Positions 1 through 33,938 of a stretch of DNA of 33,938 nt are shown here, piece by piece. The stretch lies in the IMG/VR virus record IMGVR_UViG_3300021389_000080, positions 1 through 33,938 of that record; one strand, 5' to 3'. This stretch comes from a virus. Position 1 is the first letter of the stretch. Every line of letters starts with the position of its first letter. A program made the position numbers and the translations under genes. The notes below the pieces were generated by a model. The model had not been told where the DNA came from. It saw nothing but the letters and a program-made list of their open reading frames with translations, and made no database searches.

Positions 1-1012
1 TTTCAAGTACTTCTTGTGTAAATACCTTTTCTGTAAAGAATTCAGAATTAGGAACTGTTTCATCTAAGTGTTTACAGATCCAGTTACGAGCAGTCTTCTT
101 AGGTACTTTCTCGCCTTTCTCAATGCTTCCTTTAGCAATACCAATATCTTCCCAATCGATGTAATTCTCAAGACCAACATAACGATTCATACCTTTAGTA
201 TAATGAAGGTGGAATTTAATTGGATGAGGTTTAGCAAAACGATTTTTGTTTGGCTTTGCTGTCACAATAATACCTGCCTTTTCTGCGCCTTCTTTAAGCT
301 GTGCTTTATTCAGCATTAATACAACTGATGCTGCGTATTCAGGTCCTGTACCACCACCTGCAATCTGCTGTGGAATAAAGGACTGTGACTGATACGTGTG
401 ATTAGTAAAGATAAAAGGAATCTTAAGATCAGCAAGAGGTGTCATAATGATACGGAAGATTGACTTCAGAATCTTAGATCGTGTCATATCTGATTTCTCA
501 GATCCACTAACTGCATCATCAATTTCTTTTTGAGTTGCCAAGTTACCCGCTGAATCAAGAATGATCATGATTTTTGGTAGTTCTGCACCAGCCCTCTTAG
601 CCTCTTGCATCTTACGAGTTAATGAAGTTACAGATTGACGGAAATCTTGTACCGTATTCATTGGCTGATAGTTCACTTTAGAAACATCAATACCAAATTT
701 AATCATCTGTTCTTTATCGACTGCTGCTTCTGAATCGTAATAGATTACATTGTAACCCATATTAATCGCTTCTCTAACTGAGTTTAGTACCAAGAACGTC
801 TTACCTGTTCCTGATGGACCAGCAACTGAGCTTGATCTATTATTTGGCCATCCACCGAATAGAGAACCTGAAACACACGCATTTAAGTGATAATTACCAG
901 TGTCAATCCACTCTGTAACTTCACTAAAATTAGATTGTTCCATCACTGAACCCAATGGATTCATGTTCGCTAATTCAGCGTTGACGTCGTCGAATGTAAA
1001 TTTCTTAGCCAT
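1..1012 (-). CDS. uvsX: UvsX/RecA-like recombinase, 3' end cut by window edge
   Basis: Strand-exchange recombinase that forms filaments on single-stranded DNA during recombination-dependent replication. I translated this frame by hand: it opens MAKKFTFDDVNAEL and gives about 337 residues before the window ends (T4 UvsX has roughly 390, so only the C-terminus is missing). A Walker A motif GPSGTGKT lies at about residues 65-72. A Walker B-like IMIILDSAG follows, then FTNHTYQSQ, which matches the RecA/UvsX region after Walker B. The start ATG follows an A/T-rich leader with no Shine-Dalgarno and lies 1 nt past the stop of the 67-aa gene, so the two are probably co-transcribed. A weak promoter match sits inside the end of that upstream gene. 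UvsY and UvsW homologues at 24.9-22.9 kb support the identification. Confidence 0.93.
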   Translation of the reverse strand, partial: MAKKFTFDDVNAELANMNPLGSVMEQSNFSEVTEWIDTGNYHLNACVSGSLFGGWPNNRSSSVAGPSGTGKTFLVLNSVREAINMGYNVIYYDSEAAVDKEQMIKFGIDVSKVNYQPMNTVQDFRQSVTSLTRKMQEAKRAGAELPKIMIILDSAGNLATQKEIDDAVSGSEKSDMTRSKILKSIFRIIMTPLADLKIPFIFTNHTYQSQSFIPQQIAGGGTGPEYAASVVLMLNKAQLKEGAEKAGIIVTAKPNKNRFAKPHPIKFHLHYTKGMNRYVGLENYIDWEDIGIAKGSIEKGEKVPKKTARNWICKHLDETVPNSEFFTEKVFTQEVLE

Positions 1013-1013
1013 G

Positions 1014-1217
1014 TTAAATGTTATTTTTATTATCTTGTACTCGCATATGGTTCAGAGTTTCAAGAAGATCATGTGTCTCTTCTTTAATATCTTCCATTTG
1101 CATTTTTAGCAATCTAAGTCTCATGTGTATTTTTTTATACTCTTCAATCTTAGCTCGCTGCTCATCAGTTAAATTACTGAGATCTTGTCCTTCAAAAGGA
1201 ATGTTAATGTCTTCCAT
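1014..1217 (-). CDS. Small coiled-coil protein of unknown function (67 aa)
   Basis: The protein is 67 residues and highly charged. Residues 18-58 are rich in Glu, Lys, Leu and Met with heptad-like spacing (EEYKKIHMRLRLLKMQMEDI), so a coiled coil is likely. I recognise no family. It lies between the 53-aa gene (2 nt away) and uvsX (1 nt away), in the same transcription direction, which makes co-transcription with the clamp-polymerase-uvsX group likely. The role is unknown; a small accessory protein of replication or recombination would fit the position, but that is inference. Confidence 0.7.
   Translation of the reverse strand: MEDINIPFEGQDLSNLTDEQRAKIEEYKKIHMRLRLLKMQMEDIKEETHDLLETLNHMRVQDNKNNI
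1034..1063 (-). promoter_or_regulatory. Weak match to the phage GAAAC-N17 promoter, ahead of uvsX
   Basis: On the minus strand this reads TTGAAAC, 17 nt, then TACAAG, about 25 nt before the uvsX ATG. The -35 part and the spacing equal those of the intergenic sites, but the -10 is poorer and the site lies inside the end of the 67-aa gene. It could give extra uvsX transcription or be chance. Confidence 0.3.
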
Positions 1218-1219
1218 AA

Positions 1220-1381
1220 TTAAGAGCCTTTAACCTCATTGATCATATCAGTCAATGTAATTTGATTTGGATCTGTAACTTCATTCATATTACGCTCAGC
1301 CCAATACATTGATCGGATTGCCATACCAAGTTCAGAATCGTTTGGAGTTTGTTCTACTAATCTTTTAATCTTGTTTTCCAT
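1220..1381 (-). CDS. Small protein of unknown function (53 aa)
   Basis: I read this short frame directly. It starts MENKIKRLVEQTPNDSELG, ends MINEVKGS, and has 53 codons before TAA. The ATG sits 2 nt after the stop of the polymerase C-terminal gene in an A-rich leader, and the stop lies 2 nt before the next ATG, so spacing is as tight as that of the neighbouring real genes. The middle contains AIRSMYWAERN; no family is recognised. The main support is gap filling: without it a 166-nt hole would remain in a compact operon. Confidence 0.65.
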   Translation of the reverse strand: MENKIKRLVEQTPNDSELGMAIRSMYWAERNMNEVTDPNQITLTDMINEVKGS

Positions 1382-1383
1382 AA

Positions 1384-2586
1384 TTAAAATAATGATGTTG
1401 AATAAATTAAGTTTCTATTTAGAGTTTGTAGTTTAACCGCTTTCAATACTCGATTGAGAGGATCAATAACACTCTTTTCAAATTGAGTTTCAATGTCAAC
1501 TTCTGGTGCGATTTCATATGGATGGTCACCTGGAAGGTAAGCAAACATATCTGAAGCACTGTGTTTACAGTGATATAGTTTTAACTTTTCACCGTTACCA
1601 ATCATCTTGTACTTATTCTTATACTTAGGTGATTGATTCATTAAGAAGTTATAGAAACCAGCTGCTTTAACATTGGGTGGACATTTCAACCCAATCTGAA
1701 ACTCAATAGTATCGTCAACGATATATTTCTCAATATTGTTCGTTCTCTTATTGAAAGCAATTTGATCAACATCTGCTAATTTAAACTCTTTCTTTGCTTT
1801 CTTTAAGTATTCAACTAATTTCTTAAGAAGATCTGCTGTTGGCTTTTCTGATAGAACGATCTTTAGCGATTCTGTCAAGTGTTTACGGGCAAGAGCTGGA
1901 GTCGATGATTGAATAGTATCAAATCCAATAGTCTTAATTTTCTTAAGTCTTGGGTATCTGTCATCTACTTCTAATTTATCTTCCCATGCAATGTTCTGTA
2001 AATACTTTTTCTTAGCAAGCCATATACCTGAATACGCAATTGTTTCAAGTTCAAATGCTAAGAAGTTATCAGTATTCATTACTTCTGCATACTTTTCCAT
2101 TGCCTTGACAATATAGTCATTCAATCTAAAGTTATACAGTTTCATAATAAATACGTCAATTGGCATTGATTCACCTAACCATTCAATAGACTCATACATT
2201 TCTTCAAACTGAACATAACATGAATCTGTATCGATATAGACAACCGAAGGTCTTTTTAATTGATACTTTACATTAATATTAAAGTATTCATGCACTGCAG
2301 TATCTTTTGCCCAAAAATCTTGAAAGTATCTGTTTAAGATCTTTTCAGAATATAAGATTGCGCTTTGACCTTGTAGTGTAATACTTTCTGCAATATCAAT
2401 ATTAAAGAAGTGGAACCATTTGTTACCAAATGCACCGTAAATAGAGTTAAGTGTTACTTTAACTGCTTGTTCGTAAGCAGTGTACTTTGCAGACATGGTT
2501 TCGTAATACTCAACCAATGCCTGCATTTCCTTTACACTAAGCTCGCTTTCCGGCTTTTCAATTAATTTTTCTATATCTAAACTCAT
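1384..2586 (-). CDS. 43: Family B DNA polymerase, C-terminal half (fingers, palm, thumb)
   Basis: This is the second half of a T4 gp43-type polymerase encoded as two genes. It carries motif B, KVTLNSIYGAFG, with K43 and the NSxYG core at 47-51, and motif C, YIDTDS, with catalytic D119 and D121. Exonuclease motifs and motif A are absent here and lie in the gene at 7083-8489. The 400 + 468 residues total 868, close to T4 and RB69 gp43 at about 900, so together they make one complete enzyme. The break corresponds to the fingers between motif A and motif B. The protein has its own ATG in an A-rich leader 2 nt after the clamp gene. Two-piece gp43 is known from Aeromonas T4-like phages such as 44RR; here about 4.5 kb separates the halves. 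Confidence 0.93.
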   Translation of the reverse strand: MSLDIEKLIEKPESELSVKEMQALVEYYETMSAKYTAYEQAVKVTLNSIYGAFGNKWFHFFNIDIAESITLQGQSAILYSEKILNRYFQDFWAKDTAVHEYFNINVKYQLKRPSVVYIDTDSCYVQFEEMYESIEWLGESMPIDVFIMKLYNFRLNDYIVKAMEKYAEVMNTDNFLAFELETIAYSGIWLAKKKYLQNIAWEDKLEVDDRYPRLKKIKTIGFDTIQSSTPALARKHLTESLKIVLSEKPTADLLKKLVEYLKKAKKEFKLADVDQIAFNKRTNNIEKYIVDDTIEFQIGLKCPPNVKAAGFYNFLMNQSPKYKNKYKMIGNGEKLKLYHCKHSASDMFAYLPGDHPYEIAPEVDIETQFEKSVIDPLNRVLKAVKLQTLNRNLIYSTSLF

Positions 2587-2588
2587 AA

Positions 2589-3341
2589 TTATTCAGCCGT
2601 TTCACATGTTGCAATCGTCAATAATGTCTCTGAATCTTGTGAGCGCATTACAACACGATTATCTAATACGTGAGCTGTATAATCTTCTTTGTCTAATAGA
2701 TTAAAGTATTTTTTAAACAAGGTTACTTTAGTACCTTTAGAGCCTTCATAATCTGGTGTTACAACCATATTGTAAGTGCTACCTGCTAATTTAACACCGC
2801 TTCCATTTGCTTCAAAAGAGAATGTTTCTTCTTTGTCAAGAGAGAATAGTGAACGTGCTTTGTTAAGAGTAGAGTAATCCATCTCAAATTTGTAGCTTGC
2901 GTCTTCTACGTTGAAGATACCTTGAATTTGAGCGTCAGTAAGATCTTTATAACCTAAAGATGGATCTGAACATGCCAAAGTAATTTCAAGCTCGTCATTA
3001 AAGATACGGAATGTAGTTGCTACGAAATCTTCTTCGTTTTCAACAAACTCAATTTCAGCTTGAATCGAATCGTATTCGAATTGCTTAAATGCATCTGTCA
3101 ATTTAGAAGCGTCAAAGAAAGCTACTTTCAATTCTTTGCTTGCATCAATACCATCTTCTACTTGGAAGACTTTGCTAACTGGAATACGGTGGTGCTTTAC
3201 GGCATCACGTTGAGGAAGGTATGCACTTGCTTGCATCACGTCATCCTTGATCTTAAAATAAACGAACGAATCGATAACTTTTAGACGGTTAATAAAACCG
3301 ATAAAGTTGTTCTGGTCTACTTTGTTAATTTTAATTGTCAT
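2589..3341 (-). CDS. 45: Probable sliding clamp (gp45-like)
   Basis: A 250-residue protein directly before the polymerase C-terminal gene. It has no enzyme motifs and is dominated by alternating beta segments, as expected for a clamp with repeated domains; T4 gp45 has about 228 residues. Its C-terminal half (FEMDYSTLNKARSLFS, then VKLAGSTYNMVVTP, ending DSETLLTIATCETAE) follows the pattern of a central helix with flanking strands seen in the PCNA/gp45 fold. Sequence similarity to T4 gp45 is too low to be decisive by eye, so the call leans on size, composition and position. It has its own promoter (3367-3396) behind a terminator. Clamp-loader genes are not in the window. Confidence 0.65.
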   Translation of the reverse strand: MTIKINKVDQNNFIGFINRLKVIDSFVYFKIKDDVMQASAYLPQRDAVKHHRIPVSKVFQVEDGIDASKELKVAFFDASKLTDAFKQFEYDSIQAEIEFVENEEDFVATTFRIFNDELEITLACSDPSLGYKDLTDAQIQGIFNVEDASYKFEMDYSTLNKARSLFSLDKEETFSFEANGSGVKLAGSTYNMVVTPDYEGSKGTKVTLFKKYFNLLDKEDYTAHVLDNRVVMRSQDSETLLTIATCETAE

Positions 3342-3366
3342 ACTTATTAATGTTATTCATTTAAGT

Positions 3367-3396
3367 ATTATACTTATGAGTGTGCGATAGTTTCAA
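3367..3396 (-). promoter_or_regulatory. Promoter for clamp/polymerase C-terminal/uvsX unit
   Basis: The minus strand reads TTGAAAC, 17 nt, TATAAT, and the clamp ATG follows about 25 nt downstream of the -10. The -10 is the canonical hexamer and the spacing equals that of four other intergenic sites. The -35 directly abuts the T-run of the terminator at 3395-3425, so one unit ends exactly where the next begins. Confidence 0.8.
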
Positions 3397-3425
3397 AAAT
3401 AAAAAAGAGGACCGAAGTCCTCTTT
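3395..3425 (-). terminator. Intrinsic terminator with UUCG tetraloop
   Basis: A perfect 9-bp stem (3404-3412 with 3417-3425) whose transcript reads AAAGAGGAC-UUCG-GUCCUCUUU, a very stable cUUCGg tetraloop, followed by TTTTTTATTTTT. It ends the 139-aa gene transcript just before the clamp promoter. Confidence 0.93.
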
Positions 3426-3426
3426 A

Positions 3427-3898
3427 GTATTGTCGCTTAATTTTTTTAGTCTTTTGTAGGACCTTCGTTATAAAGTCCATATTGTTTACCGCCATAGATT
3501 TGACGGTTGATTTCGGCAATGTGCTTTGAAACACCATCTGCCATTTTGTCTGTACGGGAATCAATATAACGATAAAGCTCGTTTAAGTCATCCTCGTGTT
3601 TTGAATGTAGTTGATCAGCATATTTAATAAGCTCATCTTCTTTCTTATCTAAAAGAGCTTCAAGTTTATCAAGCTGCGTTCCAAACTCATGTTCTGACCT
3701 TGCTGCAGTGTTTAGAATGTCTCTAACCTCTTCGCGTAATAGGTCTTGTAAATTTGTAATCTCTTTTTCAAGGTTGCTTGTCTTTCTTACCATCATGACC
3801 ATACCTCCAACAGCTAGTAGAACTACCACCGAAAGCATACCCATAACAAAATAAAGTGTTTCCATAATTTCTGTATTGTTTTTTTAGTGCGACAATAC
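3427..3898 (-). repeat. 10-bp inverted repeat bracketing the 139-aa gene
   Basis: GTATTGTCGC at 3427-3436 is the exact reverse complement of GCGACAATAC at 3889-3898. One arm is in the 5' leader and the other between stop codon and terminator, so both would be in the same mRNA and could pair. The leader arm can also pair locally: GTATTGT (3873-3879) and ACAATAC (3892-3898) form a 7-bp hairpin. Confidence 0.5.
3446..3865 (-). CDS. Membrane-anchored coiled-coil protein (139 aa)
   Basis: Residues 5-27 form one hydrophobic helix (YFVMGMLSVVVLLAVGGMVM) followed by RK, a signal-anchor that would place the rest on the cytoplasmic side or leave it tethered to the inner membrane. Residues 32-115 are highly charged with heptad-like Leu/Ile spacing (LQDLLREEVRDILN, LEALLDKKEDELIKYADQL) and probably form a long coiled coil. 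No enzyme motif is visible. It forms a single-gene unit: its own promoter (3903-3932), a hairpin leader and its own strong terminator (3395-3425). Such isolation among replication genes suggests separately timed expression. Function is unknown; a membrane tether or host-takeover factor is speculation. Confidence 0.8.
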   Translation of the reverse strand: METLYFVMGMLSVVVLLAVGGMVMMVRKTSNLEKEITNLQDLLREEVRDILNTAARSEHEFGTQLDKLEALLDKKEDELIKYADQLHSKHEDDLNELYRYIDSRTDKMADGVSKHIAEINRQIYGGKQYGLYNEGPTKD

Positions 3899-3902
3899 AA
3901 TT

Positions 3903-3932
3903 ATTATACAGTGAATATGCCCATAGTTTCAA
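3903..3932 (-). promoter_or_regulatory. Promoter for the 139-aa membrane protein gene
   Basis: The minus strand reads TTGAAAC, 17 nt, TATAAT. It directly follows the T-run of the terminator at 3935-3964. The predicted transcript starts near 3897, at the arm of a local hairpin (3873-3898). Confidence 0.8.
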
Positions 3933-3934
3933 CC

Positions 3935-3964
3935 AAAAAAAAGCCAGTCTGGTTAGGACTGGCT
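3935..3964 (-). terminator. Intrinsic terminator
   Basis: An 8-bp perfect stem, AGCCAGTC (3942-3949) with GACTGGCT (3957-3964), with a 7-nt loop, followed on the minus strand by eight T. It is the second terminator after nrdA and ends the hairpin-rich element at 3935-4000. Confidence 0.92.
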
Positions 3965-4000
3965 GCTCAAAAGAGCGGTTGATTTAGTATACAACCTTTG
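3935..4000 (-). ncRNA. Candidate small structured RNA of three contiguous hairpins
   Basis: In transcript order there are three hairpins with no gap between them: GGTTG/CAACC (3992-3996 with 3977-3981), GCTC-UUUU-GAGC (3965-3976) and the terminator hairpin (3942-3964) with its U-run. The transcript would be about 65 nt. It lies between two terminators and has no open frame. A GATATATAA-type motif (4001-4011) sits just upstream and might be its promoter. The structure is read directly; that it is a separate stable RNA is inference. Alternatively it is a back-up terminator region for nrdA. Confidence 0.4.
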
Positions 4001-4011
4001 TTTATATATCT
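4001..4011 (-). promoter_or_regulatory. AGATATATAAA motif, possible -10-only promoter
   Basis: The minus strand reads AGATATATAAA, differing by one base from the AGATATATAAT before the 499-aa head protein gene. It resembles the T4 late promoter idea (an extended TATAAATA-like -10 with no -35). It lies right ahead of the candidate small RNA. Confidence 0.25.
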
Positions 4012-4014
4012 GTG

Positions 4015-4052
4015 TAAAAAACGAAGCCGGGCAGTAGCGAACTCCCGGCTTC
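4015..4052 (-). terminator. Intrinsic terminator after nrdA
   Basis: A 9-bp GC-rich perfect stem, GAAGCCGGG with CCCGGCTTC (4023-4031 with 4044-4052), and a 12-nt loop, followed on the minus strand by GTTTTTTAC. It is the first terminator downstream of the nrdB-nrdA unit. Confidence 0.92.
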
Positions 4053-4105
4053 TATCCGTTAACTAGTAACGGTCCTAAGGGTGGTCTTCAAACCACACCT
4101 AAATC
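4053..4105 (-). other. Structured 3' untranslated region of nrdA
   Basis: Between the nrdA stop and its terminator are two more hairpins: AGG-GTGGT with ACCAC-(A)-CCT (4078-4085 with 4092-4100) and CCGTTA with TAACGG (4056-4061 with 4067-4072, loop ACTAG). With the terminator they make three hairpins in about 80 nt. The plus strand also holds TAACGGTCCTAAGG (4067-4080), identical to a segment of the universal 23S rRNA helix-69 region that is part of the I-CeuI target. Confidence 0.55.
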
Positions 4106-5914
4106 TTATCCATCGCAGCTTAAACAATCTGGATCCATTGCTTGTGATGCGATATCACCTCTAAGAACTGATTCCGTTCTCATGTAATATAGAGTCTTAA
4201 TTCCTTGTTCATAAGCCTCTAAGTGAACTTGGTTGATGAATTTTGGAGTTGCTTCCTTTGGGAAGGCCAAGTTCAATGAAACTGCCTGGTCAACGTATTG
4301 TTGTCTAACCCCAGCTTGTCTCACTAATTCCATTTGATTAATTTCTTTAAATGTCTTAAATACATCTTTAAGTGGAATGTAATCTGAAGCTTCTACTTTA
4401 GATAGTTTATTCCATTCTTTAGCAGTAATTGGATCATAATCATATTGACCAGTTTTTACATAGTAATCTTCAATCCATGATAAACCTTGTACTGATCCAC
4501 CATCTTCTAGAATTTTATCCCATGTTGCTTTTGTATTTTTATCAATCTTATCTAATACTCTTTCAAGTGTTGGATTTTTACGAATGAATGTTCCTTTAGC
4601 ACTCTGTTCTGTGATCAAGTTTGCAGCCCATGGCTCAATACCTGCAGAAACGTTACCTGCTAATTTAGAATTAGATACTGTCGGAGCGATTGCTCTTAAG
4701 TGAGAGTTTCTCATACCAGTTCCAACACACCATAGTGGTTCGCCCATTTCCGTAGCCATATCTCTTGAAGCTCTTTCGCTTTCAATCTTAATTTGAGAGA
4801 AAATCTTACGAGTTTCAAACTGAGCTGGTAAGCTATCAAATGCAATACCACGATCTTGTAAGTATGTGTGCCATCCAAGAACACCTAAACCTAATGCTCT
4901 ACCTTTTTCTGCAGAACGTACTGAGTTCTCAAAACCTCTCATGTATTTTGCTCTTTGAATGAATTCTTCAAGAACACCATCAAGGAACCATGTTGCAGTG
5001 TAAATAAGATCTGTATCTTTCCACTCATCATACTTAGCTAAGTTTACAGAAGATAGACAACATACGAATGAGTGATTCTCATCAGTGTGAAGCGTAATCT
5101 CTGAACAAATGTTTGTCATGTAAACTTTAAGTCCATTCTGCTTGTAAGCTTCAGGATTTGCCTTATTAATATTACCTTTATATACGATATATGGCTCACC
5201 AGTTGCTCTACGTTTTCTTAATACAGCTGCCCATCTCTTACGAGCTTCCTTATCACCATCTTTTACTTTTTGCATGAAACCATCAGAAACAATAACTGCT
5301 TGGTGCATGTTTAAAGATTGACGGTTAACATCGCCTTTAGGCTCTCTAATTTCTAACCATTCCCAGAAATCACCATGCTCAATATCAATGTTTACTGAAG
5401 CTGCACCTCTACGAACTGAACCTTGGTTAGTTGCAAGAATTGCTGAATCGTAAATCTTAATGAATGGAACTACACCATCTGATGTTCCGTTTTGACGAAT
5501 TTTAGCACCAGCTGGTCTAATCATATTTACACCAATACCAACACCACCTCCATGTTTTGCAAGTAGCATTAGCTCTCTATTCTTTGTGCCGATTTCGTCA
5601 ATTGAATCACCAACATCAATACCGAAACATGAGATTGGAAGACCTCTTTCAGTACCTGTATTTGATAATACTGGAGAAGCTAAATTCAACCAACCTCTCC
5701 AAATATAGTCAAAGAATTTAGAAGCCATTTCTGGTCTCTGTAGTCTTTTAGCTACTGCAGTTGCAACTCTCCAGTATGCATCTCTAGGTGTTTCACCTTC
5801 TAATAAATAATTACCTGTAATTGTCTTAACGTATACTTCAGTATTACCCCATATTGGAAAGTCAACTCCGAGTTCCCAACCTAGGCTTTCTCCGTGATTA
5901 ATCTTATCTGTCAT
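4106..5914 (-). CDS. nrdA: Class I ribonucleotide reductase, large (catalytic) subunit
   Basis: Reduces ribonucleoside diphosphates to deoxyribonucleotides with the radical supplied by NrdB. The redox-active cysteine pair is C96 (PISCFG) and C285 (CCLSSVNL). The active-site trio is N268, C270 and E272 in TNICSEI, corresponding to N437/C439/E441 of E. coli. The radical-relay tyrosine pair is in KTLYYMRTES near residues 576-577, and the C-terminal thioredoxin-facing cysteines are C597 and C600 in CLSCDG. At 602 residues it is much shorter than the E. coli or T4 enzyme (about 750), and no ATP-cone is visible at the N-terminus, so dATP shut-off of this type is probably lost. It follows nrdB by 20 nt and ends in a three-hairpin region with a strong terminator. 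Confidence 0.96.
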   Translation of the reverse strand: MTDKINHGESLGWELGVDFPIWGNTEVYVKTITGNYLLEGETPRDAYWRVATAVAKRLQRPEMASKFFDYIWRGWLNLASPVLSNTGTERGLPISCFGIDVGDSIDEIGTKNRELMLLAKHGGGVGIGVNMIRPAGAKIRQNGTSDGVVPFIKIYDSAILATNQGSVRRGAASVNIDIEHGDFWEWLEIREPKGDVNRQSLNMHQAVIVSDGFMQKVKDGDKEARKRWAAVLRKRRATGEPYIVYKGNINKANPEAYKQNGLKVYMTNICSEITLHTDENHSFVCCLSSVNLAKYDEWKDTDLIYTATWFLDGVLEEFIQRAKYMRGFENSVRSAEKGRALGLGVLGWHTYLQDRGIAFDSLPAQFETRKIFSQIKIESERASRDMATEMGEPLWCVGTGMRNSHLRAIAPTVSNSKLAGNVSAGIEPWAANLITEQSAKGTFIRKNPTLERVLDKIDKNTKATWDKILEDGGSVQGLSWIEDYYVKTGQYDYDPITAKEWNKLSKVEASDYIPLKDVFKTFKEINQMELVRQAGVRQQYVDQAVSLNLAFPKEATPKFINQVHLEAYEQGIKTLYYMRTESVLRGDIASQAMDPDCLSCDG

Positions 5915-5934
5915 TTTTATATTGTATTAATTAA

Positions 5935-6945
5935 TTATGCGAATAAATCGTCTTCATCCCAGTTTTCATCTTCACCTGCCTTAGAATAATCTGTAGGGCG
6001 GATTGCAAAGAAATCTGTATGAGTGTGACCACCAGTTAAATGATAGAACCATTCTAATTCGCTAGCTTGCTCTTCACTGTAATTCATAAAAGGTCCTTCA
6101 GTATAACCTAATTCTGCAATCTTTTCATTTGCTCTCTTAAGAATGAAGTGCTTAAGATCATCTGCTCTAAGGTTGTCTAGATCACCCATTTCAAACATCT
6201 TATCGATGAAGTTATGTTCTAGTTCTACCATCATTTCAGCTGCTCTTAACACATCGTCTTTAACTTGAGTGTGTAGCTCTGGATACTCTTCAACCATATG
6301 ACGGAATAACTGACATCCCATTTTAGAGTGAAGTGATTCATCTCTTACTGACCACTTCATTTGTTGACCAATACCTTTAAGCATATTTCTCATTTGGAAT
6401 GAGTATAATACTGCAAATGAAGAGTAAAGAGAAACACCTTCAGCAAATGCTGAGAAGATTGCCAATGAACGTGCAACTTCTCTTCTCGCTTGAGAACTTT
6501 GTGCTAAATCTTCATGAGTCCAATCAGCTGTAGTTGATGTAAGCAATTCAAATTTAGCAGCAGTTGATGGTTCATGTAAGAAAGCTGCAAAGTCTTCAAG
6601 ACCTAGAGTTTCATTAAGGTATGAATACGCTGTCGCGTGAATAGTTTCCTGTGAACCGAACATCATAGCCATTTGCTTGATTTCATGCTTAGGGAACCAT
6701 TTTGTAACCATTGTTGTCCAGTAATCTGAAACTGCACATTCTGTTTGTGCAAATCCTAGGAGGATGTTACCGACCAGATTCTTTTCTTCTGAAGATAAAT
6801 TCTCATTCCAATCTTTAACATCACCCTGCATTGAGATCTCAGTATGTAACCAAAACGCTTGTGCTTGTTTCAACCAACCTTCATTATAATAAACCGGATA
6901 TTCAAACGGTTTAAATTCTATTCTTTCTGTAAATAATTTTGACAT
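5935..6945 (-). CDS. nrdB: Class I ribonucleotide reductase, small (radical) subunit
   Basis: Houses the di-iron centre and tyrosyl radical. Likely metal ligands are E69 (or D74) in AQTECAVSDYW, E100 and H103 in QETIHATAY, Glu in FAEGVSLYSSF, and Glu/His in RDESLHSKMG. Y107, four residues after H103, matches the spacing of radical Y122 after H118 in E. coli, so this is a tyrosyl-radical class Ia-type enzyme and not a Tyr-less variant. The 336 residues are normal for the family. The C-terminus is acidic (DENWDEDDLFA), as expected for the tail that docks onto NrdA. It is the first gene after the hairpin-rich gap that follows the polymerase N-terminal gene, and it precedes nrdA in the same unit. 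Confidence 0.95.
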   Translation of the reverse strand: MSKLFTERIEFKPFEYPVYYNEGWLKQAQAFWLHTEISMQGDVKDWNENLSSEEKNLVGNILLGFAQTECAVSDYWTTMVTKWFPKHEIKQMAMMFGSQETIHATAYSYLNETLGLEDFAAFLHEPSTAAKFELLTSTTADWTHEDLAQSSQARREVARSLAIFSAFAEGVSLYSSFAVLYSFQMRNMLKGIGQQMKWSVRDESLHSKMGCQLFRHMVEEYPELHTQVKDDVLRAAEMMVELEHNFIDKMFEMGDLDNLRADDLKHFILKRANEKIAELGYTEGPFMNYSEEQASELEWFYHLTGGHTHTDFFAIRPTDYSKAGEDENWDEDDLFA

Positions 6946-6960
6946 TTTTTAAAATCTATT

Positions 6961-7076
6961 TTTTTTAAAAAAAACTAATAGCTATTAGAGCCTTCAAAAG
7001 GCCCTTGGGTTAAAGGCCTTCATTGAATAAGTTAGTGTTGACTTATATATTCAATGAAGGCTCAGCTAACTGAAAA
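6961..7076 (-). other. Hairpin-rich gap between polymerase N-terminal half and nrdB
   Basis: Contains a perfect 14-bp inverted repeat, GCCTTCATTGAATA (7016-7029) with its complement at 7048-7061 (18-nt loop). Two smaller GCCTT/AAGGC hairpins lie between 6989 and 7020. A perfect 14-bp palindrome, CTAATAGCTATTAG (6975-6988), is followed on the minus strand by eight T. The last could terminate transcription; the large hairpin lacks a T-run and looks more like an mRNA-end protector or processing site. No GAAAC-type promoter is visible here, so nrdBA probably depends on read-through. Confidence 0.6.
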
Positions 7077-7082
7077 TTGGCT

Positions 7083-8489
7083 TTAAGATATTAACTTAAT
7101 CTTTTTCTTTAAGTGATCAGCTTTACTGAAATAATCATACGACGTTTTCTTATATTGTTTACGCTGATCGTATAAATCTGACAATATTTTTTTCAAAATA
7201 GAATCTTCAGTCGTATATACTACACCATTATCACAAACAATAACATTCTTATCTTTACGTCTTTCAGCAATTTGATCTTTATACACTTTTTCGATAAATG
7301 CATCAGGTGAGATGTTAAACTGTCTCATAATAGAAGGATATAGAGATGCAAAGTCAAATGCACTTACACCTTCATAGAAACCTGTAACTGGTTCTTTAAC
7401 GAATGCTCCAACGTATTGTCCATCCTTTTGGCCATCTTCTTTATACTCTTGGCCGATTCGCATATTCATTTCTGATAATTTACGAGCCATTAGCGATTCA
7501 GTAACTGCCACTGGTGAAGCTGCTTTATAGAGAGGCATCATTGTAATGTTTGCCAATGTTAAAAGTACTTCCATTGATTTAAGTTTCTGATCAATATAAT
7601 GAACCAATACAGAATCGACAACATTGTAATAAACATACTTAGTAAAGTTATCTCTATAAAGGTCTTGGAGTGATCCTGTGTACTTAATTTTCTTTACGTC
7701 TAATACTTGACCTGAAACATAATCGAGTGAATTAGACTCCTTTACTTTAACCGAGCGATCATATTTATCATATAACTGCATGTAATCAAGGATACCCATA
7801 TGGAGTGGGCGACCATCATTACGATCTAAGTTCTTAGTGACAGATGCTTCTTGAATATCAATCTGTAATCTCTTACAACGATTTGTGATGTATTGCCAGT
7901 CATAGTTAATAAAGTTCCAACCTGTCATCATCGGGAACTTAGGCATAAACTTATAGACAAATGTATACACCATATCGTATTCAGACTTGAACTTATGATA
8001 CTTAAACTCCCAATCTTGATCGAAGTTTTTAAAGTATTCATTAGTATCTTTCTCAATCTTGTCGATTTGTTCAGGTGAAAGATCTTCTAATCCTAATACA
8101 ATTGCCTTTCTTTCAGGCGTAATAATTGAGAAAGTTAAGATGCGGCTCTTAGCCTCTTCAGCCTTTGGGAAACCGTCAACAATCTCAGTTTCAATATCGA
8201 CAAAGTATGTTCTTGGATTATTATAAGCAAAGATTTCTGCCTTATCTTTTTCAGGTAAATTGTCTAAGAAATATACAAGTGAAAACTTATTGAATTGGCG
8301 GGCAGGTCCTAATTTAACAGGACGGCCATCCCAATTCTTATATTCATTACTTGCACTGCGATCTTTTTCATCACATACATACCAGTTTCTGAATTTGTCT
8401 ACATTATATCTCTTAAAGGCAACTTTACCTTCAGTGTCATAGTATGAAATAATGACATCATTATTTCTTTGTTCGATATCTAATATCAT
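7083..8489 (-). CDS. 43: Family B DNA polymerase, N-terminal half (exonuclease and motif A)
   Basis: First half of the T4 gp43-type replicative polymerase. The 3'-5' exonuclease motifs are intact: Exo I YFVDIETEI (D98, E100), Exo II TGWNFINYDW (D197) and Exo III YYNVVDSV (D292). Polymerase motif A is AFDFASLYPSIM with catalytic D379. The protein stops at residue 468 after YDQRKQYKKTSYDYFSKADH, in the finger region; motifs B and C are in the gene at 1384-2586. Both ends look like clean genes, with no intein or endonuclease remnant. The start codon overlaps the gp56 stop in a TAATG arrangement, suggesting translational coupling. The two products must presumably associate to make an active enzyme. 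Confidence 0.94.
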   Translation of the reverse strand: MILDIEQRNNDVIISYYDTEGKVAFKRYNVDKFRNWYVCDEKDRSASNEYKNWDGRPVKLGPARQFNKFSLVYFLDNLPEKDKAEIFAYNNPRTYFVDIETEIVDGFPKAEEAKSRILTFSIITPERKAIVLGLEDLSPEQIDKIEKDTNEYFKNFDQDWEFKYHKFKSEYDMVYTFVYKFMPKFPMMTGWNFINYDWQYITNRCKRLQIDIQEASVTKNLDRNDGRPLHMGILDYMQLYDKYDRSVKVKESNSLDYVSGQVLDVKKIKYTGSLQDLYRDNFTKYVYYNVVDSVLVHYIDQKLKSMEVLLTLANITMMPLYKAASPVAVTESLMARKLSEMNMRIGQEYKEDGQKDGQYVGAFVKEPVTGFYEGVSAFDFASLYPSIMRQFNISPDAFIEKVYKDQIAERRKDKNVIVCDNGVVYTTEDSILKKILSDLYDQRKQYKKTSYDYFSKADHLKKKIKLIS

Positions 8490-8956
8490 TAATAGCCTCT
8501 TTTTTGACGGTTCTTATTCTCTTCAGCCTTTGCGAAGTAGTAGTTATAAGCCGTTTTTGCATCTAGGCCAATTGATGCTGCGTAATTGATAAAGAAGTGT
8601 AGAATGTCTACCCATTCCATATACAATTCTTTGCGATCGTCATCTGACAGATCTGAAACTTTCATAGTTTCATATTTTGAGAAGTCTTTCTTCCAATATT
8701 TCCATACTGCGTTTCCAGAACCATCTTTGATACCACCTAAAGCATCAGTCATTTCATGAATTTCATCAACTACTGCGTGAGTGTTAACATGCCAAAAGTT
8801 CATTACTTCTCTAATTGACATATCTTCAAAGTTAAACCCGTAGGTTTTTTCTTGCATCTCTTTTTGATGCGTCATAATGTCTTCTAAGTGTGTTGTTGAA
8901 TTATCATAGAAGTCTTGAACTTCTAGATCTTTACATTCGTTATCTATATTTGCCAT
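8489..8956 (-). CDS. 56: dCTPase/dUTPase, T4 gp56-like (all-alpha NTP pyrophosphatase)
   Basis: Hydrolyses dCTP and dUTP to monophosphates in T4, which removes unmodified cytosine precursors and feeds hydroxymethyl-dCMP synthesis. The 155-residue protein matches T4 gp56 along its C-terminal two-thirds: DEIHEMTDALGG for the T4 DETRELYTSLGG, AVWKYWKKDFSK for AVWKPWKKRYSE, the metal-binding Glu/Asp pair in EWVDILHFFINY, and the ending RQKRGY for RQDRGY. T4 gp56 is about 171 residues. It is first in its unit, behind a GAAAC-type promoter (8975-9004), and overlaps the polymerase start by 1 nt. Its place beside the base-modification cluster suggests it keeps an unwanted nucleotide out of the genome. 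Confidence 0.88.
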   Translation of the reverse strand: MANIDNECKDLEVQDFYDNSTTHLEDIMTHQKEMQEKTYGFNFEDMSIREVMNFWHVNTHAVVDEIHEMTDALGGIKDGSGNAVWKYWKKDFSKYETMKVSDLSDDDRKELYMEWVDILHFFINYAASIGLDAKTAYNYYFAKAEENKNRQKRGY

Positions 8957-8974
8957 ATTTGATTTGTTATATTA

Positions 8975-9004
8975 TTAATACGTTAATACACGAGATAGTT
9001 TCAG
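8975..9004 (-). promoter_or_regulatory. Promoter for gp56/polymerase N-terminal unit
   Basis: The minus strand reads CTGAAAC, 17 nt, TATTAA, with the gp56 ATG about 20 nt beyond the -10. It starts 4 nt after the stop of the PLP-like gene, with no terminator between them, so read-through from the modification cluster is likely. Confidence 0.65.
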
Positions 9005-9007
9005 TTT

Positions 9008-9904
9008 TTATTTGTCCATTTCTAAAACTTCTCCCCATTCTCTTTGTGAGTTTATTTTTTCTTTAATATCTTCTGATTCCGGGTAAGGTTGACCTCCTAC
9101 ATTCCAAAACCATGCACCCGGATTACCATGTTTTACCATAAATTCCCAAGCTTTAGCATCATAGTTCATTGCGGAAGGAAATGGCGGTGCAAAAGCAGGA
9201 TTTACATTTGCAGAAAATGCCTTTGGATGAGACCATACTTTAGCTTTACCTAATTCTCCAGTTTTGATATTTCTAGATACTGCAACTGCATTGAATTCTG
9301 CATCTGGCCATGCGATTTGTAATGAACGTTGTAATACCCCCGTAGAAATAGCAGACCAAACTTCTGTGGGATAACCATGTTTTTCAGCTATATCATATGC
9401 AACTTTAACTGCTGCTGCCGTAACTAATTCGTGTTTTAAACCCAATGGAATAAAAGTTGCATTATTTTCTTCTGCCCATTCCTTAGCTATTTTATTTAAA
9501 TTAGGCATTGCTGCAATTCTTCTAAATTTAGGAATAGCGCCTCTTTCAATACAAATAGCCTGGTGGTCCGATATAACCTTTCCAGAAGGCATAAATAATA
9601 CTAGTTTTTTATTATATTTTTGTGCTAAATATGCAAGAGAAATACCCGCAAAACCATATCTTGGTTGAACATATACTAAAGTGTCTGTTGGTGCCTTTTG
9701 AACTAAAATGTCTCCAAATCTACACTTAGAACCAAATCCCATCATGTCATCTCTAACAACATTAAATCCTTCATGATTCATAATAATAGGATCATCTAAT
9801 GGATCTTGCCAGTCACCTGCTAAATCTAACCACGCTTGTCTATTTGGCATCATTAGATTTAAATCTTGGTTCATAGTGCTTGTAGTATGTGTATCGTGTG
9901 CCAT
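9008..9904 (-). CDS. PLP-dependent-like enzyme, fold type II (tryptophan synthase beta/ACC deaminase type)
   Basis: A 298-residue protein with the layout of fold-type II PLP enzymes. GSKCRFGDILV (K60) corresponds to the lysine motif GNKxRK that holds PLP in ACC deaminase/D-cysteine desulfhydrase relatives. It is followed by a Rossmann-like segment, VYVQPRYGFAGISLAYLA, and KLVLFMPSG. SAISTGVLQRSLQIA sits where the phosphate-binding loop is expected. It is shorter than typical members (about 330). Substrate is unknown. It is the last gene of a compact unit with the LOG protein (1-nt gap) and the two transferase-like proteins. PLP enzymes that trim an amino acid already attached to thymine are known in phage thymidine hypermodification, although those I know belong to other PLP folds. 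DNA-linked substrate use is therefore inference. Confidence 0.6.
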   Translation of the reverse strand: MAHDTHTTSTMNQDLNLMMPNRQAWLDLAGDWQDPLDDPIIMNHEGFNVVRDDMMGFGSKCRFGDILVQKAPTDTLVYVQPRYGFAGISLAYLAQKYNKKLVLFMPSGKVISDHQAICIERGAIPKFRRIAAMPNLNKIAKEWAEENNATFIPLGLKHELVTAAAVKVAYDIAEKHGYPTEVWSAISTGVLQRSLQIAWPDAEFNAVAVSRNIKTGELGKAKVWSHPKAFSANVNPAFAPPFPSAMNYDAKAWEFMVKHGNPGAWFWNVGGQPYPESEDIKEKINSQREWGEVLEMDK

Positions 9905-9905
9905 C

Positions 9906-10580
9906 TTAAAAGTTTGTTTTAGGTCCTAAATAATCTGGGTTCGTCATATATTTATTGTGGTATTCCATAATCTTATCTCTAGCCTCTTCAGCATTATCTA
10001 CAATTCTAAATAAATCAAAATCTTTTAGACTCATTTTACCATTTGTGTTAACCGTCTCCATTAACCAATCCATTAGACCGGACCAGTATTTTTTACCCAC
10101 TAATACTATTGGATAATTTACATTATGTCCACATTGCGCAAGTGTAAGTGCTTCGAATAATTCGTCAAGTGTTCCCAATCCTCCTGGAAATACTACGAAT
10201 CCCTGTGAGTATTTAAGGAACATTACCTTTCTTGTAAAAAAGTATCGATTCTCAACTCCCATTTCAACATACTTATTCATACCACTTTCAAATGGTAGTT
10301 CAATCCCAATTCCAATCGATTTACCACCGACTTCTTTGGCGCCATGATTTGCAGCGGCCATAATTCCAGGTCCTCCTCCAGTAATCACTCCAAATCCTTC
10401 ACAAGCAATTAGCTTGCCAAATAATTTAGCCTCTTCATACCATTTAGTTCCAACCTTAGTTCTTGCACTTCCAAATACACTAATACAGGGCGTGTTAAGT
10501 TCATTAAATGTATCAAAACCCTTGGTGAATTCTCCTTGAATTCTTAGGATTTGCCATGCGTCATCTGCTTTGTTTTTCAT
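9906..10580 (-). CDS. LOG-family nucleotide phosphoribohydrolase-like protein
   Basis: LOG (Lonely Guy) proteins cleave the N-glycosidic bond of nucleoside 5'-monophosphates, freeing the base. The two family signatures are clear: GGGPGIMAAANHGA (about residues 68-81) and FPGGLGTLDELFEAL (about 132-146), preceded by the Rossmann opening ISVFGSARTK and FFTRKVMFLKYS with the conserved Arg-Lys. The 224 residues fit the family. It lies between the transferase-like gene (11 nt) and the PLP-like gene (1 nt). In this setting it may destroy a nucleotide, release a base or process a modified nucleotide; the true substrate cannot be read from sequence. Confidence 0.85.
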   Translation of the reverse strand: MKNKADDAWQILRIQGEFTKGFDTFNELNTPCISVFGSARTKVGTKWYEEAKLFGKLIACEGFGVITGGGPGIMAAANHGAKEVGGKSIGIGIELPFESGMNKYVEMGVENRYFFTRKVMFLKYSQGFVVFPGGLGTLDELFEALTLAQCGHNVNYPIVLVGKKYWSGLMDWLMETVNTNGKMSLKDFDLFRIVDNAEEARDKIMEYHNKYMTNPDYLGPKTNF

Positions 10581-10591
10581 TATAATTTAAT

Positions 10592-11725
10592 TTATTCGTT
10601 AGGATAATCTCTACCCCACATATGGCGTGTGGTTTCAGCATTTACAATTACATTTTCAGTTGGATGTTTTGCTAAATTAAACTCTCCATCAAAAATCCAA
10701 GTATATGGAATTCTTTTTGTAGGTGATTTAATGCCATGACTAATTGCTATGTGCTTATAAAAGAAACATGTTTTATCTTCTACGTTTAACATCTTTTGAC
10801 TAGTCATTGGATTATTAGGGTGATTAGCTAAAATATTCATTTGTTCCAACCAAGACTCTGCATATTTATTTTCTGCTATAAATTGACCTTCTTTATCGAT
10901 AGAATATTTTACTTTACCATTTAAATTAGGTCCACCAAAGATTTGCATCATACCATCAAAGTGACCCGTACCACCAAATAGGATTGATTCAGGATCTACT
11001 AAATCTGGTCGACTCATCGCAACATATCGTGCCGTGTTTTTACATGGATACAGTGGCGATCTAAATCCTTGATGTTCTTTAAAATAAGCTTCTAATAATT
11101 TAGCAAATTCCATCATCGTATATGGTCTCTCTAAGTCTTCAAGAATATGAACCATATCTTTCGCTGCTTTTTTAGGACCTTCTAATAACCAATCTTTTAC
11201 TTGAGTGCCTTTAGGGTAATAAATCTGAAATAGATCATTACGTGCATGTCGATTCTCTTTAAAGTGTTCACGTGTCTTTTCTTCACCATCATTGATCAAT
11301 TTCATAATAGTTCCCCAATGTTCATTACTAAAAGAGAAAACAATTGTATAATACAAAAGTTTTTCTAAATCAGTTTCGTGTTGCATCATATAGCAATATG
11401 GATGTTCATGCCAGTGTAGTCGGTGGGAAAATATTTGATAATCTTCTAATAACAATTGATCTTGTCGTTTATCAAATTCATGACAAAATTCAAAGAATTT
11501 ATCAAAGCGCTCTTCTTGTGTCCAATCCTTCATCCAACTTTCTTTTGGCTTACCATTTTTCATAGCAATATCAGTTGTGTTTGGATATAGTATATTTTTG
11601 TAATTGCTCATTTCTCCTTCGAATTCAAATAATTTATTTTGTAGAAAATCTACATTTTTAGAGCCAGTTTTAGGATTGAATTCAATCTCACATTGAGGAT
11701 CTCTAATTAAGTCTTGATTACTCAT
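10592..11725 (-). CDS. aGPT-Pplase/amino-acid:DNA-transferase-like protein, second paralogue
   Basis: A 377-residue, mostly helical, His/Trp/Tyr-rich protein. The segment RSPLYPCKNTARYVAM followed by DPESILFGGTGHFDGMMQIF (about residues 222-263) resembles the HhH-like end of the alpha-glutamyl/putrescinyl-thymine pyrophosphorylase family, where a helix ending in Asp precedes a GPGA-xRG-type loop. The same layout occurs in the upstream neighbour (AAVIADV... then YYGTNAVECIGYL), so the two are probably distant paralogues. The start overlaps the upstream stop as ATGA. The family attaches amino acids or polyamines to phosphorylated 5-hydroxymethyl-uracil in DNA. This call is a motif reading, weaker than for the neighbour. 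Confidence 0.4.
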   Translation of the reverse strand: MSNQDLIRDPQCEIEFNPKTGSKNVDFLQNKLFEFEGEMSNYKNILYPNTTDIAMKNGKPKESWMKDWTQEERFDKFFEFCHEFDKRQDQLLLEDYQIFSHRLHWHEHPYCYMMQHETDLEKLLYYTIVFSFSNEHWGTIMKLINDGEEKTREHFKENRHARNDLFQIYYPKGTQVKDWLLEGPKKAAKDMVHILEDLERPYTMMEFAKLLEAYFKEHQGFRSPLYPCKNTARYVAMSRPDLVDPESILFGGTGHFDGMMQIFGGPNLNGKVKYSIDKEGQFIAENKYAESWLEQMNILANHPNNPMTSQKMLNVEDKTCFFYKHIAISHGIKSPTKRIPYTWIFDGEFNLAKHPTENVIVNAETTRHMWGRDYPNE

Positions 11726-12930
11726 AACGATTTAACCATTTTTTTATACTCTTCTACTGTTAAGCCAGCAGATTGCAATATCTTGTCATCTGATGGGAAT
11801 GAAGTCATACCATTAAATGTTTTGACTAGTCCAAGATCTAGCATTGCTTTTTGACGGCCAAATGGGTGATCTGTGATCGAAGATGAATTCCACAAAGTGT
11901 CCATATTGATATGAGCATAGTCTGCACCTGGTCTTAAGTAGTTTTCGATCCATCTAATAAAGTCACATGCAACATCTTCTGCATTATATGGTAGTGAACC
12001 TGTGTCCTCATAAATCTTAGTCATTACTGCGTCTAAGAAAACCTCTGACTTTTTACCACCACCTTCAATTGGATCTGCAAGATAACCAATACATTCTACT
12101 GCGTTCGTGCCATAATAGAACATAGATTCACGGTTCATAAATTCAGGGAACCAATCACATACATCAGCAATAACTGCGGCATATTGGAATCTATAAGCTC
12201 TTAAGCCATTATCAGCATTCCATTGAAACATCCATTCACCAAGTTCACGCAAGTCTTTTTTATCACCTTGACGCAAGAAGTTGGCCATATCTCGAGCCAA
12301 TCGTGGAGCAAATTCACATAAGAAATAGTCTCCACCTCGTTTGTAAACATATTCTGGCTCTGTGAAGTCTGCCATACCAACAAATACATCTTCATTGACT
12401 TTTGGTGTTGGTGGTTTTGGAAAAGCAGGAAATTGGTAACCAACTGAAGTGTAAAACGGCGTTGGGTGATATTTGATCACTTCACACATTTCTTCAATCG
12501 TTTCACACTCGTGTAAATTGAACAGAATAGTATTGTGGTACCCTGAAGGTTTGGTTGCATAATTAATCGCAGATCCACAAACTCTATGTAAAATAAAAAT
12601 ATAGAGCCACTCTTCTAGACCAAATTTATCTCTTTTACCTGTCCAATTTTTAGCCACTTCTTCTCTTTGTGGAAATACATTACCTGCTTGCATGTGTTCC
12701 CAATATGGATGGTCTTGAGTCCATCCATAAAAACAATCATTTATAATTTGACTAAATCCAGCATATTTGCGTTCTACTACATCATATAATTCTATATGGT
12801 GCATTAGTTCATCGCCTAAATTAGATTCAGCATGAGGAATTTGACCCAAGTTACTTGAAATTTGTTGCTTATTAGCTAAATCAAAGTATCTTAAAAATTC
12901 ATCGTAATATTTGGTTGTTTTAATTTTCAT
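11722..12930 (-). CDS. aGPT-Pplase/HMUDK-helical (amino-acid:DNA transferase) family candidate
   Basis: A 402-residue helical protein. Residues about 70-91 contain WTQDHP, then AGNVF and QREE, which follows the family signature (PWTDDPI...FCNVYRE) known from the helical domain shared by 5-hmdU DNA kinases and alpha-glutamyl/putrescinyl-thymine pyrophosphorylases. Next come a helical stretch (EEWLYIFILHRVCG, the counterpart of FFRLFN-type helices) and, at about 247-284, QYAAVIADVCDWF and FYYGTNAVECIGYL, matching the Asp-ending helix plus GPGA loop. These enzymes replace a pyrophosphate on modified thymine in DNA by an amine. It overlaps the 54-aa gene at its start and the paralogue at its stop (ATGA). 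The substrate and whether both active sites are intact remain unknown. Confidence 0.5.
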   Translation of the reverse strand: MKIKTTKYYDEFLRYFDLANKQQISSNLGQIPHAESNLGDELMHHIELYDVVERKYAGFSQIINDCFYGWTQDHPYWEHMQAGNVFPQREEVAKNWTGKRDKFGLEEWLYIFILHRVCGSAINYATKPSGYHNTILFNLHECETIEEMCEVIKYHPTPFYTSVGYQFPAFPKPPTPKVNEDVFVGMADFTEPEYVYKRGGDYFLCEFAPRLARDMANFLRQGDKKDLRELGEWMFQWNADNGLRAYRFQYAAVIADVCDWFPEFMNRESMFYYGTNAVECIGYLADPIEGGGKKSEVFLDAVMTKIYEDTGSLPYNAEDVACDFIRWIENYLRPGADYAHINMDTLWNSSSITDHPFGRQKAMLDLGLVKTFNGMTSFPSDDKILQSAGLTVEEYKKMVKSL

Positions 12931-13084
12931 TTTTTGAAATTATTTCCCATGTAAAAGCATCCCTGTTCCTTTGATATTGTGACATAGACCAATCCAAATC
13001 ACCCGTAGTAATTTCGATATCATATGCTGCATTTTTAATATTAGTTGGAGTGATTCTAATATTGTAAGTAGTTGTAAGTGACAT
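12920..13084 (-). CDS. Small protein of unknown function (54 aa)
   Basis: I read this short frame directly. It begins MSLTTTYNIRITPTNIKNAA, carries YDIEITTGDLDWSMSQYQRN and ends WEIISKNEN. Its ATG is 1 nt after the stop of the SGNH-like gene, and its last codons overlap the start of the next gene in another frame, a typical coupled arrangement. It fills the only hole in this operon. No family is recognised; the ITP-x-beta pattern suggests a small beta-rich fold. It may be an accessory subunit of the neighbouring enzymes (inference). Confidence 0.7.
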   Translation of the reverse strand: MSLTTTYNIRITPTNIKNAAYDIEITTGDLDWSMSQYQRNRDAFTWEIISKNEN

Positions 13085-13085
13085 A

Positions 13086-14159
13086 TTAAAAAAGTGCTAA
13101 AGTTTGTTTAATTAATTTTTTGTTAGGTTCATTCTTTACCAAATCCCAACGATAATACTCTCGTGCGATGTGAACTGATTTAGGTTTTTCCATTACATCG
13201 AATGTTAATTCTCCAAGTGTATTGAAATAAACATCTGGGTGTTTATATGCTTGCCAACCGTTTCTTTCACACATTTCATCGATACCTGCATTGATCTCTT
13301 TGACCAATGCTGTTCTTTGTGCCCAAGTTCCGGTGAACGGGGTGCCTTTATAATAACCTGTTTTTGGTAATGATCTGCTTTCGTTTTCAATAGGAAGTGT
13401 ATGAACTACTTCGATTTCTTTGACACCGTTTTCTTGAAGTTTTAAAAGCTCAGCTTCATAATTTTTTAAAAGTGTTTTAACTGCTGCAGATGGATTATCT
13501 TGTCTCATTAAATGGTGACGAACATCTATATTACCCATATAAACTCTAAGAGACTCTATCCATGGATATACATAACTATCAAGTCCTCTTTTAAGTGCAC
13601 CGTGCATAGTCAAACCATCGTGACGTTGGGTCATATAACCTGGTGTATATTGACTAAAAGAGTGACTATCACCAAAACAAAGTTTGGTAGTTTTCTCGAT
13701 TGAATCAATTTTAGGAATTTCAGTTGCACAAATCTCTTTAATCCTTTCAATTTTATCTTCGATAGTTTTAAATAAATCTGTACCGGTGTGAAGTCTTTGT
13801 TGAACCATAGTACCAACACATGGCATATCATGATGTAGACTAAACATTTTAGTCTTACTAAAAATTCTCATCACTTGATGATATAAATCGTCATTAGCAC
13901 CTCCAAAAATATTGAAAGTACCTTTAAATTCCATACCATGTTCGATTAAAATAGCATCAAATTGATTCCAATCAGTTTCAGTATTAGTAATTACTTCTAC
14001 ATTTTCAAAACCAGCATTTAAACATTGATTTGCTAAGTGATAAGCCCATCCAGATTTATGTGAACTGGTTTTAGGGCTTAATTTACCAACTAGTGCTGCG
14101 ATGCCTATTCGAGACGACTTGTCGGTAATATAGTCTGAAAGATAATTTAATTCTGCCAT
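13086..14159 (-). CDS. SGNH-hydrolase-like protein
   Basis: A 357-residue protein with a two-part look. The N-terminal third opens RIGIAALVGKLSPKTSSHKS and has Rossmann-like strands (FDAILIEHG, TFNIFGG). The second part begins KLCFGDSHSFSQY, an SGNH block I with Ser in GDSxS. GNIDVRHHLM then fits block III (GxND-like), and SVHIAREYYRW near the C-terminus fits block V with the catalytic His. Family members hydrolyse or transfer acyl groups. Here it is first of the enzyme genes in the modification-like operon (8-nt gap from the helical gene upstream). It might transfer or remove an acyl group on a base or nucleotide; this is inference. No signal peptide is seen, so it is cytoplasmic. Confidence 0.6.
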   Translation of the reverse strand: MAELNYLSDYITDKSSRIGIAALVGKLSPKTSSHKSGWAYHLANQCLNAGFENVEVITNTETDWNQFDAILIEHGMEFKGTFNIFGGANDDLYHQVMRIFSKTKMFSLHHDMPCVGTMVQQRLHTGTDLFKTIEDKIERIKEICATEIPKIDSIEKTTKLCFGDSHSFSQYTPGYMTQRHDGLTMHGALKRGLDSYVYPWIESLRVYMGNIDVRHHLMRQDNPSAAVKTLLKNYEAELLKLQENGVKEIEVVHTLPIENESRSLPKTGYYKGTPFTGTWAQRTALVKEINAGIDEMCERNGWQAYKHPDVYFNTLGELTFDVMEKPKSVHIAREYYRWDLVKNEPNKKLIKQTLALF

Positions 14160-14166
14160 GTGTTAA

Positions 14167-14469
14167 TTATTTAAGTGGATCTTCGTCTTCTGCGTAACCG
14201 TGTTTTACAACATAATTGTCTAATGCACCTAAATATGCAACAGCGTCTAATAAATTATCTTGTTTATAGTTATATGAATGACGACTTAATTTTAAGGCAA
14301 CTAGTGCAGCATACATGTCAGAACCGTTAAGTTCTTTACCTGTCATGCCGTTAAAGATCATTGCCGCTCTACGCATACCCTCTTCGAAAGGACCGTACAT
14401 GCGTTCTTTTTCTTCTGATCGCTCATTGACGATCTTATTTGCTTCTTCTAGAATATTATTTATTGACAT
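14167..14469 (-). CDS. Small helical phage protein, DUF6378-like (100 aa)
   Basis: The pattern fits the DUF6378-type phage family: a helix with YGPFEEGMRRAAMIFN, then SDMYAALVALKLSRHSYN, then DNLLDAVAYLGALDNYV. The conserved features are Tyr-Gly, the Lys-Leu-x-Arg helix and Asn-x-x-Asp-Ala-x-x-Tyr. Function of the family is not established; the all-alpha shape and place among nucleotide genes recall NTP pyrophosphatases, but I see no clear ExxE/ExxD pair. It is the first gene after the promoter at 14485-14514 and probably heads the whole unit down to the PLP-like gene. Confidence 0.6.
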   Translation of the reverse strand: MSINNILEEANKIVNERSEEKERMYGPFEEGMRRAAMIFNGMTGKELNGSDMYAALVALKLSRHSYNYKQDNLLDAVAYLGALDNYVVKHGYAEDEDPLK

Positions 14470-14484
14470 ATAAAACGTTTAATA

Positions 14485-14514
14485 GTTATACACACAAATA
14501 TAGATTTGTTTAAT
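14485..14514 (-). promoter_or_regulatory. Promoter heading the modification-like operon
   Basis: The minus strand reads TTAAAC, 17 nt, TATAAC, about 16 nt before the ATG at 14469. The spacing is identical to the GAAAC sites and the -35 differs at one base. There is no other promoter match before 9004, so this one probably drives the eight genes from 14469 to 9008. Confidence 0.6.
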
Positions 14515-14561
14515 TATATATTAGGATTAGTTTGGGATCACATCGGTGAGTCCTATTAGTA

Positions 14562-14879
14562 TTATCCAACAATTGATGTATCATATAATTCACTGGGCAA
14601 AGATGTGTTATACATCATTTGACAGTATAACCTGAGAGCTTTGATATTTGTGCCATCTGCTCTACTAACGGCATGTGATAGATTGTTATTTACCACAGCT
14701 TCAACAAATCCACCGCCTTGGATACCAATGTTCCACTTAGTACATAGGATAGAAGTACCTATATTAACAATGTGATTAATGTCTTCTGTGGTTACTACGC
14801 CTTGAACCGAACTGATATTGTCATTTACATATTGTTCAACAATACCTTTTACTACTTGAATTTTTTCGTAAATTTCCAT
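14562..14879 (-). CDS. Hypothetical protein (105 aa)
   Basis: A 105-residue protein I do not recognise. The N-terminal half is helical (EKIQVVKGIVEQYVND), followed by TTEDINHIVNIGTSILCTKW and a glycine-rich IGIQGGGFVEAVVNN that may be a turn between helices. The C-terminus (ALRLYCQMMYNTSLPSEL) is again helical. No membrane segment or catalytic motif is visible. Its ATG lies 1 nt beyond the stop of the 87-aa gene, so the two are co-transcribed and may be coupled. Confidence 0.75.
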   Translation of the reverse strand: MEIYEKIQVVKGIVEQYVNDNISSVQGVVTTEDINHIVNIGTSILCTKWNIGIQGGGFVEAVVNNNLSHAVSRADGTNIKALRLYCQMMYNTSLPSELYDTSIVG

Positions 14880-14880
14880 A

Positions 14881-15144
14881 TTATATTTGAGTTTTTGAGT
14901 TTCCTGTTAATTGAATGTACATTTCAATGGCTTTTTTAAGCCCCTTGAGTTTATTCATCGTAATTTCATTAATTCCAGCAATACGAGCTTGTTTAAGTAA
15001 GTCATCATAGAGATAGCCGTCATATAAACCATAGACCATATTTACCAAACCAAAATCTTTACCTTGAGCCTCTTCAATAACTTCACGTGTCATTTCCATC
15101 ATTTCTGAGGTGAAACAATCATGTCTGTTAAAATTTTTATACAT
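14881..15144 (-). CDS. Hypothetical protein (87 aa)
   Basis: An 87-residue, mostly helical protein with acidic and Met-rich helices at the N-terminus (SEMMEMTREVIEEAQGKD), an aromatic middle (VNMVYGLYDGYLYDDLL) and a basic helix MNKLKGLKKAIEMY near the C-terminus. No known family. Its leader (TTTAAAAGGTAAAAGAT, then ATG) is the downstream end of the first copy of a 65-bp repeat, so it shares its 5' region with the 45-aa gene. Confidence 0.75.
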   Translation of the reverse strand: MYKNFNRHDCFTSEMMEMTREVIEEAQGKDFGLVNMVYGLYDGYLYDDLLKQARIAGINEITMNKLKGLKKAIEMYIQLTGNSKTQI

Positions 15145-15208
15145 ATCTTTTACCTTTTAAATACTCTACTAATATACCAAAAAAAGCCCACATAAAAAAA
15201 TGTGGGCT
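15144..15208 (-). repeat. 65-bp direct repeat, copy 1 (terminator plus leader)
   Basis: Identical to 15370-15434 at 64 of 65 positions (T at 15203, C at 15429), with weaker similarity for some 15 bases more. Each copy holds an intrinsic terminator and an A-rich gene leader on the minus strand. Copy 1 runs into the start of the 87-aa gene. Confidence 0.95.
15179..15208 (-). terminator. Intrinsic terminator after the 45-aa gene
   Basis: A 9-bp perfect stem, AGCCCACAT with ATGTGGGCT, and a 6-nt loop, followed on the minus strand by seven T. A-rich on the other side too, so it could act in both directions. Confidence 0.9.
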
Positions 15209-15226
15209 CTATTATTTTTAAAGAAG

Positions 15227-15364
15227 TTACGAACAATCTTTATTCTTATGTTTATTTTTTCGAGTATAATGCTTCTTACTCTTATACACATTACCTCTCA
15301 TAGCTTGCCATATCTCTTGTATAGTAAACTGAGTTTGTTGTAATTTATGTTCTTGCTTTTTCAT
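15227..15364 (-). CDS. Small basic protein (45 aa)
   Basis: I read this frame directly. It starts MKKQEHKLQQTQFTIQEIWQ and ends in a Lys/His/Arg-rich tail (YTRKNKHKNKDCS). It is very basic and so may bind nucleic acid or an acidic protein; no family is recognised. It lies alone between two nearly identical terminator/leader cassettes (15144-15208 and 15370-15434), which looks like a gene that arrived, or is kept, as a modular unit. Confidence 0.65.
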   Translation of the reverse strand: MKKQEHKLQQTQFTIQEIWQAMRGNVYKSKKHYTRKNKHKNKDCS

Positions 15365-15369
15365 ATTTG

Positions 15370-15434
15370 TATCTTTTACCTTTTAAATACTCTACTAATA
15401 TACCAAAAAAAGCCCACATAAAAAAATGCGGGCT
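15370..15434 (-). repeat. 65-bp direct repeat, copy 2 (terminator plus leader)
   Basis: The second copy of the repeat at 15144-15208. It ends 5 nt before the start codon of the 45-aa gene and carries the same terminator and leader. The single difference (15429) changes one stem pair to a G-U wobble in RNA, so the hairpin survives. Confidence 0.95.
15405..15434 (-). terminator. Intrinsic terminator after the 268-aa head-like gene
   Basis: Stem AGCCCGCAT with ATGTGGGCT (one G-U pair), 6-nt loop, then seven T on the minus strand. It closes the group of head-protein genes from 22908 to 15459. Confidence 0.88.
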
Positions 15435-15458
15435 TAATTATTTTTAAAAAGTTTTAAG

Positions 15459-16265
15459 TTATCCGTGTTTTTTAACTATTTTCACTAATTCATCAAGTGA
15501 TGATTTAACATAATCGCTAAAATCTGCATGTAAATCTTCGTCAGCATCTAATGGCGCATAATCTTTCCACTCATTGTATTTAGCAATAAAAGCTTCACTT
15601 GCATCGACAATCTTTTTAATGTCCGATTTCGCGTAGTCTTTTCCATAATAGCTATTTGGATCTACATCCATTCTTGCGGTCTCGTCTGTGAAAGGATTTC
15701 TAATATCTGTGCCTTGATAGTCAAATGTAAATGCTTCAAATGTAGTTAAATGTTTCATTTCTTTTCTTTTCTTTTTCTTCTTCTTGTATTCATCTTCTGC
15801 ATCGCCTGATCCAGCTGGTACATCGCCCGATCCAACTGTACCATTATTTGGTAAAACTACTGGACCCATACCTGTTAAATTAGCAGGGGTTATGTTTTCG
15901 TCTACTGCAACACCTCTCTTCTTTAAGATCTTTTCAATTTCTTGATAAGCTTTCTTATAATCAGATTTAGCATAGTGCATTCCTTTAGCATAATTAGCAT
16001 AACCATCTAATGCTCCGTTATACATTCCTAGTAATTCTTCATCCGACATACTATCATTAAATACAAACGGTCCAATAAATGCTTCGTCTACTATCTCTGG
16101 TAAACCAGCATGCTTTGTACTTGCAAAGTCTTTTAATTGCTTAAGTGTCATATTATCTGCTAATTCTTTTATTTCAGCACCAACTTCACTAGACTTTAAC
16201 TCACCCTTTTTATAAGCGTAAGCTTGTCCCATTAATCTTTGCTGTGCTTTACTTGTACTTGGCAT
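15459..16265 (-). CDS. DUF3008-like protein fused to a capsid-targeting-like segment
   Basis: The N-terminus STSKAQQRLMGQAYAYKKGE and DFASTKHAGLPEIV match the DUF3008 peptide pattern often met in phage head gene regions. VDE-A at about 59-61 is a T4 gp21-type cleavage site (L/I/V-x-E). A Gly/Pro linker and a lysine run (residues about 161-167) precede MKHLTTFEAF (Met170), which looks like the capsid-targeting leaders of neighbouring proteins, so translation might also start at 15758. The C-terminal 90 residues are acidic and helical (DEDLHADFSDYVKSSLDELV). It is the last gene before the terminator. A prohead core or internal head protein is the best guess; no enzyme motif is visible. Confidence 0.7.
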   Translation of the reverse strand: MPSTSKAQQRLMGQAYAYKKGELKSSEVGAEIKELADNMTLKQLKDFASTKHAGLPEIVDEAFIGPFVFNDSMSDEELLGMYNGALDGYANYAKGMHYAKSDYKKAYQEIEKILKKRGVAVDENITPANLTGMGPVVLPNNGTVGSGDVPAGSGDAEDEYKKKKKKRKEMKHLTTFEAFTFDYQGTDIRNPFTDETARMDVDPNSYYGKDYAKSDIKKIVDASEAFIAKYNEWKDYAPLDADEDLHADFSDYVKSSLDELVKIVKKHG

Positions 16266-16271
16266 AATTTT

Positions 16272-16562
16272 TTAAGCTATATCTCTAACTTCACCCCAGA
16301 TAGCATCTAGAATTTCTGAAGATCCACAACCATCGCAGTCTATTGCACCTGTGCCGATTTCTTTATCTTTATGATTGTATACTACTATATCAAATCCAGT
16401 ATAACCATCATAAGTTGCCTTAAAATAACCGTTATCTAAGTCATCTATGATTTCATCACCATCTGCATTTACTTCGTCTGCAATATCTCTTTCCCAATCT
16501 CTTTGAGATCTTAACCTAGCAGCTTCATTTAGAAACTGTTCGAATAATTTTACGTGTTTCAT
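16272..16562 (-). CDS. Small protein with capsid-targeting-like leader (96 aa)
   Basis: It starts MKHVKLFEQFLNEAARLRSQ. The first 13 residues parallel the T4 capsid-targeting peptide MKTYQEFIAE, and LNE followed by Ala is a good prohead-protease cut site (L/I-x-E). Mature protein of about 83 residues would follow. The remainder is acidic (DEVNADGDEIIDDLDNG) and then beta-like (YFKATYDGYTGFDIVVYNHKD), with a CDGCGSS pair of cysteines. Function after delivery is unknown. It sits between two larger head-like genes with 6-nt and 68-nt gaps. Confidence 0.75.
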   Translation of the reverse strand: MKHVKLFEQFLNEAARLRSQRDWERDIADEVNADGDEIIDDLDNGYFKATYDGYTGFDIVVYNHKDKEIGTGAIDCDGCGSSEILDAIWGEVRDIA

Positions 16563-16630
16563 AATTTTTATCTTTTAATTATAATGAGTACCAAGGTTTA
16601 ATCCAATACTCAAAGAATACTTTTTTAAAT

Positions 16631-18220
16631 TTACCAGACATAATCAAATGATTCAATCTGATTGATCTTGTCTTTAATGTTCTTAGCATAGTTCCTAGAT
16701 TCTCTTTCGTAGTAAGACTCTCTGTCACCATATTGTTTTTCTGACTCTTCAGCCTGTGCAATATAACTAACATATCTATTATAGTCGTCTAAGATGCTTG
16801 ACATGTGGTTAGAAGCATCTCTTAATCTAGCTTCGCTACCATTTTTTTTACGACCAATGATAATATCTTCATAACGTCCTTTTTCACCTTTAGCTAAACC
16901 GTCTTTAATTTGAGTAGTTAGAGATTCAATAGCGTCTGCAACCATTTTATCTAATGGTAAAGAAGCCGCCTTATTAGCTAAAATTTGGTGATATCTGTCC
17001 ATGTTTTCTTTCTTAAAGTCTTTATGTGACTTAAATGCAATTGCACCCTTTTTAGCAGCAGCTCTTGCGTCTCTTTGACCCTCAGAAGAATACTTTTGTC
17101 TTAAAAGTGCCATATTTAAAATAATAGCTCTATCTGCAACTTCAGCAATTCTTTTTACGTTATAAAGACCTGTTCCGTCCCATCCTTTGTACTTCTTAGA
17201 AATACCGATAGAATCAGTTGAACCATTTTCTACTTTTTTCAAAGTTTGTTCTCTGCTGCTAGAATATCTTGAACCCCAAGTTCTAGTATAGAATGCATTA
17301 TCACCAGAAGCAACTGCTAATAAGTAGCCTTCACCTGGGATCCACTTATGATCGGTCCATGCATCGCTAGGTGCATAAGGATTCTCTTTAGGTGTATCTG
17401 ATAAATAGAAAATAATTGTGTCAGCCTGTTTGTTTTTATAAGCCGTTTGAGGATCAACTGTTAAAAGATCTTCATCTTCAATTAAGTCCATTTTTACTTT
17501 AGCTGTACCATAGAATGCTTTAGCTAAATTTTTATCGAATTTGCCATATTTATTATTAAATAAGCTAGCTAACAAAGAAGACTTAAATGCTTCAGTTAAC
17601 ATCTCTGTCGATTCGTTCGTTGAAGTTGATAGTGATTCTACGAATTCACTGAAACTTTCAAATACTAATTTTGATTTCATATTGTTTGATTTATTTTCTT
17701 TTACTAATCTTGGGTTCTTATTAAGAAGTTCTTCCATGTCTAATTCAGTTAAAGCCATAAAACTATCTTCTCCATATTTCTTAGCTAATTTATCAGCTCT
17801 CTTAATATCAATAACTCTTGATATTTGATCATAGTCCAGTGTTGCGATTCCAAATTCACCGAATATTTCTTCAGCCATAACATTTGCTTGTTTAAATGCT
17901 GAAGCTTTTTCATTAATTTCTAGTTCAGTTTTAGAGGGTACTAATTCATTTAAAACTCTTTTACCTGTTTTAGAAAGTGTAATACCATCTTCACTAACAT
18001 TGAAATATGTGGAGTTTCTTCTCAACCATCTAGTAGAATCTACAGTCATTTCTCTAACGATTGACTCAAATTCATCCTTTGTTAATTTACCATCTTTAAT
18101 AGCCTCTAAAACTTTATTTCTAATTTTAGCTGCTTTACCGACTGTTTTTTCAGGGTGATTTTCAGTATATTTTCTTTTTACTGTAATATATCTTTCTTCT
18201 AGTGGTTGATTATTATCCAT
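16631..18220 (-). CDS. Probable internal head protein with embedded capsid-targeting-like start (529 aa)
   Basis: Two parts are visible. Residues 1-180 are charged and helical (EAIKDGKLTKDEFESIVREM, then LSKTGKRVLNELV). At residue 181 a second Met opens MKSKLVFESFSEFVESL, again like a capsid-targeting leader, and is preceded by an A-rich stretch typical of gene starts here, so an internal initiation at 17680 is plausible. LTE-A at about 209-211 fits a prohead-protease site. The C-terminal part (about 215-529) contains FKSHKDFKKENMDRYHQILA and a long charged helix, with no recognised fold. The gene either fused from two or makes two products. A GATATATAAT-type motif lies upstream at 18241-18251. 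Confidence 0.7.
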   Translation of the reverse strand: MDNNQPLEERYITVKRKYTENHPEKTVGKAAKIRNKVLEAIKDGKLTKDEFESIVREMTVDSTRWLRRNSTYFNVSEDGITLSKTGKRVLNELVPSKTELEINEKASAFKQANVMAEEIFGEFGIATLDYDQISRVIDIKRADKLAKKYGEDSFMALTELDMEELLNKNPRLVKENKSNNMKSKLVFESFSEFVESLSTSTNESTEMLTEAFKSSLLASLFNNKYGKFDKNLAKAFYGTAKVKMDLIEDEDLLTVDPQTAYKNKQADTIIFYLSDTPKENPYAPSDAWTDHKWIPGEGYLLAVASGDNAFYTRTWGSRYSSSREQTLKKVENGSTDSIGISKKYKGWDGTGLYNVKRIAEVADRAIILNMALLRQKYSSEGQRDARAAAKKGAIAFKSHKDFKKENMDRYHQILANKAASLPLDKMVADAIESLTTQIKDGLAKGEKGRYEDIIIGRKKNGSEARLRDASNHMSSILDDYNRYVSYIAQAEESEKQYGDRESYYERESRNYAKNIKDKINQIESFDYVW

Positions 18221-18240
18221 TTTTTATGTGTGATATGTTT

Positions 18241-18251
18241 TATTATATATT
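18241..18251 (-). promoter_or_regulatory. AATATATAATA motif, possible late promoter
   Basis: The minus strand reads AATATATAATA about 20 nt before the ATG at 18220. It shares 10 of 11 bases with the motifs at 22942-22952 and 27382-27392 and includes the preceding gene's stop codons. No -35 match is found, which would fit a T4-style late promoter. Low confidence because the genome is AT-rich. Confidence 0.3.
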
Positions 18252-20090
18252 CTTTAAAAATTGATCGAAAGTCATTGTGTTAGAATCTGATTCTGCTACA
18301 ACACCCATAGAGTCTTCTAATTTAGACTTTAACTCACCATACATGTGATGTATTTCTTTAGGAGTTAATTTCTTAAACAGCTTCTCATCGCCATCTAACA
18401 TTGCATTTCTAACTTGTGTTGCTGAAATGTTTTTACCACTTCTTGGAATTTCAAATAGACCAAAATCAGTTCTACATCCTAAATCTTCTCTATATTCTGG
18501 GTTGTTAACTTGAAATCCATAACTCTTCATTCTATCTGTTCCTGTTCCCCAAAGTACTGGTTCGTATTTAGGCCTCATAGCATTAAACATAGTGTCAATA
18601 CCGCCCGTTGGAATTACAAAAACATCTTCAATTGGATATTTAGATTTTAAACTATTCAACATCTCAACCTGAGTTTCTTCATCATAAGGTCTAGAAAATG
18701 CATCTTCTTTTTTCTTAGTTTTTGATTTCACTAATAAGATTACTACTGGATATCCGTTTTGTTTGTGAATAGTCTCAACTACTTTAGCATGACCCAAAGT
18801 GAATGGTTGGAAACGACCAACAAACATGTTAACTGGTGTTTTACCATGTTCTGGATATTTAACTGTAAGTCCTTCTAATATAGGGCTTTCAGTATATTGT
18901 AATTTTTGATTAAGTAAATATGTTTTAAAGTTCATAACGTCGTTTTCATTAGTTTTTGACATTACTATAGATTCAATAACATCTACTATATCATTGATTT
19001 GTTTCATTAAATCTTTATTAATAATGTCTGTTTCTCTGTTTCTTCTCTTTCTAAAACTACCTAATGCAATTTTAAATAATTCAGATAGGACTTTATTTTG
19101 TACAAGTGAAATTGTTTTTTCGTTTTTTATAAAAACAGTGTTGAGTTGAAATCCTTTATTATCTGAGAAGTCTGCAGAATCAAAATTAGTACCTATGTAT
19201 TTCGATGCGTTTTTTTCTACATATGCATTAAATATACTAGAAATCAATTCAATATATCGTAGATCTGCTTCCTCTTCTTCTAAACTAACACTTGATATAT
19301 CAAAATCTTCTAAATATTCAACTAAATCTAATAGAGATATTTGATACATGTCTGAAGGTTTTCTATCTTCAGTTGGTTTTCTATCAAATCTTTCTAATTT
19401 AAAACTCTTTGGATTTTTACCTTCGTAAAAATTAACTATTAATCCATCTATATCATCATCAAAAGATGTGTTTAATGCTGGATTAGTAAGGCCATTATTA
19501 AAAATATTATATATTGTTCTAGTAAATGATTGATCTTTATATTTAATAGAAAAATCAGAATCTGATGTGGCTAAAAGATTTACTAAATCTTTCTTTTGAT
19601 TTTCTTGTAATTTACCTTGGAAAATAATTGGAGGTCTCTGTACACCCAATTTATCTGCCCACTTATTTAAAATTTGTGGATCTCTAATTACTTTTTTAAT
19701 TTGAGTATCGTTATTAGGATTTAATATTTGAATATGTGTTAATATTAAGTTGTTTTTTGGCAGAGCTTCATATTCTATATCCACTGTTTTATTGTCTATC
19801 ATATAATCAAATCCAAACTTCCAATCAAGTGGCATGTCTTCTGTCACTTCCTTTATGATAGTTCCAAAATAATTGATAGCATTTTCATAGTATTTAACCA
19901 TCGTTCTATCAACTTTATCCATAGCATGCTTAGAGCCACTTTTATAATACTGGAATCCTGTTGATGTTTTCTTTACATGAAAAGAAGATGCTTGTATTTT
20001 TTCAGATACTACACATGGTAAATCTAACATTGATTGGAAATCATTGATATTGGTAGATTGAAAATATGTTCTTAAGTTTTGTAATGCCAT
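18243..20090 (-). CDS. Ligase-like nucleotidyltransferase fused to NMNAT-type adenylyltransferase
   Basis: I choose the ATG at 20090 (MALQNLRTYFQS, 615 aa); an in-frame ATG at 20147 would overlap the preceding gene by 47 nt. The N-terminal domain has ligase-superfamily motifs: motif I VSEKIQASSFHV with K31 as candidate nucleotidyl-lysine, KFGFDYM (motif III), DGLIVNF (motif IV) and SFKLERF (motif V). The C-terminal domain begins near 425 with GRFQPFTLGH, the T/HxGH nucleotide-binding motif, and has SGKNISATQVRNAML near 555, the ISSTxIR motif of NMN adenylyltransferases. It could make NAD or a dinucleotide cap-like bond and use it in ligation. Motif I has Ala where many ligases have Gly. The C-terminus MTFDQFLKNI resembles the targeting leaders. 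Confidence 0.8.
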   Translation of the reverse strand: MALQNLRTYFQSTNINDFQSMLDLPCVVSEKIQASSFHVKKTSTGFQYYKSGSKHAMDKVDRTMVKYYENAINYFGTIIKEVTEDMPLDWKFGFDYMIDNKTVDIEYEALPKNNLILTHIQILNPNNDTQIKKVIRDPQILNKWADKLGVQRPPIIFQGKLQENQKKDLVNLLATSDSDFSIKYKDQSFTRTIYNIFNNGLTNPALNTSFDDDIDGLIVNFYEGKNPKSFKLERFDRKPTEDRKPSDMYQISLLDLVEYLEDFDISSVSLEEEEADLRYIELISSIFNAYVEKNASKYIGTNFDSADFSDNKGFQLNTVFIKNEKTISLVQNKVLSELFKIALGSFRKRRNRETDIINKDLMKQINDIVDVIESIVMSKTNENDVMNFKTYLLNQKLQYTESPILEGLTVKYPEHGKTPVNMFVGRFQPFTLGHAKVVETIHKQNGYPVVILLVKSKTKKKEDAFSRPYDEETQVEMLNSLKSKYPIEDVFVIPTGGIDTMFNAMRPKYEPVLWGTGTDRMKSYGFQVNNPEYREDLGCRTDFGLFEIPRSGKNISATQVRNAMLDGDEKLFKKLTPKEIHHMYGELKSKLEDSMGVVAESDSNTMTFDQFLKNI

Positions 20091-20100
20091 GTTATATTGT

Positions 20101-21387
20101 TTATCTTCCGTACTTAATAATACCCATAAGCTGGTTAATTGCAGCAAATGTTCCTGTTAATTTAAAAGTCTTACCTTTATATACAAAGACAATACCTTCA
20201 GTTGGCATAATTGAATCAATTCCACCTATTCTTTCTAATCTAGCTAATTCAGCTTCGACTTTTTGTATTTGATCAATTGATCCGCCTTTTTTAATTTTTT
20301 CAGCCTCAGTTCTAATTTGATTATGTAATCTTTGCATTTCAGCGTCTGGTGAAGCCGCAACAAAATTAGATGCATTTTTTAGAATAATAGAACCTAGTTC
20401 TAAGAATAGATCTTCAAACGGTCTAATGTTCTCTTTATATTTCTTTTTTACATCCTCTTTGTCAAACTTTTTAATTAAAGATGCTTTTTCTTTACCAAGA
20501 TCTTTATCTAATGATCTTAGATTTAGAGTCTTTTTATCACCATATGCCCATCTTAATAATAAACCTTCTTTGTGATCTTGTGTTAAATCTGGAAAATTTG
20601 AATCTATAGTTTCTCTCCACCACATTTCATGATAGCGGCTAACTTCATCAGCATCTGTCAAATTATATCTGTCGCGGAGCGCTTCAACCTTCTTGATAAA
20701 TTTATTTTTATTTTCTTCAAAATTAAGATCCTTGCCTAATTTAATTATTTGAGGCGGAATTATAGTAAATGTTTTACCGACATTTGCTTTAACAGACTCT
20801 AATGCTTTTGCTATTACTGAAGCAGGTTTACTATCTTCACCAATTATATTACCATTACCATCTGTCTTTTTTATACCATGAAATTGAATAATATCTCTGT
20901 CATAATAGATTACGTTTGGATTTTTAGAATAGATCAATTCCATATTCATCCAATTAAGACCATTTTCAAATACTTCTTGTTGAACTTTAGTTGGTAATTT
21001 AATTAATGCATTGGCTAAATCTTCTGCAGCAAATTTAAAAGTTTCTTCAACCATTGCAGATGCATGGCCGTCGAATTTTTGTTTAAATGTTGAAAGATCC
21101 ATTGGTGCTATAAGTTCACCTTTATTGCGAGCAAACTTAACTTCACCATCTTGAATAGTTGCGAATACATTTTGTCCGTCAGTTTTTTCAGTAGCGTCCT
21201 CTTCAAAATTAAGTTCACCGCTTAAACCAGCTTCTATAAGAGCTTTAAAGTCTGCGAATGTTAATGACTTATCATCAAATGGATGTGCCATGTGACCGGC
21301 AGCTCCACCTTCTAAAATTAAAGCTTCTTTTATATTTGAATGTAATCTCTCAGTTACAAACTGTTCAAAATTATTGTAGATCTTCAT
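20101..21387 (-). CDS. DNA/RNA ligase-superfamily nucleotidyltransferase with capsid-targeting-like leader
   Basis: The protein opens MKIYNNFEQFVTERLHSN, whose first 13 residues look like the T4 capsid-targeting peptide with a V-T-E cut site. Next is GAAGHMAHPFDD, a conserved-looking lead-in. Motif I is ATEKTDGQNVFA with K68 as the likely adenylated lysine. RNKGEL follows (R87, the usual second Arg), NMELIY fits motif III, and EGIVFVYKGKTFKLTG near the C-terminus combines motifs IV and V. At 428 residues it has a large helical insert between motifs III and IV. Substrate (DNA, RNA or protein) cannot be told. It directly precedes the ligase-NMNAT fusion (10 nt), so the pair probably works together, perhaps from inside the virion. 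Confidence 0.82.
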   Translation of the reverse strand: MKIYNNFEQFVTERLHSNIKEALILEGGAAGHMAHPFDDKSLTFADFKALIEAGLSGELNFEEDATEKTDGQNVFATIQDGEVKFARNKGELIAPMDLSTFKQKFDGHASAMVEETFKFAAEDLANALIKLPTKVQQEVFENGLNWMNMELIYSKNPNVIYYDRDIIQFHGIKKTDGNGNIIGEDSKPASVIAKALESVKANVGKTFTIIPPQIIKLGKDLNFEENKNKFIKKVEALRDRYNLTDADEVSRYHEMWWRETIDSNFPDLTQDHKEGLLLRWAYGDKKTLNLRSLDKDLGKEKASLIKKFDKEDVKKKYKENIRPFEDLFLELGSIILKNASNFVAASPDAEMQRLHNQIRTEAEKIKKGGSIDQIQKVEAELARLERIGGIDSIMPTEGIVFVYKGKTFKLTGTFAAINQLMGIIKYGR

Positions 21388-21408
21388 AAGATATGTATCT
21401 TGTTTTTA

Positions 21409-22908
21409 TTATGATCCTAATGAGCTAGTCAACATACCTACTGCTACGCCATAATCTCCATCAGCTTTAGCTAAAATTCCATCAATTACTTTTTTTGCTT
21501 TAGCCTCATCATAATCTTCACCGAATGCTTTTTGTAAAACTGTTATTGCATATTCATTAAATTCTTCATCAGAATTAACTTCAGCTTCGTTTACTTTTGA
21601 CTCTTCGATATATTCAGCTAAACCGGGATCGTCCCATCCGTATTCGCCATCAGCAAGAACCTTTTCAAGATCCTTTCTCTTTCCTTGCATTGTAATAACT
21701 GGATGACCTCCAGCTGGACCGTCCATCATTGTATCTATGATTTCAACTTTATTCTTTTTTAAGAATTTTAAAAAGTCCTTATCTTCAGGGTTCATTGCAT
21801 CCATTTCAACTGTTGCTTCACAAAGTAGTTCACCATCTTCTACGACAGTAGATTCATTAAACATGTTAAATGCGTTTAATAAAGATTGCCCTGCAGCTTC
21901 TTGTTTGATTTGTTGTAAATAAAGTGCAGTACCTTCAACGATACCAATACCCGACCATCCTGCTGCATTAGCGATATCTGAATAGTATTGATCTAAAATT
22001 CTCTTTGTTGTAGTTGCTCCTATTTTGATGTAGTATCCACCTAATCCTGGCATTTTTACTTCATATGAAGAAATTGCACCTTTAATGTTTTTAGAAATTG
22101 CAAAACCTTCTCTTGAGAAGTTTGCGTCTTCCATTGCCATTTCAAATAAGTACTTAATACAACCTAACACTGATTCGTTAGACATTGCACCAAAGTCAGT
22201 TAATTTTTTTGCAAATAGATTATTGTAAACTGTAACAACTTTCTTAGCGTCTCTTTTAAATTGTACTGCAATAGCTTCGTTTACAGAAACTGAAACAGAT
22301 TCAAATGCTGGTACTAATTCATCGTAACCATTACCATAAATGTCTGCCATTAACCATTCTTTGTTAGCTTCGTCCCAAAGGTAAACAAATTCTGCTCCAC
22401 CGTTATTAGCTACATCTCTTAAATATTTAGAAACATCTGAGATCGAACCCTTTGACGGTGTCATTGCATTTTTATCTCCGTAGAAATTCATTTTATCTAC
22501 AGAAGCCTCTAAACCAGAGCTATCGCCTTTAGCAATTACATCATCTACGTTTTTACCGCCTTTGTAACCTTTTTTGATCAAAGGCAACATATTCTCTGGG
22601 TAAGAATCATAGTGAGTATAAACAGAAACAATATTTCCTTTTTTATCAATCTTACCAAATTGCCCTCTTGTGCCTTCTTCGATAAGTGTAATTGCTTCGT
22701 TAATTTCAGCACCTCTTAATTTGGTAAAAAATTCTGATCTTTGATCTTCAGTTAATTCTTTAACAGAAGTGACATTAAATTCAGAGAGTAAGTTTTTAAA
22801 CGTTTCTGCTTCATTGCTTCTTTTTGCGATTGCTTCTTCTTCAATTTTTCTAGTATTAGAAATTTGAACTTCCGTAGCAAATTGTTGAAAAGATTTTAAT
22901 TTTTGCAT
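21409..22908 (-). CDS. Probable internal head protein with several protease-type sites (499 aa)
   Basis: It opens MQKLKSFQQFATEVQISN, again of capsid-targeting type with A-T-E as first cut site. Further sites of the T4 gp21 kind (I/V/L-x-E before Ala) occur in EINEAITL (about 71-77), VSVNEAIAVQF (about 207), LLCEATVEM (about 361) and KVNEAEVNS (about 439). The protein may therefore be cut into pieces in the prohead. The rest has a possible alpha/beta domain (SVYTHYDSYPENMLPLIKKG) and a region with GGYYIKIGATTTKRILDQYY; no enzyme family is recognised. It follows uvsW by 35 nt and has a late-like motif at 22942-22952. Confidence 0.72.
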   Translation of the reverse strand: MQKLKSFQQFATEVQISNTRKIEEEAIAKRSNEAETFKNLLSEFNVTSVKELTEDQRSEFFTKLRGAEINEAITLIEEGTRGQFGKIDKKGNIVSVYTHYDSYPENMLPLIKKGYKGGKNVDDVIAKGDSSGLEASVDKMNFYGDKNAMTPSKGSISDVSKYLRDVANNGGAEFVYLWDEANKEWLMADIYGNGYDELVPAFESVSVSVNEAIAVQFKRDAKKVVTVYNNLFAKKLTDFGAMSNESVLGCIKYLFEMAMEDANFSREGFAISKNIKGAISSYEVKMPGLGGYYIKIGATTTKRILDQYYSDIANAAGWSGIGIVEGTALYLQQIKQEAAGQSLLNAFNMFNESTVVEDGELLCEATVEMDAMNPEDKDFLKFLKKNKVEIIDTMMDGPAGGHPVITMQGKRKDLEKVLADGEYGWDDPGLAEYIEESKVNEAEVNSDEEFNEYAITVLQKAFGEDYDEAKAKKVIDGILAKADGDYGVAVGMLTSSLGS

Positions 22909-22941
22909 AATATTGTTTTTGTTTTTTGAATGTTATTATTT

Positions 22942-22952
22942 TATTATATATC
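22942..22952 (-). promoter_or_regulatory. GATATATAATA motif, possible late promoter for head genes
   Basis: The minus strand reads GATATATAATA about 34 nt before the ATG at 22908, overlapping the uvsW stop codon. It is the clearest of the -10-only motifs and stands where replication genes end and head genes begin. Confidence 0.35.
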
Positions 22953-24452
22953 TCCTTCAAAATCTACATTTTTAATATCGTATTTGAACTTCTGTTCTCT
23001 GTAGATTCTTTGGCGTTCTTTAGCATGTCTTATTAAATAGTTATCCCAATCAGATGAACTTAGATCATCTACGAAATCAATAATATTTACACTATCTTTG
23101 GATTTATGCTGGCGTAATCCTCGACCGATTGATTGTCTAATTATTACTTCTGATTTAAACGATTCTGTAAAAAAGATATTGTGAATTTTTTTGATTGAGA
23201 TTCCTGTTGAGAAGGTACCATAAGAAGCAACGATAACAACTTCTTCACCTGCTTCCATTTTCTTTTTATGTTCTTCTCGTATATCTTTATCAATTCCACC
23301 GTCAACATAATAAACAGTTTTATCGCTGTCTCTGCGAAGTTTTTCATATATTTTTTTACCATGTTCAATCCTGTGGAAAAGGACCAAACTATTACCGCGT
23401 ACTCTGGAAATAATACTTGTAATAAAGTTAAGCCTGCCTGGTGAATTAATGACATAGTTTTGTTCAAATTTAAAAACATCTTTACTTTCATATCTATTTT
23501 GTGACATTTCTCTAAATGCATCCTTTGTAGATTGAGGAGCATAATCCATTTTAATTATTTTTACTTTACAACCAGCAATGTGTCCTTCATTTTGCAAGTA
23601 ATTTGCACTTATTTCAGTAATAAGAGGTCCAGTGTATGCCATTAATGTCAATCTATCTAAAGTACCTTCTTTTGGTATAGTACCCGATAATCCGTATTTG
23701 TAATCTGCATTAACACATTTTTGAAGGATAGTTTTAATAGACGCTGATTTTGCCTTATGTGTTTCATCCACAATTATAGCATCAAATTCACTAAAATAAG
23801 ATTTATCTTTTTTAACTAGAGACTGATAAGTTCCTACGACTACATTTCTTCCCGGTCTTATTTTTTGACCAGAATATATCTGTTGTACTTTTATGTCTAC
23901 TGCATTTCTATAGTTATAATCTAAAAAATCTTCACTTGCTTGTACCACTAAAGAAACATTAGGAACTATAAATAAGATTTTTTTAGCCTTTTCATGTTCT
24001 AATAAATAAGCAACTGTTAAAAACGAAATTAATGTTTTACCAGCTGAAGTTGCTAATTCACTTAGACATCTTTTAAATTTTAAAATATTAAAAGCTGCTT
24101 CTATTTGATAATCTCTTGGTGTTATTTCTGATTTTTCGAAAAAATCTAACGCCCATTGAGTAAACTTTTCTTGATTTATGTTGGTATCAAATATGTCTGT
24201 AATACCATTTAACTTAAATTCAAATTTATATTCTTTACATATGCCCATGACTTCTCGCCATAAACCCGAAGGAATCCATTTATCATCCTTAATATACGAA
24301 ACATAACCGTCCCATAAACCCTTTTTGACCAAAGGGTTAAAACGCCAAGACTCAATTCTTCTATTTAAAGAAATATTAAGTTGTTCCAATTCTAATTCAG
24401 TTGCTGCATCAATGCGTAACAACTGTTTATTTTCAGTTAACGTAAGCTCCAC
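22944..24452 (-). CDS. uvsW: UvsW-like superfamily 2 helicase
   Basis: ATP-driven helicase that unwinds R-loops and branched DNA and helps the switch from origin-driven to recombination-driven replication in T4. The motifs are complete: Q-motif region TPRDYQIEAA (about 111-120), motif I ATSAGKT (K139), motif II VDETH (228-232), motif III GLSGTIP (254-260) and motif VI RQSIGRGLRQH (about 439-449). Length 502 matches T4 UvsW, including the N-terminal nucleic-acid-binding part. The reading frame opens with GTG (24450-24452); no in-frame ATG is available upstream before a stop. It follows uvsY by 25 nt, the same pairing as in T4. Confidence 0.95.
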   Translation of the reverse strand: MELTLTENKQLLRIDAATELELEQLNISLNRRIESWRFNPLVKKGLWDGYVSYIKDDKWIPSGLWREVMGICKEYKFEFKLNGITDIFDTNINQEKFTQWALDFFEKSEITPRDYQIEAAFNILKFKRCLSELATSAGKTLISFLTVAYLLEHEKAKKILFIVPNVSLVVQASEDFLDYNYRNAVDIKVQQIYSGQKIRPGRNVVVGTYQSLVKKDKSYFSEFDAIIVDETHKAKSASIKTILQKCVNADYKYGLSGTIPKEGTLDRLTLMAYTGPLITEISANYLQNEGHIAGCKVKIIKMDYAPQSTKDAFREMSQNRYESKDVFKFEQNYVINSPGRLNFITSIISRVRGNSLVLFHRIEHGKKIYEKLRRDSDKTVYYVDGGIDKDIREEHKKKMEAGEEVVIVASYGTFSTGISIKKIHNIFFTESFKSEVIIRQSIGRGLRQHKSKDSVNIIDFVDDLSSSDWDNYLIRHAKERQRIYREQKFKYDIKNVDFEGDI

Positions 24453-24477
24453 ATTGTTAGAGCATTTTTATTTGTCG

Positions 24478-24900
24478 TTATAGATCTTTTAATGCAAGTC
24501 TATTACGAATGGCAAAGCCCATGTTATCTAGGGTTTTTACCGAATCTCTAAAGAATTCTACTTGATTTTCTAAATGAGATAATATCATGTTTTCATCAGC
24601 TAGATCAGTTTCAATAAACTTCTCTTTTTGTTTTTCTCCTAACTTATAATCATATTCATAATATCTAATATAAGCTTCTCTATATCTAACTGCTACTTTA
24701 TTTTTCTGTTCTTTTACTTTCATATTTAAATAAGACATCTGCTCAACGAGAGATTGTCTAGAAGATAATACTTCAGCAATAGTTTCCTCCATGGTGTTTA
24801 AATTTCTTAAACTTTGTGCTAATCCTTTAATGTTATTAGTCCACTCTGTTCTTTGGCCGCTTAATTTGCGGTCCAATGCTAAAATATTTTCTTTACTCAT
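24478..24900 (-). CDS. uvsY: UvsY-like recombination mediator
   Basis: UvsY loads UvsX onto gp32-coated single-stranded DNA. This 140-residue protein has the T4 length (137) and its C-terminal half aligns by eye: KVAVRYREAYIRYYEYDY for the T4 KKVALKARLDYYSG region, an acidic DLADENMILSHLE for the SADKDVLKVD region, and LDNMGFAIRNRLALKDL for IKSRGFAIKHIQDMRAFE. The N-terminal half diverges and looks coiled coil. Its place between primase and UvsW supports the call, since uvsW and uvsY are neighbours in T4. The ATG is 1 nt beyond the stop of the 73-aa gene. Confidence 0.82.
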   Translation of the reverse strand: MSKENILALDRKLSGQRTEWTNNIKGLAQSLRNLNTMEETIAEVLSSRQSLVEQMSYLNMKVKEQKNKVAVRYREAYIRYYEYDYKLGEKQKEKFIETDLADENMILSHLENQVEFFRDSVKTLDNMGFAIRNRLALKDL

Positions 24901-24901
24901 A

Positions 24902-25123
24902 TTAAAATAATGATTTCTTATTGGGATTAGGCTTGATGAACTTAGACGTTATTTGTCTTTTCTTAAATTTAGGTTTTGGCATTTCAATGTCAGGTGACTC
25001 GATACTTAGATCCAATGGTTTGAAATCTAATAAAAGTTTCATACCTTTAAACCTATCACTGTCTTTTTGAAATTCTTCGAAGTTGTCTTCAACCATTATA
25101 CTAATATCTTCTATACGTACCAT
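24902..25123 (-). CDS. Hypothetical protein between primase and UvsY (73 aa)
   Basis: A 73-residue protein with an acidic N-terminal half (EDNFEEFQKDSDRFKG) and a basic, Pro/Lys-rich C-terminal half (MPKPKFKKRQITSKFIKPNP). The bipolar composition suggests an extended adaptor that touches both a protein and DNA. No family is recognised. The start overlaps the primase gene by 13 nt, and the stop is 1 nt before uvsY, so translation is probably coupled. A role at the primase or UvsX-loading step is a positional guess. Confidence 0.75.
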   Translation of the reverse strand: MVRIEDISIMVEDNFEEFQKDSDRFKGMKLLLDFKPLDLSIESPDIEMPKPKFKKRQITSKFIKPNPNKKSLF

Positions 25124-26187
25124 AGATCTAATTGACTAGAGGTGAAATATTGATCGATCTTTTTATGAGCATCGATTTTAAGCTCAAAACATTTCAATAT
25201 CAAGTCGTTCAGATCTTTAATATTATATGTATCTAACCCATTTTCTTTAAGAAATTTGGACCACATAAAGACGGGTCGACCCTTTTTAAGCTTCTCGGCC
25301 ATTTTCTTTTTACCGGTTGTATCGTTATCAAACATATATCTAACTGTTGGAATTTCATCAAAGTCATCAGTTGATCTGCCTGCAGTTGCAAGGGCGAGGG
25401 AATTTGCCATAAATTTAGCATCTAATGGGCCTTCGAATATAGTAATAGGCCTTTGAAAATTTAATTGCATAATTCCAAATAGTGTTGATACTTTAGTAAG
25501 GGACGTTAGTTCTTCATTGGATAATTCTAAAGGTTGTCCCATCTCTTCATACAATTTTGGTAAATCGTACGTTAGATACCTTTGTCCATAACCCTTCATT
25601 CTACGTGTCTGTGCACCTATAATTTTATTATCTGCACCAAAATTAAGAATCCAAAGTCTATGCTCTTTTTCAGAATACAGGAAATCATCTACTCTATTGT
25701 GTAGTAGTCTATCTTTTAATTGAAACCAAATCCAATCGCCCGGTTCTATTACCTTTGCCTTAAATTTAGCTTTAAACGTATCTATATCAATTGATAATTC
25801 TTGAACCTTTCTTAATGCATCATGCTTCAGTACAGATTCTGAATTAACCTGTATCTTATTCTGTTTAATGTAATCTATAACCATAAATGAATCATCACTT
25901 GTGGCTAATTTAACTTCATGATCTTTTAAAAAAGAATATAAGTTAGTGTGATAACTACAATTATAACAGTGATACTGTAGAGTGTCCCAGAATATATTAC
26001 CTCGTTTTTTAGTATCGTCCGAGTGGGAATCACCACAATAGGGACATGCACAGGTTATTCGCCCATGCATGTCCTTTAGTAGCTTCTTATTAGGTTCAGG
26101 ATGTACTTGAGATACTACTTGTTTAAGTGCATATCTTATTTTATCCTTTAACTCTTCAGTAAGTTGTATATTAGATGTCGAGGTCAT
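25111..26187 (-). CDS. 61: DNA primase, T4 gp61-like
   Basis: Makes RNA primers for lagging-strand synthesis with the replicative helicase. The zinc ribbon is complete: CPYCGDSHS (C48, C51) and YHCYNCSYH (C74, C77). The Toprim catalytic domain has IFEGPLDAKF with E252 and MFDNDTTGKK with D287 and D289. The 358 residues are close to T4 gp61 (342). The start overlaps the gp32 gene by 17 nt. The partner helicase (gp41) is not in the window. Confidence 0.94.
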   Translation of the reverse strand: MTSTSNIQLTEELKDKIRYALKQVVSQVHPEPNKKLLKDMHGRITCACPYCGDSHSDDTKKRGNIFWDTLQYHCYNCSYHTNLYSFLKDHEVKLATSDDSFMVIDYIKQNKIQVNSESVLKHDALRKVQELSIDIDTFKAKFKAKVIEPGDWIWFQLKDRLLHNRVDDFLYSEKEHRLWILNFGADNKIIGAQTRRMKGYGQRYLTYDLPKLYEEMGQPLELSNEELTSLTKVSTLFGIMQLNFQRPITIFEGPLDAKFMANSLALATAGRSTDDFDEIPTVRYMFDNDTTGKKKMAEKLKKGRPVFMWSKFLKENGLDTYNIKDLNDLILKCFELKIDAHKKIDQYFTSSQLDLWYV

Positions 26188-27088
26188 TCAAGAAAGAATC
26201 TAGATCATCTTCTGATGATACGCTTGAAGTTGACTCTGTTGTTACTGGAGCTTCAGCTACAGCTGTTTGTGCAGATGTATTTGTAGCTTTTGCAGTTTTC
26301 TTAGTAGTCGTTGTAGTAACTTCTGCGATAGAATCACCTGGATTTAAGTACATTCTCAATACATCGTTTACGAATGATCGAGTGTCCTCGTCCCATGCTT
26401 GATAATCATACCCTTTCAATGAAGGTGCATTCTCTAATTCTTCTTTGATAGACGTCATAGTCTCTTTTGTTCTTTCTGCTGGAGCATCGCCCATAATGAT
26501 TGCAGATTGACTAGCAGAGAATTTAGACTTGTCGTAGTTATTGTATTCACCTTGACGTGTAATGATCAACTCAAAGTTCTTACCTTCAAAAAGGTCAAAT
26601 ACTTGTGTTGGTTCACCAAAGTCTGGTTTCAACTCAGCGTCAATTTTCTCTTTAATTTTGTAACCGAATTTGAATACTTTGTAAGTACCTTCTAATTCTG
26701 GGTTCTGTGGATCTTTAATGATCTTAATTAAAGAATAGTATTGTTGACGTCTTTTCAGTTTCTCTGAAGATTTACGATCTACAGCTGAATCTGATTTACG
26801 TAGTTTCCAAAATACGTCTGCGATTGGACACTTCTCACCGATAGTAGATGGACTATCAACTAGTTTACCATCACCACTTGAGTTTGTCAACCAGTGTACA
26901 TATTTTTGGATTAGGGAATTACGAGGGTTTTCTGGATTTGGTACAAAACGAATTAATGCTTTGTAAGTTCCGTCTTTACCGTCGTCTGCGGTTGGTTTGT
27001 ACACTTCGTTTGAAGCTGTACTTGTGGGTGCCTGATGCGTTTCTACGTCTTCTACACCCAAGTTAAAAATGTCAAATGAATCACTCAT
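26171..27088 (-). CDS. 32: Single-stranded DNA-binding protein, gp32-like
   Basis: Coats single-stranded DNA in replication and recombination and recruits UvsY and other partners. The core aligns with T4 gp32: YYSLIKIIKDPQNPELEG, then VFKFGYKIKEKIDAE and NYDKSKFSASQSAI. The C-terminus has the linker rich in Thr/Ser/Ala and the acidic tail SSEDDLDSFLNDLDI, the counterpart of the T4 DTDLDDLLNDL tail. The T4 zinc site (His plus three Cys) is not kept: only H65 and C87 remain where H-C-C-C would be, so the fold is probably held without zinc. Length 305 equals T4 (301). It has its own GAAAC-type promoter (27143-27172) and a long leader. Confidence 0.94.
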   Translation of the reverse strand: MSDSFDIFNLGVEDVETHQAPTSTASNEVYKPTADDGKDGTYKALIRFVPNPENPRNSLIQKYVHWLTNSSGDGKLVDSPSTIGEKCPIADVFWKLRKSDSAVDRKSSEKLKRRQQYYSLIKIIKDPQNPELEGTYKVFKFGYKIKEKIDAELKPDFGEPTQVFDLFEGKNFELIITRQGEYNNYDKSKFSASQSAIIMGDAPAERTKETMTSIKEELENAPSLKGYDYQAWDEDTRSFVNDVLRMYLNPGDSIAEVTTTTTKKTAKATNTSAQTAVAEAPVTTESTSSVSSEDDLDSFLNDLDI

Positions 27089-27142
27089 ACCTTTAAATTG
27101 TTTAATTTGTTAAATTTGTTTACCTTGAAATTACTTTCAGTT

Positions 27143-27172
27143 CTTATAAATGTATATTACAAAAGGTTTCAA
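27143..27172 (-). promoter_or_regulatory. Promoter for gp32/primase/UvsY/UvsW unit
   Basis: The minus strand reads TTGAAAC, 17 nt, TATAAG. The -35 overlaps the stop codon of the 58-aa gene. A leader of about 50 nt separates it from the gp32 ATG; T4 gp32 controls its own translation through its leader, and the A/T-rich unstructured leader here would suit that (inference). Confidence 0.75.
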
Positions 27173-27345
27173 ATATTTTGCATTGTAAGTATAGCACCTT
27201 CTGAATCTTGCCACCTGTTGCTCTCTAGTTTTTGTAAACCAGCTTTACGAAGTAAGTCTTCACGCTCTTGTGTCGTGATCTTTTGCTCTCGCACCATTAT
27301 AATGAGAGCTTTGTTCAGGTTCATGATTTCAGTAGTACACAACAT
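27169..27345 (-). CDS. Small protein of unknown function (58 aa)
   Basis: I read this short frame directly: MLCTTEIMNLNKALIIMVRE at the start, then QKITTQEREDLLRKAGLQKL and WQDSEGAILTMQNI at the end, with TGA as stop. It is mostly helical, with no recognised family; the DLLRKAGLQ-x-W segment could be a small helix-turn-helix-like unit, but that is weak. It has its own GAAAC-N17-TATAAT promoter (27383-27412) and lies directly before gp32, so it is probably made early. The next initiator Met (residue 8) could also be used. Confidence 0.65.
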   Translation of the reverse strand: MLCTTEIMNLNKALIIMVREQKITTQEREDLLRKAGLQKLESNRWQDSEGAILTMQNI

Positions 27346-27382
27346 AAAATTGACTAATATCTTAGCTTTTGTTAATATACTT

Positions 27383-27412
27383 ATTATATATCCACATTTA
27401 AATTTGTTTCAC
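27383..27412 (-). promoter_or_regulatory. Promoter for the 58-aa gene and gp32 unit
   Basis: The minus strand reads GTGAAAC, 17 nt, TATAAT, with the 58-aa start about 38 nt downstream. The -10 lies inside a GATATATAATA element (27382-27392), so early and late-like elements overlap here. The 155-nt gap (27346-27500) holds nothing else I can name beyond A/T runs. Confidence 0.75.
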
Positions 27413-27500
27413 CAGAGATTAAATTATTTTTTTTTAATTTAAAATGAAACAGTTTTATACAACTTGCATATAACAAATGTTAGTTAAGCCAGAAGATAGA

Positions 27501-28151
27501 TTAGGCTTGGAGGCTTGCAACGTATGCAACGAGAAAATAAGCGTCAACGAGATCGTCAAGGGGCTTCGGGATCTTTTTCCCAATTTCAAGGTCTTTAACT
27601 ATTTTCCACAAAGGGCTTTTAGCTAAGATTGGGTCTTCGTTCACATTTTTTTGAAAGGACTCAAACAACTGAAGCTTATTCATATTACCTTTACCAGCAA
27701 ATTTCTTAATAGTAGTTGGAGCCACAGTCAAGATGTCATCAGGATTTAAGGTCTTTAAGAGTTTGAGTTTTAGAATTGCAGCACCTGCTGCCATGTCTAT
27801 CATATTATTAGTTCCCATTTTAGAACCATAAGAAGTTCCTTCAAATGAAACAATAAACCCATCACCATCGTATGAGTTTTGTAAGACAAGATTTATAATG
27901 TCGGCTGCCATTTTATCATAGCGCTTAACCTTTAAGAGTTCAGCACTTGAGAAAGCTTCATTATTAGTAAAATCAGGTTGATCAACCAAAGTAACATCCT
28001 CCAATAAGGATATTTCTTCTTGTAGTTTTTGTTCAGCCTTTGTTCCAGTTTTAGGTTTTATATAACTAATAAAATGATATTTCTTACCTTTATCATTATA
28101 TAAACATATACCTGGTGAATTTAGAGAAAAATCTACTGCGAGGTAATTCAT
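27501..28151 (-). CDS. RuvC-like Holliday junction resolvase
   Basis: RNase H-fold nuclease that would cut four-way junctions before packaging, replacing T4 endonuclease VII (gp49). The catalytic acids are in place: D7 in LAVDFSLNSPG, E104 in VSFEGTSYGS, and D199/D200/D203 in PLDDLVDAYFLVAY. The segment PTTIKKFAGKGNMNKLQLFE matches the RuvC stretch that leads to substrate contacts (lysine-rich with a G-x-x-x-K step). The 216 residues are slightly longer than bacterial RuvC (about 170). The ATG directly follows the stop of the glycine-zipper gene (no gap). Confidence 0.85.
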   Translation of the reverse strand: MNYLAVDFSLNSPGICLYNDKGKKYHFISYIKPKTGTKAEQKLQEEISLLEDVTLVDQPDFTNNEAFSSAELLKVKRYDKMAADIINLVLQNSYDGDGFIVSFEGTSYGSKMGTNNMIDMAAGAAILKLKLLKTLNPDDILTVAPTTIKKFAGKGNMNKLQLFESFQKNVNEDPILAKSPLWKIVKDLEIGKKIPKPLDDLVDAYFLVAYVASLQA

Positions 28152-28520
28152 TTATAGTTTTTTACCAAGACTAGCACCTAGAGCGGCACCTACAAGTCTC
28201 GAAGTTAATAGATCATAAAAGATACCCTTTTGAATACCTAAAACTTTTGCTACCATTTTACCAACTGATTTACCTAATGCAAATCCCGTTAAACCACCTA
28301 TAATAGAACCAAAGAAACCTTCATTTGTTATTTCTTCATTAAGTCTCTCTAGGTCGTATGTACCATCCTCTTTCATGTATTCCTTTTCGAATAATTCTAA
28401 AGCCTCATCTATTTTAGCTTCTAATTCAGGAGTCCATTCTTCTTGAAGACCTTCGTTAACAATTTTCATATCATTCTCAGTGATAGTGTTCTCGATTAAG
28501 TATTTATTAAATGTTTTCAT
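28152..28520 (-). CDS. Glycine-zipper protein with capsid-targeting-like leader (122 aa)
   Basis: Opens MKTFNKYLIENTITENDMKI, very close to the T4 leader MKTYQEFIAE. Possible prohead-protease sites are L-I-E, I-T-E, V-N-E (about residue 22) and T-N-E before GFFGS (about 67). The middle is acidic and helical. The last 55 residues form a glycine-zipper-like hydrophobic region (GSIIGGLTGFALGKSVG, then RLVGAALGASLGKKL), which could insert into a membrane. A leader that sends it into the capsid plus a membrane-active tail suggests a part in DNA entry, but this is inference. A late-like motif TGATATATAATA ends 1 nt before the ATG and may serve the next gene instead. Confidence 0.7.
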   Translation of the reverse strand: MKTFNKYLIENTITENDMKIVNEGLQEEWTPELEAKIDEALELFEKEYMKEDGTYDLERLNEEITNEGFFGSIIGGLTGFALGKSVGKMVAKVLGIQKGIFYDLLTSRLVGAALGASLGKKL

Positions 28521-28540
28521 GTATTATATATCAATTTATT

Positions 28541-29092
28541 TTATTCTACCTCTAATCTAAGATTTAATTTATTATAATAGAATGTAACCTCAAATGTATT
28601 AAAGGATGCAACGTTTTCCGCAAAGTTTAAATTTAACTCGTTAATAGAATTCATGATACAATCTGTAAATTCCATATATGCTACAGATGCACCTTCAGCA
28701 TCTAATATTCTTAAACTCAATGGATCTATATATGCCTGCTTAGTTGATCTAGCATAATACCACAAAAGAGTATCCATCATAATCCAATAATTAATAAAAC
28801 CATCCAACAATTGCATACTAACTGTAAATTCTCTATTAATTACATTTTGAATTGGCAATGCACCTCTGTGATATCTCTTAGTACCATCGTTATCTTCTTG
28901 TGATAATGGATCAAACGATACACCTGGTATATTAACACCTTGTATACTGTAATTAATAAAATCTACAGGTTCTGATAGTAAACTTCCCGGTATTTTATTT
29001 AAATATTTTTTATACTTATCTGCAACCTCTTTAGGTATAAATCCCCTAGGAAACCTAAAATCGAATGAATTATTTCTGCTATTTAATACCAT
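28541..29092 (-). CDS. Tail-tube-like structural protein
   Basis: A 183-residue protein with the beta-rich plan seen in T4 gp19/gp54-type tube proteins: FINYSIQGVNIPGVSFDPL near the start, a basic loop (GTKRYHRG), NREFTVSMQLLDGFINYWIM and a helix LLWYYARSTK in the middle, and SFNTFEVTFYYNKLNLRL at the C-terminus. The T4 tube protein has 163 residues. The call rests on size, strand pattern and position next to a large structural gene (2-nt gap); a baseplate tube-initiator role is equally possible. No enzyme motif is visible. Confidence 0.45.
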   Translation of the reverse strand: MVLNSRNNSFDFRFPRGFIPKEVADKYKKYLNKIPGSLLSEPVDFINYSIQGVNIPGVSFDPLSQEDNDGTKRYHRGALPIQNVINREFTVSMQLLDGFINYWIMMDTLLWYYARSTKQAYIDPLSLRILDAEGASVAYMEFTDCIMNSINELNLNFAENVASFNTFEVTFYYNKLNLRLEVE

Positions 29093-29094
29093 AA

Positions 29095-31158
29095 TTAGAT
29101 TTCAAATTTACCTGATAAAATCATATTTTCATCTATACCATTATTAACACTAATATAGAATGTATTGTTTTTCATACCCCTTATTGTGTTAGCATTTGCT
29201 TCACTTATTTTAAAGAGTACTTCACCTTCACCCATATTAATATCCTTATTGAATATATTATTAAATTTTAATTTTTGTTTACCATCTCCGAATGTCATGA
29301 TTACATTTTCTATATTAGTAAATGATATGAATTCTACATCATCTCCTTTTCTTTTAGCTATTACAAATTTATAATATGATGTGAATGGTGGAATTTTAAT
29401 GAGTAAATCACCTTCAGATTTAAAATCAGAAGTATCTACTTCACTAATATCTTGTCTTGTAATATCGTCAGTGTTAGATTCAAATACAATTTTTGACTTG
29501 GAAGCAATTACATTGTGTCTCTCTAAAAACGTAGGGACATACTTAGTACTTTTAGGCATGTTGTCAGTAAAAATACCATTTATTATTTTGTTAGATGCCA
29601 GTTGAGGTAATACATTGTATACTTCGGTTAATTGATTAGGAGAATTAATTTTTAGCTTATTTAATCTCTTACCATATTTAGCAGCTTGTTTAACTGTTAA
29701 ACTAGCCATTTTTACAATCTGTGTATTATCAGTTTGATTCCATATTCTCATTATAACATCAATAGAAAAACTAGAAGCTGTACTACTATTCATAATAACA
29801 GGTCTAAACACTATAGGTGTGTTAAAGTCCTCATATTGTGTATATGAAGTTTGGAATGTTTTAATTTCAGATGCACCTATAGTTTCAAAAACATCTATGT
29901 CATACATTACTATAATATCGTCTGAAGTTGTGTTTATTTGATTTAATACATATGCTTCAAACGCACCTATAGAATTATCCTTTTCGCCGTATATTCTAAA
30001 ATAATCTCCATCATCAGCGTCTTCTACGACTACTGTAAAATCTTGAAATTCATCTTCTCTTGAAATTGTAAACTTATTTTCCTCACCTGTAATAAAATAA
30101 TCATATCCATTAAAGGTTTCTAATTGATCAATTAATTTAAACGTTAGTTCATAATTAGAAGAAGGATCTAAATCACTTGAACCTATTGTACCATCTCCAT
30201 AAAACCTATCATTAAATTCTTCATTTTGTTGAACCAATGTGGGTATTTTAAGATCTATGAATTTGCTATACAATGTTTCTCCTAAAATAAATGGCTTAGG
30301 ATTAGCATATTCATAATTACTAGTATTTAAATAAACAAGTTGAGTTAAATTATTTCTTACATTAGAAGATCTCTTCACCGCTATTTCAAATAAAAATCCT
30401 TCATAACCTCTGGCAGAAAAATTATAACCACTCCTAAAGTGTAATCTAATACTATCATATTTAATATAATTAATATTAGCAGTAGCTTCAGTTTGATAAT
30501 TTAAAAGATCTGTTTCATTACCACCAGTCCAACTTACATTATTATTAATGTAATTGAACATTTCATAATCACCCGTAGAATCATATCCTAATAAGGCATA
30601 TCTAGTACCGCTTGCATCTGATTGTACTGCATGATATCTACCTATAGTTTGATTAATATCATTACCAGTATTTTCATCTGGATTTGCAAATAATGGATTT
30701 GCTCTAGTGTCTATTATAATTTTACCACCTATTAAATCTCCGCACGTGTATTCAATTGTGCCAGTTTGATTAGGCGTAAACTGACCAATCTTAGTAACAC
30801 TTGAATAAGAATAAATTCCTAAAGCACCACTAATTTGAAATAATTCTGGATTAGTTAATTCACTTAAATTAAACTTATAAGTTTTACCGCTCTGTAATAA
30901 AAGAGTTCTTGCAGCAAAGTTTTCTACAGATATGTAACCTGAATTTTCAGTAACATCAAAATTAACAACAGCACTTCCTAATTCATTTATTAAATGTCTT
31001 TTTGCAAATGGATTACCCTTAACTGTGTCTAAGAATTTTACCTCGCTACCATTGTCATCCACTTCTATTTGGTATTTAGAAGGATTTGATTGGTCGTGGT
31101 AAATAAATTCTAAAAGAATATCAGAATCTAAGTAAAAATATCTAGATGATTGTGCCAT
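29095..31158 (-). CDS. Large beta-rich virion protein, probable baseplate or tail component (687 aa)
   Basis: No signal peptide, no membrane segment and no catalytic motif. It is rich in Asn, Asp, Ser, Thr and aromatic residues and in alternating strands throughout (TIEYTCGDLIGGKIIIDT, then DYFRIYGEKDNSIGAFEAYV), typical of phage baseplate and fibre proteins. The C-terminal part (about 560-687) contains FTSYYKFVIAKRKGDD and MTFGDGKQKLKFNNIFNKD and may be a separate domain. It lies between a tube-like gene and a spanin-like gene. I do not recognise the family; the structural role is inferred from composition and neighbours. Confidence 0.6.
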   Translation of the reverse strand: MAQSSRYFYLDSDILLEFIYHDQSNPSKYQIEVDDNGSEVKFLDTVKGNPFAKRHLINELGSAVVNFDVTENSGYISVENFAARTLLLQSGKTYKFNLSELTNPELFQISGALGIYSYSSVTKIGQFTPNQTGTIEYTCGDLIGGKIIIDTRANPLFANPDENTGNDINQTIGRYHAVQSDASGTRYALLGYDSTGDYEMFNYINNNVSWTGGNETDLLNYQTEATANINYIKYDSIRLHFRSGYNFSARGYEGFLFEIAVKRSSNVRNNLTQLVYLNTSNYEYANPKPFILGETLYSKFIDLKIPTLVQQNEEFNDRFYGDGTIGSSDLDPSSNYELTFKLIDQLETFNGYDYFITGEENKFTISREDEFQDFTVVVEDADDGDYFRIYGEKDNSIGAFEAYVLNQINTTSDDIIVMYDIDVFETIGASEIKTFQTSYTQYEDFNTPIVFRPVIMNSSTASSFSIDVIMRIWNQTDNTQIVKMASLTVKQAAKYGKRLNKLKINSPNQLTEVYNVLPQLASNKIINGIFTDNMPKSTKYVPTFLERHNVIASKSKIVFESNTDDITRQDISEVDTSDFKSEGDLLIKIPPFTSYYKFVIAKRKGDDVEFISFTNIENVIMTFGDGKQKLKFNNIFNKDINMGEGEVLFKISEANANTIRGMKNNTFYISVNNGIDENMILSGKFEI

Positions 31159-31172
31159 TGTTTATATTAATT

Positions 31173-31976
31173 TTAAAATCTTAACCATTTAGGAGAATAA
31201 TATAATCCTAATCCGATTGATGGACCAGTACTTATTACTTGATTGTTGTTTAGATTGATTCCATAACCGATACCAATCCCTACTGACCATCCTCCTTTCA
31301 TTTTAGGTTTTTGATTTAATCTTGTATTTATAAGGTTTATATTTTCTATATTACTAAAAGTTAATCCTGGATATGATGTAGAAATTTTTAATTGATCTGC
31401 TCCGTTTATTCTTTCTATAGCTGCTAATAAACTAATCGTATGTTCGATATCAAAAGAAGCATTTCCATAATTTAATCCGGTATCGTGTCTTGTTATCAAC
31501 ATATTACCCATTAAATTTCTAGAATTACCATTACCAAAATCATCAAACTTAGAAAATGTTAATTTAGTTGTCGTTGAATCCACTTCAGATGATGTTACGT
31601 TAGCCAATAAACTATCTTTGATATCTATATCAGCTGATAAAAGAGTATTAACTTTGTTTAAATCCTTATTTAAATTAAGAGCCTTTCTGTATTTTAAAAC
31701 CAATTCATTTTGATCATCCTTTAAATCATTTATATCAAATTCATAAGATCTTATCTTAGATATCAAATTGCCGTTTTCTGCTATTAATTGATTAACAGAA
31801 TCTTTTGATGCTAAATAATTATTAAAATTACGATCAGAAGTTTCTTGAACTAATTCTAATTCTTGTTTTAAATTTTCAGTTTGATTACACTGTCTTAAAA
31901 ACAATAAAACAAAAAGAGCACCCAATACAAATGTAAGGGTGTTCTTATTACTTAATATGTTTTTAAAATTTATCAC
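31173..31976 (-). CDS. Inner-membrane anchor, coiled coil and beta C-terminus; possible unimolecular spanin
   Basis: Residues 12-28 (NTLTFVLGALFVLLFLR) are a single membrane helix near the N-terminus. Residues 32-125 form a coiled coil in the periplasm (ETSDRNFNNYLASKDSVNQL, then LKDDQNELVLKYRKALNL). The C-terminus GGWSVGIGIGYGI and GPSIGLGLYYSPKWLRF is a pair of amphipathic strands ending in Phe, like the signal that outer-membrane barrel proteins show to the assembly machinery. A protein joining both membranes fits a spanin, which fuses them at lysis. Start codon is GTG (31974-31976), with no in-frame ATG nearby. Similar designs occur in Bacteroidota phages. A tail or adhesion role cannot be excluded. 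Confidence 0.5.
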   Translation of the reverse strand: MINFKNILSNKNTLTFVLGALFVLLFLRQCNQTENLKQELELVQETSDRNFNNYLASKDSVNQLIAENGNLISKIRSYEFDINDLKDDQNELVLKYRKALNLNKDLNKVNTLLSADIDIKDSLLANVTSSEVDSTTTKLTFSKFDDFGNGNSRNLMGNMLITRHDTGLNYGNASFDIEHTISLLAAIERINGADQLKISTSYPGLTFSNIENINLINTRLNQKPKMKGGWSVGIGIGYGINLNNNQVISTGPSIGLGLYYSPKWLRF

Positions 31977-31996
31977 TTTCTATTTTTCTTTTAAAT

Positions 31997-33466
31997 TTAT
32001 CTAAATTCTTCAAGTGTAGGGTCTCCACCGTCTTTATCATCAATAACAAAATCATTTTCTGCATTATGTACTAATATACCGTTAGCAAAATAAACATCTT
32101 CAGATTCTACGTCAATTGACCATGTTGAAAATGGTTGTGCAGTTTTTACCAACGATTTAGTGTTAACTAAAATCCATTGAGAATCTTCATTTAGCATAAA
32201 TTCTCCTACGTTTACGTCACTTGCCTTTTTCCAAGAAACCATATTATTGACATCTTTAATTAAAACAGGGTGTTCAAATGTTATTTTAAGAGAACCTTCA
32301 TTGAAATTATAATAAGAAGAATATGTGTCCACTGTGACATTAGTAACTTCTACTGATGTAAATTCACCTTCAAGATTATCTACATGAGAAGACCATTCTC
32401 TATATGCATCTTCAGAACCATCATAACCATTGATATCATAAGATAACAAGATATCACCTATTTGTATGTTTTCAATTGCTTTAGTTTCGCCATTTGCTAA
32501 TGTAATCATTTCACCAGCTACGTGACATCCGCCTCCGCCGCCTCCGCCGCCTCCGGTATACGAAGTAGTTGCTGTTGGAACTGGCGTTGGACTTAGTGTA
32601 GCAATAGGTGTTGCACTTAGTGTAGTAATAGGTGTTGGAGCCGGTGTTACAGGTATCGTAGGGAATGGCGTTGGCTCTATTACTAGTGATGTACCTTGTG
32701 ATAAAGTTACACCTAAAGTATATCTAATATTACTATTATCTGGGTGTGCAATAACAAGAGGTTCTAGAATAATACTTGTAGGGAATTTTGCTCCTCCGTT
32801 AAGACTAGTGATTATACAACTTCCTACTACATTTCCAAATATATTAGTACCGTATACAAATTGTACGCTATATCCGGAATCCTTAGATATTATAGTAGGT
32901 ACTTGATTGGTAGTTGTTGCCGTATCCGTGTAACTAAAGCTCTTAGTTACTGAAGACCCTGGCCCGTTATTAAAATCATCCAAAGTAACGCTCGTGACAT
33001 TAACACCGTTATCATTAATAACGACTGATAGAGTCGGTACTGGTGTTGCAGCTACTGTAGGCACTGGCGTTGCAGCTACTGTAGGCACTGGTGTTGGAGC
33101 CGCAGTAGGCACTGGTGTTGGAGCCGCAGTAGGCACTGGTGTTGGAGCTGCAGTAGGCACTGGTGTTGGAGCTGCAGTAGGCGCAGGCGTTGCAGTTGGA
33201 GCCGCAGTTGGAGCAGGTGTTGCAGTTGGTGTAATAACTGTATTACCAGCTTGAGTCACTTCAATAGTATCAATTGTACTTGTGTTAGCATGTCTAACAG
33301 TAAGCGTTGCGTTTCTGGCAACACCCGAATTAGGCGCCACTGTAATTGTCCAATCATCAGTAGTTCCCACCCTTACGATTGTAATCCAATCGGGTGGTGT
33401 ATCCCATGAATATGAAGTCCCTAAAGGTGTGATATTCACTGTTCTTATGTATTCGTTTGCTGCCAT
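31997..33466 (-). CDS. BACON-like, Pro/Thr-repeat adhesin with C-terminal Hint (intein-like) domain
   Basis: Domains in order: residues 1-75 BACON-like (WDTPPDWITIVRVG, then TIEVTQAGN), common in Bacteroidota carbohydrate-binding proteins; about 80-145 a Pro/Thr/Ala repeat with 8-residue unit; about 146-260 a beta domain; about 262-302 a second Pro/Thr stretch; 305-313 nine glycines; 314-468 a Hint domain; 469-489 an acidic tail. The Hint residues are present: C314 in GCHVAGEMITLANGETKAIE, T396 and H399 in TFEHP, and H467-N468 in ILVHN. The +1 residue is Ala (A469), not Cys/Ser/Thr, so cleavage is more likely than splicing. No endonuclease is inserted. It may be cut into a stalk and a short tail on the virion, or linked to another molecule. 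Confidence 0.85.
   Translation of the reverse strand: MAANEYIRTVNITPLGTSYSWDTPPDWITIVRVGTTDDWTITVAPNSGVARNATLTVRHANTSTIDTIEVTQAGNTVITPTATPAPTAAPTATPAPTAAPTPVPTAAPTPVPTAAPTPVPTAAPTPVPTVAATPVPTVAATPVPTLSVVINDNGVNVTSVTLDDFNNGPGSSVTKSFSYTDTATTTNQVPTIISKDSGYSVQFVYGTNIFGNVVGSCIITSLNGGAKFPTSIILEPLVIAHPDNSNIRYTLGVTLSQGTSLVIEPTPFPTIPVTPAPTPITTLSATPIATLSPTPVPTATTSYTGGGGGGGGGCHVAGEMITLANGETKAIENIQIGDILLSYDINGYDGSEDAYREWSSHVDNLEGEFTSVEVTNVTVDTYSSYYNFNEGSLKITFEHPVLIKDVNNMVSWKKASDVNVGEFMLNEDSQWILVNTKSLVKTAQPFSTWSIDVESEDVYFANGILVHNAENDFVIDDKDGGDPTLEEFR
33033..33230 (-). repeat. 24-bp tandem repeat coding for Pro/Thr/Ala units
   Basis: About eight units of 24 bp (8 codons, for example ACPTPVPT-type with Ala-Ala-Pro-Thr-Pro-Val-Pro-Thr), with one-base variants (gccgca/gctgca, ggtgtt/ggcgtt). 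Units are nearly identical at DNA level, so slippage or recombination could change copy number without frameshift. The same unit occurs at 33779-33938. Confidence 0.9.
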
Positions 33467-33505
33467 TTTTATATTTATGTTTTTATATTTATCTTGTTTT
33501 TATTT

Positions 33506-33937
33506 TTATGATGATGGGCTTCCTCCACCTGTACCACATAATTGAGAAGCAGTAGTACTACCACCCGAAGAACTTGTGATTAACCATGATATAGACCCGT
33601 TAGAATACCATCCGAATGGCATAAGACTATCCCATGTTGTTAAATTCATATCAGTCCAAAAGACTGAAGAAGTAGATAGTATAGCGTCATTACTCCATAA
33701 TGTATATTTTATAGATAATTCACCACATGCTGAACTGCTAGAACTGGAATTAAAACTTAATCTATGACTATAAGAAGTAACTGGTACTGGCGTTGCAGCT
33801 ACTGTAGGCACTGGCGTTGGAACTGGCGTTGCAGCTACTGTAGGCACTGGCGTTGCAGCTACTGTAGGCACTGGCGTTGGAACCGGTGTATATGCTACTG
33901 TAGGCACTAGCGTTGGAACTGGCGTTGCAGCTACTGT
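33506..33937 (-). CDS. Second Pro/Thr-repeat adhesin-like protein, 5' end beyond window
   Basis: The reading frame is open to the window edge, so only the last 143 codons or so are seen. The visible N-terminal part consists of TVAATPVPT-type repeats, the same as in the next gene. The C-terminal part (about 90 residues) is Ser/Thr-rich and beta-like (RLSFNSSSSSSACGELSIKY, then PFGWYSNGSISW), with two Cys that could pair, and ends in a Gly/Ser tail. No catalytic motif is visible. It is probably a fibre or capsid decoration protein. A GTG at 33905-33907 is in frame but repeats continue upstream, so the real start is further out. A 39-nt A/T-rich gap with two near-matches to TATAAATA separates it from the Hint gene. 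Confidence 0.7.
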   Translation of the reverse strand, partial: TVAATPVPTLVPTVAYTPVPTPVPTVAATPVPTVAATPVPTPVPTVAATPVPVTSYSHRLSFNSSSSSSACGELSIKYTLWSNDAILSTSSVFWTDMNLTTWDSLMPFGWYSNGSISWLITSSSGGSTTASQLCGTGGGSPSS

Positions 33938-33938
33938 A
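33779..33938 (-). repeat. 24-bp tandem repeat array, continues past window edge
   Basis: Units such as actggcgttgcagctactg plus taggc repeat about six times to the edge of the window, some shortened to 12 bp. They are the same family as the array at 33033-33230, which lies in the adjacent gene about 550 bp away. Confidence 0.88.

Follow-up and report, generated by a model that had tools for sequence, protein, structure and literature searches.

A phage fibre-type protein ending in a putative type A BIL domain, with a conserved lysine in the tail behind it

The gene at positions 31997-33466 of a virus record of 33,938 bases, analysed over its full length and called the window here, very probably encodes a fibre-type protein with a self-processing domain of the bacterial intein-like (BIL) type at its C-terminus. 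Both the assignment to the Hint type and the location of the domain are well supported. The lysine conserved in the short tail behind these domains suggests that, rather than splice or simply cut themselves out, they join the fibre covalently to a lysine. By analogy with BIL2 of Tetrahymena thermophila, and with a confidence that we would put at even, we propose a fibre or tail-appendage protein whose terminal type A BIL would pass the last glycine of the fibre to the tail lysine, the Hint domain then being freed.

The record combines a tail-tube gene with replication genes of the T4 type (UvsX-like recombinase, gp32-like single-strand binding protein, split DNA polymerase and ribonucleotide reductase). 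As the nearest cultured relative, found via a neighbouring protein of 687 aa, is the Flavobacterium phage MaF61, the host is probably a Bacteroidota bacterium. The Hint gene adjoins a collagen-type fibre gene, and the tail-tube gene lies nearby. A preliminary description had read the gene product as a BACON/Pro-Thr-repeat phage surface protein with a C-terminal Hint domain, and the open reading frame on the minus strand, the Pfam matches to BACON and PT-HINT and the tail-like gene context bear this out (Table 1).

Table 1. Features of the Hint gene and its upstream neighbour, in window coordinates
Feature	Position	Strand	Basis and remarks
Whole gene, 489 aa	31997..33466	(-)	BACON, Pro/Thr repeats, beta region, Pro/Thr repeats, Gly9, Hint, tail
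N-terminal BACON domain	33242..33466	(-)	Pfam, residues 23-73, E 3.9e-5; pLDDT 75-90 over residues 21-70
Pro/Thr (PTPVPTAA) repeats, about residues 76-156	32999..33241	(-)	Sequence; cassette boundary in or near the repeats (identity drop)
Middle beta-rich region, about residues 150-270	32657..33019	(-)	Alignment (absent in L014); low-confidence model, strands only
Nine glycines, residues 305-313	32528..32554	(-)	Sequence; N-flank, proposed thioester partner
Hint domain, residues 314-468	32063..32527	(-)	Pfam PT-HINT; AlphaFold2 model; top structure matches BIL2 and C. thermocellum BIL
C-terminal tail, residues 469-489 (AENDFVIDDKDGGDPTLEEFR)	32000..32062	(-)	Predicted disordered
Codon of Lys478, sole tail lysine	32033..32035	(-)	Tail survey; proposed acyl acceptor
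Upstream neighbour, C-terminal part of collagen-like fibre protein	33506..33938	(-)	Cut by window end; Gly-rich end, no Hint

The sequence of the open reading frame contains the features named in that description: nine glycines lead into Cys314, block B reads T396-F-E-H399, and the terminal H467-N468 is followed by A469, the +1 residue and first of the 21 residues of the tail. PT-HINT is the best Pfam model for the domain (residues 321-469, E 1.1e-5). PT-HINT and BACON lie slightly below the curated cut-off when the whole protein is scanned, while PT-HINT exceeds it both when the domain is scanned alone (29.1 vs 27.7 bits) and in the open frame. Searches with the protein gave no useful family in PHROGs and nothing significant in NCBIfam.

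The AlphaFold2 model of the Hint domain, computed from an alignment of 48 family members, reaches a mean pLDDT of 85 with core blocks mostly at 90-98, the glycine arm and the tail being predicted as disordered; the model of the N-terminal 313 residues is poor (mean pLDDT 55). In Foldseek the top matches were T. thermophila BIL2 (8.5e-11) and the Clostridium thermocellum BIL (2.3e-9), followed by inteins and Hedgehog (1.3e-5). The VIA aligner gave the same leading pair, with Z scores of 20.9 for BIL2 (rmsd 1.4 over 139), 18.8 for the C. thermocellum BIL, 18.1 for the Ssp DnaB intein and 17.5 for Hedgehog, and BIL2 was likewise top in a sequence search of the PDB. These matches to solved structures back the Hint fold assumed at the outset. 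With a predicted Hint fold, Cys at position 1 and TxxH in block B the domain belongs to the Hint superfamily as defined by fold and Cys/Ser1, and the C-terminal His-Asn and the lack of a conserved +1 nucleophile place it with the type A BILs. Class 1 inteins have Cys, Ser or Thr at +1, where Ala469 stands here, and are inserted between two halves that are rejoined, while only 21 residues follow in this protein and 2-36 in its relatives. A Hedgehog-type domain, which uses the N-S acyl shift only and has no His-Asn step, does not agree with the HN at 467-468, which is invariant in the family, and instead of the toxin domain that follows Hint in polymorphic toxins there is just the 21-aa tail.

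In total 80 members of the family were collected, mostly tail or fibre proteins of phages and prophages in which Hint is followed by only a short tail. They come from IMG/VR contigs, from Erwinia, Dickeya, Yersinia and Salmonella phages, from phage NCTB and from Flavobacterium and Tenacibaculum genomes, and are annotated as 'virion structural protein', 'tail fiber' or 'intein domain protein', in line with the proposed location on a phage fibre-type protein. Cultivable phages with the gene include Erwinia phages Y3 and Alexandra and Dickeya phage AD1, and L145-L153 represent a Flavobacterium prophage type. The domain stands at or near the C-terminus of BACON/Pro-Thr, collagen-like and Thr-repeat proteins and of a prophage tail protein; the prophage relatives have Gp10_C-like and fn3 domains, PHROG tail families and a holin gene in the locus. 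One relative (L059) has the N-terminal start of the upstream fibre neighbour, but carries Hint. In the alignment of 48 members C1, Gly-Asp, Thr/His-Pro, Tyr and His-Asn are invariant down to 24-25% identity, and across the family Cys1, TxxH and His-Asn are essentially so. Judged from the aligned sequences, this conservation across diverged relatives is far beyond chance.

Several further arrangements were seen. In phage NCTB a single tail module contains three Hint genes (L042, 224-7483), of which BN7874_135 (153 aa) encodes a nearly free-standing Hint with about 7 residues before the Cys and the tail KVD. The loci L235-L251 encode a tandem Hint pair: the first has no obvious C1 (ASGSLI...) and ends in HN-(I/L)PPK, once more with a lysine just past HN, directly before the second, which starts with CFVAGT or CCFVAGT. 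In three Bacteroidota genome proteins of about 330-355 aa (L171, L172, L173) Hint ends in ...NGVMVMQK or ...VLQK, so that His-Asn is replaced, but the final residue is lysine. A portal-like protein gene (L163) in the record of L137 shows a weak Hint match and is probably an ordinary intein; the Vibrio matches PS65A.1 and 13VV501A were set aside as ordinary helicase-type inteins.

The gene half with the Hint domain appears, from nucleotide comparisons, to be swapped as a unit between near-identical phages in the style of adhesin tips. Compared to the relative L139, identity is 54-73% over a stretch that begins in the Pro/Thr repeats and ends with the stop codon (window 31997-33166), whereas the flanking DNA is 90-99% identical and identity recovers immediately past the stop codon; the cassette thus has two boundaries, one within the Pro/Thr repeats and one at the gene end. 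L014, of the same group as L139, lacks the middle beta region too. In another relative, L142, identity does not fall in this way outside the repeats. The Pro/Thr repeats of the Hint gene recur in the upstream collagen-like gene (33506-33938), whose end is likewise Gly-rich, and the two genes may exchange sequence via these repeats.

At +1 the family has Val, Ala, Thr, Lys, Asn, Leu, Ser, Ile, Phe, Gln, Met, Gly, Tyr, Pro or Asp, and only 13 of the 73 distinct tails start with Cys, Ser or Thr. Since this position varies, whereas the residues at both cleavage sites stay constant, the survey rules out canonical class 1 splicing as the conserved function. Gly precedes C1 in 22 of 47 relatives. The preliminary description had expected the domain to cleave or transfer, not to splice. 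Its first half agrees with a +1 position that is free throughout the family, and cleavage or transfer is what the sequence would predict; its second half goes too far, since type A BILs, which have no nucleophile at +1, can still splice weakly by aminolysis (PMC4031507), and Ala at +1 is therefore no bar to splicing.

What the tails have in common is a lysine, which occurs in 72 of the 73 distinct tails (2-36 aa) and exactly once in 62. Tails with shuffled residues, composition and lengths being kept, carried lysine in 46.8 ± 2.8 cases, with a maximum of 58 in 50,000 shuffles. Lysine was present in every one of the first 54 distinct tails, whereas the C-termini of 218 other ORFs from these loci, taken at matching lengths, gave 29.5 ± 3.5 and at most 42 of 54 (5,000 draws); arginine was rarer in the tails than in this control (10 vs 18). 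Members fetched once the pattern had been noticed had it in 22 of 23 cases. Family members are related, hence not independent; when each cluster of Hint cores at <60, <50 and <40% identity was represented by a single tail, the signal was undiminished, as 33/34, 27/28 and 19/20 tails had lysine versus 21.4, 17.2 and 12.1 after shuffling (12.1 ± 1.5 at <40%), counts never reached in 50,000 shuffles. Stretches of equal length directly before C1 contain lysine in 3 of 47 cases, compared to 46 of 47 tails. Chance was rejected as an explanation in every comparison made, with residue shuffles, with the C-termini of other ORFs, with the N-flank and with random stretches of N-extein. Neither was the lysine selected by the searches, because the alignment-based patterns consisted of block B and the block F/G region and lay outside the tail, which was reachable by just some single-sequence scans of near relatives.

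The lysine is found between +1 and +10, and at +27 in two members, and this variable position does not imply a fixed catalytic geometry. Apart from it the tails share little sequence, the shortest being KF (L122), KH, VK and LK (L259). In the loci L176-L186, also fetched once the pattern was known, Hint is followed by a longer Fn3-like stretch, and Lys stands directly at +1 in 11 of 11. The one exception without a tail lysine is L201 (ITVTAPPGTTTQWVS), whose Hint otherwise looks intact. L040, with FTPFGF repeats similar to those of L201, has lost C1 and has HD in place of HN; both are natural controls. A residue count does not establish chemistry, and the lysine could fill another amine-dependent role.

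We propose that C314 would attack the Gly313-C314 bond, by which the C-terminal glycine of the fibre would be held as a thioester. As no nucleophile is present at +1, the side-chain amine of Lys478, in the same chain or in a neighbouring subunit, would then take the glycine and form an isopeptide bond, as is reported for BIL2 in a secondary account by its authors, while cyclisation of N468 would free the Hint domain. The fibre tip would thus become covalently closed, branched or cross-linked via a Gly-Lys isopeptide bond, on a protein that we infer to be present in the virion and to lose its Hint domain there. We consider transfer from Gly313 to Lys478 the most likely course because of the BIL2 precedent and the same order of N-flank, Hint and C-flank lysine. 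For the tail lysine as the acyl acceptor we would put the chances a little below even. The wider reading, in which the phage tail and fibre proteins of a widespread family each bring along an isopeptide ligase that needs no ATP, turns over once, acts onto a tail lysine and excises itself, is put forward tentatively; a terminal BIL-type Hint would then close or cross-link the fibre subunits at the tip and cut itself out. Among the roles considered earlier, release of a tip is unlikely because merely 2-36 residues lie beyond the domain, and between joining and release the near-invariant tail lysine, overlooked at that stage, favours joining.

An alternative is plain self-removal: Hint would cut at both ends, by thioester hydrolysis and Asn cyclisation, and serve as a disposable cap or as an aid to folding, after which the fibre would end in poly-Gly; the tail lysine would play a minor part. 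In its position, at or close to the C-terminus in all members, the domain resembles other disposable fibre C-termini, such as the S74-type chaperone domains. Type A BILs are also reported to yield mostly cleavage products (PMC4031507). We nevertheless consider it somewhat unlikely, because it leaves unexplained why 72 of 73 tails that are otherwise unrelated, even those as short as KF, KH, VK and LK, have a lysine, and offers no reason why arginine fails to replace it. Improbable in our view is splicing of the BIL type, in which Asn cyclisation would free the tail, whose new alpha-amine would attack the thioester, so that the fibre would end in Gly9-AENDFVIDDK... as a tag with the lysine as its working group. 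This matches the proposed splicing route of type A BILs (PMC4031507), and C1 and HN are both conserved and a tail is present in all members, but two-residue tails would make poor tags and the tail sequences have little in common beyond the lysine. The location at the fibre tip and the exchange of the Hint-bearing gene half as a cassette would suit capture of the thioester by an outside nucleophile, namely another virion protein or a host-surface amine, in the fashion of Hedgehog and with the tail lysine as decoy or regulator; no acceptor protein is visible, however, and nearly every member has a nearer acceptor in its tail lysine, which makes outside capture very improbable. That the domain is a functionless class 1 relic which lost its +1 nucleophile, as Ala at +1 here and Thr at +1 in the relative L005 might suggest, can hardly be right in view of active-site residues invariant over very diverged relatives, a +1 residue variable family-wide, members mostly without a C-extein domain to restore and the conserved tail lysine.

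If the lysine is the acceptor, phages would have evolved a self-contained way to form Gly-Lys bonds in their fibres that needs neither a separate enzyme nor ATP, a parallel to ubiquitin conjugation, to pili built by sortases and to the isopeptide bonds within adhesins. Members with tails of 2-10 residues would then represent very small lysine-accepting Hint systems, easily tested and potential tools for ligation. Proteins that are annotated as 'intein domain' in the tail modules of phages would gain a concrete role, and the chemistry of BILs, known so far from studies on a few proteins of bacteria and ciliates, would become testable in virions. In the open-access literature no phage-tail Hint with a lysine or isopeptide role was found, and papers on jumbo phages of the AD1/PaBG type discuss no Hint in tail genes.

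Among known systems, the inteins in terminase, RNR and helicase genes of phages (PMC3556154) share the Hint fold in phage genes, but they are inserted in enzymes and restore the host protein, unlike the terminal domains on tail proteins described here, which have no conserved +1 nucleophile. The PT-HINT domains of polymorphic toxins (PF07591) provide the best Pfam model, but a long C-terminal domain follows Hint there (for example in L166, L167, L169, L170 and L188) in place of a short tail. Hedgehog autoprocessing (1AT0) transfers the protein to cholesterol after an N-S acyl shift only (PMC7664689). Its Hint fold, its thioester at the N-side (putative in the phage protein) and its C-terminal position are shared, but it has no C-terminal His-Asn step, while HN is present here. 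The stretch behind Hint, where Hedgehog-type domains have a sterol-recognition region, is 21 residues long in the phage protein. Type A BILs have a C-terminal His-Asn and no +1 nucleophile, mostly cleave and in some cases splice weakly by aminolysis (PMC4031507). The one from C. thermocellum (PDB 2LWY) agrees with the phage domain in fold, C1, TxxH, His-Asn and the lack of a conserved +1 nucleophile; type A BILs are bacterial cleavage or splicing domains, however, while the phage family has a near-invariant tail lysine and stands C-terminally on tail proteins. Closest by both sequence and fold is BIL2 from the BUBL1 polyubiquitin locus of T. thermophila (PDB 6TMM, 6Y75; PMC8616854), which shares C1, the block B His and His-Asn and whose N-flank is reportedly joined to a lysine of the C-flank. 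The providers of the structures state that BIL2 splicing gives an isopeptide bond and speculate on how the nucleophilic lysine of ubl5, the C-flank, is placed at the N-terminal junction (PMC8616854). The ciliate domain lies between two ubiquitin-like domains, whereas the phage domain ends a fibre and has a tail of 2-36 aa as its C-flank.
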